Origin: an uncultured Lachnospiraceae bacterium
GTDB taxonomy: Bacteria; Bacillota; Clostridia; Lachnospirales; Lachnospiraceae
Direction of reading: 5' to 3'
Assembly (NCBI GenBank): GCA_947631955.1
Contig: CANRNJ010000003.1
Location: 157,319-221,318, forward strand
DNA length: 64,000 bases
A model generated the notes under the pieces. That model saw only the letters and a program-made list of their open reading frames with translations. It was not told where the DNA came from and made no database searches. Both the position numbers and the translations under genes were made by a program. Shown piece after piece: positions 1 to 64,000 of this stretch. How positions within the stretch are numbered: position 1 is the first letter of the stretch; each line of letters opens with the position of its first letter.

Positions 1-1150
1 CCGCCGCCTCGCTGTTGTCACCGCCAAACAGGGCGTCCAGAAGGGCCTTTGCCAGAACGGCCAGATAAATGGATATCGGAAAAGCCGCGATGCATATCCT
101 GCGGACCGCCCTGCCGATCCGTTCCCGCATTACACGGTATTCTTCCCGCTCATATACACTACAGATCCTGCCCGGCATGGAATAGACGTTCAGAACGGTA
201 AACGCTGCGCCGACTCCGATCAGCACGGCACATTTTCCGTAGTAGTCGCCCCATATTGCCGTGCGCTGCGGCTCCATTTCCAGTTTGTTCATACAGTAAC
301 CGGCCATACGCTGATCGATCAGCATAAACAGATTGGACAGGATGGCCACAAGTCCAAGCGGCACACTGTTATCCAGTATCAGCCTCTGGATGGTATACTG
401 CGTTTCCATCCGCCTGCTGTTGTCCATTCCCAATTTGCCCCTCAGTGTCCCGGAATAGATCACATATACGATCAGCAGATGAAGCGTCGTAATGATCTGT
501 GACAGCATCACTCCCATCATCGCGCCCATCGCGCCGTAGGCGTAAGCCAGTGCGTCGTTCTGCTTTAAGGCCGCCACTTTTAACCCGTATGTGTACAGCA
601 TATCGGAGCAGAACACCGCGGCAGCCGCCATGGAGATGCTCTCCACATACTGCGAGTGCGCCGTGAGCATACCCAGTCCATACCCGTTGAAATATCCGCG
701 GAACGTTCCGATAAAGGACGCAAAGACTACGACCGGCGCCGCCGCCATGACCGCCATGCGCGAATAAGGCTCCAGCGCAAGGATCCCGGCGATCTTGGAT
801 GCCAGTGCAGCAAGAAGGACCGCCGCCGCCATGCTGACCACAAAGTCCATAAAAAACGCGGTGCGGAAGACTTTCTTTGCGTTGCGGTATTGTTCCCTTT
901 TCACCCGGTAGCGGATGATACCGGTCAATGCTGCCGTAATGCTGTAGGACGTAAAAAGCGTCAGCAGAAAAAAGATCTCGAACGCCGGCGCGAACATTCC
1001 CACGCCGCTGCTCCCCATCGTCTTATACAGCGGTATGCGCATGATCAGAATGATGGCATAAGAAAGCACCCCCGCATACTGCGCCAACGGATTCTTGACC
1101 GCTCTGTTGAACAGGCTCCCCTGAATATTTTCTTTCTTTCGTATTCTCAT
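1..1150 (-). CDS. Polysaccharide/lipid flippase of the MATE/MurJ-like superfamily (SpoVB-like), C-terminus cut by window edge
   Basis: Minus-strand open frame from ATG at 1150 (MRIRKKENIQGSLFNRAVKNPLAQYAG...) through the window start; multi-TM, SpoVB/oligosaccharide flippase-like. Confidence 0.7.
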   Translation of the reverse strand, partial: MRIRKKENIQGSLFNRAVKNPLAQYAGVLSYAIILIMRIPLYKTMGSSGVGMFAPAFEIFFLLTLFTSYSITAALTGIIRYRVKREQYRNAKKVFRTAFFMDFVVSMAAAVLLAALASKIAGILALEPYSRMAVMAAAPVVVFASFIGTFRGYFNGYGLGMLTAHSQYVESISMAAAAVFCSDMLYTYGLKVAALKQNDALAYAYGAMGAMMGVMLSQIITTLHLLIVYVIYSGTLRGKLGMDNSRRMETQYTIQRLILDNSVPLGLVAILSNLFMLIDQRMAGYCMNKLEMEPQRTAIWGDYYGKCAVLIGVGAAFTVLNVYSMPGRICSVYEREEYRVMRERIGRAVRRICIAAFPISIYLAVLAKALLDALFGGDNSEAA

Positions 1151-1189
1151 ATCCAACCCATTTCCTTTTATCCCATTGCCGGATCCCAT

Positions 1190-1693
1190 TCAGTCATTTC
1201 TCGTAATGCCAAGCTGTGTGAGGACAGCCTCCTGTTTTGCTTCCATGACGCCGGCCTCCTGCTCCTCCATATGATCGTAGCCGCACAGATGAAACATGCT
1301 GTGGGCCGTCAAAAAAGCAAATTCCCGGTAAACGCTGTGTCCGTACTCTTCGGCCTGCGCCATGACGCGGTCTGTCGAGATAATAATGTCGCCGAGCACC
1401 AATTCGCCGCTGTCCGGGTCAAAATGATCCGCTTCACCCGACTCCACAGCCGAAAAGTCACCGGCTCTCTCAAACGATATGTTGGGAAACGACAATACGT
1501 CCGTTTCCCGGTCGATCCCCCGGTATTCCCGGTTGAACTGGCGGATCCCCTCGTTGTCCGTCAAGAGCAGGCTTACCGTCGTTTCATAAGGGCAGCCTTC
1601 CATTTCCATGACCGCTTCCATGATCCGCTGTAAAGTGTCCTGAACGTCAAACGGCATACAGACTTCCGTTTCATTTTCAACGTAAGAAGTCAT
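1190..1693 (-). CDS. ybeY: Endoribonuclease YbeY (rRNA maturation)
   Basis: HSMFHLCGYDHMEEQE matches the H-x3-H-x5-H motif (HLCGYDH); internal Met chosen over the long ORF start. Confidence 0.9.
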   Translation of the reverse strand: MTSYVENETEVCMPFDVQDTLQRIMEAVMEMEGCPYETTVSLLLTDNEGIRQFNREYRGIDRETDVLSFPNISFERAGDFSAVESGEADHFDPDSGELVLGDIIISTDRVMAQAEEYGHSVYREFAFLTAHSMFHLCGYDHMEEQEAGVMEAKQEAVLTQLGITRND

Positions 1694-2909
1694 AGTATAA
1701 TTTCTCCTCGACAAAGATTTTCTGCATGGCCCGTATCTGCGCCAGCGAGATCTCGTTCTCCCACAGCTCGTCCGTTTCCAGTTTGCTGCGGAATACGGTG
1801 TCGATAATCTGTTCATAGTCAAGTTCCGCCTTGGGATCCTTTTCAAGCAGATACAGTATAGAGGAAACGATCGTATCCGCAAACAGCACGACGATCGTTT
1901 CTTTCGACACGATCTTCTCGGATCCATCCACATACTCTTTCAGTATTTTTCTGGTATTGGCAGGGAAATGATACTCGCTGCAGATAGACGAAACATTTGC
2001 CCATGTATTTTCACCCTTCAGTATGCCGATCCTGTGATAATAGGCACAGGCCTTCGCCGCGGCATCGTCAAGTCCCAGTCTTCTCGCGATCCGGTCGCTC
2101 AAATAAGCCGTATGGACCGCATGGTAATACTCTTCCTTGGACATGTCCTTAAGCTGCACCAGAAGCGGAAATTCGGGGTCGTTGATCTCCATATATTTTT
2201 CCCTGTTCCGATGGATCACGGCCGTGCTGAATATCTTAAGGCTGACCAGCAGCAGGATACAGCATACGATCAGATTGATGCCTGGAATGGTAAACTGAGC
2301 CGCCGACAACGGTTCCTGAGAAAGCAGGATCACATTGGCCGTCAGGCACAGCATCAGAATCGCAAGGGATATGAACATCGGCAGGCCGACTTTAAACTCC
2401 TCGTTCAGCGTGCTGAAGACCAGGATCCCGGCCGCACCGCTGATAAAATACAGCCAGAATACGGAAAAAGAGCTGCCCGCCAGATTCACGGACAGAAGAA
2501 GGCACACGCTTCCCGCTGCAAGTCCCGTGATATCGTCGCTGAATACGCCTAAGAGAACAAAGAGCACCAAAAACGGCCATCCGGTCACCGGCAGATAAGG
2601 CAGGAGCACGGATGCGGCCAGACTGAACAGGTACATCGCGGCAAACCGCATATACTTTCCTTCGTTGCGGTAGATAAAACGGTGGTTGATCTCCTCCAAG
2701 GTATAGGAAAAGATCACGATCCCCGTACCCGCAAGGATCATGACGATATTGCGGATCAGGATCTCCGTATTCTTTCCATAGAGCAGGCTGCCGCCCCACG
2801 CGATCACGCCGGAAGCCGCAAACATCAGCCCGAAAAATAGTATTCTCTTTATGGTCTGTTTTTTATTTTTTTCCACGTTCGTAATTCCTGTTTCTTGCCT
2901 TCGGTTCAC
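1677..2909 (-). CDS. PgpH/YqfF-like multi-TM protein with degenerate HD domain
   Basis: Sits between phoH and ybeY as in PgpH loci; C-terminal ETIVVLFADTIVSS and LETDELWENEISL resemble PgpH, but HD doublet is HR (YYHRIG). Confidence 0.75.
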   Translation of the reverse strand: MNRRQETGITNVEKNKKQTIKRILFFGLMFAASGVIAWGGSLLYGKNTEILIRNIVMILAGTGIVIFSYTLEEINHRFIYRNEGKYMRFAAMYLFSLAASVLLPYLPVTGWPFLVLFVLLGVFSDDITGLAAGSVCLLLSVNLAGSSFSVFWLYFISGAAGILVFSTLNEEFKVGLPMFISLAILMLCLTANVILLSQEPLSAAQFTIPGINLIVCCILLLVSLKIFSTAVIHRNREKYMEINDPEFPLLVQLKDMSKEEYYHAVHTAYLSDRIARRLGLDDAAAKACAYYHRIGILKGENTWANVSSICSEYHFPANTRKILKEYVDGSEKIVSKETIVVLFADTIVSSILYLLEKDPKAELDYEQIIDTVFRSKLETDELWENEISLAQIRAMQKIFVEEKLYYDFLR

Positions 2910-3876
2910 TCCGCTTTTTCTCTGCGGTTTCGTATGTTTCGTATGCCCTGACGATCTTCTGTACCAGCGGGTGCCGCACCACGTCCTTGCTGCTCAACCG
3001 GCAGAAGGCAATATCGTCTATCTTGGACAACACCCTGACCGCCACATCCAGTCCCGACTTTGCATCGGGCAGCAGATCTTTCTGCGACGCATCTCCCGTC
3101 ACGATCACCTTAGAGCCGAAACCGATACGGGTCAGGAACATTTTCATCTGCGCCGGTGTCGTGTTCTGCGCTTCGTCCAGAATGATATATGCGTTGTCCA
3201 GCGTCCTGCCGCGCATATAGGCAAGAGGCGCGACCTCGATCAGGCCTTTTTCCATATTCTTTACAAAACTCTCTGCGCCCATGATCTGGTACAGCGCGTC
3301 ATAAAGCGGCCTCAGATAGGGATCCACCTTGCTCTGCAGATCGCCCGGCAGAAATCCAAGCTTCTCTCCCGCCTCGATCGCCGGTCTTGTCAGAATGATG
3401 CGTCCGACCTCGTTGTTTTTAAAAGCCGTGATGGCCATCGCCATTGCCAGATATGTCTTGCCGGTTCCCGCAGGGCCGATGCCGAACACGATCATATGAT
3501 CCCGGATAGCGTCCACATACTGCTTCTGTCCGAGAGTCTTAGGCTTGATCGGCTTGCCGCTTATCGTATGACAGATACAGTCGCCGTCTATCTCCAGCAG
3601 AATGTCGTCATCTCTTTCGCCTTCCATCTCGATCGCATAATTCACGTTCTGCTCTTCCAACGTATTTCCTCTCTCCGACAGGGCCAAAAGTTCCCGCATC
3701 ACATGGGATGCCTTTATGACCGCTTCTCTGTTCCCGCTGATCTTCACCACCCCGTCGCGGTTCACGATCGCCACTCCAAGGTCGTCCTCGATCTTTCTGA
3801 TATAGGCATCCTTACTGCCGAACAGATTCTGCATATGCTCCGCCGGCACATCGATGCTGTCGATAAATTCTTCCAT
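2863..3876 (-). CDS. phoH: PhoH family ATPase
   Basis: GIGPAGTGKTYLAMAMA Walker A, ILTRPAIEAGEKLGFLPGDLQSKVDPYLRPLYDAL, IILDEAQNTTPAQMKMFLTR. Confidence 0.93.
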   Translation of the reverse strand: MEEFIDSIDVPAEHMQNLFGSKDAYIRKIEDDLGVAIVNRDGVVKISGNREAVIKASHVMRELLALSERGNTLEEQNVNYAIEMEGERDDDILLEIDGDCICHTISGKPIKPKTLGQKQYVDAIRDHMIVFGIGPAGTGKTYLAMAMAITAFKNNEVGRIILTRPAIEAGEKLGFLPGDLQSKVDPYLRPLYDALYQIMGAESFVKNMEKGLIEVAPLAYMRGRTLDNAYIILDEAQNTTPAQMKMFLTRIGFGSKVIVTGDASQKDLLPDAKSGLDVAVRVLSKIDDIAFCRLSSKDVVRHPLVQKIVRAYETYETAEKKRSEPKARNRNYERGKK

Positions 3877-3895
3877 ATATCCAATTGCCTCGCTG

Positions 3896-5161
3896 CTATT
3901 GGGCAGCACCGGCCTGTTCCGTTCCCTCCCCGTCGGCGCCGTCCCCGTTTTCGACCGGCTGCGTCGCGGTCGGCACAAGCGATACCGCCGATTCTTCCAA
4001 CTGCATCTGGGCATTTAAGACCCAATTTGTACTATTCTTTTTAATTGTAACATTTTTTTCGATAATTTGTACCCCTTTTTCCTCTAAAGTTGATATTATT
4101 TTGTTCCACTCTTCCCGCATGATCTCATTCATCTCTTCTTCCGTGTGTCTGCGCTTGACCATATCATATTCCTGAACCGTTTTTTCCCCGTAATAGATCG
4201 GAAGATAGAGATTATCCAAAAGCCTGACCTGCTTCTTCTCGCCGCTTATGTCATAATTTTCATAGTTGATCGATCCCCACCGCAGATCCCATTCCTTATC
4301 CTTCGTCCCCAACATGAACATTTTCTTCTGCCGACCGGAATAGACCTTCTCCTCATACAGAATGTCCCGTTTGACGGAAATCGATTCGGGATACTGCAGC
4401 CGGATATCCGCATCGGAACGGACAAACTGATACCTGCGTATCGTTGTGTCCTCATTGTAGACCGGAACCGCGCCGCTTACAAGTATGTCCCCTTTCTCCA
4501 CGGCATCTCCCAGAGCCGCCTGCGGCACGCCGCTTCTGGTAATGATGTAGGACACCGTCCCCGCTCTGGAAGCTGTCAAGTCCATTCCCTCCGTCTTCGC
4601 GGCCTGATCGTTCCGGTCATAAGACGGCATCTCATTTTCTTTGATGCTGATAAGGAGCGTGGTCCCTTTCAGCTGAACGGACGTCCATGTGATCACATCA
4701 TAGTCTTCCCGCAGACTGCTCTCCAGTTTTGCAATGTCCAGACGCTTTTTTTGCATGGACACGCGGATCCCCTTATCTTCCAGATAATCGAGGAGCACAT
4801 CCTGCGTGAGAGTGTAGTTGCCTTCGATCCTGATATTCCAGATAAACTGCGACATCAGCATCCAGAAGATCATACACCCTGCAAAACCTGCGACAAAGAT
4901 CTTCCGGCGCTGCATTTTGGACATAAAAAAAGGCAGTCCATATCTTTTCAGAACGGATGCCTTAGTTCCGGTCTTTTTCAGAAGCGGTCTTAAGGCAAAG
5001 AAACCTTTCACGCTTATATTCATGGTAGTGTATCCGCCGTGATCCACGATATCCCATACCAGTATATCGTGATTACCGCAAAGGTTGAGAAACCTTTCCG
5101 TCGAATATCCCCACACCTTGATCGTCACATACCCTCTGATATATTGTATCCAATGAAGCAT
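3896..5161 (-). CDS. yqfD: Sporulation protein YqfD
   Basis: 421 aa; GYVTIKVWGYSTERFLNLCGNHDI N-terminus and position between yqfC and phoH. Confidence 0.88.
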   Translation of the reverse strand: MLHWIQYIRGYVTIKVWGYSTERFLNLCGNHDILVWDIVDHGGYTTMNISVKGFFALRPLLKKTGTKASVLKRYGLPFFMSKMQRRKIFVAGFAGCMIFWMLMSQFIWNIRIEGNYTLTQDVLLDYLEDKGIRVSMQKKRLDIAKLESSLREDYDVITWTSVQLKGTTLLISIKENEMPSYDRNDQAAKTEGMDLTASRAGTVSYIITRSGVPQAALGDAVEKGDILVSGAVPVYNEDTTIRRYQFVRSDADIRLQYPESISVKRDILYEEKVYSGRQKKMFMLGTKDKEWDLRWGSINYENYDISGEKKQVRLLDNLYLPIYYGEKTVQEYDMVKRRHTEEEMNEIMREEWNKIISTLEEKGVQIIEKNVTIKKNSTNWVLNAQMQLEESAVSLVPTATQPVENGDGADGEGTEQAGAAQ

Positions 5162-5176
5162 CTCCTGTCATCTCCG

Positions 5177-5476
5177 TCACACATATCTGACAGCCTCTAT
5201 GCTGCCGCTGATTTTCATGTCTTCATTGGTATAATAATCGATCGAAAGCCTTTTTCCCTCAAAACAGATCCGGCGGTTCTTTCCCTGAAGGACAATGGAC
5301 TCCGTGGTATACTCTATGATTCCTTTATAATTCTCTATAAAAGCTTCACGATCCCCGGTGATCGTTACGATGGACGCCCCCAGCATCGTATCTTTCGGGA
5401 GTTTGAGCGATTCCACGATCAACTCCTTGGAATTTGTTAATGCCGACAGCGGCGTTTTCCTGCGATCTCTTTTCAT
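5177..5476 (-). CDS. yqfC: Sporulation protein YqfC (YabP/YqfC family)
   Basis: 99 aa next to yqfD; ITGDREAFIENYKGIIEYTTESIVL family signature. Confidence 0.82.
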   Translation of the reverse strand: MKRDRRKTPLSALTNSKELIVESLKLPKDTMLGASIVTITGDREAFIENYKGIIEYTTESIVLQGKNRRICFEGKRLSIDYYTNEDMKISGSIEAVRYV

Positions 5477-5597
5477 AGTAAACTATATGATGCGCGCAGG
5501 CATTTCATACCTGAATCTTTACCGCCGGTTCCCGCGCAGAAGAGCCGCTGCAGATTTTGACGGCGCCGCTTTTCTTTTTCCCAAACCGGAAAGGGAT

Positions 5598-6902
5598 CTA
5601 TTTTATGACGCCCCGGATCAGTTCTCTCTTGGGCGGCTGTTCCTCCGATATGTGGTAAGCCTTCAAAAACCGCTCTTTCGCCGCGGAAAGTTTCTCCCTG
5701 TCATTGGCGTATATTGTGGCAAGCGGTTCGCCCGCCGATACCGGATCCCCGGTCTTCTTATGAAGCACAAGCCCCACCGAAAGATCGATGGCGCTTTCTT
5801 TGGTTTCCCGTCCGCCGCCAAGGATCAGGGAGCAGACGCCCACTTCGTCGCAGTCTATTTTCCCGATATAACCGCTCTGGGGCGAAGGGATCTCTTCCGC
5901 CATGTCCGCCTCCGGCAGCCGTGAGGTGTCGTACACGTCCTGCGGATCTCCTCCCTGCGCCCGGACAAATTCCGCCAGTTTGTCCAGAGCCTTTCCGTTT
6001 TCAATGACCTGCGCCAGTTTATCCCGCCCTTCTTTTTCATCCGCTGCGGCGCCGCCTGCGATCAGCATACAGGTCCCCAGAGTCATGCACAGCTGCCTGA
6101 AATCCTCCGGGCCCTCGCCGCGCAGAGCGGCTATCGCCTCTTTGACTTCCAAAGCGTTTCCGACCGCATACCCAAGGGGCTGATCCATATCCGACACCAC
6201 GGCTATGGTCTTTTTCCCGGCCAGATTCCCCAGTGTGGTCATTTCCCGCGCCAGTGCGAACGCATCGGGCTCTTCCTTCATGAAAGCGCCGCTTCCCGTC
6301 TTCACATCCAGCACTATCGCATCGGCGCCGGAAGCCAGTTTCTTGCTCATGATAGAACTCGCGATCAGCGACATGTTATCCACGGTAGCCGTCACGTCCC
6401 GCAGGGCGTACAGCTTCTTATCCGCAGGAGCGATGTCCGCGGTCTGTCCCATGATCGAGATGCCGATATCGTTTACCTGTTTTATAAAATGCTGCGCGCT
6501 GATACCTGTCGTGAATCCCTTAAAACTCTCCAGTTTATCGATCGTTCCGCCGGTATGGCCCAGTCCCCTGCCGCTCATTTTGGCGATCTTCGCGCCGCAT
6601 GCGGCCGCCATCGGAGCCAGAGCAATGGATGTCTTGTCCCCCACGCCGCCCGTAGAATGTTTATCCACCTTGATCCCCGCTATGCCGCTCAGATCCATCC
6701 GGCCGCCGCTGTCCGCCATCGCCGTTGTGAGCGCCGCCGTTTCCTGCGCATCCATTCCCCGAAAATAGACCGCCATCATCATGGCCGACATCTGATAATC
6801 CGGGATGCGTCCGGCCGTATATTCCGCGATCATATATTCGATCTCTTCACGGCTCAGACGGCCCCCGTTTTTCTTTTTCATAATAAGATCATACATCCTC
6901 AT
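5598..6902 (-). CDS. pdp: Pyrimidine-nucleoside phosphorylase
   Basis: MRMYDLIMKKKNGGRLSREEIEYMI, KVDKHSTGGVGDKTSI, SGRGLGHTGGTIDKLESF. Confidence 0.93.
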   Translation of the reverse strand: MRMYDLIMKKKNGGRLSREEIEYMIAEYTAGRIPDYQMSAMMMAVYFRGMDAQETAALTTAMADSGGRMDLSGIAGIKVDKHSTGGVGDKTSIALAPMAAACGAKIAKMSGRGLGHTGGTIDKLESFKGFTTGISAQHFIKQVNDIGISIMGQTADIAPADKKLYALRDVTATVDNMSLIASSIMSKKLASGADAIVLDVKTGSGAFMKEEPDAFALAREMTTLGNLAGKKTIAVVSDMDQPLGYAVGNALEVKEAIAALRGEGPEDFRQLCMTLGTCMLIAGGAAADEKEGRDKLAQVIENGKALDKLAEFVRAQGGDPQDVYDTSRLPEADMAEEIPSPQSGYIGKIDCDEVGVCSLILGGGRETKESAIDLSVGLVLHKKTGDPVSAGEPLATIYANDREKLSAAKERFLKAYHISEEQPPKRELIRGVIK

Positions 6903-6917
6903 ATGCGGTGTACCTCC

Positions 6918-7397
6918 TTATTTGTGATACGGTTCTCCGTTTATGATGCGGTAAGCACGGTAGATCTGCTCCAGCAGAATGACCCGCATAAGCTGATGCG
7001 GAAAAGTCATTTTAGAAAAGCTGACCGTCAGGTCAGCTTTCTTGCGAACTTCTTCATGGAGCCCCAGAGAACCGCCGATAATAAACTGTATATGGCTCTC
7101 TCCCTCCGTTGCAAGCCCGCTGATCTTCTCCGCGAACCCAAGGGAATCGAACATTTGTCCACGCATATCCAGTGCGACGATATAGGCGTCCTTTTTGATA
7201 TGTTTTATTATGGCATCCGCTTCTTTGCGCTTAACGGCTTCCTCTATGGATGCGGCCGCCTTGTCCGGCGTCTTCTCATCCTCCACCTGAACGATCTCCA
7301 GCCTGCAGTAACGGCTCAGACGTTTCCCGTACTCTGCAATGGCATCCGCATAAAATTTTTCCTTGATCTTACCGACCGCAATGATCGTTATCTTCAT
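6918..7397 (-). CDS. rlmH: 23S rRNA (pseudouridine1915-N3)-methyltransferase RlmH
   Basis: 159 aa, MKITIIAVGKIKEKFYADAIAEYGKRLSRY, FIIGGSLGLHEEV, SFSKMTFPHQLMRVILLEQIYRAYRI. Confidence 0.95.
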   Translation of the reverse strand: MKITIIAVGKIKEKFYADAIAEYGKRLSRYCRLEIVQVEDEKTPDKAAASIEEAVKRKEADAIIKHIKKDAYIVALDMRGQMFDSLGFAEKISGLATEGESHIQFIIGGSLGLHEEVRKKADLTVSFSKMTFPHQLMRVILLEQIYRAYRIINGEPYHK

Positions 7398-7447
7398 TCT
7401 GCTCCAGACACTTCCTGCCGTGTAAACGGCCTCTTGGCACGGACTCT

Positions 7448-8164
7448 TTACGGGAATAGATTCTGATAATACTCATCTATAAAATGTTCCAAAAGGCCCT
7501 GATCGAGATTCATGAATTTGTTGTTTATGATCTCTTTCATCCGATTGGTCCGTTTAAAATACTTCTGTTCCTCCGGCATGTCTTCTTCAAGGGACTCCCG
7601 GTCGATCTGTTCCGCGTCCAGATTTTCTTCGCACCATTTCGTCAATTCCGCCACCAGAGAGTTTTCCGACTGCGCTTGGACAAGCAGGACCTTGGATGCC
7701 CGTATGGACACGACGCCGAACACGATAAAAAGAATAAACAGCGCGCCCATCACACCGCAGATCAGATATTTCGTGGTGCTCACATTCTGAAACACAGGAA
7801 TGATGTCCATAAACACAAGCAGCACGCCCGCAAAACCAAGTATTCCCACAATGAACAGCGTATAGGCCGAAACTTTGTTGTCTTCCGCTTTCACCGCGCT
7901 GTCCTGATACGCATGATACAGGATCGGCTCCTCGTCCGGTCCTTCCCCGTCTTCCGGCATTTCCTCATCAGGCCCTGAATCCGCTGCGGACGCAGGATCG
8001 AAGAACATTTCCGCCGCCGCCATCTGCGCTTCATACGGTCCGGCGCTTGGTTCTTTCGTGTCGTCTTCCAGCTGGTCCACCAGTTCGACCTGACACTCGG
8101 CACAGACTTTGATCCCTTCCCTATACTCATTCCTGCATATCGGACACCAAGGCATAAACGTCAC
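7448..8164 (-). CDS. Zinc-ribbon membrane protein, hypothetical
   Basis: N-terminal CPICRNEYREGIKVCAEC zinc ribbon followed by two TM helices. Confidence 0.65.
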   Translation of the reverse strand: MTFMPWCPICRNEYREGIKVCAECQVELVDQLEDDTKEPSAGPYEAQMAAAEMFFDPASAADSGPDEEMPEDGEGPDEEPILYHAYQDSAVKAEDNKVSAYTLFIVGILGFAGVLLVFMDIIPVFQNVSTTKYLICGVMGALFILFIVFGVVSIRASKVLLVQAQSENSLVAELTKWCEENLDAEQIDRESLEEDMPEEQKYFKRTNRMKEIINNKFMNLDQGLLEHFIDEYYQNLFP

Positions 8165-8295
8165 GCTCCTTACCGCAAAAAGTCTAAAATGATGCCAAAA
8201 TAAACCAATTCATAGCTTTATTTTATTATCATTCTACACAAAATGCAATCTTTTCTATCGTGTGTCTTCACATTCTGTTTGTGTGGTCTCACTTC

Positions 8296-9468
8296 CTACT
8301 GAGCGCCCTCACTTCCGGCAGGTTTCATCAGTTCCGTTATCCCAAGGCTGCCGTTTTCCGACTGATCAACGTCCAGACAGAGGGTGTCGTCCTGTTTGTT
8401 TTTCCATATGGAGCACTCGCCTATGGCGCTCATTTCTCTCCACAGAGAGAATTCCCCTTTGTCCGCCGTTCCGTCCCACTCTTTTACATTGCCCGTCAGA
8501 TCTACCGTATTCAGATACATATCTCCGTCGTAGAAACCGTTCACAAAACGGCCGACATAATTCTGCGGGATATTCTCGCTCGATTTTATCGCGGACACGT
8601 CTACATCGTAATGTTCCGCGCCTTTCCCGTTCGGCAGGTCGTTGGCCCAATCGCCCGCATAGCTGTGAGAGGTATAGATCCCCATCCGGTTTCTTTCGCT
8701 CTTTTCATTAATATAGAACCGGAACCATCTTCCGCCCCCGCTTTTTACTCCATCGTCCCAATCTCCGTAATAGTAGCTGTTATCCTCGTAGATCGCCAGA
8801 CCTCTGCCGTCCGGCTGTCCGGCCTGGTTGACATCCCCTATGTAGTAATACTGCCCTGTTCCGGTCAGTTCATTGGACAATTTGACATATCTTTTCAGAT
8901 GTGCCAGATCGCTTATCGCGGCATGATTATTATCGGCGAAATACGGAAGCGCTTCGTTCAGGATATACTCTTTGCTGTATGCCTCGCTGTTCTCGTCTTC
9001 CGCTTCGACTACGACCGCCTCTTTACCGCTGTCTGCCGCTGTCGGGACGTACTCCTCTTCATTCCCGGCTCCCGTTTCCGGTTCCGGAGCGCCCGGCACC
9101 GGCTCCAAAGCGGTATCGTCATTTTCCCGCGCATCGGCGTTCTCATTTTTCATTCTTTCTTCTATATCGACCGTTTCACCCGACAGCCCGGATACCTGAT
9201 CGTTCTCCTTCTGCTGCTGCGCATAGTCTGCGATGCTCTGCTGGAGTGCGCTGTCCCCATCCGCCGTTTTCTTACTGCGGCCGGGGATCAAAGCCAGCAG
9301 CGCGATAACGCAGACTAGGAGCACGACGATCCCGAACATGACCGACGTCATATAGGGTTTGTGCAGGAAATCCTGTATATCTTCCTTTTCATCCGTATGC
9401 TGGTCCTGTTTCATCGGACTCATATACCACCACTCACCTTTCTTCAAAAATATCGATCCGGTGTACAT
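8296..9468 (-). CDS. Membrane-anchored protein with MORN-like repeats
   Basis: One N-terminal TM; GRGLAIYEDNSYYYGDWDDGVKSGGGRWF and YAGDWANDLPNGKGAEHYD are MORN-like. Confidence 0.6.
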   Translation of the reverse strand: MYTGSIFLKKGEWWYMSPMKQDQHTDEKEDIQDFLHKPYMTSVMFGIVVLLVCVIALLALIPGRSKKTADGDSALQQSIADYAQQQKENDQVSGLSGETVDIEERMKNENADARENDDTALEPVPGAPEPETGAGNEEEYVPTAADSGKEAVVVEAEDENSEAYSKEYILNEALPYFADNNHAAISDLAHLKRYVKLSNELTGTGQYYYIGDVNQAGQPDGRGLAIYEDNSYYYGDWDDGVKSGGGRWFRFYINEKSERNRMGIYTSHSYAGDWANDLPNGKGAEHYDVDVSAIKSSENIPQNYVGRFVNGFYDGDMYLNTVDLTGNVKEWDGTADKGEFSLWREMSAIGECSIWKNKQDDTLCLDVDQSENGSLGITELMKPAGSEGAQ

Positions 9469-9492
9469 CCGGCCGGGGAGACCGTGCCGCGC

Positions 9493-9792
9493 TTATGCTT
9501 CGTAATCCAGACATGTCCTCTGCCCGGTCACCGAACGTATATACTCCGCGGCGGCAGTATGGGCAGGCGATGTCTGATATGCCTTCAGCGACGCCTCGTC
9601 CTCAAAGGCGGAGATCAGCCCGATATCCATATTGCTTGAAGGAAGCGGAGAGATCTCCACTTCCAGCGATACCACGCCGGACACCTGCTCTTTGACCGCT
9701 TCAAGTTCTTTCTTGATGCGCGCCGCCGCATCTTTTTTCTCCTGTTCCGTCAATTCTTCCTTAAAGTTCCATAATACGATATGCTTTACCAT
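9493..9792 (-). CDS. Dabb (stress-responsive alpha/beta barrel) family protein
   Basis: MVKHIVLWNFKEEL N-terminus, about 99 aa, typical of Dabb domains. Confidence 0.8.
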   Translation of the reverse strand: MVKHIVLWNFKEELTEQEKKDAAARIKKELEAVKEQVSGVVSLEVEISPLPSSNMDIGLISAFEDEASLKAYQTSPAHTAAAEYIRSVTGQRTCLDYEA

Positions 9793-9913
9793 CTGTTTTA
9801 TTCTCCTGTCATAATGATGATATTTTCAGAATACACGATATATGACCATCTTATTTAGAAATTATAATCGGTATTCCTTAATAAATTACTGGCTGAATTA
9901 TTAAGATTTATAT

Positions 9914-9946
9914 AAGAAAAGTCCGCCGTATCGACAGACTTTCTTA
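9914..9946 (-). terminator. Hairpin downstream of nfnB, likely terminator
   Basis: Minus strand AAGAAAGTC...GACTTTTCTT stem, with T-rich downstream sequence. Confidence 0.55.
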
Positions 9947-9986
9947 TCGTTTCTATATACCGGACCGTCCTCCGGCGTTTTCGATC

Positions 9987-11375
9987 TTATCTGGACAGAT
10001 ACTCGTCTATCCCTTTGGCGGCCGCTTTTCCTGCGCCCATTGCAAGGATCACGGTTGCGGCGCCTGTCACCGCATCGCCGCCGGCATACACGCCTTCCTT
10101 CGTCGTCTTACCGGCCTCTTCGTCCGCAACGATACAGTGATATTTATTGACCTCCAGCCCTTCCGTGGTGGAGGAGATAAGAGGATTGGGCGATGTCCCC
10201 AGCGACATAATGACCGTATCCACTTCCATGACAAATTCGGAACCCTCGATCACGACCGGCCGTCTTCTGCCGGAAGCGTCCGGCTCGCCGAGTTCCATCC
10301 GCACGCATTTGATGCCGGATACCCAGCCGTTTTCATCTTCAAGGATCTCTACCGGATTTGTCAAAAGATCAAAAATGATCCCTTCCTCTTTCGCATGATG
10401 CACTTCTTCCACACGCGCGGGAAGCTCTTCTTCGCTTCTTCTGTATACGATATGGACCTCTGCTCCAAGACGGAGAGCCGTCCGCGCGGCGTCCATCGCC
10501 ACATTGCCGCCGCCCACTACGGCGACCTTCTTTCCTCTCATGATCGGCGTGTTGGACTCTTCGTCGAAGGCTTTCATCAGATTGCTTCTGGTCAGATACT
10601 CGTTCGCGGAGAATACACCGTTCGCCTGTTCGCCCGGTATCCCCATAAATTTGGGGAGTCCTGCGCCAGAACCGATATAGACCGCCTCAAACCCTTCCTC
10701 TGTCAAAAGTTCGTCGATCGTAACGGACTTGCCTACCACAACGTTCGTTTCGATCTTGACGCCCAATGACCGTACATTCTCGATCTCCTTGGCAACCACA
10801 TCCTGCTTGGGAAGACGGAATTCGGGTATTCCATACACCAGAACGCCGCCCGGCTCGTGAAGCGCCTCAAAGATCGTTACGTCGTATCCCATCTTGGCGA
10901 GATCACCGGCACAGGTCAGTCCGGACGGGCCGGACCCGATAACGGCGACTTTTTTTCCTTTCTTCTCCTTGGCGCCTTCCGGGCGGATATCGTTCTCTCT
11001 CGCCCAGTCTGCGGCAAACCGCTCCAGTTTGCCGATAGAGATCGGCTCTCCCTTGATGCCGCGGATACATTTGCCCTCGCACTGGCTCTCCTGCGGGCAG
11101 ACACGGCCGCAGACCGCCGGAAGCGCCGAAGACTCGCTGATGATCTGATAGGCGGCCTCTATATCGCCGTCCTTTATCTTCTCGATAAATCCGGGTATAT
11201 TGATGGCTACCGGACAGCCTTTGATGCACTGTGCGTTCTTACAGTTGATGCAGCGCGAAGCCTCGCACATTGCTTCCTCTTTATTGTAGCCCAGACATAC
11301 CTCGTCAAAATTTGCCGCACGAACTTTCGCGTCCTGCTCACGGACAGGCACTTTCTTTAATACATCTGTTTGCAT
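9987..11375 (-). CDS. nfnB: NfnB / GltA-type NADPH-dependent oxidoreductase large subunit
   Basis: Cys-rich N-terminus CINCKNAQCIKGCPVAI, dinucleotide motifs VAVIGSGPSGLTCAGDLAKMG and VAVVGGGNVAMDAARTALRLG. Confidence 0.88.
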   Translation of the reverse strand: MQTDVLKKVPVREQDAKVRAANFDEVCLGYNKEEAMCEASRCINCKNAQCIKGCPVAINIPGFIEKIKDGDIEAAYQIISESSALPAVCGRVCPQESQCEGKCIRGIKGEPISIGKLERFAADWARENDIRPEGAKEKKGKKVAVIGSGPSGLTCAGDLAKMGYDVTIFEALHEPGGVLVYGIPEFRLPKQDVVAKEIENVRSLGVKIETNVVVGKSVTIDELLTEEGFEAVYIGSGAGLPKFMGIPGEQANGVFSANEYLTRSNLMKAFDEESNTPIMRGKKVAVVGGGNVAMDAARTALRLGAEVHIVYRRSEEELPARVEEVHHAKEEGIIFDLLTNPVEILEDENGWVSGIKCVRMELGEPDASGRRRPVVIEGSEFVMEVDTVIMSLGTSPNPLISSTTEGLEVNKYHCIVADEEAGKTTKEGVYAGGDAVTGAATVILAMGAGKAAAKGIDEYLSR

Positions 11376-12265
11376 TAGTCATTACCTCCACAATTTCCGC
11401 ATCCTCCGTGATGGGTATTCCCCTCCTGCGCCTTCAGATATGCTCTTCCTTCTTTTGTCTTATAGATCTGCTGGCGTTTCATCGCCTGATCAAAATCCAC
11501 TTTATGCCCGTCAAATTCCGGTCCGTCCACACAGGCAAACTTCACTTCGCCGTCCACGGTCAACCGGCAGGCGCCGCACATTCCCGTTCCGTCCACCATG
11601 ATGGGATTCATGCTGACGGTCGTTGGCAGATCGTATTTCTGAGTGGTCAGACAGACAAATTTCATCATGATCATCGGGCCGATCGCTATGCACAGGTCAT
11701 AACTTTTCCCTTCCTCGGTGATCAGGTCGTCGATCACCTTCGTCACCATGCCGCTCCTGCCGTAGGAACCGTCATCGGTAGTGATGTAAAGATTGCCCGC
11801 CACCGCCTTCATTTCCTCTTCCATGATAAGCAGATCCTTCGTCTTGGCGCCGACGATCACATCGGCGTCCACGCCGCGCTCATGGAGCCATTTGACCTGC
11901 GGATAGACCGGGGCCGTTCCCAGTCCGCCCGCCACAAACAGTATTTTTCTGCTCTTTAAACTGTCAATGCTCTCCTTTACCAGTTCCGAAGGGCAGCCGA
12001 GCGGTCCGACAAAATCATGGAAATGATCGCCTGCCTTCAGATATTTCATCATCTCCGTCGCCGCGCCGACCACTTGAAAAACGATCGTGACCGTTCCGGC
12101 AGAGCGGTCATAATCACATATCGTCAAAGGGATCCTCTCGCCGTCCGCATCCGTTCTTACGATCACAAACTGTCCCGGCTGACAGGACTTTGCGGCCCTC
12201 GGCGCTTCAACGACCATCAGATATATGTTCGTTGTAAGTTCTTCGGCTTTTAAAATCTTGTACAT
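11375..12265 (-). CDS. nfnA: NfnA / sulfide dehydrogenase-like FAD/NAD-binding subunit with 2Fe-2S cluster
   Basis: FVAGGLGTAPVYPQVKWL and VDGTGMCGACRLTVDGEVKFACVDGPEF; overlaps nfnB by one nucleotide. Confidence 0.88.
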   Translation of the reverse strand: MYKILKAEELTTNIYLMVVEAPRAAKSCQPGQFVIVRTDADGERIPLTICDYDRSAGTVTIVFQVVGAATEMMKYLKAGDHFHDFVGPLGCPSELVKESIDSLKSRKILFVAGGLGTAPVYPQVKWLHERGVDADVIVGAKTKDLLIMEEEMKAVAGNLYITTDDGSYGRSGMVTKVIDDLITEEGKSYDLCIAIGPMIMMKFVCLTTQKYDLPTTVSMNPIMVDGTGMCGACRLTVDGEVKFACVDGPEFDGHKVDFDQAMKRQQIYKTKEGRAYLKAQEGNTHHGGCGNCGGND

Positions 12266-12441
12266 TGCTGTTGATCCTCCTAAATTGATATCCCCATCCG
12301 CTTGTATCCTTATGCCCATGCGCTCCTTAACTATCCGCATGACGGCACATATACCTAGTTAATGATATAGGAACTCTTATTTTTTTGCAACTGTTTTTCC
12401 ATCAATTACCTATCCTCAATTACCTGTCCTGCCCGCCGCGC

Positions 12442-13932
12442 TCACAGAAGTATGGCCATGAACCCGCCGTTATCGTCATATCCAAGCTGTGCCGCTTCCC
12501 CCGTATGGATATTCACAAGAAATACTTTGTCCGTGCGGTTTTTTAAGCCCGTGCCGTCGTCGTAATATTCGTTGACGGTATAGTAATCATCGGATTCCCC
12601 GATCCGCAGCACGGAACTGAACCGGTAACTCAAAATGCCGCTCTGGCGGCTGTTGTGACCTGCCGCATCTTCCAGATATCCGATCTCGACAAGGCGTTCG
12701 ATCAGCCCGGTAACCGCCTGCGAGGTTGGAATGGCATCCGACAGGGACAGCGTATAGGTCCTTGCGGTGATCTCGCTGGACACCCCTTCTTCGCTGATGT
12801 TGACAAACTTAAACAATGTCTTGCCGAGCGGCATCGGGATCGGCCCGGTATAAGGCACACTGTCCGCCGTCGGCTCCGACCCGTCCGTTGTGTAATAGGT
12901 GTCGCATCCCTCGATCTCGTCCACCACGATCATGGACGGTTCCGTGTATTCACCGCTGTATAATTCGATCTCCGGAGCGTTTGGTACGGGCAGACTGATG
13001 ATATAAGTCTTGCTGACGACCTCGCTCTCGATCCCGTAATCGTTGACAAAAAAGGCGCTGACCGTATATTCCCCCGACTCCAAAAACAGCGGCGCCGTAT
13101 AGACAGGGCTGTCCTTGGTCGGCGGCGTGCCATCCGTCGTATAATAAATGGTGCCCGCCGTATTGGAACTGAGTTTTAAAGGGATCACCTCGTCGTAGCT
13201 TCCCTCCACATAACTGAACTCCGGGACCAAAGCAAGATACCTCTGAAACATGTTGACGATCTCTGTTTCCGGGCAGTTTTTCAACAGTTCATTGATCTCC
13301 TGATACATACCCTGATTGGCGTAGATCGTTATGACTTTGTCATACGCTTCCACCAGATCCTCATACGGAAAATCTTCCCGTTCGATGATCCTGCTTAAGA
13401 CCTCGACGGCGCGGACATTGTCCTTCATCAGATAATAGTAATCCGCTTCCAGAAAAAGGAGCTGCGCTTCGTCCGGATAAGAGGCGTATGCGTCCTCCAG
13501 ACAGGCGACCGCCTCCTGATAAGATCCTTTTTCGGCATATTTTTTGGCCTTATCGATCCGATATTCCACCATTCCGGTATAATAAGCGTAAGCCCCGCCG
13601 GAGATCAGCGCAATGGCAGCAAAAATGATCAGACTGACGACCAGCCATCCTTTCCGCCCGTTCCTGCCCGGAGCGCTGCGCTTCTTCCGGTCGTTTTCCT
13701 TGTCCCGGTCCTGCTTCTTTTTCGAGTCCTGCTCCGTTTCCTGTACATCCGTTTGGGAAAAACCGTCGTCGGCAGTTCCGCCTTCCTGAAGCGCCGCAAG
13801 CGTTGAGAGGGTCTCCGTTATGCTGTTTTCAATTTCCGGTTCAAAGTCCGGTACGATCCGGATCTCTTCTCCGCACTGTTCGCAGATCAGATGCCCGTCT
13901 TCCAACTCATTACCGCAATTAGGGCACTTCAT
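12442..13932 (-). CDS. Zinc-ribbon / TM / TPR protein with two chitobiase-C-like (CHB_HEX_C_1) repeats
   Basis: MKCPNCGNELEDGHLICEQCGEEI, one TM, helical repeats, then YYTTDGTPPTKDSPVYTAPLFL and YYTTDGSEPTADSVPYTGPIPM. Confidence 0.75.
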   Translation of the reverse strand: MKCPNCGNELEDGHLICEQCGEEIRIVPDFEPEIENSITETLSTLAALQEGGTADDGFSQTDVQETEQDSKKKQDRDKENDRKKRSAPGRNGRKGWLVVSLIIFAAIALISGGAYAYYTGMVEYRIDKAKKYAEKGSYQEAVACLEDAYASYPDEAQLLFLEADYYYLMKDNVRAVEVLSRIIEREDFPYEDLVEAYDKVITIYANQGMYQEINELLKNCPETEIVNMFQRYLALVPEFSYVEGSYDEVIPLKLSSNTAGTIYYTTDGTPPTKDSPVYTAPLFLESGEYTVSAFFVNDYGIESEVVSKTYIISLPVPNAPEIELYSGEYTEPSMIVVDEIEGCDTYYTTDGSEPTADSVPYTGPIPMPLGKTLFKFVNISEEGVSSEITARTYTLSLSDAIPTSQAVTGLIERLVEIGYLEDAAGHNSRQSGILSYRFSSVLRIGESDDYYTVNEYYDDGTGLKNRTDKVFLVNIHTGEAAQLGYDDNGGFMAILL

Positions 13933-13966
13933 AAACCTCTGCCTTTCTATTCTGTCTGCGGTCCGC

Positions 13967-14809
13967 CTACTTCATGGAAGCAGACGCAACGCAGTTGTTC
14001 ATCAACATCGCTATCGTCATGGGGCCGACGCCTCCGGGCACGGGTGTAATGGCGCTGCATACCGGGGCGACATCATCGTAGTCCACATCCCCGCACATCT
14101 TCTTATCCTCATTGCGGTGGATCCCCACGTCGATCACTACGGCTCCTTCTTTCACATATTCCCTTGTTATCATTTTCGGCTTTCCGACGGCGACCACCAG
14201 AATATCCGCCCTTTTGGCCACTTCCCGGAGATTTTTGGTTTTGGAGTGCGCCACGGTGACGGTCGCGTTCTCCCGCAGAAGAAGAAGGGCCATCGGCTTA
14301 CCGACAATGTTGCTCCTGCCGATCACGACACATTCTTTTCCGGCGATCTCGATCCCGGAACGTTTCAAAAGCTGAATGATCCCCGACGGCGTACAGGACA
14401 CAAACCCCGGCTGGCCGATGCAGAGCGCGCCAACGTTCTGCGGATGGAAACCGTCCACATCCTTCTTGGGATCGATGGCGCGGATCACCGTGTCTTCATC
14501 GATATGGTCCGGCAGAGGCAGCTGTACAAGGATCCCGTTTACCTCCTTCTTGGCGTTCAGCTCTCCGATAAGGTCGAGCAGTTCCTCCTGCGTAGTTTCT
14601 TCGGGAAGCTCATAGGACAGCGAATCGATGCCGATGTATGCGCACGCTTTTTTCTTGTTTCCCACATATACGGAGGACGCCGGATCGTTTCCTACCTGAA
14701 CCACGGCAAGACAGATACGGATCCCCTCCGCCTTCATTTCTTCGACTTTTTCTTTCAATTCATCCTTGATAGCGCCGGAAATGGCTTTTCCGTCTATGAT
14801 CTGCGGCAT
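13967..14809 (-). CDS. folD: Bifunctional methylene-THF dehydrogenase/cyclohydrolase FolD
   Basis: QVGNDPASSVYVGNKKKAC, GILVQLPLPDHID, CTPSGIIQLL, VIGRSNIVGKPMALLL, TPVPGGVGPMTIAML. Confidence 0.96.
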   Translation of the reverse strand: MPQIIDGKAISGAIKDELKEKVEEMKAEGIRICLAVVQVGNDPASSVYVGNKKKACAYIGIDSLSYELPEETTQEELLDLIGELNAKKEVNGILVQLPLPDHIDEDTVIRAIDPKKDVDGFHPQNVGALCIGQPGFVSCTPSGIIQLLKRSGIEIAGKECVVIGRSNIVGKPMALLLLRENATVTVAHSKTKNLREVAKRADILVVAVGKPKMITREYVKEGAVVIDVGIHRNEDKKMCGDVDYDDVAPVCSAITPVPGGVGPMTIAMLMNNCVASASMK

Positions 14810-14826
14810 ATAAAAGATCTCCTTTC

Positions 14827-16509
14827 CTAAAACAAACCTGTGATAACACCGTCTTCATTTACATCTATCCCATAAGCCGCCGGTTTTTTAGGCAGCCCCG
14901 GCATCGTCATGACCGCGCCCGTAAGGACGACCACAAATCCCGCGCCTGCAGAAACATATACTTCTCTCACATTCAGCGTAAAGCCCGTCGGCCGTCCGAG
15001 AAGCGCCGGATCGTCCGAGAGCGAATACTGTGTCTTGGCCATGCAGACCGGCAGATGCCCGAATCCCAGATCTTCCAGTTTCTTAAGCTGTCTTTCCGCG
15101 GCCGGAGCATAGGACACACCGGCCGCCCCGTATATCTCACCCGCGACCGTTTCGATCTTCTGCTTCAGGAACAGATCATCCTCATACAGGAACCGGAAAT
15201 GGCTCTCCTTCGTCTCCAGAGTATCCAAAACCTTTTTCGCCAGTTCAATGCCGCCTTCCCCGCCTTTTTCCCATACTTGGGAAAGGGCAAACTCGCACCC
15301 TCTGTCCTGACAGAAACGACGGACGTATCCGATCTCCGCCTCCGTATCGGTGACAAAAGAGTTGAGCGTAACAACGATGGGAACCCCATATTTATGCAGA
15401 TTCTCTATGTGTTTCTCCAGATTGACGATCCCGGCCTGCAATGCCTCCATATTTTCTTCCGCCAGATCGTTCTTGTCCACCCCGCCGTTGTATTTCAGCG
15501 CGCGGACAGTGGCTACGAGCACCACCGCATCCGGCTCAAGGCCCCCTATGCGGCATTTGATGTCAAAAAATTTCTCTGCGCCCAGATCAGCCCCGAATCC
15601 GGCTTCCGTAATGACATAATCGGCCATTTTAAGAGCCGACCGGGTGGCCCGTATCGAGTTGCACCCGTGCGCAATGTTCGCAAAGGGTCCGCCGTGCACG
15701 ATCGCCGGTGTGTGCTCCAGTGTCTGGATCAGATTCGGTTTCATGGCGTCTTTCAGAAGGGCCGCCATCGCTCCCACCGCTTTGATATCCGATGCGGTGA
15801 CCGGTTTTCCGGAATAATCATAGGCGACGATGATCCTGCCGAGCCTTTCTTTCAGATCTTTCATATCCGCGGCAAGACAGAGGATCGCCATGATCTCGGA
15901 GGCCACCGTGATCACGAAATGATCTTCGCGCACGAAACCGTCCGTCTTTCCTCCCATGCCGATAACGATGTTGCGCAGCGCCCTGTCGTTCATGTCAAGG
16001 CAGCGTTTCCACACGATCTGACGAGGATCGATCCCCAGTTCATTGCCCTGCTGGATATGGTTGTCCAGAAGGGCCGCCAGAAGATTGTTTGCCGATGTGA
16101 TCGCATGAAAATCTCCCGTAAAGTGAAGATTCAGATCTTCCATCGGAACGACCTGCGCATACCCGCCTCCGGCCGCGCCGCCTTTGATGCCGAAACACGG
16201 TCCGAGGGACGGCTCTCTGAGGGCAATGACCGCCTTCCTGCCCAGTCTGCCAAACGCCTGTCCCAGTCCGACGCTCGTAGTCGTCTTGCCTTCTCCTGCC
16301 GGTGTGGGATTGATCGCCGTGACAAGGATCAGTTTTCCGTCGGGGCGGCCGCTGATCCGATCTATGTATTCGTCGGAGATCTTCGCCTTGTATCTTCCGT
16401 ATAGTTCCAGATCATCCGGTCCGATCCCGATTTTGTCCGCCACATCCACAATATTGTCCAACACCGCTTCCTGTGCTATCTCGATATCCGTTTTCAAGCC
16501 TTTGTCCAT
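14827..16509 (-). CDS. fhs: Formate--tetrahydrofolate ligase
   Basis: [31 protein letters not shown]; 560 aa; adjacent folD. Confidence 0.96.
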
Positions 16510-16600
16510 CCTTTCCGTCCCTGCACTCCGGGCTTATCCCAGCACCCTGTTACACTCTGTCCCGCGGCATCCTGCCACAGTGCGCCCGCCGCGCGCTATC

Positions 16601-19306
16601 CTACTGTGTTTCTTCTATGAACCGCTCAAACTCTTCCGCGCTCATCAACACCTTGCGCGGCTTCGTGCCTTCCTCTTCCCCAACGACACCGGCCTCGCAC
16701 AGTTGGTCCATAATGCGCGCCGCCCTGTTGAAACCGATCTTGAATACCCTCTGCAGCATACCGATGGAAGCCTTGTCCTTCTCGATGATAAACCTTCCCG
16801 CCTCTGCAAAATACTGATCGTATTCGGAATCGCCGTCACCTCCAAAAGCGCCGCTGGAAGCCGAACCGTTCCCTATATTTTTGATCTGGCTCTCCACATC
16901 ATCGTCATACACATTACCGATATTCTGATTCTTCAGGAAATCGACCACGTCCGACACCTCTTTGTCCGATACAAAGGCTCCCTGAATACGGGCGGGTTTG
17001 GGATATCCCTGAGGATAGAACAGCATGTCCCCCTTGCCGAGCAGTTTCTCGGCGCCGACCATATCCAAGATCGTCCTTGAATCCACGCCGCTCGATACGG
17101 CAAACGCCACACGGCTGGGCATATTCGCCTTGATCAGCCCCGTAATGACATCCACGGACGGCCTCTGCGTCGCAATGATCAAATGGATGCCGCAGGCTCT
17201 GGCAAGCTGCGCCAGACGGCAGATCGATTCTTCCACCTCGCCCGGTGCAACCATCATCAGATCCGCCAGCTCGTCAACGATGATCAGGATCTGCGGCAGG
17301 ATTTCCGGCGCATCCGGATCACCGGCCGCGCGCATACTCTCCGCTTTCTTGTTGTATCCCTTCAGATCACGGACATTGTGATCGGCAAACTTTTTGTAAC
17401 GCTCAGTCATTTCCGCCACACCCCAGTGGAGGGCGGCAGCCGCTTTCTTGGGATCCGTCACGACGGGGATCAGCAGGTGCGGGATACCGTTATAAACGCT
17501 CAGCTCCACGACCTTCGGATCGATCATGATCAGCTTCACGTCTTCCGGCTTCGCTTTGTATAAGATCCCCATGATGATCGTATTGATGCAGACCGACTTT
17601 CCCGACCCGGTGGCTCCTGCGATAAGCATGTGCGGCATCTTGGCGATGTCCGCCATGACGATCTTGCCGCTGATATCTTTTCCCACCGCAAAGACAAGGT
17701 TGGAAGGGAACTCTTTAAACTCCGGCGACTCCACCAGATCCCGGAACGCAACGGCGCTGTTCTCCTTATTGGGCACTTCGATGCCCACCGCCGCCTTGCC
17801 GGGGATCGGCGCTTCGATACGGATATCCGTGGCGGCCAGATTCAGCTTGATATCGTCTGCCAGCCCCACGATCTTGCTGACCTTGACTCCAAGTTCGGGC
17901 TGCAGTTCGTACCGCGTGACAGACGGTCCCTGACTGATATCCGTGACCGTTACCTTCACGCCGAATGTTTCCAGTGTCTGCCTGAGTTTCTCGGCGGTTT
18001 CTTTCAGTTCTCTGGAAGAACTGCCGCCGCTTTTCCCGCTTCCTTTTTTCAGAAGGCTGAGCGGCGGGAACCTGTACGGCTTCGGCGCATGGACTTTCTG
18101 TCCGGGATCCTCCGGCTGCATGATCTGCTCCGCCCCGGCTGCTAGGGGCTCGTCCTTTCTTGCGGCCGTGGGCCTGACCGGCTCGTATACGGCTCTCTCC
18201 GGCGCCTCAATGTCCGGATATCCCTTTACGGTTTCCTCTTCCGCTTCTATTTCTTCCATGTCCGAAATATCTTCCGGTCCGTCCGCCGCGCCGTGTATGC
18301 GGATCTCATTCAGGGCGTCCGACTCGTTCTCTATGTAATGGCGGGAGTGGAGTTCTTTCGCCGGGCGGATCTCCTGCGTATCTTCCGTCTGGCCGTCCGA
18401 AACGTTCAGCGTGATCTCATGAATATCATCCCGCGCCCTTTTGGCCTCCTCGCGATCCTGTCTGCCGTCCTCTTTCCGATCCCTGTCAAGCATCGTATCC
18501 ATCATTACGCCGGACACCTTCTTATCCATGCGCAGGATCTTCTCGTTCTCCAGTTCCTCTTCTCTCTGCTGGCGGCGCTGCCTTTCCTGACTGCGTTTCT
18601 CCTCCATGGCAATCTGGCGTTCTCTGGCGCGTTCCCTGCGGTACGCCGCATCCTCCACGGAGCGCTCGTACATCTTCTTTCCATGTTTTTTCACTCCGCC
18701 GATAAACGACTTCTCCGTAACGATCACCATACAGATTATGGCCAATACAAGGATCAGAAGGATCGTGCCGGCCATTCCGAGAAAGTGATAGGACAGATAG
18801 ACCAGAGAACCCGCAATGACGCCGCCGCCGCTGCGGTCAGCGCTGCACCGCCCGTATATCTCCTTGATCTGATAGCTGTCCATATTCGCCAGATCGGCGC
18901 TGAACAATTCGCAGACCATGCTGACCAGAACAAATAAGACGACGCCCGATACCAGTTTTCTGGCCGCTATCTGATTGCCCGTGTTGGACATGCCGAAAGC
19001 GATCGCAAGAAAAATGATGATCGGCGCGATATATGCGGTCAACCCGAAGACTCCGAACATAAATGTGCTGACCGCGCTGCCGATGCTCCCGACAATACCG
19101 AAGTTACAGAGAAAAAGAATGACTGCAAGCGCCAGAAACAGGATCAGCAGGACCTCATTGCGGATCGCAGCATCCATCGGCTCTGCGGACGAAGCCCGCC
19201 CGCCCGGATCCTGCCGTTTTGTCCGGTTGTTTCTGCCGCCGGTATTTTTATTTGAAGATGATGTGCTCCTCTTTGCCGAAGAGCGCTTTCCACCCTGACC
19301 TGATGC
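16601..19306 (-). CDS. ftsK: FtsK/SpoIIIE DNA translocase
   Basis: Four-TM N-terminus, [39 protein letters not shown] motor, C-terminal winged-helix gamma domain; internal Met selected. Confidence 0.94.
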
Positions 19307-19383
19307 CATATATAAGTGCCTCCTGAGCATACTTCCACTCAATAATATAATAGTATAGCATCTTCACTTTGTCTTGTCATCCC

Positions 19384-20157
19384 TTATTTTGTATCCTGCT
19401 TTTTTCGTTCTACCATATGGTGGAGTTTTTCAACCGCATCCCGGATACCGCCCACCTGACAGATAATGCCCTCTTCCACCGCTTCGTTTCCCACGAGGAT
19501 CGTTCCGACGTCCTTAGTCAGGACTCCCGTTTCCATCATCAGCTCTTCCAGTCTTGCCTTGGAGATCTTACAGTGTCCGCACACAAATCCCGTGATCCTG
19601 TCCTGTATCTGCCGGAAATAGTCAAATGTCTGCTGTACGCCGATCACCATCCCGGTGAGCCTGACCGGGTGTATCACCATGGTGCCCGTAGGTACGATGT
19701 AGGAGTAATCCGTGCTGACGGCTATCGGCACTCCGATGGAATGACTGCCGCCGAGCACCAGAGAAACCGTCGGTTTGCTGAGAGATGCTATCATCTCCGC
19801 TATCGCAAGTCCCGCTTCCACGTCGCCGCCCATGGTGTTCAAAAGGATCAGGACGCCGTCGATGTCCTTGCTGTCCTCTATCGCCGCCAGCTGCGGCAGA
19901 ATATGCTCATACTTGGTCGTCTTGGACGTACTGCTCAGATTGTCGTGTCCCTCGATCTCTCCGATGATCGTGATCAGGTGGATCTTGTGATTGGCCTCGT
20001 TTTCATCCAGAGTGATCTGCCCCGTTTCGCCGATCCGTTCGTCGCGGTGTTTTTCTTTTTCCCGCTCTTTTTCCTGTTCCTCGCGTTTCTCCTCGTTCTG
20101 TCCGCTGTTTTTGCCGCCGCTCTTCTTGTTATTGTTATTGCTGTTCTTGTTTCCCAT
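19384..20157 (-). CDS. tepA: ClpP-class serine protease, TepA/YmfB-like
   Basis: ILLNTMGGDVEAGLAIAEMIASL, LGGSHSIGVPIAVS, TGTMVIHPVRLTG; adjacent to ftsK/spoIIIE. Confidence 0.85.
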   Translation of the reverse strand: MGNKNSNNNNKKSGGKNSGQNEEKREEQEKEREKEKHRDERIGETGQITLDENEANHKIHLITIIGEIEGHDNLSSTSKTTKYEHILPQLAAIEDSKDIDGVLILLNTMGGDVEAGLAIAEMIASLSKPTVSLVLGGSHSIGVPIAVSTDYSYIVPTGTMVIHPVRLTGMVIGVQQTFDYFRQIQDRITGFVCGHCKISKARLEELMMETGVLTKDVGTILVGNEAVEEGIICQVGGIRDAVEKLHHMVERKKQDTK

Positions 20158-20202
20158 TATGAACCTCCGACTTATATGATGATCCGCAGTTGTCTAATGC
20201 AG

Positions 20203-20246
20203 AAAAAAAGAGAATCACAAGCCTCTATGCTCTGTGATCCTCTCTT
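20203..20246 (-). terminator. Rho-independent terminator of the 20306-21787 gene
   Basis: Minus strand GAGAGGATCACA...TGTGATTCTCTTTTTTT. Confidence 0.8.
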
Positions 20247-20305
20247 AGTTTGCGTTGTGCGCCGATATTTATACATCATACCGCCGCCGTATCATGCGCC
20301 CTGCA

Positions 20306-21787
20306 TCAGATTTCAAAATCATCCCCGTCCGGCACATCCACATCGTACTTCATATCCTTTTCTTCTACCTCATATCCGTATTCCATCTCCCGCTTGACAT
20401 GCTTCTTTGGAAGAGGCAGCGGATTTTCTATATAACCGTTCTTTGTTTCCACCGTATGATTGATCTCCTCTATCACCGCCTGAACCACCTTTGCCTTATC
20501 GCCGAACAGACAGTTCTGCAGTCCCAGACCGGCAAGCACGATCCAGACATACAAAGACAGGACCGTAAACCCGTGTTCGCCGTACGCCGCCGCCGGGACG
20601 GGCGCCGCAGCCATACACAGCAGGATCCACGGCGTATAATTTTGTTCCTTTCCGCTCCTGAAAAATTCAAACACAAGAAACGAAGCGGACACGGCCAGCG
20701 CGCAGATCGGATAGAGTTCCAAACCTGTCCGGAGCCCGGCATCCGGATAACTGTTCCGATAACATGCCTCAAATCCCGCAAGCCAGCTTCCGACAGGACT
20801 GCCGGATCCCATACCGGACACAAACGGTTTGAGCGCCAGCCATACGGCCGCGCATATCCCTGTGGACACGACAATGACCGCCGCGTTCATTGCGGCGCCG
20901 TGATAAGGGGTCTTACCCTCCCGCCGGTCTTTCCGGCCAAGCGCGGCAGTCAGTACAATGACAAGAAGCGAGAACGCAATCACGTCAAGACATGCCAGAG
21001 CGCCGATCAACGCCCCTACGCACACCGAAAAAAGCACGGCGGCAGGTCTGGCGATATGATCCGCGCAGTACGCTTTCACAAACGCCGCCGCAAGCAGCAT
21101 GACGATCATATACAGGTCAAAGAACATCCATTCAGGCGTAAATTCAAAAAGCATCCGCAGACAGGAGCCCGATCCGGCCAGATACAGGGCAGCCGCACAT
21201 GCCGGCAGCCTTCCCGCCAGTTTTCCCGTCACGGCATAGACAAGTACGATGCCGACGATCTGCAGAACGATCTGTAAAAAGACAGCCGCTTCGGGTTTGG
21301 CACCCAGAAAAGACAGGGCCACAGACAACAGTTCCACATAGAAATACTCTGTCCCGTCCTCAAAAGTTTCCACAGCAGCGCGGTCTTTTCCCAGAAGTTC
21401 CAACGCGGCCTCCCAGCACGGCTGATCCTGTAAGGCGGGATCTTTTGCGCCATACGCCTGTATCCCGTAAGGCAGCGCACTCCCCGACACATAATTGTTC
21501 AGACAGAGGATCCGCACAAAGACGGCCGCCGCCAAAGCCAGTGCAAAGACGACGCCCGCCGCTATCCCGGCGGTACGTTCCTTACACGGCCATTTCATCC
21601 TGACCTGTTCGGAAACGATCCGGATACACCAGTAAAGCGCGGCAGCCGGGAGTACGGACAGGACGACGGCAAAGACGGCGCCGCAGCGCAGCAGAGCCTG
21701 CATACACACCGCCATCACTCCGACGCACAAAACCGTATATAGGAACCATAACACCCAGCCGAACCATGTTCTGCGATAAATCATCAT
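20306..21787 (-). CDS. Multi-TM hypothetical membrane protein (glycosyltransferase-like topology)
   Basis: 493 aa, many TM helices, acidic cytoplasmic C-tail. Confidence 0.6.
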   Translation of the reverse strand: MMIYRRTWFGWVLWFLYTVLCVGVMAVCMQALLRCGAVFAVVLSVLPAAALYWCIRIVSEQVRMKWPCKERTAGIAAGVVFALALAAAVFVRILCLNNYVSGSALPYGIQAYGAKDPALQDQPCWEAALELLGKDRAAVETFEDGTEYFYVELLSVALSFLGAKPEAAVFLQIVLQIVGIVLVYAVTGKLAGRLPACAAALYLAGSGSCLRMLFEFTPEWMFFDLYMIVMLLAAAFVKAYCADHIARPAAVLFSVCVGALIGALACLDVIAFSLLVIVLTAALGRKDRREGKTPYHGAAMNAAVIVVSTGICAAVWLALKPFVSGMGSGSPVGSWLAGFEACYRNSYPDAGLRTGLELYPICALAVSASFLVFEFFRSGKEQNYTPWILLCMAAAPVPAAAYGEHGFTVLSLYVWIVLAGLGLQNCLFGDKAKVVQAVIEEINHTVETKNGYIENPLPLPKKHVKREMEYGYEVEEKDMKYDVDVPDGDDFEI

Positions 21788-21802
21788 TCGTGTCCTTCTT
21801 CG

Positions 21803-23089
21803 CTAGATCTGGGCAAGCGCCTGTTCCAGATCAGCAATGATATCATCTATATGTTCTATACCGACGGACAGCCTGATCAGATCCGGAGCCACGCCCGCCT
21901 CTTTCAGCTGCTCGTCGTTCATCTGCCTGTGCGTATGGCTTGCCGGATGGAGCACGCTGGTACGCGCATCCGCCACATGCGTTACGATCGCGGCAAGTTT
22001 CAGATAATCCATCATTTTGGCAGCCGCCTCTCTTCCGCCTTTTAAGCCGAAAGATATGACGCCGCAGGTGCCGTTCGGCATATATTTCTGCGCCAAATCA
22101 TAATATCTGCTGCTCTTAAGGCCGGGATAGTTCACCCATGCCACCTTATCATGCCGTTCCAGATACTCCGCCGTCTTCTGCGCATTGTAACAGTGCCTTT
22201 CCATTCTGAGCGGAAGAGTTTCCAGTCCGATGTTTAACAGGAAAGAATTCTGGGGTGACTGCATAGACCCCAGATCCCGCATCAGCTGGCTCGTCGCCTT
22301 GGTGATATAAGCCGCCTTGCCGAATTTTTCCGTGTAAACGATACCGTGGTAGGACTCATCCGGTGTGCACAGCCCCGGATATTTATCGGGACAGGCGCTC
22401 CAGTCAAAGCTGCCGGAATCCACGATACAGCCGCCGAGCGATACCGCGTGTCCGTCCATATACTTTGTCGTGGAGTGCGTCACGATATCGGCGCCCCACT
22501 CGAAAGGGTTGCAGTTGATCGGCGTAGCGAACGTGTTGTCCACGATCAGCGGCACCTGATGGTCGTGCGCCGCTTTGGCAAATTTCTCGATATCCAGCAC
22601 CACAAGCGCCGGATTTGCGATCGTTTCCGCAAAAACACACTTTGTGTTCGGCCGGAAAGCTTTGGCGATCTCTTCCAGAGGCGCGTCGGGATCGACCACC
22701 GTACAGCTGATCCCCATCTTTTTCATCGTACAGGTGATCAGATTATAGGTCCCGCCATACACCGTGGAGGACAGTACGACATGGTCCCCCGCCTCGCATA
22801 TATTGAGCACGGCATAATGGGTGGCAGCCTGTCCGGACGAAGTCAGCATGGCCGCCACGCCGCCTTCCAGTTCGCATATCTTGGCCGCCACACAGTCGTT
22901 GGTCGGATTCTGCAGTCTGCTGTAAAAATAGCCGTTTTCCTCCAGATCGAACAGGCGGCCCATAAACTCCGACGAGTCGTACTTAAACGTGGTGCTCTGA
23001 TAGATCGGCAGCACCCGCGGCTCCCCATTGCCCGGTTTCCACCCCGACTGAATACATATCGTTTCTTTCTTATATTTTCTGTCCGTCAT
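21803..23089 (-). CDS. metY: O-acetylhomoserine sulfhydrylase / PLP-dependent Cys-Met metabolism enzyme
   Basis: VLPIYQSTTFKYDSSEFMGRLFDLEENGYFYSRLQNPTND, DIVTHSTTKYMDGHAVSLGG PLP-Lys region. Confidence 0.9.
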   Translation of the reverse strand: MTDRKYKKETICIQSGWKPGNGEPRVLPIYQSTTFKYDSSEFMGRLFDLEENGYFYSRLQNPTNDCVAAKICELEGGVAAMLTSSGQAATHYAVLNICEAGDHVVLSSTVYGGTYNLITCTMKKMGISCTVVDPDAPLEEIAKAFRPNTKCVFAETIANPALVVLDIEKFAKAAHDHQVPLIVDNTFATPINCNPFEWGADIVTHSTTKYMDGHAVSLGGCIVDSGSFDWSACPDKYPGLCTPDESYHGIVYTEKFGKAAYITKATSQLMRDLGSMQSPQNSFLLNIGLETLPLRMERHCYNAQKTAEYLERHDKVAWVNYPGLKSSRYYDLAQKYMPNGTCGVISFGLKGGREAAAKMMDYLKLAAIVTHVADARTSVLHPASHTHRQMNDEQLKEAGVAPDLIRLSVGIEHIDDIIADLEQALAQI

Positions 23090-23168
23090 AACATGCATCC
23101 CTCTTCCGCTTTCTTTCTTCTGCTTTCTGCCTTTCACAGGATCTTATCCTGCGGACTGCCGTCCGGGA

Positions 23169-23897
23169 TCACTCGTCCCAGTTGTGGTATACCGCCTGAA
23201 CGTCGTCGTCTTCATCCAACAGATCAAGGGTCCTCTGCATATTCTTGACCGCCGTTTCATCCGTAAGTTCCACCCAGTTCTGCGGGATCATGGTCACTTC
23301 CGACGACACCGCCTCCACACCGGCCTCTTTCAGGGCCGCGTCCACTCCGCTCCACTGGTCGGGATCGGTGTAGATCTCGTAGCTGTCCTCTTCCTCGGAG
23401 AAATCCTCCGCACCCGCATCGAGCGCCATCATCATCAGATCATCGGCATCCATACTGCACTCTTCCTTGTCGATAATGATCAGCCCCTTCTTGTCGAACA
23501 TAAAAGAAACGCAGCCGGGCGTACCCACATTTCCCTGTCCCTTTGAAAACGCATTGCGCACATTGGCCGCCGTCCTGTTCGGGTTATCGGTCAGCGCGTC
23601 CACGATAACGGCGATGCCGTTAGGGCCGTACCCCTCATAAGTCACATACTTATAGTTGACGTTTCCGCCTTCTCCGGCCGCCTTCTTGATGCCTCTTTCA
23701 ATCGTTTCGTTGGGCATATTGTTGGCCTTCGCCTTGGCAATGACCTGTGCAAGCTTAAAATTATTGGCCGGATCGGGGCCGCCTTCTTTGACGGCTACCG
23801 CGATCTCACGCCCGATAATGGTAAAGATCTTGCCTTTGGCGGCATCGTTTTTCTCTTTCTTGTGTTTGATGTTTGCAAACTTTGAATGTCCTGACAT
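23169..23897 (-). CDS. yebC: YebC/PmpR family protein
   Basis: MSGHSKFANIKHKKEKNDAAKGKIFTIIGREI, NMPNETIERGIKKA. Confidence 0.95.
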   Translation of the reverse strand: MSGHSKFANIKHKKEKNDAAKGKIFTIIGREIAVAVKEGGPDPANNFKLAQVIAKAKANNMPNETIERGIKKAAGEGGNVNYKYVTYEGYGPNGIAVIVDALTDNPNRTAANVRNAFSKGQGNVGTPGCVSFMFDKKGLIIIDKEECSMDADDLMMMALDAGAEDFSEEEDSYEIYTDPDQWSGVDAALKEAGVEAVSSEVTMIPQNWVELTDETAVKNMQRTLDLLDEDDDVQAVYHNWDE

Positions 23898-23915
23898 ATG
23901 TAATCTCCTTTGTTT

Positions 23916-25271
23916 TTATTGATCGCCCTTGATCGGACGTGCAAGCACAGACCTGATCATCCGGTCCTTGACCTCAATGATCCGGAATGTGTATCCTTCA
24001 TAAGAAAACTCAAAATCTTCCCCTTCTTCCGGGATGTGTTCCAGTCTGGAAATGACAAACCCATTGACCGTGTCGAACGGCTCCTCCTCAAAGCTGATGC
24101 CCAGCTGTTCTTCCAGTTCTTCAAGCGGCGTCTGCCCTTGGATCACATAGCCGTCCTCGCCGCTTCTGCTGATGTAGCTGGCCTCCTCGTCGTACTCGTC
24201 CTCTATATCGCCGACGATCTCCTCCAAGATATCCTCCAGAGCCACAAGCCCGGCCGTCTGGCCGTACTCATCGATCACAATGACCATCTGTATCTTTTCC
24301 GCCTGCATGACACGCAGCAGATCATCGATCTTTCTCTTCTCCGTGATAAACCTTGGCTCCCGGAGAAGCCCCTTGATCTTGCCGATGGGCTTGTTCTTCA
24401 TCTTCTCGTTCATCTGCATACGCATCACGTCTTTCAGATGCAGGATGCCCACAATATGGTCTATCGTGCCGTCATATACCGGAAACCGGCTGTTGTGCGC
24501 GTCCACGATGAACGACGCCGCCTCCTGAAGCGTCATGGTACATTCGATACCGATCATGTTGTTGCGGTTGACCATGATATCTTTGGCTTCCTTATCGCCG
24601 TATTCAAAGATATTGTTGATCATCTCCGCTTCATTCGCATGGAGGATGCCCTGCTCATGTCCCTCGTTTACCATGGACAGGATCTCTTCTTCCGTCACAT
24701 CCGACTTGTCTTTTGCCGCGTTCATGCCGAACAGGCGCAGCACTCCGTTGGCGGTCAGTGATATGAGCGCCGTAAAAGGCGACACTATCCGCACATAATA
24801 ATAAACCGGGAAAAGAAATGCAGCGATCCACTTCTCGCTGTTGCGCGCGGCCGCCTTTCTCGGCAGCGACACGCCAAAAGCCACGACTATGTACAGCATG
24901 AGCAGCACGGCCGCCGCCGTTATAAGTGCCAGCACTAACTCCGTATACTCAAGCGCATAGGCGCCCGCGCTGTATAAAAGACCCGCGATCCCTGCCGCAT
25001 AGATGCCGATCCGATACAGATACAGCAGAGCAAACAGGAATGTCACAGCCGCCATGCCAAGCTGCATGGCGCCGTTATACTGCGCAGGGTGGGCAGTAAG
25101 ATAATCCAATCGGCGCTGTCTGGGGTCTGATCTGCCGGATTCTTCTCCTTCCGTTTCCTCTTTCTCCACGCTTTTCCTGTTGCGGAATGAAGAGTCAAAA
25201 CCGTTTAACAACATCTGGAGCAGCAGCAATATGACAAACCATATGATACTGCCCGCGGCACCGTCGTCCAT
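23916..25271 (-). CDS. Hemolysin/CNNM-CorC family protein with CBS domains
   Basis: TM (DUF21-like) region, NEGHEQGILHANEAEMINNIFEYGDKEAKDIM, CBS pair, CorC C-terminus. Confidence 0.88.
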   Translation of the reverse strand: MDDGAAGSIIWFVILLLLQMLLNGFDSSFRNRKSVEKEETEGEESGRSDPRQRRLDYLTAHPAQYNGAMQLGMAAVTFLFALLYLYRIGIYAAGIAGLLYSAGAYALEYTELVLALITAAAVLLMLYIVVAFGVSLPRKAAARNSEKWIAAFLFPVYYYVRIVSPFTALISLTANGVLRLFGMNAAKDKSDVTEEEILSMVNEGHEQGILHANEAEMINNIFEYGDKEAKDIMVNRNNMIGIECTMTLQEAASFIVDAHNSRFPVYDGTIDHIVGILHLKDVMRMQMNEKMKNKPIGKIKGLLREPRFITEKRKIDDLLRVMQAEKIQMVIVIDEYGQTAGLVALEDILEEIVGDIEDEYDEEASYISRSGEDGYVIQGQTPLEELEEQLGISFEEEPFDTVNGFVISRLEHIPEEGEDFEFSYEGYTFRIIEVKDRMIRSVLARPIKGDQ

Positions 25272-25354
25272 ATTTTCAATTCCTTCCTTTATCATAAATT
25301 ATCTGCCTTTATAATATAGCAAGGATTGAAAGGGGTGTCAAATGCCGGTCATCC

Positions 25355-25696
25355 TTATGTATTTAACTCCAGGCTGACCATTAATCCGTTGTTGACTACC
25401 TGCATGATATCCTGATCCAGATGGCATATCCTGTCTTTCAGACGTTTCTTGTCGATCGTCCGAAGCTGTTCCAGCAGGATCACGGAATCTTTTACCATAT
25501 CATATTTGCTGGCATTTAATTCAATATGCGTCGGCAGTTTCGCCTTGTTCATCTTGGACGTGATCGCCGCGCAGATCACAGTCGGGCTGTGCTTGTTTCC
25601 AACATCGTTCTGTATTATCAACACCGGTCTGACCCCTCCCTGCTCGGATCCGATGACCGGTCTTAAATCTGCATAGTAGATATCTCCTCTTCTCAT
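25355..25696 (-). CDS. ndoA: MazF/EndoA-type mRNA interferase
   Basis: [47 protein letters not shown]. Confidence 0.93.
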
Positions 25697-25801
25697 TATC
25701 ACACACTTCCTTATTCGAATATTTGCATCTTTAGTATTGCCGGATTCTATAAGGGTATACATGATAATCTTTTTTCTGCAGATATTTCCTGCGCCGGACC
25801 T

Positions 25802-26983
25802 TTACCGGCAGTCGTCATAATAATCTTTGGCGGCAGTTATCTGCCCGCCTTTCTTATATATCCGCGGTATCCTTTTGCCCAGACCGCACGCAAGTTCATA
25901 GTTAAACCGGCCGGACAGCCCGCCCAGTTCTTCCATGGATATCCTCTCTCCGTTGTCCTCCCCGATCAAAGTCACCTCGTCGCCTTCCCGCGCATCCGGT
26001 ATGCCGTCCACATCGACCATGAACTGATCCATGCAGACGCGCCCCAGTATCGGCGCCTTCCTGCCCCGTATCAGCACATATCCCTTTCCGGACAGCCCTC
26101 TCGGATAGCCGTCCCCATAGCCTACCGGGATCGTCGCAATACGCATTTTCTTCGGCGTGACATAAGTGCCGCCGTAGCTCACCGGCACGCCCGCCTCCAC
26201 TTCCTTGACAAAAACGATATGGCTCTTCAGCGACAGGACCGGTTTCAGCTTGACGATATCCCGCGATACCTGATCGGACGGCCATAATCCATACAGCGTG
26301 ATGCCCGCGCGCACGACGTCCATGTTCGCTTCCGGCATCTCTATGATCCCCGCGCTGTTAGAACAATGTTTGACCGGAATACGGCAGCTCAGCCGTTCCT
26401 CCGTCAGTTTCATAAAACCGCTGATGCGCCTGAGCTGCTCCTTCGCCGATGTTTTATCCGCCTCGTCCGCCCTTGCAAAGTGTGTGAACATTCCCTCCAG
26501 TTCAACGCCTTCCGCCAAAAGCACCTTTTTTACAAACGATATGCCGCTCTCGTCCGGCCGGATCCCCACCCGCGTCATGCCCGTATCGACTTTGACATGC
26601 ACCTTGACGGGTCTGCCAAGCCTCTGCGCGCAGGCGGAAAGCTGATCGACCGTATCTTCCCGGAATACGGCCGGGCGTATATCGTTCTTTATCAGATCCT
26701 CGTAAGCGTAGGGAAAAGTATACCCAAGGATCAGGATCGGTTTCTGCAGGTGCGCCTGCCGCAGTATCAGCGCTTCTTCCGCGGTCGCGACCGCATAACC
26801 CCATACATAGTCAAGCTTCTCCAGTTCCCGTCCGATCTGAATGGCGCCATGTCCGTAGCCGTCGGTCTTGATCACCCCGATCATCCGGGTATGCTCAGAC
26901 AGATTCAAATGCATCTGTTCCATATTGTAACAGACGGCATCCAGATCTACCACCGCACAGACTCTTTGGTAATTCTCCCACAT
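25802..26983 (-). CDS. alr: Alanine racemase
   Basis: AVVDLDAVCYNMEQM, MIGVIKTDGYGHGAIQIG PLP-Lys motif. Confidence 0.95.
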   Translation of the reverse strand: MWENYQRVCAVVDLDAVCYNMEQMHLNLSEHTRMIGVIKTDGYGHGAIQIGRELEKLDYVWGYAVATAEEALILRQAHLQKPILILGYTFPYAYEDLIKNDIRPAVFREDTVDQLSACAQRLGRPVKVHVKVDTGMTRVGIRPDESGISFVKKVLLAEGVELEGMFTHFARADEADKTSAKEQLRRISGFMKLTEERLSCRIPVKHCSNSAGIIEMPEANMDVVRAGITLYGLWPSDQVSRDIVKLKPVLSLKSHIVFVKEVEAGVPVSYGGTYVTPKKMRIATIPVGYGDGYPRGLSGKGYVLIRGRKAPILGRVCMDQFMVDVDGIPDAREGDEVTLIGEDNGERISMEELGGLSGRFNYELACGLGKRIPRIYKKGGQITAAKDYYDDCR

Positions 26984-28611
26984 AACGCTCCCTCTTTTTC
27001 CTCCGATCCGCCCATGCAGCCCTTTTCTTCTTCCAAAACATCCCCGCGCTGCAGCCGGACCGCATCCTTTATATGATCGATGATATCCGCCGCCGTCATA
27101 GATACGTCCGACTCACCGGCCGCCGCCAGATCCCCGGCGGTCCCGTGAAGATAGACACCGGCGGATGCCGCATCCTCTCCCGACATTCCCTGAGCCAGCA
27201 GGCCCGTGATCATGCCTGCGAGCACATCTCCGGATCCGGCTGTCGCCATACCGGAATTGCCGGTCGTATTCATATAGCCCTGCGCGGCTTTGCACCGCAC
27301 CACGACCGTCCGGGCGTCTTTGCAGACAACGACACAGTTCAGCCGGCCGGCAAGTTCGGCCGCGTACTCCGGATAGTTTTCCTTGGCCTGCGCGGTACTG
27401 CACCCGTAAAGCCTTGCAAACTCGCCAAGATGCGGGGTGAGGATCACGGTCCTGCCCCTTTCGCCGCAGCCGCGCACAGCCTGCGAAAACGTTTCGTCCG
27501 CTGCCGTCAGATTAAGACCGTCCGCGTCTATGACGATCGGCAGACCGCTCTCAAACAGCGCAAACCGCATCAGAGCCTGCGCGCACGGCCCGGTCCCGAT
27601 GCCCGGTCCGATCAGGATACAGTCCGCCCATTTCTCCGCTTCCGCCAAATCGTTTTGAAACGCCGGATCGCTCACGCACGCAGGAACCGGATCAGGCGCT
27701 GCATTGCCGCACATATCTTCCCGATAGGTAAGCGTCATCGCCTCCGGCACATACTGCGCCAAGGCGTCCTTGTTCTCTTGGGCGGTCACCACTTTGACCA
27801 TACCGGCTCCGACCCGGAAAACGCTCTTGACCGCCATCAGCGCGGCGCCTGCGATACGACGGCTTCCCGCGATCACAAGCGCCTTGCCGAAAGTCCCCTT
27901 ATTGCCGTCGGCTCTGCGGGCGGCAAGCACCCGGCTGTCTGCTCCGAAATGCGTATACCAGTACGGCGGCTGCCCCAAAAAGCTGTGCTCGTCGATGCCC
28001 ATCTGCCGGCATACCAGTCTGCCCGTATGATCCGCGCCCGGATACAGGATATGTCCGAGTTTGCAAAAACCGTATGTCACCGTCAGGTCAGCGCGGACCG
28101 CGCAGCCCATGACCGCGCCCGTGTCAGCACTGATGCCCGACGCGATATCCACGCTGCACACAAACGCATCCGCCGCATCGATCCATTCAACGGCGGCCGA
28201 AAAGGCACCTTCCACGGGACGGGAAAGTCCCACGCCGAACAGAGCGTCTATTACTATATCATATTCACGATCCTGTATTGTGCCATCAATGGGGACGCCG
28301 TATTCCCGCAAAATGCGCAGCTGCTGCGCCGTTTCTTCGGTACACTTATCCTCGTTTCCGATCAGCGCGCAGCGCACCTCATACCCCTGCAGCATGAGCA
28401 GGCGGCCCACAGCCAGACCGTCCCCGCCGTTGTTCCCGCACCCGGCCGCGACCAGGACCCGGCACGGTCTGTTCCCATATACACGCTGCAGTTCGTCCAC
28501 CGTCACCAGCGCCGCCCGCTCCATCAACAGCAGCGGCGGCATGTGGAACTTCTCTATAGTATTGGCGTCATAACGTTTCATTTCGGATGCCGTCACCAGA
28601 TATTGCCGCAT
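26947..28611 (-). CDS. nnr: Bifunctional NAD(P)HX epimerase/dehydratase
   Basis: GCGNNGGDGLAVGRLL, KALVIAGSRRIAGAALMAVKSVFRVGAGMVKV, GNSGMATAGSGDVLAGMITG; overlaps alr start. Confidence 0.94.
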   Translation of the reverse strand: MRQYLVTASEMKRYDANTIEKFHMPPLLLMERAALVTVDELQRVYGNRPCRVLVAAGCGNNGGDGLAVGRLLMLQGYEVRCALIGNEDKCTEETAQQLRILREYGVPIDGTIQDREYDIVIDALFGVGLSRPVEGAFSAAVEWIDAADAFVCSVDIASGISADTGAVMGCAVRADLTVTYGFCKLGHILYPGADHTGRLVCRQMGIDEHSFLGQPPYWYTHFGADSRVLAARRADGNKGTFGKALVIAGSRRIAGAALMAVKSVFRVGAGMVKVVTAQENKDALAQYVPEAMTLTYREDMCGNAAPDPVPACVSDPAFQNDLAEAEKWADCILIGPGIGTGPCAQALMRFALFESGLPIVIDADGLNLTAADETFSQAVRGCGERGRTVILTPHLGEFARLYGCSTAQAKENYPEYAAELAGRLNCVVVCKDARTVVVRCKAAQGYMNTTGNSGMATAGSGDVLAGMITGLLAQGMSGEDAASAGVYLHGTAGDLAAAGESDVSMTAADIIDHIKDAVRLQRGDVLEEEKGCMGGSEEKEGALCGRITKESVRW

Positions 28612-29286
28612 CTATTTCTCTCCCGGATCCGTCCCGGCCCTGCCGTCCGTCCCGGACGTTTCCTTTTCCTTTCGATATTTTTCTTCCGGATCGTACTTCA
28701 TATCGAACAGTTCTATGACGTCCGCCCCGAAAATATCATGCATATAGGAATACAGCTGATGATTCTCAGCCTCTTTCTCCTGCTTGCGGATGATCTTCTT
28801 CTTCAATTCCCTTCGGATATTGGTGATCCACTGTTCGATCTCCGTCACTTCCGCCGTGTTTTTTTTCAGTCTGCGGTAACATACTTCCATCGTGGCAAGC
28901 ATAAGTCTGTTGTTGAGCTGATTGATCTGCCGCGGCAGTTCGATCATCTCCTCCTCGCACGCCTCCAGTTTCTCGTTGCACTCGGTAATGATCCGCCTGC
29001 ATTCTTCCTGCTTCTTCTCCAGTTTTTTGGAAGGCGACTTCTCGATCCCGTCGGCAAGGACCACGATTTCGTCCATCATCATTTTTTTGAGTCTTCGGAT
29101 CTCTTTGTTCTCGTCGTTTAATTTACCCTGCCGCTTCAGCAGATCGTTGAGTTCCTTTTCCATCTGCTTGATCTTTTCCGTGTGCTCGCGCTGTGTAAAA
29201 AGCTGATGCCACTTGTGGTCAAGCGTAAGGATCGGGATCTTTTTGCCGATCAGGGCCTGTTCAAACATATCGTCCGTACCCGCCAT
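28612..29286 (-). CDS. Coiled-coil hypothetical protein
   Basis: 224 aa, heavily charged helical/coiled-coil composition; abuts nnr. Confidence 0.65.
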   Translation of the reverse strand: MAGTDDMFEQALIGKKIPILTLDHKWHQLFTQREHTEKIKQMEKELNDLLKRQGKLNDENKEIRRLKKMMMDEIVVLADGIEKSPSKKLEKKQEECRRIITECNEKLEACEEEMIELPRQINQLNNRLMLATMEVCYRRLKKNTAEVTEIEQWITNIRRELKKKIIRKQEKEAENHQLYSYMHDIFGADVIELFDMKYDPEEKYRKEKETSGTDGRAGTDPGEK

Positions 29287-29293
29287 ACTTTCT

Positions 29294-29357
29294 CCTCTAT
29301 CCCCTATACCTTTTAAACCCTATATTTTTTATACCCTATATCTTCTATACTCTATGC
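29294..29357. repeat. Four imperfect 16-bp tandem repeats
   Basis: CCTCTATCCCCTATAC / CTTTTAAACCCTATAT / TTTTTATACCCTATAT / CTTCTATACTCTATGC. Confidence 0.8.
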
Positions 29358-29394
29358 ATCCTGTTTCTCTGCCTTCTGCTGTATCCCACACCGT

Positions 29395-30027
29395 TTATTC
29401 ATCGTGCGACGCCAGATTGTACGACAGTTTCATCAGACTGTCCGACAGATGCACGTTTTCTACCTGAATGTTCTCAGGGACGTGCAGGTCCACATGCGCA
29501 AAATTCCAGAAGCCCTTGATGCCATAAGAAACAAGCTGTTCCGCCACTTCCAGCGCGCTGCCCTTGGGTATGGTCAGCACGGCTATGTCGATATCGTTCT
29601 CCCGGACGAAACGCTCCATCTCGCGCATCGGGCGCACTGTGATCCCGCGCACCTTCGTCCCCTGTATCCGCTCGTCTATATCAAAGATCCCGCGGAAAAT
29701 AAACCCTCTCCGCTCAAAATTCATATAATTTACAAGCGCCTGTCCCAGATGTCCGGCGCCTACCAGGATTAGATTGTGCTCCTTGTGCAGTCCCAGTATC
29801 TTGCCGATCTCCTCGTACAGATATCCGACGTTATAACCGTACCCCTGCTGTCCGAAACCGCCGAAATTGTTCAGGTCCTGACGGATCTGAGAAGCCGTGA
29901 CCTGCATGATGTCGCTCAATTCCTGAGAGGATACCCTCTCCGTCCCCTCGTCCTTCAATTCACCGAGATACCTGAAATATCTCGGCAGACGGCTGATAAC
30001 TGCCTGTGATATCTCTTTCTCTTCCAC
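29395..30027 (-). CDS. rex: Redox-sensing transcriptional repressor Rex
   Basis: Winged helix VSSQELSDIMQVTASQIRQDLNNFGGFGQQGYGYNV, GAGHLGQALVNY Rossmann motif. Confidence 0.96.
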   Translation of the reverse strand: MEEKEISQAVISRLPRYFRYLGELKDEGTERVSSQELSDIMQVTASQIRQDLNNFGGFGQQGYGYNVGYLYEEIGKILGLHKEHNLILVGAGHLGQALVNYMNFERRGFIFRGIFDIDERIQGTKVRGITVRPMREMERFVRENDIDIAVLTIPKGSALEVAEQLVSYGIKGFWNFAHVDLHVPENIQVENVHLSDSLMKLSYNLASHDE

Positions 30028-30058
30028 CCTCCGTTACCCCCTGCTTTATAATATTTTA

Positions 30059-30121
30059 AGTATACCTCTGTGTTAAAAAACTGTCAAACAAGTTGACAGC
30101 CCCGCCCGCGGACGGTAAACT
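30059..30121. promoter_or_regulatory. Back-to-back consensus sigmaA promoters for rex (-) and the ABC-F gene (+)
   Basis: Plus: TTGACA 30093-30098, 17-nt spacer, TAAACT 30116-30121. Minus: TTGACA (30087-30082), 17-nt spacer, TATACT (30064-30059). Confidence 0.8.
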
Positions 30122-30155
30122 GATTGATGTAAAGAAAGGTTTCCCAATACAGATC

Positions 30156-32069
30156 ATGATACTATCCGTCAATAATATAGACAAATCCTTCAACGAAATA
30201 CCGGTGCTCAGGAACGTTTCGTTCCATATCGAGGACAATGAAAAAGCCGCCGTCATCGGCATCAACGGAGCGGGCAAGACCACCCTGCTGCGCATCATCA
30301 TGGGCGAACTGGCGGCTGACAACGGCTCCGTGGCCCTTGGCAGGAACAGGACCGTCGGGTACCTGTCCCAGCACGAGGCCGTGTCCGGCGAAAATACCAT
30401 CTACGACGAACTCCTCAGCGTGAAACAGGACATCATAGATCTGGAGCGCCGTATGCGCAGTATCGAAATGCAGATGAAAACGGCGTCCGAAGAAACTCTT
30501 GGACGGTTAATGGACACCTACTCCTCCCTGACCCATGCCTTTGAAACCGCAAACGGCTACGCGTACAAAAGCGAACTGACCGGCGTATTGAAGGGACTGG
30601 GATTTGCGCAGGAAGACTTTGGCCGGACGGTATCCACTCTCTCCGGCGGCCAGAAGACCCGCGTCGCTCTCGGCAGACTTCTTCTTACGAATCCGGACCT
30701 GATCATTCTGGACGAACCCACGAACCATCTGGATATGTCCTCCGTCACATGGCTGGAGAATTATCTGCGCGCCTATAAAGGCGCCGTGATCGTGGTATCG
30801 CACGACCGCTATTTTCTTGACCGGATCGCCACGAAGATCATCGAGATCGACAACACCCGCTCGACCGTTTTCACCGGCTGCTATTCGGACTATGCCGCCA
30901 AAAAAGAGATCCTCCGCACCGCGCAGTACAACGCCTATATCAAACAGCTGCAGGAGATCCGCCATCAGGAGGAAGTCATCGAAAAGCTGCGGTCGTTCAA
31001 CCGTGAGAAATCCATCCGCCGCGCGGAGAGCCGCGAGAAGCTGCTCAATAAGATCGAGCCTCTGGAAAAACCGGTCGAAACGCGCGCCGACATGCGTCTG
31101 CGTCTGGAACCCCGCTGCGAGAGCGGCGGCGATGTGCTCCATGCAGAGGATCTGTCCAAATCGTTCGGCGCACTCACCCTCTTTGAACATCTGCATTTTG
31201 ATATAAGAAAAGGGGAACATGTGGCGCTGATCGGCGACAACGGAACGGGCAAGACGACGATCCTGAAAATGATCAACGAACTGGCCGCGCCCGACAGCGG
31301 CACGATCCGGCTCGGTTCCAACGTGGAGATTGGCTACTATGATCAGGAGCACCATGTGCTGAACATGGACAAGACCTTATTTGACGAGATCTCCGACGCG
31401 TATCCCGATCTGAACAATACGCAAATCCGAAACACGCTTGCCGCTTTTCTCTTCACCGGCGAGGATGTGTTCAAGCAGATCCGTTCGCTGAGCGGCGGAG
31501 AGCGCGGGCGCGTATCTTTAGCCAAACTGATGCTGTCAAAGGCCAATTTCCTTATTCTGGACGAGCCCACGAACCACTTGGACATCCTTTCCAAGGAAAT
31601 TCTGGAAGACGCCTTAAACGCCTACACCGGCACGGTCCTGTATGTGTCCCACGACCGCTATTTTATCAACCGGACGGCATCCCGGATCCTTGATCTGAGC
31701 CACAGGCAGCTGACGGAATACCTTGGCAATTACGATTATTATCTGGAGAAAAAAGAACAGCTGCAGGCAAAACTCTTCCCGCCGGATGCCGCGGATGCTC
31801 CCGCAGCGGCTCCCGCCGCAGGCATGAAGCAGGACTGGCTCTCCCAGAAGGAACAGCAGGCGGCTCTGCGCAAAAGGGAAAACGATCTGAAAAAATGCGA
31901 GAACCGCATCGAAGAACTGGAAAACCGCAACGAAGAACTGGATACGCTCATGGCGTCCCCCGATATCTGTACGGATGCGGCCAAATTACAGGAACTGAAC
32001 AATGAACGGCAGACAAACGAGCAGGAACTGAACGATCTGTACGAAAAATGGGAGCAGCTCTCCGAATGA
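30156..32069 (+). CDS. ABC-F family ATP-binding protein (tandem ABC)
   Basis: GINGAGKTTLLRI, LSGGQKTRVALGRLLLTNPDLIILDEPTNHLD, second GDNGTGKTTILKM, LSGGERGRVSLAKLML; no TM. Confidence 0.92.
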   Translation: MILSVNNIDKSFNEIPVLRNVSFHIEDNEKAAVIGINGAGKTTLLRIIMGELAADNGSVALGRNRTVGYLSQHEAVSGENTIYDELLSVKQDIIDLERRMRSIEMQMKTASEETLGRLMDTYSSLTHAFETANGYAYKSELTGVLKGLGFAQEDFGRTVSTLSGGQKTRVALGRLLLTNPDLIILDEPTNHLDMSSVTWLENYLRAYKGAVIVVSHDRYFLDRIATKIIEIDNTRSTVFTGCYSDYAAKKEILRTAQYNAYIKQLQEIRHQEEVIEKLRSFNREKSIRRAESREKLLNKIEPLEKPVETRADMRLRLEPRCESGGDVLHAEDLSKSFGALTLFEHLHFDIRKGEHVALIGDNGTGKTTILKMINELAAPDSGTIRLGSNVEIGYYDQEHHVLNMDKTLFDEISDAYPDLNNTQIRNTLAAFLFTGEDVFKQIRSLSGGERGRVSLAKLMLSKANFLILDEPTNHLDILSKEILEDALNAYTGTVLYVSHDRYFINRTASRILDLSHRQLTEYLGNYDYYLEKKEQLQAKLFPPDAADAPAAAPAAGMKQDWLSQKEQQAALRKRENDLKKCENRIEELENRNEELDTLMASPDICTDAAKLQELNNERQTNEQELNDLYEKWEQLSE

Positions 32070-32086
32070 GAACGGCTCCCGTTTTC
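32050..32086 (+). terminator. Weak terminator overlapping the ABC-F stop
   Basis: GGGAGC...GCTCCC followed by GTTTTCT. Confidence 0.4.
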
Positions 32087-32106
32087 TATCTCAGAATCAC
32101 ACCGGC

Positions 32107-33312
32107 CTACAGCGCATCGAAGGTCGCCCGGATCGCCTGAATGAACTCCAGACTGTTGAGGATCACGGGTTCCCTGCATGTGGATATCAGGGCGAGGCTC
32201 TTCGTCATTTTACCGTCCTCCACCGTCTTGATGCAGGCGCGTTCCATCCGGTCGGCAAATTCTTCCAGTTCCCTGATGCCGTCCAGTTCGCCCCTTTTGC
32301 GCAGCGCCCCTGTCCACGCAAAGATCGTCGCGATAGAGTTGGTGGAAGTTTCCTCCCCTTTCAGATATTTATAGTAGTGGCGCTGCACCGTTCCGTGCGC
32401 CGCCTCGTATTCATAGATGCCGTCGGGGGACACGAGCACGGAAGTCATCATCGAGAGATCCCCGTACGCGGTGGCCACCATATCGCTCATCACATCGCCG
32501 TCGTAGTTCTTGCACGCCCAGATGAAACCGCCTTCCGACCGGATGACTCTCGCAACCGCATCGTCGATCAGGGTATAGAAATACTCGATGCCCGCCTTCT
32601 CGAACGCATCCTTGTATTCGGCGTCATAGATCTCCTGAAAGATATCCTTGAACCTATGGTCATACTTCTTGGAGATCGTGTCTTTGGTGGCAAACCACAG
32701 ATCCTGTCTGGTGTCCAGCGCATAATTGAAACATGCCTTTGCAAAACTGGTGATGGACTTGTCCGTATTATGGATCCCCTGAAGGATGCCGGGGCCTTTG
32801 AATTCATGTATCGTTTCACGGATCTGCGTGCCGTCCTCTCCGGTAAAGACGAGTTCCGCCCTGCCTGCGCCGGGCACTTTGATCTCTACGTTTTTATAGA
32901 CATCTCCGTATGCGTGCCGGGCGATCGTGATCGGTTTTGACCAGTTATTCACATAGGGAATGATCCCTTTGATGAGGATGGGCGCGCGGAACACCGTTCC
33001 GTCCAATGCCGCCCTTATCGTCCCGTTGGGGCTCTTCCACATCTCTTTCAAATGATATTCGGTCATTCTCGCCGCATTGGGCGTGATCGTCGCGCACTTG
33101 ACCGCCACTCCGTATTTCTTGGCCGCCTCCGCCGAGTCTATGGTGACCTGATCGTCGGTTTCGTTGCGGTGCTCCAGTCCGAGATCATAATACTCTGTTT
33201 TCAGATCGATGTAGGGCAATATCAGTTCATCCTTGATCATCTTCCAGAGGATCCTTGTCATTTCATCTCCGTCCATCTCCACGAGAGGCGTCGTCATTTT
33301 AATTTTTTCCAT
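32107..33312 (-). CDS. icd: NADP-dependent isocitrate dehydrogenase
   Basis: [67 protein letters not shown]-type region. Confidence 0.94.
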
Positions 33313-34021
33313 CGTCACTGTCAACCTGCCTTTCTTCTTCGCCATATATTTCATACAATCCGTTCCTGACCATATTGTCATAAGCGTTCAGCATATGCCT
33401 GTTGGCCAGCTGTTCCGCCTTGTCGGCGTCCCCCGCCTTGATCGCTTCCATGATCTGCCTGTGCTCGTCGTTGGAAGCCCGTCCCCTTGTATTATTGGAC
33501 AGCGTTTTCTGTCTGACGCGCATCACATACTGATGATAATCCCGCAGCGTATGTTCAAGCATCTTGGAATCACATGCCTCGTAGAGGATATCATGGAAAC
33601 GGTTGTCCAGTTCCGCCATCTGGTCCATATGCCCTTTGGAAGCATGAAATTCCGCCAGATAGATATTTTCCTCCATCTCCTCCAGCTGCTCTTTCGTGAT
33701 CTTTTCCGTCGCCAGTCTGGCGCACAGCCCTTCCAAAAGAGAACGGATCATATAAATGTCTTTCACATCCTTGACGGTGATCCCCGTCACATAGGCGCCC
33801 TTGTTCGGTACGATCTGTATAAGACCCTCCAGTTCCAGCTGTCTGAAGGCTTCCCGGACCGGAGTGCGGCTGACCCCCAGTTCTTCGCCGATCGCCACCT
33901 CTTTTAACTCTTCATGCTCCTTGTATTTGCCGCTCAGTATATCTTCGCGCAGTTTCTGGAACACTCTGCCGCGAAGGGAATACTTGTCGTTCACTTCATG
34001 TTTGATATCATAGTTCGCCAT
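33299..34021 (-). CDS. GntR-family regulator (FadR-type C-terminal domain)
   Basis: [40 protein letters not shown] wHTH; overlaps icd start by 14 nt. Confidence 0.9.
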
Positions 34022-34064
34022 TTCTTCATCCCGTTCCTGTTACACAAATTCACATCCGCACGCC

Positions 34065-35495
34065 TTATTCGGACTGCTGTTCCGAATCCGGGCGCGCTAT
34101 GTTGAGCTCTCCGCACACTCTCTCGATCTGCCCGATCAGTTCCTCGTCCGTCAGCACGGTCACACGGCCGGAAGCATACTCATTATCCACCCATACTTTC
34201 AGGGCTTTGACCAGTTCACAGTTCTTGTCCAACTGCTTATCGTCTTTGAGTTTGTAATAAGTGTTGATCCAGTGCGCGATCCCGGCCAGACCCGACGTGT
34301 TGGACACCGCGCACAGTACCGGCCTGTTCAGGAATTTCTCCGTGTCGAATATATTATAGATCTCTTCGTTTTTTAACAGACCGTCCGCGTGGATCCCCGC
34401 CCTTGTCACATTAAAATTCTTGCCGACGAACGGCGTCCGCGGCGGGATCTCATAGCCGATCTCTTTCTCATAATACTCGGCCAGTTCGGTGATAACGGTC
34501 GTATCCATCCCGTTGAGATCGCCCCTGATCTGCGCATACTCAAACACCATGGCTTCAAGCGGCGTATTCCCTGTGCGCTCGCCGATGCCGAACAGCGAAG
34601 TATTGATGCCGGAACAGCCGTACAGCCATGCCGTCGTAGAGTTGGACACCGCCTTATAGAAATCGTTGTGTCCGTGCCATTCAAGCAGTTCGTGCGGGAC
34701 GCCCGCATGTGTATGCAGCGCGTAGATGATCCCCTGAACGCTCCTTGGAATGACCGCGCCCGGATAGTTGACGCCATACCCCATCGTGTCGCACGCGCGC
34801 ACTTTGATCGGTATCTTGTACTGCTCCATCAGCTTCATCAGTTCCATACAAAAAGGCACCACATAACCGTAGATATCCGCCCGCGTGATGTCCTCCAGAT
34901 GGCATCTCGGACTGATCCCTTCCTCCAGACAGTCGCGGATAACGCTCAGATAGTGATCCATCGCCTGCCGCCGGGTCATCTTCAATTTCAGGAAAATATG
35001 GTAGTCCGAGCAGCTTACCAAGATGCCCGTTTCCTTCATGCCGATTTCCTTGACCAGTTTAAAATCCTCTTTGCTCGCCCGGATCCAGCTAGTGACTTCC
35101 GGATATTGATAGCCGCGCTCCATGCATTTGTACACGGCGTCCCGGTCTTTCTTGCTGTACAGGAAAAATTCACTGGCCCGTATCATGCCGTTGGGCCCGC
35201 CCAGTCTGTGCAGATAGTCATAGATCGTCACGATCTGCTCCGTCGTGTAGGGCGCTCTGGACTGCTGTCCGTCCCGGAATGTCGTATCCGTGATCCAGAT
35301 ATTCTTGGGCATATTGTGCGGAACCGTTCTGTCGTTAAAGGGGATCTTCGGTATCTCTGAATAAGGGAACATATTTCTGAATACATTCGGTTTGTCCACA
35401 TCATCCAGAATGTACATATGTTCTTCGATCTCCAGAAGATTATTGTGCTCGTTCATAGTCACCGGACGATTCATAAAAGTTCTGTCTTCATTCAT
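34065..35495 (-). CDS. HMGL-like/2-isopropylmalate synthase family protein, probable Re-citrate synthase
   Basis: NIWITDTTFRDGQQSRAPYTTEQIVTIYDYLHRLGGP, LEWHGHNDFYKAVSNSTTAWLYGCSGINTSLFGIGERTGNTPLEAM; linked to icd. Confidence 0.75.
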   Translation of the reverse strand: MNEDRTFMNRPVTMNEHNNLLEIEEHMYILDDVDKPNVFRNMFPYSEIPKIPFNDRTVPHNMPKNIWITDTTFRDGQQSRAPYTTEQIVTIYDYLHRLGGPNGMIRASEFFLYSKKDRDAVYKCMERGYQYPEVTSWIRASKEDFKLVKEIGMKETGILVSCSDYHIFLKLKMTRRQAMDHYLSVIRDCLEEGISPRCHLEDITRADIYGYVVPFCMELMKLMEQYKIPIKVRACDTMGYGVNYPGAVIPRSVQGIIYALHTHAGVPHELLEWHGHNDFYKAVSNSTTAWLYGCSGINTSLFGIGERTGNTPLEAMVFEYAQIRGDLNGMDTTVITELAEYYEKEIGYEIPPRTPFVGKNFNVTRAGIHADGLLKNEEIYNIFDTEKFLNRPVLCAVSNTSGLAGIAHWINTYYKLKDDKQLDKNCELVKALKVWVDNEYASGRVTVLTDEELIGQIERVCGELNIARPDSEQQSE

Positions 35496-35604
35496 ATCTG
35501 TCACACACCTTTCTGTACGTCGAGTATTATTGTATACAGAAATACGATGCATGTCAACCCATCCCGCATATTTGTTCTGACTGAATACCGTACATTTGTT
35601 CTGC

Positions 35605-36522
35605 CTACATGCCGCACATCCGCTCTACATTCAGCATCCCCCACCCCTGCTTATCCCACGAATCGCCCATATCGCGGGCGCTGTAGATCATCTGCCTCTT
35701 GACCTGCGCATTGTTCATATAGGGAAATTTCTGCAGATACAGGGCCGCCGCGCCGGACACGATGGGCGTGGCCATGGACGTGCCGCTCTTTTTGGTGTAG
35801 GAATTGCGGTATCCGTATCTCGAACTTCCGGTGCACTGGACGCAGCACGACACGATATCGGTTCCCGGCGCCACCACATCCGGTTTCCTGTGGTCCAGAC
35901 CGCCGCCTCCCCTCCCGGAATAATTTTCGCACAGATCCTGACGGGCCCCGAAATATCCGCCCTCATGGCAGCCTACCGTGATCGCCTTACGGCTTTTGCC
36001 AAGCGGCGAGATCGTCCCTGCGAGGGGGCCGTTGTTGCCTGCGGCGCACACTACCACGATGCCCCTGTCCCACATATCGTCCAACAGCTCCACCAATTCC
36101 CGCATGTGCTCGGCATTTCCTCCCGACCCGATCCCAAGCGATATGTTGAGGACCCGGATGCCGTATCTGACGCGGTTCTTCATGACCCAGATCAGGCCCC
36201 GGCGCATACTGTCGATACTTCCCTCGCCGTTATGATCCAGAACTTTGCCGACGCACAGACGGCATTGCGGCGATATCCCCTTGTACACGCCCCGTGACGC
36301 ATACCCGCTTCCGCCCACGCAGCCCGCCACATGGGTGCCGTGCCCGCTGTCGTCGTAACTGCCGCAGCGTTCGTTCACGAAGTCCGCGAAATCAATGACA
36401 CGGTCGCCAAAATCCGGATGCGTGCCGATGCCGGTATCCAGGATCGCCACACAGACCTCTGCCGTCAAAATGCTCTCCTGTACCAGATCGGTACACCCCA
36501 CCTGTTTTCTCACACGGTTCAC
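35605..36522 (-). CDS. S8 family (subtilisin-like) peptidase without obvious signal peptide
   Basis: VAILDTGIGTHPDF, DDSGHGTHVAGCVGGSG, KKSGTSMATPIVSGAAAL catalytic triad motifs. Confidence 0.93.
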   Translation of the reverse strand: MNRVRKQVGCTDLVQESILTAEVCVAILDTGIGTHPDFGDRVIDFADFVNERCGSYDDSGHGTHVAGCVGGSGYASRGVYKGISPQCRLCVGKVLDHNGEGSIDSMRRGLIWVMKNRVRYGIRVLNISLGIGSGGNAEHMRELVELLDDMWDRGIVVVCAAGNNGPLAGTISPLGKSRKAITVGCHEGGYFGARQDLCENYSGRGGGGLDHRKPDVVAPGTDIVSCCVQCTGSSRYGYRNSYTKKSGTSMATPIVSGAAALYLQKFPYMNNAQVKRQMIYSARDMGDSWDKQGWGMLNVERMCGM

Positions 36523-36544
36523 GACGATTCCACCTGCACATAAA

Positions 36545-36590
36545 CAAAAACTCTCGACTTATAGATTATTCTATGCCGAGAGTCCTGTCA
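36545..36590 (-). terminator. Terminator downstream of the 951-aa LRR gene
   Basis: Minus strand GACTCTCGGC...GTCGAGAGTTTTTGTTT. Confidence 0.7.
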
Positions 36591-36612
36591 GGTTCTGTAT
36601 GATATGTGAAAT

Positions 36613-36714
36613 TTATGTCGTTTTCCTTTTTATGATGTTTTCCTTCTTATGCCGTTTTCCTTCTTATGATGTTTTCCTTCTTATGCCGTTTCCCTTCTAA
36701 TATTGTCTTCCTTC
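36613..36714. repeat. Six-copy 17-bp tandem repeat directly after the LRR gene stop
   Basis: TTATG[AT/CC]GTTTTCCTTC units: 36613, 36630, 36647, 36664, 36681, 36698. Confidence 0.93.
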
Positions 36715-39570
36715 TTATGCCTTCCTGCGTCCGCTCTTTCTGCCGCCCCGGTAAAAGAACAGCGCCATGGCGGTACAGACAAGTCCGATGCACAAAAACC
36801 ATTTCGGGTGGATACTGTAATCGCCCGTATCCGGGGAATCGTCTTTTTGGCCGATAGACACAAACACCGCCTGCCCGTCTTTCACGTCCGCTACGGCTGC
36901 GCTTTCGCCATAATTATAGATGCCGTACGCCGAAAAATGCCCGGCCGTGAAAGTGAGCGCATCCAATCCGTCGGAAGATACGACCCGGCTCGGCACTTCT
37001 TCGAGCTGCCCGTCCGCATCCAGACAGACCACATGCAGATTATCCGTACCGACGCCCTGCGGGATCGGGATCGATACTTCCGCCCTCAGCCTGCCCAAGC
37101 CCGTGATCGGAACCCCTGTCCGATCGTCCGTGAGCGTCATATCATACGCGCACAGATTATGCGGGAGCCTGTTGCCGTACAGGCTCTTATAGACATCGCT
37201 GATCTCGGCTTTGGCCTCTTCACTGTCCTGAATCGTCAGGGTATAGCTGCCCTCCGAACCTTCCATCACCGCGCTGGCGATGCCGTCCTGAGGCAGCGAA
37301 TAACTGTTGACGTCCACACGGATGGCGCCGGATGTATTTTCATGGCCTGCCATCTCTCCACCGTCCTGTGTCAGGCTCTCCGGGAACTCGTCTTCGCCGT
37401 CCTCCAGCACATAGGTCCTGCCGTCTATCACGCAGTTCTCACCGGCGGCAGGGAAACTGCCGTTCCCTCTCTTTCCGACTATCTGCAGCGTGCCGTTTCC
37501 GCCTTCCGCGCCGTCCTGCGCCTTGCAGATCAGGCCCTCAAATCCGCCCTTATCATCCAGCACCGTTCCGGAAATATCGCTCACGCTCTGCGGAATGACA
37601 GCGATGGTACAGCCTTTGAACGCCTTGTCCCGATAAGCGTCGCGGTACACCTTGGTAGAATTAGTCCCGTAAGACAGCTTCGGAAGACTGCCGCCTTCAA
37701 ACACGACCGCGCGGACGCCTTCAAGGACATCCGCTGCGTCAAATGCGCGCAGGCCGACCGACTCCGTCGCCGCGCCGATATGCACAGCGGCGATCGGACA
37801 TCCGGCAAACGCTCTGTCACGGATCTCTTTTACATTCTTTCCGCCCTCTGCCGCGCTGAGACCAGTGCAGCCTTCAAAGGCCGCTTCTCCGATCGTTTCC
37901 ACGCTGTCCGGTATGATCACTCTCGTGATCGTCGTACAGTCCTTAAAAGCCTCCGCCCCGATAGTCTTGACCGAATCCGGGATCGTGACCTCGGCGCCGT
38001 TTCCTTTATATGCCAACAGAATACCGTCGCCCACGATCAAAAACTCGCTTCCGCCCACATTCTGCTTCCAACTGGTCAGCCACGGCGTCTGCGCAAAAGC
38101 CGACGCCCCTATTTCCTTGACGCTGGCAGGAATAACGATCTGTGAAAGCTGATCACAATGATAAAACGCAGCGTAACCGATCTCTTCTACGCCGTCCGGG
38201 ATCCTGATCGAAGTCAGATCCGACCTTGTAAAAGAAAACTCTCCCAGCCGCGTGACCCCTTCCGGGATCTCATAGGACGTCATATCGACTCCATAGTATG
38301 CCTGAGCCGCTATGACCTTTCCGTCCGCGCCGTCCACCACGGTATATTTCGGGAAAGAACCGCCCTTGGCGTCCTGCGAACCCTCCAGTCCGGGCACCGT
38401 ATCCGTGTACTGCCGGGTATCCTCCGGCGCGCCGCCCAGAGTTTCCCCTGTGGCTCCCACATTGACGGTGGCCTGCGCGTTATCGATCAGCACGACCGCC
38501 TCGCTGCCGATCACACGGGTCTTTCCTTTGACGGAGTCGTCTTCCTCCTCTTCCATGGCGTTCATGTGGGATACCTCATGATAATAATCCACCGGAGCCG
38601 AGATCTGCGGGACCGCGCCGTCCCCGGACGCCTCGTTCTGGCTGCCGGGAATATACGGGACCTCTTCCTCCTCCGATACTTCTATGTCGTCCAGGACCAG
38701 AGTCTGTGCAAATGCATCCGCGGCGGAACCCGGCTCCGCATGGATCGTGAGTCTGGTGCAGCCGTCAAACGCCGTGCTGTGTATGGTATTGACGGACGGC
38801 GGGATCGTGATGTCCCGCAGCCTGACGCAGTCCTCAAACGCCCTGACGTCTATATTCTTAACCGAATACGGGATCTCCACGGATGTCAGATTCCTGCAGT
38901 TGGAAAAAGCATAGGGAGATACGGCCGACGCCTGAGAGCTGATCTTGACGTCTTTCAGATGATAACAGCCCCAAAACGCATAAGGTTTGATCGTTTCCAC
39001 AGAGTTCGGCATCGTATAGCTTTCGCCTTTCCGACCCGCGAGCACCTGATACAGCGTAGTCCATCCGTTTTTGTTATATATGGCTCCGTCGTCGCAGGTA
39101 AATTTCGGATTGCTGCTGCTGAACTGGACCGTTTCAAGACTGTGGTCCCCGGCGAACGCCCCGTTTCCAAGTTCCGCAAGGCCCTCTCCCACCATGACCT
39201 CACGAAGGGAAGGACAGCGGGAAAACGCCGCGCTTTCTATAGTGACCACACTGTCCGGGATCGTCACGCTCTCCAGTTCGTCACAGCCGGAAAATGCCCC
39301 GGAGGCTATGACTTCCACATTTTCACCGATAACCACATGCCGGATACTGTCATTATCCGCAAACGCCCCCGATTCGATCCGTTCGACCGAACCGGAAATA
39401 GACACGTCCTCGGACGTGCCTGTATATTTCACTAATGACGTTTGATCCATCTGAAAATCAGATGTGGAAGAGGTATCCACCGCTTCCACATCCGATACAG
39501 GTATCTGTGTTACTGCCACCGCAGTCGCTATCAGCAATACACCGATCAGGTTTCTTATCTTTCTTCCCAT
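36715..39570 (-). CDS. BspA-type leucine-rich repeat surface protein with C-terminal sorting-like tail
   Basis: Signal peptide, many LRR_5 units (CDELESVTIPDSVVTIESAAFSRCPSL), C-terminal SPDTGDYSIHPKWFLCIGLVCTAMALFFYRGGRKSGRRKA. Confidence 0.88.
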   Translation of the reverse strand: MGRKIRNLIGVLLIATAVAVTQIPVSDVEAVDTSSTSDFQMDQTSLVKYTGTSEDVSISGSVERIESGAFADNDSIRHVVIGENVEVIASGAFSGCDELESVTIPDSVVTIESAAFSRCPSLREVMVGEGLAELGNGAFAGDHSLETVQFSSSNPKFTCDDGAIYNKNGWTTLYQVLAGRKGESYTMPNSVETIKPYAFWGCYHLKDVKISSQASAVSPYAFSNCRNLTSVEIPYSVKNIDVRAFEDCVRLRDITIPPSVNTIHSTAFDGCTRLTIHAEPGSAADAFAQTLVLDDIEVSEEEEVPYIPGSQNEASGDGAVPQISAPVDYYHEVSHMNAMEEEEDDSVKGKTRVIGSEAVVLIDNAQATVNVGATGETLGGAPEDTRQYTDTVPGLEGSQDAKGGSFPKYTVVDGADGKVIAAQAYYGVDMTSYEIPEGVTRLGEFSFTRSDLTSIRIPDGVEEIGYAAFYHCDQLSQIVIPASVKEIGASAFAQTPWLTSWKQNVGGSEFLIVGDGILLAYKGNGAEVTIPDSVKTIGAEAFKDCTTITRVIIPDSVETIGEAAFEGCTGLSAAEGGKNVKEIRDRAFAGCPIAAVHIGAATESVGLRAFDAADVLEGVRAVVFEGGSLPKLSYGTNSTKVYRDAYRDKAFKGCTIAVIPQSVSDISGTVLDDKGGFEGLICKAQDGAEGGNGTLQIVGKRGNGSFPAAGENCVIDGRTYVLEDGEDEFPESLTQDGGEMAGHENTSGAIRVDVNSYSLPQDGIASAVMEGSEGSYTLTIQDSEEAKAEISDVYKSLYGNRLPHNLCAYDMTLTDDRTGVPITGLGRLRAEVSIPIPQGVGTDNLHVVCLDADGQLEEVPSRVVSSDGLDALTFTAGHFSAYGIYNYGESAAVADVKDGQAVFVSIGQKDDSPDTGDYSIHPKWFLCIGLVCTAMALFFYRGGRKSGRRKA

Positions 39571-39580
39571 AGGCTTCCCT

Positions 39581-42500
39581 TTATGTGGTTTTCACTTTAG
39601 CATCCTTATCCTTCTTGATAAACAGGATCACAGATAAACATGCAAGACCGATCGACAAGAACCACTTCGGATGGATCGGATCGCCGGTCTTCGGCGTCGC
39701 ATCCAGCATACCTTCCGTCAGATTACCCGTATCGACATAGATCGTATACGGTGAGAAGTGGGATGCCGTAAAGCGGATACAAGGCACGCCGTTGATCGTT
39801 GTAAAGTTCTCGTTTAAGTTCTCCAGCTGATTGCCATTGACCACCGCGCCCGCCATGTTATTGCCGCCGTATGCGACGAGCGCATCCGGTATCGGCAGCG
39901 TGATGTCAACGGTAATTCCCGAAGTATCCGTCAGCTTCACCGTTCCGGTGGAATCATACAGACTGATATCCATCGCATAGTACAGGATGTTGTCCAGACT
40001 GCCGTATTTGTTGGTCAACGCCGCCTGAACCGCCGCGGTCGCCTCGTCGGTCTCCGTGATCTTGATCACAAAGTTATCCGTCGAGCCGTTTACATTGGCC
40101 GAAGCGAGATCCTTATTTGAAATACCCGGTTTCGTGATATCCACGCGGGTGCTGCCGCCGTTATCTGCGGTGCTGACCGGAGTTGCCGCAGTATTTGCGG
40201 CCGCCGAAGCCGTCGTGTACTCCGCTGTGATCGTCACGTCGTTTGCCGGCATCTTAAAGGTCGTCGGCGTCGTGCTGACGCTTGCCAGCGTTACACCCTG
40301 CGACGTCGTCACCCATTTGCTGAATACGGAGCCTGCGGCCGGGGTATTCGCCGTGATCAGGACCGTTGCGCCCGCCGCATAGCTGCCGCTGCCGCTGCCG
40401 CCGTTGACGGTCACGACATACAGGCCGGACGCCGTTGCCGGTGTGGAACCGTTTGAACTTGAAACGGCCGTGCCGCTGCTTGTATTACTCGTATCGCTTG
40501 TGTTGTTCGCATTGCTCGTATTACTCGTATTGCTCGTCGAAGCCGGATTGCTCGTCGTATTCGTCGAAGCGGTCGAATTATTGGACGAACTGTTGGGCGT
40601 GTTCGACGTACTGTCGCCCGACAGATGTGTCGTGTCGTTCGACGACGATCCGCCGCTGGTCGCGGCTGCCTTATACTTCATGATGATCGTCTTGACAGAC
40701 TGCACATTGGTAAAGGTATCGCTGAATCCGTCCGGTTCATAACCGGCATGTTCCGGATGAGCCGGAGCCACCGCATCGCTGCCCGGATCGACATACTGCG
40801 TAGGGCCTACCTGCTTGCCGTCGACCCCGTCATAGAACTCGACCGGATATTTCCCGTTGATCGTCCCGTTCGTCGAATATCCCTGCGCATAGAAGAAACT
40901 GTCTTCATGGATCGGCTGCGCAAGATCCACATTGTTGGAGCCTACCCATCTCTCGAAGGTCCATCCGGACAGTGTCGGATTCTCCGGTACGACCGCATAG
41001 GCGCCGTCCTCCACATATTGAGGATTATCCAGCGGATTGCCCATCTGATCCTTCAGATCGCCTATCAGGGCATAATTCGCATCATAGAAAGATACCTGCC
41101 ACAGGGAACCCAGCGGATGGGTGTCGTCATACTGCAGCTTATATTCACGGCCGTACTGTTCGATATAACGGGATACCGCCGAATCCTCATAGGCTCTTAT
41201 CATGGTAGTGGCTCTCTTGTCACTGTCAAAAGCGCCGGCGGAGATCTGTACTTCATTGCCGTAAATCGTAAGTCCCGTCAGATTATCATCTCCGTTGAAC
41301 GCCCCACGCTCTATTTTGGTGGCCGACATAGGGAGAACCACCGTCTGCAGAAGATCGCAGTTCTTGAAGCAGTCTTCCGGGATCGTCTTAAGTCCCAAAA
41401 CATCGCGTCTTCCGAAATTCACCTCCGTAATGTAATCACAGTCCTCGAAAGCGCCCGGCCGGATGCTCGTGATATTGGCCAGATTCGGATCGGACGCCGT
41501 CGTAACGACCGCCGGTCCTACCAGATTGCCTCTTGCCGCCAGACACTCTTCCACCGTATAAGAACCGTCCTCGTTCTTGGAATAGATGATCCCGTTGACT
41601 GTCGTGTAATATTCGTTGTCCCCCACCGTAGTCATGGAGTAACAGCCTCTAAACGGCGCTTTGCCGATATCCGCGCAGGCATCGCCCAATATCACATATC
41701 CCAGATTCTCACAGCTGTCGAACGCATAATCGGGCAGATACTTCACGCTGTGCATGGTCACGGACGTGATCAGGTCGTTGCCCCTCTCGCGATTCTCTTT
41801 GGATGCGCCGCTGTCCTGATAATCGTCAAAGTACCCGCTGAACAGGCCCGGAACGCTTTGTATGCCGTCTTCGTCGGCAGGCTTCACGTTTTCATACATG
41901 AAACGGCTGTCGGTATCCCAACCGCCCAGTCCATTCAGATAAGTATTATAGTTTCCGATGTTGCTGTACCGTGTCGTATTCTCTTCTCCGTCCGCCGTCA
42001 GATCATGCCGGTAGCCGTACACATCGATGGACTCCACTCCAGCGGGGATATCGATGTTCTTTGAATAATATACGATATCTCTCTCTTCCGGCGTCGCCGC
42101 TCTGTACGGATCGTTGGCATCCACGATCACAGCCACATCATATTTGTTCCTTTCGTAATAAGGATCCGGATAATCCGCCGCGTACGCGGTGATCGGCTCA
42201 AACAGCCATCCGGCCAGCGACCTCTGCTCCGAAGCGGCCGCCGCGAAAGTTCCCGGATCTCTCCAGTCCAATGCCCCCGTATCGTCATTAAGCCAACGCT
42301 GCAGCTTGGCAGAATCCTGACAGAATGTCACAAACTTCGGACTGATCCACGGGCCGTAAAACTCGGAAGAATACAGCGCGTTCAAAGCGGTCGAATCCTC
42401 ACCGGCTTCGTTCCATCCTCTCATAAACTCCCTGCGGAATCCGTCATACTCCGTTCCCGCATAGCGCCTGTACCACTCGTCCGCTTTCATGTCCTCATAA

Positions 42501-45016
42501 GTGTTGATAGGATCGAGTTCTTTGTCGACAGCGCTATTTGCTTCCCTGACTGCACTCTTATACTTGTCATTCAGGAGCGAGCTGATCTCGCCGTACTTCG
42601 GATAATCCAACAGCGTGACCATATCCGTGATGGGATTGTACATGACTGTCAGGTAGGTGGGGGACAAACTCTTATAGCATACTCTGATTCCGTCCTGATC
42701 TTTTATGATATTGTCCGGATCCATCGCCCAGTCAAAAGGCGCGTATCCCTCTACGATATCCCCATGGAACGTAAGTTTGGAACTGCCGGTCTTAAAGGCG
42801 TCGGTTCCGACCGTAAACGCTTCATAGCCCGCCGACGGAGTGTTGAACGTCACATCCTCAAGAGCGGTGCAGTCCTTGAAGGCATTTGCCCCGATCGCAG
42901 TCACGGAATTACCGATATATACTTCCTTCAGGTTTTCCCAGCCTGTGCAGACGCCGTCGTTTAGGAGCGTGAGTTTGGAGTTGTCGCGAATGGTCAGCGA
43001 TGAAATCTTCTGATTCAACTCGTCGTCGCTGAAACAATCCGACGCGATCCCCGTCACATAAGTATCGCCGACTTTATCCGGGATCTCCAGATCAACGAGT
43101 CCATCGATCGAAGCATCAGGATTCTTCGTACAGGAAGTCAAAACGCCCGCGTCGTCGATACACATCAGATAATCGCCGTCGCTCACTTCGTAGAAGTGCT
43201 GATCGCCCCGGTCATACCGATAAGGTATAGGCTTCAATAGGGCGTTTTTGGCCTTCCATGTGCTTCGGCGGGGTTCAGCGGGATTTCTTAAGACATCCAG
43301 TTCCGGCCCCCATACATAGAAATCCGGATTTGTGACTGTTGCAAACAGACCATCATCGAACTTTGCCCGCCCGCTGGACTCCGGGAAATGTACGCATTGC
43401 AGGTTAAAGCAGTTATAGAACGTATTTTCCGGCACGGTAGCTATTGTATTACTGCCGTAGGAGGAAGGCATGGTCACGTTCAGCAGATTGGACCGCCCTG
43501 CCAGTATACAGTCTTTAAACTCGCTGATCGCACCCGGAAAGACGAATTCCGTCAATCCGCCGGTTATAACATTGTCCGCCGCAAACGCGCCTTCTCCGAT
43601 CTTCGTGATACCCACGGTGACCTCCGCAGAATCGCCGCGCTTGAAATTCACGCTGTTCAGGCCGAGCGCGTTAAAAAATGCATAGGCGCCGATATGGACA
43701 TCGGATCCCGTTATGCCGGAGAAATCCACCGTCCGGAGGGATGTGCAGTTGGCAAACGCACCCACTCCGATCATTTGAACTGTAGACGGAAACGTCACGC
43801 TTGTGATGCCTGAGCCGTAGAAACATTCGTTGCCGATCTCGGTAGTGCCCGCCCCGATCGTAACCGAGGTCAGGTCGCTGCAGTTCTTAAACGCCATATC
43901 GCAGACATTCTCAACGTTGTTGAACGTGATCTCTTTCAGGAAAGACCCTTCAAAAGCGCTCGTGCCGATGTATTTGATCTCCGGCGGAACGGTCAGATAG
44001 TACACGTTCCGGATATCTTTGAACGCCCCATTGCCGATGCCGATGATGCTCGCGTCCGTAGTATAGACAAAGCCCTGATCGTCAAACCTCAGCGTATTTG
44101 ACGGGGAACCCCCTTCCATCTTCTGCGGGATATATACATAAGTATTGATACCGCCCGCACCCGGATGCTCCGAGTCAATGACGGTTGCAAGCTTGCAGCC
44201 CTTATATTTTCCGTTCTCTGCATTTTCACAGTAGTATTCGCAGCGCTGATCGGTCGTCAGATCCGATATCTTCTTGCTGAAACTGGGTTCCACCGGTTTG
44301 GTTGCCTCGACCTCCGGATCTACCGGCTCAGGATGCTGCTCGTTCCAACTTGCCAATTCCGCCTCATAAGCAGCCTTATTGGCGGCATAACCGCTGGCAT
44401 AAGCCTCGTACTCACTCTTAAAATATTTATCGAAAAACGCTTTGTCGATATCCTGTATCCGAACCGGATCCTTGCAGGAATATGTAAAGGAATCCGAACG
44501 GTTGCCCACGCTGTCATGTTGTTCTTCGTCAAAAAATTTATCAAAATTCTCTGCGGTAACTTTCACATAGTCGCAGGTGACATTGGGTTTCAACTCGACC
44601 CTGTCCTGTTGATATGTACTGTTATATTCCTTAATGATCCCTCTGCTTCCCTGACCCGAAATAGTTGTCATATAGAATTTAAACTGCCAATCCATCTGGT
44701 ACAGACCGTCCGACAGGAGTTTGATCGTATACGCCGTGGTCAGATCATCAGTGCTTGAATGATCTAAGATATCGTTATTTTTCACCGAAAAATCTTCCTC
44801 GTCACCGTCAATGGATTCAATATCCGCAGGATAACCATACGGCACATTCTCCGGCAAAGAAAGCGGCATCCACCCACGCTCCTGTGCCGCCTCGTTCTCC
44901 GGTACCGGCACCGCCGCCACACCAATCGCCGTAATCATCAGAACAGCAGCCAGACTTCGTCTGACGCTTCTCTTCAACTTCCTTCTCGATTTCTTAACCG
45001 GTGCTTTTTTAGCCAT
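39581..45016 (-). CDS. Giant BspA-type LRR surface protein (1811 aa) with repeat/linker domains and sorting-like tail
   Basis: LRR_5 units, a Listeria-Bacteroides-type WTFERWVG segment, Ser/Thr/Asn linker, TPKTGDPIHPKWFLSIGLACLSVILFIKKDKDAKVKTT. Confidence 0.88.
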   Translation of the reverse strand: MAKKAPVKKSRRKLKRSVRRSLAAVLMITAIGVAAVPVPENEAAQERGWMPLSLPENVPYGYPADIESIDGDEEDFSVKNNDILDHSSTDDLTTAYTIKLLSDGLYQMDWQFKFYMTTISGQGSRGIIKEYNSTYQQDRVELKPNVTCDYVKVTAENFDKFFDEEQHDSVGNRSDSFTYSCKDPVRIQDIDKAFFDKYFKSEYEAYASGYAANKAAYEAELASWNEQHPEPVDPEVEATKPVEPSFSKKISDLTTDQRCEYYCENAENGKYKGCKLATVIDSEHPGAGGINTYVYIPQKMEGGSPSNTLRFDDQGFVYTTDASIIGIGNGAFKDIRNVYYLTVPPEIKYIGTSAFEGSFLKEITFNNVENVCDMAFKNCSDLTSVTIGAGTTEIGNECFYGSGITSVTFPSTVQMIGVGAFANCTSLRTVDFSGITGSDVHIGAYAFFNALGLNSVNFKRGDSAEVTVGITKIGEGAFAADNVITGGLTEFVFPGAISEFKDCILAGRSNLLNVTMPSSYGSNTIATVPENTFYNCFNLQCVHFPESSGRAKFDDGLFATVTNPDFYVWGPELDVLRNPAEPRRSTWKAKNALLKPIPYRYDRGDQHFYEVSDGDYLMCIDDAGVLTSCTKNPDASIDGLVDLEIPDKVGDTYVTGIASDCFSDDELNQKISSLTIRDNSKLTLLNDGVCTGWENLKEVYIGNSVTAIGANAFKDCTALEDVTFNTPSAGYEAFTVGTDAFKTGSSKLTFHGDIVEGYAPFDWAMDPDNIIKDQDGIRVCYKSLSPTYLTVMYNPITDMVTLLDYPKYGEISSLLNDKYKSAVREANSAVDKELDPINTYEDMKADEWYRRYAGTEYDGFRREFMRGWNEAGEDSTALNALYSSEFYGPWISPKFVTFCQDSAKLQRWLNDDTGALDWRDPGTFAAAASEQRSLAGWLFEPITAYAADYPDPYYERNKYDVAVIVDANDPYRAATPEERDIVYYSKNIDIPAGVESIDVYGYRHDLTADGEENTTRYSNIGNYNTYLNGLGGWDTDSRFMYENVKPADEDGIQSVPGLFSGYFDDYQDSGASKENRERGNDLITSVTMHSVKYLPDYAFDSCENLGYVILGDACADIGKAPFRGCYSMTTVGDNEYYTTVNGIIYSKNEDGSYTVEECLAARGNLVGPAVVTTASDPNLANITSIRPGAFEDCDYITEVNFGRRDVLGLKTIPEDCFKNCDLLQTVVLPMSATKIERGAFNGDDNLTGLTIYGNEVQISAGAFDSDKRATTMIRAYEDSAVSRYIEQYGREYKLQYDDTHPLGSLWQVSFYDANYALIGDLKDQMGNPLDNPQYVEDGAYAVVPENPTLSGWTFERWVGSNNVDLAQPIHEDSFFYAQGYSTNGTINGKYPVEFYDGVDGKQVGPTQYVDPGSDAVAPAHPEHAGYEPDGFSDTFTNVQSVKTIIMKYKAAATSGGSSSNDTTHLSGDSTSNTPNSSSNNSTASTNTTSNPASTSNTSNTSNANNTSDTSNTSSGTAVSSSNGSTPATASGLYVVTVNGGSGSGSYAAGATVLITANTPAAGSVFSKWVTTSQGVTLASVSTTPTTFKMPANDVTITAEYTTASAAANTAATPVSTADNGGSTRVDITKPGISNKDLASANVNGSTDNFVIKITETDEATAAVQAALTNKYGSLDNILYYAMDISLYDSTGTVKLTDTSGITVDITLPIPDALVAYGGNNMAGAVVNGNQLENLNENFTTINGVPCIRFTASHFSPYTIYVDTGNLTEGMLDATPKTGDPIHPKWFLSIGLACLSVILFIKKDKDAKVKTT
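40450..40665. repeat. Low-complexity Ser/Thr/Asn linker DNA within the giant LRR gene
   Basis: Encodes NSSSNNSTASTNTTSNPASTSNTSNTSNANNTSDTSNTSSG; recurring RTATTRCTCGT units. Confidence 0.8.
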
Positions 45017-45036
45017 TGCTCTTCTCCTTCACGCCT

Positions 45037-46275
45037 TTACTGAATCCTTTTTGCCACTACCACGAACCGTCCGTCTTCCTCTGAGTTGTCGCAGGTAGAA
45101 AGGGTGAGCAGTTCGTCCCCGTACACCGCCGTAACGCCGGTATCATACAAGGAAAGCGCCGCCATCTCCTGCATATTGGACTCAAATTCTTTCTCAGACG
45201 AGGCGTCTAAAAATTGGTAGTATTTGAATACGATCTCGTCCTCATTGTAGATCTTTGAACGAAAAACGTACATGACTTCATAGGTTCCCTTTTCATATAT
45301 GGTATCAAACCGGATCGTGGAATGTTCCTTCCCGTAATCCTCGCTGCTGTACTTGTTCAGGTTGCCGAACATCTTGCCTGATTTCATATGATGCCCGTAT
45401 ATGATCAGATTCGTGTTCCTGTGTACCACATCGCAGTCTTTATCCAGAAAAAGGCTGCCGTTTTTGTCATATTCCTGATTGTAGTTATGGTCCAGATAAT
45501 ATTCGTTGTTGACCGTCTGCATCACGGGGTAATCAATATCTGTATCGTCAATTTTGAGCCAGCCGATTAGGCTTTTGTTCTTGTTGTAAAGCGTCTGATA
45601 CTCTTCCAGCACCTTCAGCTCAACGTCGTCGTCTTCGGTATAATGGATCGTCACCCCTGACGTCCGCGCCGCCAGCGCCCGATTTCCTTTCAGTCCTGCA
45701 AGGGATCGGTACGCCGCGTCGGTCCTTCCCGCAAAATAATAATATACTCCGAAATAGGCAAAGCAGCCCGCCGCCACCACCGCGCACAGGGCGATCATGA
45801 GCCTGCGGCGCATTTCCCGTTTCTTTAACTCCTGCAGAATGACTTTCTGCATGTTTTTATCGTAACCGTTTAACGAGATATCGGCATTTTTTTGTTTTTT
45901 CCGGCCTTTTCCGGCGTCCGCCGTCTTAACGGAGATCCCGGCATCCGCCGTACTGCGGGCAGCTCCGGCGTCTTTGGCGGTATTCCCCGCCTTCTTTTTG
46001 GCTTTTCTGCCCGTCGGCAGCCTGCTGTCCTTATTGTATCCCCTGCGCTTATATTCCTGCGACAGTTCGTAGATCTCGTCGTCAAAATCGTTTCCTACGA
46101 TCGTTTCAAAGCGGTACCGTCCGGCCTGCATCTGATCGTACAGCGTAATGACCTCGCCCGGCTGCTCCATATGGACATGCCTTCTGATCTCTTCTATTTT
46201 GGCCTGATCCCGCAGCGCTGCCTTATAATCCGCTTCTGTCCGAAATCTTCTTCCGGCGACTTCAAACCCCTCCAT
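45037..46275 (-). CDS. srtB: Class B sortase with long cytoplasmic N-terminal extension
   Basis: IIYGHHMKSGKMFGNLNKY and TLSTCDNSEEDGRFVVVAKRI active-site motifs; TM at RRRLMIALCAVVAAGCFAYFGVYYYF preceded by about 165 aa. Confidence 0.92.
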   Translation of the reverse strand: MEGFEVAGRRFRTEADYKAALRDQAKIEEIRRHVHMEQPGEVITLYDQMQAGRYRFETIVGNDFDDEIYELSQEYKRRGYNKDSRLPTGRKAKKKAGNTAKDAGAARSTADAGISVKTADAGKGRKKQKNADISLNGYDKNMQKVILQELKKREMRRRLMIALCAVVAAGCFAYFGVYYYFAGRTDAAYRSLAGLKGNRALAARTSGVTIHYTEDDDVELKVLEEYQTLYNKNKSLIGWLKIDDTDIDYPVMQTVNNEYYLDHNYNQEYDKNGSLFLDKDCDVVHRNTNLIIYGHHMKSGKMFGNLNKYSSEDYGKEHSTIRFDTIYEKGTYEVMYVFRSKIYNEDEIVFKYYQFLDASSEKEFESNMQEMAALSLYDTGVTAVYGDELLTLSTCDNSEEDGRFVVVAKRIQ

Positions 46276-46456
46276 GGGGATCTCTCCTTTTCCGAATATA
46301 TGAGCCGTATGACCACACTCTGACCCACTAACATATAGTTTAATTTTACTATATATTGAGATTTATGCAAGTGTTTTGATTAAAAATCCACAAGTCGGAC
46401 ACATTTTTTTGCCTCCGGCGGGGAAGTACGGCGCATCCCGTGATCATTTTTTATTC

Positions 46457-46483
46457 ACACTTTCTGCGCTGCGCCATAAGATA
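46457..46483 (+). promoter_or_regulatory. Candidate sigmaK-type promoter upstream of the Cys-rich gene
   Basis: AC (46457-46458), 16-nt spacer, CATAAGATA (46475-46483), matching AC-N16/17-CATANNNTA. Confidence 0.45.
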
Positions 46484-46513
46484 AACCATAAATAACATTT
46501 GGAGGCTATGGAA

Positions 46514-46750
46514 ATGAGTGATTTATCGGCAACACAATGCGGATGCAGCAACAATAACAACGGCGGATTCTTCGGCGGCGGATGCAGTTCCATCATCTGG
46601 CTGCTTCTGCTGTTATCCGCCTGCGGCGGCGACAATGACGGATGCGGATGCGGCGGCAGCAACGGCTTTGGCCTGTTCAACAACAACGGCAGCAGCTGCT
46701 GTAATACATTGATCTGGTTATTGATCCTTTCAAGCTGCTGCGGCAACTAA
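46514..46750 (+). CDS. Small Cys/Gly/Asn-rich protein with an internal two-fold repeat
   Basis: GGAGG RBS at 46501-46505 eight nt upstream; MSDLSATQCGCSNNNNGGFFGGGCSSIIWLLLLLSACGG / CGCGGSNGFGLFNNNGSSCCNTLIWLLILSSCCGN. Confidence 0.8.
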   Translation: MSDLSATQCGCSNNNNGGFFGGGCSSIIWLLLLLSACGGDNDGCGCGGSNGFGLFNNNGSSCCNTLIWLLILSSCCGN

Positions 46751-46793
46751 CAGACCGCGAACATCCCCTTTACACATCTATTACTTCACGTCT

Positions 46794-46832
46794 GAGAAAA
46801 TAGGCTCTGCTCCTTAAGAGCCTATTTTTCTC
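46794..46832 (+). terminator. Strong intrinsic terminator after the Cys-rich gene
   Basis: GAGAAAATAGGCTC - loop - GAGCCTATTTTTCTC. Confidence 0.88.
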
Positions 46833-46885
46833 ACATGCGGCATATACATGTATGAGAAACCGCGGGCATCAGGAAGGCGTATCCT

Positions 46886-47455
46886 ATGGCAGCAAAAAAC
46901 GAGGAAGCAGAAAACGTTATGGCATTCGATGCCTTGTACACGACTAATCAGATCCAAAAGATCAAGGTTCTTCTCCCCTACATAGAACCTGCCATGCAAA
47001 AGCATCTGGCGGTCTATATTAAATATATGGAGCTGCAATACACATTGAAATATGTCCGAAGACATCCTCTTCAGATACACGGATGCAGTCTTTCTTCCGG
47101 CAATGGCGAAAAACCCGATCTGTGCGCGCTGTGCCGCCAGCTGGCTCTCTACTCTTCACCGGAAGAGATCCGGCAGCTGGAACAGCTGCAGAACATGCTG
47201 CAGACCATGGAAACGATGCAGGAAATGTCACAGGCGATGTCCGTCCTGAACGAGATCTTTCCGGAAATGTCTGCCGCTCCGCCTTTCGGAAGCGGCTCTG
47301 TATCCTCCGATGCGGATGAAACAGAGTCCGCGCAGACGGGCAGCTTTTCCGCACTGGACATGATGATGAACATGCTGACGCCTGAACAGAAAGCGATGTA
47401 TGAGATGTTTCAACAGCAAAATTCAGATTCAGATAAGGAGAATACCGGATCATGA
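46886..47455 (+). CDS. Hypothetical protein (189 aa), Met/Gln-rich helical C-terminus
   Basis: ORF with coding-like composition; TGA overlaps the ATG of the next gene (ATGA). Confidence 0.7.
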   Translation: MAAKNEEAENVMAFDALYTTNQIQKIKVLLPYIEPAMQKHLAVYIKYMELQYTLKYVRRHPLQIHGCSLSSGNGEKPDLCALCRQLALYSSPEEIRQLEQLQNMLQTMETMQEMSQAMSVLNEIFPEMSAAPPFGSGSVSSDADETESAQTGSFSALDMMMNMLTPEQKAMYEMFQQQNSDSDKENTGS

Positions 47456-47745
47456 CAGGAAACTGGATGGAAGACCCTGCCGTAGCCCATATCGACAGGA
47501 ACAAACTGGATTTTCTACAGGCGCTCTTCTACGAGAGCCGCTCTCTCACCAAAGAGCAGATGCTGCCCTTCTTTCTGGCCGCCGCCAAAAGGAGCCGGGA
47601 CAGCCACATTTCTTTCAGCCGGGAAGAGATCGAAACGATCACGTCCGCGATACGCAGATATTCCTCCCCGGAGGAGGCGGAGAAGATCGACCGGTTCATG
47701 AAGCTGCGCCAGACGCAGCCCCCTAAGTCCCCGCCCATCCGGTAA
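47452..47745 (+). CDS. Hypothetical protein (97 aa)
   Basis: ATGA overlap with upstream ORF; shares a YSSPEE(I/A) motif with it. Confidence 0.7.
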   Translation: MTGNWMEDPAVAHIDRNKLDFLQALFYESRSLTKEQMLPFFLAAAKRSRDSHISFSREEIETITSAIRRYSSPEEAEKIDRFMKLRQTQPPKSPPIR

Positions 47746-47750
47746 TGCGC

Positions 47751-47788
47751 AAAAAAACGTCAGGAACGTTTGTCCCTGACGCATTTTC
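47751..47788. terminator. Bidirectional terminator between the 97-aa ORF and leuS
   Basis: CGTCAGGAACGTTTGTCCCTGACG stem, A-run on one side and TTTT on the other. Confidence 0.8.
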
Positions 47789-47803
47789 CTATCCGTTATT
47801 TCT

Positions 47804-50332
47804 TTATTTCTGAACGATGTTGACGATCCTTCCCGGAACATAGATCTCTTTTACAATGGTTCCGGTCAGCTTGTCGGCCACCGTTTCTTTTGCCTTGGCG
47901 ATCACTTCGTCTTTCGGATCGTCTTTGCCGATCGCAAGAGTCGCTCTGGTCTTGCCGTTGATCTGCACGGCGATCTCCACGGTATGCTCCACCGTCTTGG
48001 CCTCCTCATACGACGGCCATGTGCTCTGATATAAGCGGCCCTCAAATCCGACCGTCTGCCACAGTTCTTCCGTGATATGAGGCGCCACCGGGTTCAGCAT
48101 CGTAAGGAGCGTCTTGAACTCTCCTTTCGTCACGGCGTTTTTCTTGTAAAATTCATTGATAAGCGCCATCATTGCGGCGATCGCCGTATTGTATTTGAGG
48201 TTCTCGAAATCGCTGCTGACTTTCTTGATCGTCTGATGCATCTTCGTTTCAAGATCCGCGGAATAATTCATGTCGTCCGTCAGGATGTCCTGCAGTTTCC
48301 ACACTCTCTCCAAGAATCTGCGGCAGCCTTTGACGCCGTCCTCGCTCCACCCGGCGCTCAGTTCAAACGCTCCGATGAACATCTCGTAAGTTCTCAGGGT
48401 ATCCGCTCCGTATTCGGTCACGATGTCGTCCGGATTCACCACGTTTCCAAGCGACTTGGACATCTTTACGACCGGATGATCGGCCATCTCGCCGTATTTT
48501 TCTTTCAGGGCTTCCCTCGCCTTTTTCTCGCTCCCGTATTCGGCGACCAGTTTTTCCTGCTCTTTGACGGGCATATTTGCAAAATTATGCGGATTCAGCC
48601 CCAGGATCATGCCATGCGAAGTCCTCTTCGCATACGGCTCCGGACAGGGAACCACTTTCTGATCGTAGAGGAACTTGTGCCAGAATCTGGAATACAAAAG
48701 GTGCAGCGTGGTATGCTCCATACCGCCGTTGTACCAGTCTACCGGCATCCAATACTCCAGCGCTTCTTTGCTTGCGAGCGCCTCGGTATTGCAGGGATCC
48801 GTGTATCTGAGGAAATACCACGAGGAGCCAGCCCATTGCGGCATCGTATCCGTTTCTCTCTTCGCCGGGCCTTTGCAGCACGGGCATGTGGTATTGACCC
48901 AATCGGTCATGAGCGCCAGGGGCGACTCTCCGGTATCGGTAGGCATATAGCTGTCCACCTCAGGCAGTTCCAGAGGCAGTTCGCTCTCGTCCAGAGGCAC
49001 ATAGCCGCATTTCTCACAATGGACGATCGGAATGGGCTCGCCCCAGTAACGCTGTCTGGAAAATACCCAGTCCCTCAATTTAAAATTCGTCTTGGCGCAT
49101 CCGATCCCTTTCTCTTCCAGAAAGGCGATCATTCTGGCCTTTGCGTCCTCCACGCTGAGTCCGTTGAGGAAACCGGAATTGACGATGGTTCCCGTGGCAA
49201 CGTCCGTGTACACTTCTTCCTGAACGTTTCTGCCTCCGGCCACCACTTCTATGATCGGCAGGCCGAATTTCTTGGCGAAGTCCCAGTCTCTTTCATCGTG
49301 CGCCGGTACAGCCATGATGGCGCCCGTGCCGTAACTCATGAGTACATAATCCGAAACGAAGATCGGGATCTCCACGTCGTTCACGGGATTTACCGCCGTG
49401 AGGCCGTCGATCCGGACGCCGGTTTTGTCCTTGGCCAGTTCGGCGCGCTCAAAATCCGATTTTCTCGCGGCCTGCGCGCGGTATGCCTCCACCTCGCTCC
49501 AGTTTTTGATATCGTCCTTATATTTGTCCAGAAGCGGATGTTCCGGGGACATGACCATATAGGTGACGCCGAAGAGCGTATCGCATCTGGTCGTGTAGAT
49601 GCGCATCTTATCTTCCTTGCCCTTGATGGTAAAATCCACTTCCGCGCCGGTAGACTTGCCGATCCAGTTTTTCTGGGAAACTTTGACCCTCTCCACATAG
49701 TCCACCGTGTCAAGGCCTTCGATCAGCTTATCCGCATACTCGGTGATCTTAAGCATCCACTGGCTCTTGACTTTGCGGATCACCTCGGAACCGCAGCGCT
49801 CGCAGACGCCGTTCACCACTTCCTCGTTGGCAAGGCCGACTTTACAGGAAGTACACCAGTTGATCGGCATTTCCGCCTTGTAGGCAAGGCCTGCCTTGAA
49901 CAGTTTCAAAAAGATCCACTGGGTCCATTTGTAATACCCCGGATCCGTCGTATTGACTTCCCTGTCCCAGTCGAACGAATAGCCCAGCGAATGGAGCTGG
50001 CTCTTAAAACGCGCCACGTTGTTCTTCGTCACGATCTTGGGATGAATGTGATTCTGGATCGCATAGTTCTCCGTCGGAAGCCCGAACGCGTCCCATCCCA
50101 TCGGATAGAGCACGTTGTATCCCTGCATCCTTCTCTTTCTCGCAACGATATCGAGCGCCGTATACGGTCTTGGATGTCCGACATGAAGCCCCTGTCCCGA
50201 CGGATACGGAAATTCTACCAGTGCATAATATTTCGGTTTGGAATAATCGTCGGAGGTTTTAAACGCCTTCTCGTCATCCCAGATCTTCTGCCATTTTGTT
50301 TCCACTTCTCTGTGATTGTAAACTTGTGCCAT
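47804..50332 (-). CDS. leuS: Leucyl-tRNA synthetase
   Basis: [66 protein letters not shown] (KMSKS). Confidence 0.97.
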
Positions 50333-50457
50333 CTGTTCCACCATTCCGAAGCGTCCACGCTTCTATCTCATAATAAACAACTAGTATCATTATCGTGATA
50401 TGGGATCGATTTGTCAACCTTTATCTTAAGATTGCAGGACATCGTGCGGACATAGAA

Positions 50458-50481
50458 ACAGGGCATGTTTCCATGCCCTGT
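50458..50481 (-). terminator. 10-bp GAAA-tetraloop hairpin after the EF-G paralogue, terminator-like
   Basis: Minus strand ACAGGGCATG-GAAA-CATGCCCTGT followed by a short TTTC, weak T-tract. Confidence 0.5.
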
Positions 50482-50602
50482 CCCTATAAAAAACCTTCTC
50501 TATCGCTGCAGGCGATAACAACATTCCGCAAGACATTCCCCTTCTGCCCTGCATTGCATACCGCGCCGGCACATATGCCTGCCGGCTTAAACTGCCTAAG
50601 CG

Positions 50603-52696
50603 CTATGCCTCGCTTCCTGCCTCGGCCACTTTTCCGGCTCTGGCTTCCACTTCTTTCTCCTGAACGTCACCCGGCGCCTGTTCGTACCTCGCGAACTCGT
50701 ATTTATAGGTTCCGCGTCCGCCGGTCATGGAGCGCAGATCGGTACAGTACCCGTTCAGACATGCTACGGGGATATCCGCCTCGACTACCGTCCTGCCGCC
50801 GCCCGCCGGGTTCATTCCGAGCACTCTGCCCCGCCGCTTGTTCAGATCGCCCATAATATCGCCCGTATAGGTATCCGGGACAGTGACCTGAAGGTTTGCG
50901 ATCGGCTCAAGGAGCACCGGACCGGCTTCCATGAATCCTTTCTTGAACGCTTGGATCGTCGCCATCTTAAACGCCATTTCGGAGGAATCGACCGGATGGT
51001 AGGAGCCGTCGTACAGGATCGCCTTGACGCCCACTACCGGATAGGCCGCAAGCGGTCCGCTCGCCACGGAATCCTGAAGTCCTTTTTCGACAGCCGGGAA
51101 ATAGTTCTTCGGCACCGCGCCGCCCACTACTTCCTGCTCGAACACATAAGGTTCCTCCAGACTGCCGGAAGGCTCAAACCGCATCTTGACATGGCCGTAC
51201 TGCCCGTGTCCTCCCGACTGCTTCTTATACTTATATTCCACATCCGATTTCTTGCGTATCGTTTCTCTGTATGCGATCTTCGGATCGGACAGTTCGATCT
51301 CCGCCTTGTACTCGTTGAGGAGCCTGCTCGCGACTACGTCCAGATGAAGTTCTCCCATGCCGTACAGCAGCGTCTGCTTGTTCTCCGCATCGTTGACGAC
51401 CCACAGCGTCTGATCCTCGTGCCGCATCTTCTGCAGAGCCTGCGCGACCTTATCTACATCGCCTTTATTCTTTGCGCGGTATCTCTTGCATGTGTACGGC
51501 GTGGAGATCTCGGTCTTGCCGTAGCGGATGATCCTCGCCTTCGTGGACAGGGTGTTGCCCGTTCTTGCCGCCGTCAGCTTAGCGATCGCGCCGATATCGC
51601 CCGCATGAAGTTCCTTCACCTCAATGGGTCTGCTGCCCTGAAGCACATAGATCTTGCTGACCCTCTCCTCCACTTCCTTTTCATCGTTGTAGATCATGTC
51701 GTCGTTCTTGAACACGCCGGAGCATACCTTGATCAGCGAATACTTGCCGATAAAGGGATCCACGATCGTCTTAAAGATATAAGCGGACTTCGGTTTTGAG
51801 AAATCATAATTGGCCTGAAAGATCTCGTTGCTCTTCAGATCGATCCCGGCGATCTCCCGGTTCTCCGGACTCGGCATGTATTTTACGATATCGTCCAAAA
51901 GCGTATAAATGCCCTGGCACAATATGTTGGAACCCATCGACATGGGCACTATGCTTCCATCCATGACATTGTTGCGCAGCGCCGCACGGATCTCGGCCTC
52001 CGAGAAGCTGTCGCCGTTGAAATACCGCTCCATAAATTCTTCGCTTGTTTCCGCAACGGCTTCCATCAGCGTGTCCCTGCATATCTGCAGATTATCTTTG
52101 CTGTAATCCGGCATCTCACACTCGACCACTTCCTTGCCTTCCCAGCGGTAAGCCTGCTCCGTGATAACATTGATGTATCCCACAAACTTCTCGTTCTCGC
52201 GGATCGGCAGGTGGAACGGAGCCATCTTCTTGCCGTACCGTTCCGACATATCCTCCACTACCTGACGGAAGGACGCATTGTCGATATCCATATCCGTGAC
52301 GAACACGAACCGGGGCAGTTTGTATTTATCGCACAGCTCCCACGCCTTCTCGGTGCCGACTTCCACGCCCGCCTTGCCGGATACGACGATGATCGCGGCG
52401 TCCGCCGCGCTGGCCGCCTCTTCCACTTCCCCCACAAAATCAAAGAATCCGGGCGTATCCAGTACATTGATCTTGACATCCTCCCACTCGATCGGAATGA
52501 CCGACGAAGCGATGGATATATGGCGCTTCTGCTCCTCTTTGCCGAAATCGCTCACCGTATTTCCATCGTCTACTTTGCCCATTCTTGAAGTGATGCCGGA
52601 CAGGTATGCCATCGCCTCAACCAGACTGGTCTTTCCACAGCCGCCATGTCCGAGCAAAACCACATTACGAATCTTATCAGTTGTGTAAATATTCAT
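50603..52696 (-). CDS. EF-G-like translational GTPase paralogue
   Basis: GHGGCGKTSLVEAM, DTPGFFDFVGEVEEA, EF-G domains III-V (SGGHGQYGHVKMRF, GVKAILYDGSYHPVDSSEMAFKMA); start at MNIYTTDKIRNV. Confidence 0.9.
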   Translation of the reverse strand: MNIYTTDKIRNVVLLGHGGCGKTSLVEAMAYLSGITSRMGKVDDGNTVSDFGKEEQKRHISIASSVIPIEWEDVKINVLDTPGFFDFVGEVEEAASAADAAIIVVSGKAGVEVGTEKAWELCDKYKLPRFVFVTDMDIDNASFRQVVEDMSERYGKKMAPFHLPIRENEKFVGYINVITEQAYRWEGKEVVECEMPDYSKDNLQICRDTLMEAVAETSEEFMERYFNGDSFSEAEIRAALRNNVMDGSIVPMSMGSNILCQGIYTLLDDIVKYMPSPENREIAGIDLKSNEIFQANYDFSKPKSAYIFKTIVDPFIGKYSLIKVCSGVFKNDDMIYNDEKEVEERVSKIYVLQGSRPIEVKELHAGDIGAIAKLTAARTGNTLSTKARIIRYGKTEISTPYTCKRYRAKNKGDVDKVAQALQKMRHEDQTLWVVNDAENKQTLLYGMGELHLDVVASRLLNEYKAEIELSDPKIAYRETIRKKSDVEYKYKKQSGGHGQYGHVKMRFEPSGSLEEPYVFEQEVVGGAVPKNYFPAVEKGLQDSVASGPLAAYPVVGVKAILYDGSYHPVDSSEMAFKMATIQAFKKGFMEAGPVLLEPIANLQVTVPDTYTGDIMGDLNKRRGRVLGMNPAGGGRTVVEADIPVACLNGYCTDLRSMTGGRGTYKYEFARYEQAPGDVQEKEVEARAGKVAEAGSEA

Positions 52697-52857
52697 TTCA
52701 CGCAATCCTCCAGTTCTGTTATTCACTCATGATTGGGCAAATTGTTCCGTTTTCGTTCTCCCCAAGCACAAATTGTAAGTATATTTTACTAAGTTTTAGC
52801 AGAAATTTCAATATCTTTTATGCGAAATGTATAAATATGATCTATAAATATCTCCTC

Positions 52858-52886
52858 TTGTGACCAAACCCCTAAAATGCTATACT
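52858..52886 (+). promoter_or_regulatory. sigmaA-like promoter for tyrA-aroA
   Basis: TTGTGA, 17-nt spacer, TATACT. Confidence 0.65.
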
Positions 52887-52930
52887 GTATACAGACAAAA
52901 GGCACCGCCTTGGTCGGAAAGGCATTTATC

Positions 52931-54028
52931 ATGAATACTCTTACCTGTGGATTTATCGGGCTTGGACTGATCGGAGGCTCCATAGCCAAGGCGGTCCGCG
53001 CCGCCGTTCCGGACGCCCGTCTGATCTCATACGACACGAACCCCGCGTCACTTCAGCTTGCATACGACGAACATATCATCGACGAGCCGCGCCGTTCTAT
53101 AGACGATGCGTTCGCCTCCTGCGACTACATATTCCTGTGCGCCCCGGTTTCGTATAACGAGGCCAATCTTTTGGCGCTCAAAAAATATCTGTCGCCCCGC
53201 ACGATCCTGACGGACGTGGGGAGCGTCAAGACAGGGATCCACAGGCAGGCGGAGGCTCTCGGCCTTAATGACCGCTTCATCGGCGGACACCCCATGACCG
53301 GATCCGAGCGTTTCGGCTACGCCAACTCCAACGCTTCGCTTCTGGAAAACGCCTACTATATCCTGACCCCGTCGGAGAGCGTGCCGCAGGAGATGCTGGA
53401 GCGGTACCGCAGTCTGGTCCGGTCGCTCGGCGCGATCCCGCTCGTTCTTGGCTATGAGGAACACGACTACGTCACGGCGGCCATCTCGCATCTGCCGCAT
53501 GTGATCGCCGCTTCTCTGGTGAATCTGGTCCGCAGTTCCGACACCGAAAAAGGCATCATGAAAATGATCGCCGCAGGAGGATTCAAAGATATCACGCGGA
53601 TCGCCTCCTCCTCCCCGGATATGTGGCAGCAGATATGCCTGAGCAACACGGACAACATCGTGTCCCTTTTAAAAGATTATATCCGATCGCTGGACGACGT
53701 TCTGGACAGTCTGGACAGCCGCAGCGCCGACACCCTGTACCGGTTCTTCGACAGCGCGCGCAGCTACCGGGAAACTCTTGCCGACATCTCCAGCGGCCCG
53801 CTCAAAGCGGAATATGTATTTACCGCGGATATCGAGGACAAACCGGGCGCCATCGCCGCCATCGCGTCCCTGCTCGCGGCGCATGACGTGAGCATCAAGA
53901 ACATCGGGATCAATCACAACCGGGAATTTGCGGAAGGCGCGCTCAGGATCGAATTTTACGACAGGGATTCGATCGACCGGGCGATCGGGATCATGTCAGA
54001 ACAGGGCTATAAGCTTCATACGAAATAG
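52931..54028 (+). CDS. tyrA: Prephenate dehydrogenase with C-terminal ACT domain
   Basis: CGFIGLGLIGGSIAKAVR, GGHPMTGSERFGYANSNASLLENAYYILTP, ACT-like DIEDKPGAIAAIASLLAAHDVSIKNIGI. Confidence 0.93.
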   Translation: MNTLTCGFIGLGLIGGSIAKAVRAAVPDARLISYDTNPASLQLAYDEHIIDEPRRSIDDAFASCDYIFLCAPVSYNEANLLALKKYLSPRTILTDVGSVKTGIHRQAEALGLNDRFIGGHPMTGSERFGYANSNASLLENAYYILTPSESVPQEMLERYRSLVRSLGAIPLVLGYEEHDYVTAAISHLPHVIAASLVNLVRSSDTEKGIMKMIAAGGFKDITRIASSSPDMWQQICLSNTDNIVSLLKDYIRSLDDVLDSLDSRSADTLYRFFDSARSYRETLADISSGPLKAEYVFTADIEDKPGAIAAIASLLAAHDVSIKNIGINHNREFAEGALRIEFYDRDSIDRAIGIMSEQGYKLHTK

Positions 54029-54122
54029 AGATCTTCGGCAGACAGAGATCTTATCCAAATACAGATCCGGACGGGAAGGGAAACTTCCTGCGGATGCAGA
54101 TCCGGACAGAAAGAGGCAGATC

Positions 54123-55397
54123 ATGATCATTCACAAAGCGAAACGATGCAGCGGGGAACTCACCGTTCCCGGAGATAAATCCATTTCCCACAGAGCCGTG
54201 ATGTTCGGCTCTCTCGCGGAGGGCACTACAGAGATAACCAACTTCCTTCAGGGGGCGGACTGTCTTTCCACCATAGACTGTTTCCGCCGCATGGGGATCG
54301 AGATAGACAATACGCCTGAACGCATCCTGATACGCGGCCGGGGGCTGCATGGCTTAAAAGCGCCTTCGGATATTCTGGATGCGGGCAACAGCGGCACTAC
54401 TACCCGGCTGATCTCAGGGATCTTGTCCGCCCAGCCGTTTGAGACCACCCTTACGGGCGACAGTTCGATCCAGAAACGCCCCATGCGGCGGATCATCGAA
54501 CCGCTGTCCATGATGGGCGCGGACATCACAAGCGTAAAAGGCAACGACTGCGCTCCGCTGCATATCACCGGCGCTCCGCTCCACGGGATCCATTATCGAT
54601 CCAAAATCGCGTCCGCACAGGTCAAATCCGCCATACTTCTGGCGGGTCTTTATGCGGACGGCGCCACGCAGGTGACGGAGCCCGTTCTCAGCCGCAATCA
54701 TTCCGAGATCATGCTGAAACGCTTCGGCGCATCCGTGCATACGGAAGGGACCACCGCCGTCATAGAGCCGGAACCGGTCCTTACGGGACAGAAGATCGAT
54801 GTGCCCGGCGATATCTCTTCGGCAGCCTTCTTTATCGCGGCGGGACTTCTCGTGTCCGGCGCGGAAATACTGATCCGGAACGTGGGGATCAATCCCACCA
54901 GAAACGGCATCCTGAAAGCCGCAGAAGCCATGGGCGGCAGCATCTCCTATCTCAACGTCCGTGAGGACGGGGAACCCACCGCGGATCTGCTCGTCAAACA
55001 CAGCGCGCTCCACGGCACTACGATCGAGGGGGACATCATCCCCACCCTGATAGACGAACTGCCGATCATCAATATTATGGCTGCCTGCGCATCGGGAACA
55101 ACGATCATCAGAAATGCGGAAGAACTCCGCGCAAAAGAATCGAACCGCATCGACATCATGACAGACTATCTCAGCGCTATGGGATGTGATATCACGGGAA
55201 CAAATGACGGTATGATCATTCACGGCGGACGGCCTCTCCACGGCACCCGCATAGATCCCCACATGGATCACAGGATCGCCATGAGTTTTGCCATAGCCGG
55301 TCTTGCGGCGGACGGCGAAACCGAGATCGCGGACGACGCCATCGTAAACGTCAGCTATCCCGGCTTCTATGAAGAATTGCAGCGGCTGACGAGATGA
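54123..55397 (+). CDS. aroA: 3-phosphoshikimate 1-carboxyvinyltransferase
   Basis: LTVPGDKSISHRAVMFGSLAEGTTEI, DAGNSGTTTRLISGIL, RAKESNRIDIMTDYLSAMG, DHRIAMSFAIAGL. Confidence 0.96.
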   Translation: MIIHKAKRCSGELTVPGDKSISHRAVMFGSLAEGTTEITNFLQGADCLSTIDCFRRMGIEIDNTPERILIRGRGLHGLKAPSDILDAGNSGTTTRLISGILSAQPFETTLTGDSSIQKRPMRRIIEPLSMMGADITSVKGNDCAPLHITGAPLHGIHYRSKIASAQVKSAILLAGLYADGATQVTEPVLSRNHSEIMLKRFGASVHTEGTTAVIEPEPVLTGQKIDVPGDISSAAFFIAAGLLVSGAEILIRNVGINPTRNGILKAAEAMGGSISYLNVREDGEPTADLLVKHSALHGTTIEGDIIPTLIDELPIINIMAACASGTTIIRNAEELRAKESNRIDIMTDYLSAMGCDITGTNDGMIIHGGRPLHGTRIDPHMDHRIAMSFAIAGLAADGETEIADDAIVNVSYPGFYEELQRLTR

Positions 55398-55452
55398 CCC
55401 TTAAGACCGTGTCCGGGTCGATCTGGCATCTGGCCAATGACGGGTTCGGAGA

Positions 55453-55947
55453 TCAGGACAATTTGACCAATAACCGGTTCAGAAAATAAGACACGACCAT
55501 ACACAGGATCCCCGCCAAGCCGCCGTACCAGTTAAGCGACACGTCGGACATCTGGAAGTGCCGTCCTTCGACAAACTGCTTGAAATATTCCGTATAATAT
55601 GCCAGCATGTAGCACACAACGCCGGACAGCGCTATCCCGATGATGCGGAAATAGTGTGAGAATATCACCATACTCACAAATGCCGTGACCAGACCCACCA
55701 CAAAAAACATCGCCAGATGCGCTCCGTACCGGATCATCAGGCTGACGGTCCGTATCTGCTCCTGAGTCGGGTCCTCAAAAACATTTTCCGCTATGCGCGC
55801 CGCCGCTTTCATCGTCACTCCCGAAGATTCCGTCCCGTTCTGAAACGAAACGAACACCACGACGCACAGCAGGACCGCAAGCGACATGATCGATGCGAAG
55901 ACCACGATCAGCTTCAGCCACAGCTTTGCATATTTTCCCTTTATCAT
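55453..55947 (-). CDS. VanZ-like membrane protein
   Basis: Multi-TM, YTEYFKQFVEGRHFQMSDVSLNWYGGLAGILC signature. Confidence 0.75.
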   Translation of the reverse strand: MIKGKYAKLWLKLIVVFASIMSLAVLLCVVVFVSFQNGTESSGVTMKAAARIAENVFEDPTQEQIRTVSLMIRYGAHLAMFFVVGLVTAFVSMVIFSHYFRIIGIALSGVVCYMLAYYTEYFKQFVEGRHFQMSDVSLNWYGGLAGILCMVVSYFLNRLLVKLS

Positions 55948-55995
55948 ATCAACAGTTCCCCTGCTCTGCAATAAAGCGTTTCTCTCTTCAAGCCC

Positions 55996-56337
55996 TCATT
56001 CAGACAGTTTATCTATCGTATCATAGGCCGCTATCCTGCTCGCATCCTGTTCGTTCATGCCGATAAAGATCGAGCCGTACCCATAGCCGCCTTCTCCCTT
56101 ATCAAACACGCGGACGATCTCCAGAAAGACATGCAGGATCTCCTTGGTCCATATCGTCAGAAACGACTCATAGACCGCGCCGACCTCCAACTGCACCGGA
56201 CACAAAAATCCGACGCCGCTCTTGGACACATCCGTCACTTCAATGTTTACTTCCTTCGGTTCCGAGTCCTGATCCATCCTTTTGATCAGAAGCTTCGCCT
56301 CAAGTCCTATCCGTCTGTTTTTTCTTCTTTCTTCCAT
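55996..56337 (-). CDS. PilZ-domain protein
   Basis: ERRKNRRIGLEA (RxxxR) and VTDVSKSGVGFLC (D/NxSxxG). Confidence 0.85.
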   Translation of the reverse strand: MEERRKNRRIGLEAKLLIKRMDQDSEPKEVNIEVTDVSKSGVGFLCPVQLEVGAVYESFLTIWTKEILHVFLEIVRVFDKGEGGYGYGSIFIGMNEQDASRIAAYDTIDKLSE

Positions 56338-56407
56338 CTGTTACCCCGCTTACACTTTTTCTGATAGTTTCTGCCTGCAGACCTATTGTAACCCATGGCA
56401 TGCCGCC

Positions 56408-57448
56408 TTAGCAAGAATAAATAAACATCGCGTCCCCAAAACTGAAAAAACGGTATCTCTCCCGTATTGCCTCCGCATAGGCGTCCATGATATGTTCTCT
56501 GCCCGCAAGCGCCGACACAAGCATCATCAGCGTGGATTCCGGCAGGTGGAAATTGGTGATCAGGCAGTCGGTCACTTTAAACCGATAGCCCGGATAGATA
56601 AAGATGTCCGTGTCGCCGCTGCAGGCTTTCATCGTGCAGTCTTCCGCCGCCGCGCTTTCCACGGTGCGGCAGCTTGTGGTCCCCACACAGATCACCCGGT
56701 TCCCGGACGCCTTGGCGGCATTGATCTTCTCCGCCGCCTCCCGCGTCACCTGATAGGCCTCGGAGTGCATGTGATGCTCCAGTATGTTGTCCTCCTTGAC
56801 CGGGCGGAATGTGCCGAGCCCTACATGCAGGGTGACATAGGCGGTTTCTACGCCTTTCTCCTCGATGGCTCTCAGGAGCTCTTTCGTAAAATGCAGTCCC
56901 GCAGTCGGCGCCGCCGCCGAACCCTCGTATCTGGCGTACACCGTCTGGTACCTGTCTTTGTCCTGAAGCTTATGCGTGATGTAGGGAGGCAGCGGCATCT
57001 CGCCGAGCCGGTCCAGAGTTTCCTCGAAGATGCCGTCATAAAAAAAGCGGATCAGCCGGTTGCCCTCTTCCACCACTTCAAGCACCTCCGCCTTCAGGCT
57101 GCCGTCACCGAAAGTGATCTTCGCGCCGGGCCTCAGTTTTCTGCCCGGCCGCACAAGGGTCTCCCACACATCCTCCGCATGTCTTTTCAAGAGCAGGACT
57201 TCCACCGCCGCGCCGGTATCCGTCTTGGTCCCCATAAGCCTTGCGGGAATGACCTTGGTGTTATTTAAGACCAGACAGTCGCCCGGTCTTAAGTAATCCA
57301 CGATATCCTTAAAAATGTGATGCCGTATCTCTCCGGTCTTCTTGTCCAGAACAAGCAGTCTGGAACCGGAGCGGTCTTCCAGAGGATCCTGTGCGATCAG
57401 CTCCTCCGGAAGATCAAAATAAAAATCGGATTTTTTCAGTTGTTCCAT
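56408..57448 (-). CDS. queA: tRNA preQ1(34) S-adenosylmethionine ribosyltransferase-isomerase
   Basis: [56 protein letters not shown]. Confidence 0.96.
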
Positions 57449-57545
57449 TCCCTCAGCCCTTTCGGTTCCTGCGGCTCCTTTGACCGCTGCGGCCTTTCCG
57501 GTTTTCCGGCGTATTTCCGCTCCGCCCTGCAGCCGCGCCGTCTTT

Positions 57546-58982
57546 TTACAGATCGGCGTGTTTCAAGAAGGCGGTGTAACCGCGTTTGGTTTCGTAGACG
57601 TCCGCCTTGCTTGTGGCCTCCCACGGCGCGTGCATATTGAGCACGGCAACGCCGCTGTCGATCACGTTCATGCCGTACAGCGCAAGGATGTAGGCGATCG
57701 TTCCGCCGCCGCCCAGATCCACCTTGCCAAGTTCCGCCGTCTGGAAGTTGACTTTTTCTTTTTCAAAAATGGCCCTGATGTGTCCCAGATATTCGGCGTT
57801 GGCATCGTTTGACCCGGATTTCCCCCGCGAGCCGGTAAATTTATTGAACACCATGCCGCAGCCAAGATAAGCCACATTCTTCTTGTCAAAACTCGACGCG
57901 TAGGTGGGATCAAAAGCGCTGCTCACATCCGAGGAAAGCATACAGGAGCGGGACAGGCATCTGCGCACGTTCAGTTCGCTGTACTCTCCCGTCAGATTCA
58001 TCACCTCAGCCACCGCATTTTCAAAAAACTTTGACTGCATACCGGTGGCTCCCACGCTGCCGATCTCTTCTTTGTCCACCAAGATACAGCACGCGGTGCG
58101 ATCGGTCGTCCCGGTTTCCAACATTGCTTTGAGGGAAGAGAAAGCGCACACCCTGTCGTCCTGCCCGTAAGCCAGGATCATGCTTCTGTCGAATCCGGCT
58201 TCGCGCGCTTTTCCCGCGGGAACCACTTCCAGTTCCGCAGAAATAAAATCCTCCTCCTCGATATCGTATGACTTCTTTAAAATGTCAAGGATGCCGTTCT
58301 TGACCGCCTCTTTACCGGCGCCTTTCCCGTCCTCATCCTCTTTTTTCTCAGCCCCTCTTCCTCTTTTTTCGATCACGAGCGGTTTGTTGCCGATGATGAT
58401 ATCGAGCGCCTCTCCTTCGATCACCTTGTTCGCCTTCTTTTCCATCTGCTCCTGCGCCAGATGGATCAGCAGATCCGATACAAAAAATACGGGATCGTCT
58501 TCGTTCTCGCCGACATTGATCTCCACTGTCGTTCCGTCTTTCTTCACAACTACGCCGTGGATCGCAAGAGGTATGGTCACCCACTGATACTTCTTGACGC
58601 CGCCGTAATAATGCGTATCCAGATAGGCAAACCCGCCGTCTTCATAGAGCGGATTCTGCTTGATGTCAAGCCGGGGAGAATCGATGTGCGCGCCGAGTAT
58701 GTTGATTCCCTCCGTCATTTTCTTCCTGCCGATCCGGAACATGGCAACGGACTTGTTCATCCATACGCTGTACACCTTGTCGCCCGTTTTCAGCTTTCTG
58801 CCGGACCGTATCAGCGTTTCCAGTTCCTGATATCCCGCGTCCTCGATCGCATTGACGATCAGATCGATGCACTCGCGCTCCGTCTTGCCGTTATCCAAAA
58901 AATCCATATACTCTCTGGCGAAAGCATCCACCTCTTTCATCTGCTTCGCGCTGTATGTTTCCCATGTATTCTTGTGTTCCAT
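57546..58982 (-). CDS. M18 family aminopeptidase
   Basis: [54 protein letters not shown]. Confidence 0.92.
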
Positions 58983-59016
58983 ATCTGCACCTTCTTTCTT
59001 AATTGATCGGGATCCG

Positions 59017-61437
59017 TCAGCTTCTCAGTTCAATGCCCATTCCTTCCAGACCGTTCAGGATCTTCCTCATGACGCCGGACACATCGCTCTCCTCCAGCGT
59101 CCTGTCTTTTGCACGGAAAGTGATGGAGTAGGCCACGGACTTAAAGCCTTCCTTGATCTGGTCGCCCTCGTAGATGTCAAACAGCTGATAATCTTCCAAG
59201 ATCTTTCCGCCGCGCTGTTCAAGGACCGCCTCGATCTGTCCCACCCGGATATCCTTGGGCACCACCATACTGATATCTCTCGATACCGCAGGATACTTCG
59301 CTATTCCCTGATATTTCCGGTCAAACGTCGCAAAGGGTACGACTGAAGGCATGTCAAGGACCGCGATATAGGCTCTGGTCTTCATATCGTAGTTCTCGCA
59401 CACTTCCGGATGAACTTCTCCCAAGTACCCCAGGACCGTGCCTTCATATACGATATCCGCCTGCCGTCCGGGATGCAGGAAGTTTTTGCCCGAATCGGGG
59501 TCGTAATGGATCTTTTTTTTCATACCGATGCTGTCGAAAAATTCTTCCACCACCCCTTTCATGGTAAAGAAATCGCAGTCGCCGTACATGCCCAGTGTAA
59601 ACTGCATCCTCTCGTCCGGAAGCTCCTTTAACGGCAGCTGTTTCGGAAGATAGATGTTGCCCAGTTCGTAAAGACGCACTTCTTTATTTCTTCTGTTATA
59701 GTTGGTCGCCAGACTGGTAAGGATCCCGTTGAGCGAAAGGGTCCGCATGATCGAGAAATCCTCGCCGAGCGGATTGGATATCGTGATGGCCTTCCGCGCC
59801 GGATCATCCGCGTCCAGCAGAAGTTTGTCGAACACCTTCGGACTTTCAAAAGAATAGCACATCCCCTGTGAGAACCCGCAGTATTCCGCGATATCTCTCG
59901 CTTTCTGCTCGATGCGGAGTTTGAACGGCAGCTTGCCCATCGTCGCTTCTCCGCTTGGCAGCGTGGTCGGGATCTTATCGTAGCCGTAGAAACGGGCCAC
60001 CTCTTCCGCAATGTCGCACTGGCGCAGCAGATCCTGCCGGAACGTCGGCACCGTCAGCGTGTTTTTGACCGGATCGTAATCCACTTCTATCCTTTTAAAG
60101 ATATCCAGCATTTCTTCTTTTGACACATTCGTGCCGAGCAGTTTATTGTAGCTGTCCGGTTCAAAAGGAAGCACCGTCCTGTCCTTCATCGCCGCGTGCA
60201 CATCAACGATACCGCCCACGACTTCGCCGCAGCCGAGTTCTTCGATCAGCTGGCAGGCCCTGTTGATGGCCGCCTCGGCGTTATAGGGATCCAGTCCCTT
60301 TTCAAACTTACCGGACGCATCTGTCCTTAGTCCGATCCTCTTGGCGGACTTACGGATATTGGCGCCGTTGAACGTCGCCGCCTCGAACAGCACGGTCTTC
60401 ACATTGTCGGTTATCATGGAATTTTCGCCGCCCATGATACCGGCAATACCGACTTCTTTCTCCGCGTCGCAGATCATCAGCACCTCCGGATCCAGATTCC
60501 GGTCCTGCCCGTCCAGCGTGCGGAACACATCTCCTTCTTTGGCGCGGCGCACGATGATCTTATGTCCTGCGATCGTGTCCAGATCATAGGCGTGCATTGG
60601 CTGTCCGTACTCCTCCATCACATAGTTTGTAATGTCCACCAGATTGTTGATGGGACGGATGCCGCTGGCCGCCAGACGCCTCTGCATCCATTTGGGGGAC
60701 GGCCCGATCTTGATATTGGTGCATACCCGCGCGCAGTACCGCGGGCAAAGATCCGTATCCTGCACTTCTACGGAGATATAATCTTCCACCTTTTCTTTAT
60801 TTTCATTTACTTGGACCACAGGCGGATAAAAGGGCTTACGGAACGTTGCCGCCGCTTCTCTCGCGATGCCGATCACGCTGTAACAGTCCACGCGGTTGGA
60901 AGTGACCTCGTACTCGAACACCGTATCGTGAAGTCCAAGCGCTTCAACGGCGTCCGTCCCCACTTCCACATCGTCCTGAAAGACATAGATCCCCATCTCC
61001 GGTGCCTCCGGATACATATTCCGGTCCGAGCCGAGTTCTTCGATGGAACACATCATTCCGTTTGACTCCACGCCCCTGAGCTTACCCGCTTTGATCGCGA
61101 TGCCGTTCTCCGGCAGCGGCCCTCCGTCATGGCCTCCCGCCACTTTTCCGCCGTCTAAGACCACCGGGATCTTATCTCCTTCTTTTACGTTGGGCGCGCC
61201 CGTGACGATCTGAATGACCTCTGAACCGATATCGACCTGACACACGATCAGTTTATCCGCGTCCGGGTGTTTCTCGATCTTTTCGATCCGTCCCACCACG
61301 ATCTTCTCCAGATTCTTATCCGGTCTGCTGTATCCTTCCACTTTGGTGCCGGACAGCGTCATTGCATCCATATACTCCTGATCCGTACAGTCAAGGTCCG
61401 GCACATATGCTTTGATCCATGATAATGCTGTATTCAT
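59017..61437 (-). CDS. pheT: Phenylalanyl-tRNA synthetase beta subunit
   Basis: 806 aa; EMAP/B3-B4/FDX-ACB architecture, downstream of pheS. Confidence 0.96.
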   Translation of the reverse strand: MNTALSWIKAYVPDLDCTDQEYMDAMTLSGTKVEGYSRPDKNLEKIVVGRIEKIEKHPDADKLIVCQVDIGSEVIQIVTGAPNVKEGDKIPVVLDGGKVAGGHDGGPLPENGIAIKAGKLRGVESNGMMCSIEELGSDRNMYPEAPEMGIYVFQDDVEVGTDAVEALGLHDTVFEYEVTSNRVDCYSVIGIAREAAATFRKPFYPPVVQVNENKEKVEDYISVEVQDTDLCPRYCARVCTNIKIGPSPKWMQRRLAASGIRPINNLVDITNYVMEEYGQPMHAYDLDTIAGHKIIVRRAKEGDVFRTLDGQDRNLDPEVLMICDAEKEVGIAGIMGGENSMITDNVKTVLFEAATFNGANIRKSAKRIGLRTDASGKFEKGLDPYNAEAAINRACQLIEELGCGEVVGGIVDVHAAMKDRTVLPFEPDSYNKLLGTNVSKEEMLDIFKRIEVDYDPVKNTLTVPTFRQDLLRQCDIAEEVARFYGYDKIPTTLPSGEATMGKLPFKLRIEQKARDIAEYCGFSQGMCYSFESPKVFDKLLLDADDPARKAITISNPLGEDFSIMRTLSLNGILTSLATNYNRRNKEVRLYELGNIYLPKQLPLKELPDERMQFTLGMYGDCDFFTMKGVVEEFFDSIGMKKKIHYDPDSGKNFLHPGRQADIVYEGTVLGYLGEVHPEVCENYDMKTRAYIAVLDMPSVVPFATFDRKYQGIAKYPAVSRDISMVVPKDIRVGQIEAVLEQRGGKILEDYQLFDIYEGDQIKEGFKSVAYSITFRAKDRTLEESDVSGVMRKILNGLEGMGIELRS

Positions 61438-61461
61438 CTTGTTCTTCTCCTTTCAAACCAA

Positions 61462-62481
61462 TCAGAACTGCTTTAAGAAACGTATGTCGTTCTCATACAG
61501 CAGCCTCATATCATCAATCTCGTATTTGAGAAGTGCGATACGCTCCAGACCCACGCCGAAAGCGAATCCTGTGTACTGTTCCGGATCGATGCCGCTCATC
61601 TCCAGCACATGCGGATGAACCATACCGCATCCCAAGATCTCGATCCAGCCTTCGCCTTTGCAGAATCGGCATCCTTTTCCGCCGCACTTAAAACAGGTGA
61701 CGTCCATCTCAGCACTGGGCTCCGTGAACGGAAAATGATGCGGTCTGAACTTGACGCGCGTATCTTCACCGAACAGTTCCTTTGCGAACTTGGCAAGCGT
61801 TCCTTTCAGGTCGGCAAACGTAATGTTTTTGTCAATGACCAGTCCCTCGATCTGATGGAACGACGGAGAATGGGTCGCATCCACCTCGTCGGCCCTGAAA
61901 ACACGTCCCGGCGCGATCATACGGATGGGCAGCCTGCCCTTTTCCATCTCGTGAACCTGTGTCGAGGACGTCTGGGTCCTCAACAGAATATCCCCGTCGA
62001 TATAGAACGTGTCTTGTTCATCCTTGGCCGGATGATCCGCCGGGATATTGAGCGCCTCAAAATTATAGTAATCCTTCTCGATCTCCGGGCCCTCGACGAC
62101 CTCGTAACCCATGCCGATAAAGATCCTTTCCACTTCCTCCAGCGCGATCGTATTGGGATGGCGGTGTCCGACGTTGTTCTTCTTGGCCGGGAGCGTGACG
62201 TCGATGACTTCCCTGCGCATCTTCGCATCCCTGACCGTCTTCTCCATCCTGCGGACGGATTCCTCCAGTACCTTCTCGATCTCTTCGCGCGTTTCATTGA
62301 CGAGCTGCCCTACCTTCGGCCGCTCTTCCGGCGCAACGTCTTTCATGCTTTTCAGGACCGCTGTCAGCTCGCCTTTCTTTCCGAGGAAATTGACTCTTAC
62401 CTCGTTGAGTTTCTCCAGTGCGTCGCTCTCTTCGATCTGACGCAGCGCTTCCGCCTTGATCTGTTCCAGTTTTTCTTTCAT
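61462..62481 (-). CDS. pheS: Phenylalanyl-tRNA synthetase alpha subunit
   Basis: RTQTSSTQVHEME, FRADEVDATHSPSFHQIEGLVID, GCGMVHPHVLEMSGID, GFAFGVGLERIALLKY. Confidence 0.97.
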   Translation of the reverse strand: MKEKLEQIKAEALRQIEESDALEKLNEVRVNFLGKKGELTAVLKSMKDVAPEERPKVGQLVNETREEIEKVLEESVRRMEKTVRDAKMRREVIDVTLPAKKNNVGHRHPNTIALEEVERIFIGMGYEVVEGPEIEKDYYNFEALNIPADHPAKDEQDTFYIDGDILLRTQTSSTQVHEMEKGRLPIRMIAPGRVFRADEVDATHSPSFHQIEGLVIDKNITFADLKGTLAKFAKELFGEDTRVKFRPHHFPFTEPSAEMDVTCFKCGGKGCRFCKGEGWIEILGCGMVHPHVLEMSGIDPEQYTGFAFGVGLERIALLKYEIDDMRLLYENDIRFLKQF

Positions 62482-62516
62482 CGGTTTTTCTCCTTTTCTC
62501 TTAACTGCTTCGAGAT

Positions 62517-62870
62517 AAAAAAAGCCCCATGCGCATCAACACATGGGACGAATCATATCCGCGGTACCACCCTTTTTCCCGATCCCGCCCTCGCTTCGGC
62601 CTGCCATCGGACAGGCGTCATTAACGGGACAGTGCGGATCAGGCACTCCTTTCAAGCGTAACGTGCTCCACACGTCTTAAACTACTCAGTCCGCCGCATC
62701 CTCCCCGGCAAAAACGCCGATGCAGAACGGCAGGGCCTTTCCCTTAAGCGGCTCCGGCGGGAAATTCGATCGCTGTCCGAACCGAAGGAAACTTCCAGAC
62801 GATGATTTCCTCTCTCTGACGGGAAACAGTTCTCTACTGACGCCTTCACAGCCTTTGACCGTAATCGTTT
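62517..62870 (-). promoter_or_regulatory. T-box leader of pheST with terminator
   Basis: Minus strand GGGTGGTACCGCGG T-box at 62572-62559; terminator TCCCATG...CATGGGGCTTTTTTT at 62548-62517; AGAGAGAGGAAATC stem I segment upstream. Confidence 0.93.
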
Positions 62871-62890
62871 ACGTCTGATCTATTGCCATT

Positions 62891-63754
62891 TTAGTGATTT
62901 TTATGCGACTTGTCAAGCCATCCGAACAGAAATTTATACGCCGGTCCGAAATAACGGTTGATGTGCGCTCCGATCAACAGTATGTACATAAGCAGATAAA
63001 ACCAGAACATCAAAATGACTACTGTAGTCAATCCGCCGTATGTGCCGAACCCGTTGAAGTGATCCACATATACGGAAAAGGCATAAGAAGCCGCGCTCCA
63101 CAGCACCGCCGCGAAGGCCGCTCCCGGAATCTGCTTTTTAAAGCGCAGTTTACTGTTCGGTACATAGGCGTAAATAAGCGCGAATATAAGCGTCAGCACA
63201 GCCCACGAAAACAGGAAGCGGAAATGCATGATAAACTGCACAAAAATATGCAGCGGCGGGATATCCGCCAGCAGCAGATCCACGATCACGTTGCCGAAGA
63301 CCATGACAAACAGGGCAAGCAGCATGGCGATCAGGATAATGACCGTATAAATACAGGCAATGGACCGGAGCACAAAATAATTACGTTTTTCCTCAAAATC
63401 GTTCACGGCGTTCAGTCCGTGGATAAGCGCAAGCATCGCCTTGGACGCGGACCAGACCGTAACGATCGCAAATACCGTGATCGTCCCGGCGGACCGGGCA
63501 TACACGTCCGACACCACGCTGACCACCAGTTCGTTCATGGCATCCGGCGTAAAGCGCATGATCGCGCCGATCAGGTTATCTTCCGTCAGCGCGGTATACG
63601 GCAGGATCGCACACAGCGCCATCAGCAGAGGGATCATGGACAAAAAGAGAAAAAAAGCCGTACTGGCCGCAAAGGCGGCGATATTTTTCTTTGTCATCTG
63701 CCAGCTGAAATCGCGAAATATGTAAAACAGTCTTCTGATCATTTTAATCTCCAT
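62891..63754 (-). CDS. YihY/BrkB family membrane protein
   Basis: Multi-TM, AFAASTAFFLFLSMIPLLMALCAILPY, FNGFGTYGGLTTVVILMFWFYLLMYILLIGAHIN. Confidence 0.9.
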   Translation of the reverse strand: MEIKMIRRLFYIFRDFSWQMTKKNIAAFAASTAFFLFLSMIPLLMALCAILPYTALTEDNLIGAIMRFTPDAMNELVVSVVSDVYARSAGTITVFAIVTVWSASKAMLALIHGLNAVNDFEEKRNYFVLRSIACIYTVIILIAMLLALFVMVFGNVIVDLLLADIPPLHIFVQFIMHFRFLFSWAVLTLIFALIYAYVPNSKLRFKKQIPGAAFAAVLWSAASYAFSVYVDHFNGFGTYGGLTTVVILMFWFYLLMYILLIGAHINRYFGPAYKFLFGWLDKSHKNH

Positions 63755-63791
63755 TCCGGAGCGTTCTCGCGACGGGCGCGAATATACGCTG

Positions 63792-64000
63792 TTATATGCC
63801 TCCGGCCGAGGCAATGCTGTCTATCCCGCAGCCTTTAAAAAAGAACCGCAGTATCTCCCTGCAGCCGGCTCCTTCCTCACCCAGCGCCTTGGCTGCGTTC
63901 TGGGACATACCGGCCCCGTGGCCGTATCCGCCGCCAGACAAGGTATATCCTACCACATTCCCGCCGCTTTTACCAGTTTCAATCACAAAAAATCCGCTGG
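63792..64000 (-). CDS. SpoIID/LytB-domain protein, C-terminal fragment cut by window edge
   Basis: LSGGGYGHGAGMSQNAAKALGEEG matches the SpoIID GxGHGxGMSQ motif. Confidence 0.85.
   Translation of the reverse strand, partial: SGFFVIETGKSGGNVVGYTLSGGGYGHGAGMSQNAAKALGEEGAGCREILRFFFKGCGIDSIASAGGI

Follow-up and report, generated by a model that had tools for sequence, protein, structure and literature searches.

A two-unit, cysteine-rich micro-protein that co-occurs with sporulation in Lachnospiraceae

What is the role of a tiny, cysteine-rich protein that looks like no known enzyme? The question is raised by an open reading frame at positions 46514–46750 (forward strand) of a 64,000-nucleotide stretch of DNA from an uncultured Lachnospiraceae bacterium, hereafter called the window. 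The frame encodes a 78-residue product (MSDLSATQCGCSNNNNGGFFGGGCSSIIWLLLLLSACGGDNDGCGCGGSNGFGLFNNNGSSCCNTLIWLLILSSCCGN). The original prediction described it as a frame with a good ribosome-binding site, 10 cysteines, two near-duplicate units and no apparent enzyme or known binding fold, and proposed a self-assembling, disulfide-crosslinked structural peptide of the spore coat, exosporium or surface.

The mini-gene, as we call it, is a real gene under purifying selection. It is preceded by a GGAGG ribosome-binding site (46501–46505, forward strand) that is kept in all members of the genus, and it occurs only once in its genome. Among the 59 further congeneric species searched, 55 have a match, 53 of these at E ≤ 1e-9 and over most of the length of the protein; the four species lacking a match are all 66–83% complete, and the copies in two genomes (G028 and G029) are broken by runs of N. 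The start of the protein, MSDL[S/T]AT[H/Q/N]CGC, is nearly invariant within the genus, and 131 of 134 relatives begin with MSDL; the Asn/Gly linkers differ in length between genus members. The median pairwise dN/dS is 0.21 (539 pairs). It is these genus-wide matches, the near-invariant start and the low dN/dS that identify a selected gene, and the predicted 78-residue frame and its ribosome-binding site are borne out.

The composition of the mini-protein is extreme. The window protein contains neither lysine nor arginine, and lysine accounts for just 3 of the 10588 residues of the 134 relatives. Translation confirms the 10 cysteines; across the genus cysteine makes up 14.7% of residues, and glycine, asparagine and cysteine together about 48%. 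No Pfam or NCBIfam family matches the protein at E ≤ 10.

The protein is built from two related units, each having a Gly/Asn/Cys head and an aliphatic, Trp-containing stretch. Unit 1 (GFFGGGCSSIIWLLLLLSACGG, about residues 18–39; 46565–46630, forward strand) and unit 2 (NGFGLFNNNGSSCCNTLIWLLILSSCCGN, about residues 50–78; 46661–46747, forward strand) are recognized by a single-unit HMM over residues 10–47 (8.8 bits) and 56–78 (5.0 bits), respectively. Only one-unit proteins from Clostridia outside Lachnospiraceae went into this HMM. At a cut-off of at least 4 bits per unit, 64 of the 134 Lachnospiraceae relatives scored as two-unit proteins, compared with 0 of 670 composition-matched shuffles. 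The predicted duplication is therefore genuine, although “near-duplicate” was generous because the units are divergent. Both the reading frame and its repeat, on whose conservation in relatives the original prediction had staked itself, are conserved.

Class-wide searches of Clostridia, using a two-unit profile and then a unit profile, revealed one-unit homologues of 31–45 residues in other families (for example, MGCNNGLFGGFGNNSCLWIILIIILISCCCND). Often two such genes lie side by side, preceded by a single sigma-K-like promoter (CACC..CATAATATA). Unit-profile matches are present in 66 of 220 Clostridia genomes that encode SpoIVA and in 5 of 73 that do not (p = 2.9e-5). The most economical reading is that the Lachnospiraceae mini-protein is a fused tandem pair of one-unit genes, and its sequence looks like one. 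The opposite history, in which a two-unit gene was split into one-unit genes, is possible.

Is the mini-gene tied to sporulation? We searched 250 Lachnospiraceae genomes representing 249 genera (at least 90% complete) with a mini-protein profile built from 22 diverse members. The profile matched 161 genomes and SpoIVA was found in 166, with 159 genomes having both, 2 the mini-protein only, 7 SpoIVA only and 82 neither (Fisher 8.2e-55, phi 0.92, uncorrected for phylogeny). A relaxed search, run on the SpoIVA-positive misses alone, recovered a divergent copy in four of the seven SpoIVA-only genomes. These copies start with MSD or MSE (for example, MSDLTATNCGG... and MSELNATNCGC...) and have a ribosome-binding site and a CATA-type −10 element; three of the four lie within about 3.5 kb of gene A (described below) on the same contig. 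With these included, the mini-protein is present in 163 of 166 SpoIVA-positive and 2 of 84 SpoIVA-negative genomes. The two exceptions are G173 and G271, the latter also having gene A; their lack of a SpoIVA match may be due to assembly gaps. The genome from which the window derives encodes SpoIVA. Sporulation has been lost in multiple distinct Lachnospiraceae clades (PMC8340488), so that a single-loss artefact is unlikely to account for the pattern. Among Lachnospiraceae, the mini-gene is restricted to spore-formers.

The region upstream of the mini-gene points the same way. Within the genus it is an almost unchanging block, ..AC-N16-CATAAGATAAACCATAAAC..GGAGG. In the window, a putative sigma-K-type promoter has the −35 element AC (46457–46458, forward strand) 16 nucleotides before a −10 element, CATAAGATA (46475–46483, forward strand), that is near-invariant in the genus. 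Across 111 distinct upstream regions from the family, the spacing between AC and CATA peaks at 16 nucleotides, with 17 the next most frequent. The pattern AC-N13..17-CATANNAT[AG] is present in 103 of the 111, which are not independent because many of these sequences are related; dinucleotide shuffles averaged 1.2 and never exceeded 3, and the same pattern occurs in 4 of 73 regions upstream of gene A. The motif persists in divergent mini-gene members and in one-unit relatives from other families. In C. difficile, a sigma-K promoter combines AC with CATATAAT, whereas a sigma-E promoter reads ATA-N16-CATATATA (PMC3789822). The AC at −35 matches the former rather than the latter, and the mini-gene thus appears to have a conserved mother-cell promoter of the sigma-E/K type, of the sigma-K kind. 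The original link to the spore is strongly supported by this conserved promoter and by the co-occurrence with SpoIVA.

An intact homologue of sigma-K (280.7 bits, slightly short of the 298.65 set as curated cut-off) is present in the genome, along with another sigma factor consistent with sigma-E. A scan of the whole genome for the promoter pattern gave 43 matches compared with 41 in a reversed control. Without such enrichment the pattern alone defines no regulon; what carries weight is how well it is conserved. In the same genome this promoter type stands ahead of the reading frame of a CotS-family coat gene, an anecdotal case given the lack of enrichment. Of 13 stretches around the better matches it was the only one in which the promoter directly precedes a clear coat annotation, a choice made by eye. 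A sigma-70 promoter scan was at chance level. In divergent relatives (for example, L171, L183 and L200) the promoter spacer often contains a conserved GACA-GCC-like element; this resembles a SpoIIID site, and may add SpoIIID control.

The mini-gene also keeps consistent company. In the window and in most of 80 relatives the order is a class B sortase gene (divergent and variable), the mini-gene, gene A, gene B and a convergent leuS. A terminator-like hairpin (46796–46829, forward strand; −17.4 kcal/mol by folding, absent from the list of a consensus terminator scan) follows the mini-gene, and a hairpin with a T-run is found at this place in 52 of the 80 relatives, so the mini-gene is probably transcribed alone. 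Gene A (46886–47455, forward strand) encodes a 189-residue protein, and gene B (47452–47745, forward strand; 97 residues) starts 4 nucleotides before gene A ends. Neither has a convincing family match in Pfam or NCBIfam. The predicted AlphaFold model of gene A is helical (pLDDT 73.5, pTM 0.37) and had no match in the PDB (best E 4.5). Gene A is present in 155 of the 250 genomes searched above, and when the two sets of genomes are compared only one of the 155 (G271) lacks SpoIVA, so gene A too is sporulation-linked. Both within Lachnospiraceae and in other families of the order, genes A and B keep their place next to leuS; they are probably an uncharacterized sporulation gene pair. Near this cluster in other families we noted, by eye, genes for subtilisin-like proteases (L091, 5268–6440; L093, 270–1529) and further small Phe-rich hydrophobic reading frames, which suggests a larger sporulation gene cluster. 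On the other side of the mini-gene, positions 39581–46275 of the window encode a repeat-rich surface protein of 1811 residues, BspA-like by eye and with a C-terminal TPKTGD sorting-like motif, and, adjoining it, the class B sortase (45037–46275).

How does the mini-protein compare with known spore-surface proteins? The small spore proteins YjcZ and SscA (YhzE) of Bacillus (PF09680, TIGR01732) are tiny, with a Gly-rich head and one aliphatic segment. Their layout is resembled by the one-unit Clostridia relatives (31–45 residues), whereas the mini-protein is rich in Cys and Asn and has two units per chain. At E ≤ 10, searches of Pfam and NCBIfam matched neither the mini-protein nor its one-unit relatives to a YjcZ/SscA-type profile; the latter gave only weak, meaningless matches. 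The B. subtilis yjcZ gene is a member of the sigma-K regulon (PMC517825). Cysteine-rich proteins are building material of both the exosporium of C. difficile and the crust of B. subtilis, and CdeC and CdeM are reported to be absent from Lachnospiraceae (PMC6101409). The mini-protein shares high cysteine content with CdeC, CdeM and CdeA, whose setting is the spore surface, but differs in being only 78 residues long and in repeating an aliphatic segment that contains Trp. CotY, CotZ and ExsY of the Bacilli crust and exosporium are described as cysteine-rich, self-assembling, disulfide-stabilized spore-surface proteins (PMC6101409). Unlike these, the mini-protein has no Lys or Arg and repeats an aliphatic segment, and the Pfam spore coat CotZ/ExsY domain did not match it at E ≤ 10. 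The label “chorion class high-cysteine protein”, mentioned in the original prediction for related frames, turned up in the open-access literature searched in a silkworm context only, and no chorion family of Pfam matched the mini-protein. Insect chorion high-cysteine proteins do share low-complexity Gly/Cys repeats with it, but belong to the eukaryotic eggshell.

By analogy of function, the mini-protein would stand closest to small proteins of the sigma-K regulon such as YjcZ and to the cysteine-rich CotY/CotZ, ExsY and CdeC/CdeM. By sequence it falls into none of the described families compared, and we would class it as an undescribed family within a known kind. Searches of the open-access literature returned no paper describing the family and no Lachnospiraceae spore proteome.

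Are disulfide bonds central to this protein? In other families of the order, near genes A and B and leuS, there are reading frames with two Phe-rich aliphatic stretches and few cysteines. These Phe/Gly-rich lookalikes include MSDVSSTSFGFGGSNIIFLFFFLLLFNTGGCGGLFGG..., which has CATATTATA upstream, and MAESKSCFGGNSNILFLFFFLLLFNNGG...; their hydrophobic segments read, for example, IIFLFFFLLLF and MFFILIIILMF. Position, start and layout suggest that they are the same kind of protein as the mini-protein. If so, individual lineages acquired or lost cysteines, and what is essential is the aliphatic unit. This unit rather than disulfide bonding thus appears to be the core of the mini-protein, and disulfides are probably not a universal core of the mechanism. 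The structural part of the first reading is unaffected. The proposed disulfide crosslinking is weakened: it fits the cysteine richness of the genus, but proteins of the same two-unit layout in other families are cysteine-poor.

Taken together, we consider it probable that the mini-protein is a late, mother-cell-specific structural micro-protein of the spore surface, its localization and mechanism being what we infer. That it is structural and self-assembling is plausible.

The main competing explanation is that the mini-protein is no bulk building material but a small sporulation factor, associated with the outer forespore membrane and guiding coat or cortex assembly there, as SpoVM and SscA are thought to do. 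Each chain has two hydrophobic segments, modelled by AlphaFold as two short helices (H25–37 and H62–76) at low confidence (pLDDT 49), and the lookalikes keep such segments while having few cysteines. The model, which lacks a confident fold, would neither favour nor rule out assembly. However, at about 8–11 residues the strictly hydrophobic runs are rather short to form a transmembrane helix, no positively charged residue is available in the window protein to anchor a topology, and the long Cys/Gly/Asn-rich heads resemble those of structural proteins. We judge a membrane factor unlikely. More broadly, a gene so tied to sporulation could act in assembly or germination rather than as a component of the shell.

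The cysteines themselves suggest a metallothionein-like metal or redox buffer of the spore, with CGC binding zinc or iron. CGC occurs at residues 9–11 and 44–46, there are two CC pairs in addition, and each relative has 7–22 cysteines. Yet cysteine number and position vary widely among relatives, the lookalikes of other families have few, and what varies least is the MSDL start (MSDL..CGC in Lachnospiraceae) together with the aliphatic, Trp-bearing stretch of each unit. We reject this reading as very improbable. A secreted antimicrobial or cannibalism peptide, or a RiPP precursor, made by the mother cell is a shade less credible still, and is likewise rejected. Such a peptide could well be small, Cys-rich, hydrophobic and restricted to spore-formers, but the neighbours (srtB, genes A and B, and leuS) include no modification, transport/export or immunity genes, the protein has no division into leader and core, and it is conserved in some 160 genera under purifying rather than diversifying selection. 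Finally, that a low-complexity frame (about 48% Gly, Asn and Cys in the genus) merely matches others like it by chance is scarcely credible, being contradicted by the fixed start, ribosome-binding site and promoter, the synteny with genes A and B and leuS, the dN/dS of 0.21 and the 0 of 670 shuffles with two units.

How might a structural protein of the spore surface work? RNA polymerase with sigma-K would make the mini-protein in the mother cell late in sporulation, and the lysine-free, nearly uncharged chains would be deposited on the forespore. There the aliphatic Trp stretches (IIWLLLLL and LIWLLIL) would pack against one another, perhaps at the interface with a membrane or the coat, and the Gly/Asn/Cys heads would form a flexible layer hardened by disulfides between CGC and CC motifs. 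Two units would make each chain divalent and able to bridge its neighbours, and this divalence would account for the joining of one-unit genes that stood in tandem in an ancestor. A bolder version, which we think doubtful, is that Clostridia have a spore layer of their own whose main subunit is this peptide or its one-unit relatives: a shell without lysine, comparable to silk or chorion and made of 30-residue aliphatic/Gly-Asn-Cys modules. Tandem one-unit genes would encode it in several lineages and a fused, divalent gene in Lachnospiraceae, and some clades would have added hardening by disulfides.

Lachnospiraceae rank with the most abundant bacteria of the gut, and for gut commensals of this sort spores are a main means of moving from host to host. 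Found once per genome in nearly every spore-forming genus of the family, the mini-gene offers a direct entry to a spore surface whose make-up is hardly described, and is a compact genomic marker of the ability to form spores. Moreover, the module illustrates how one-unit micro-proteins may have turned into a fused two-unit protein.
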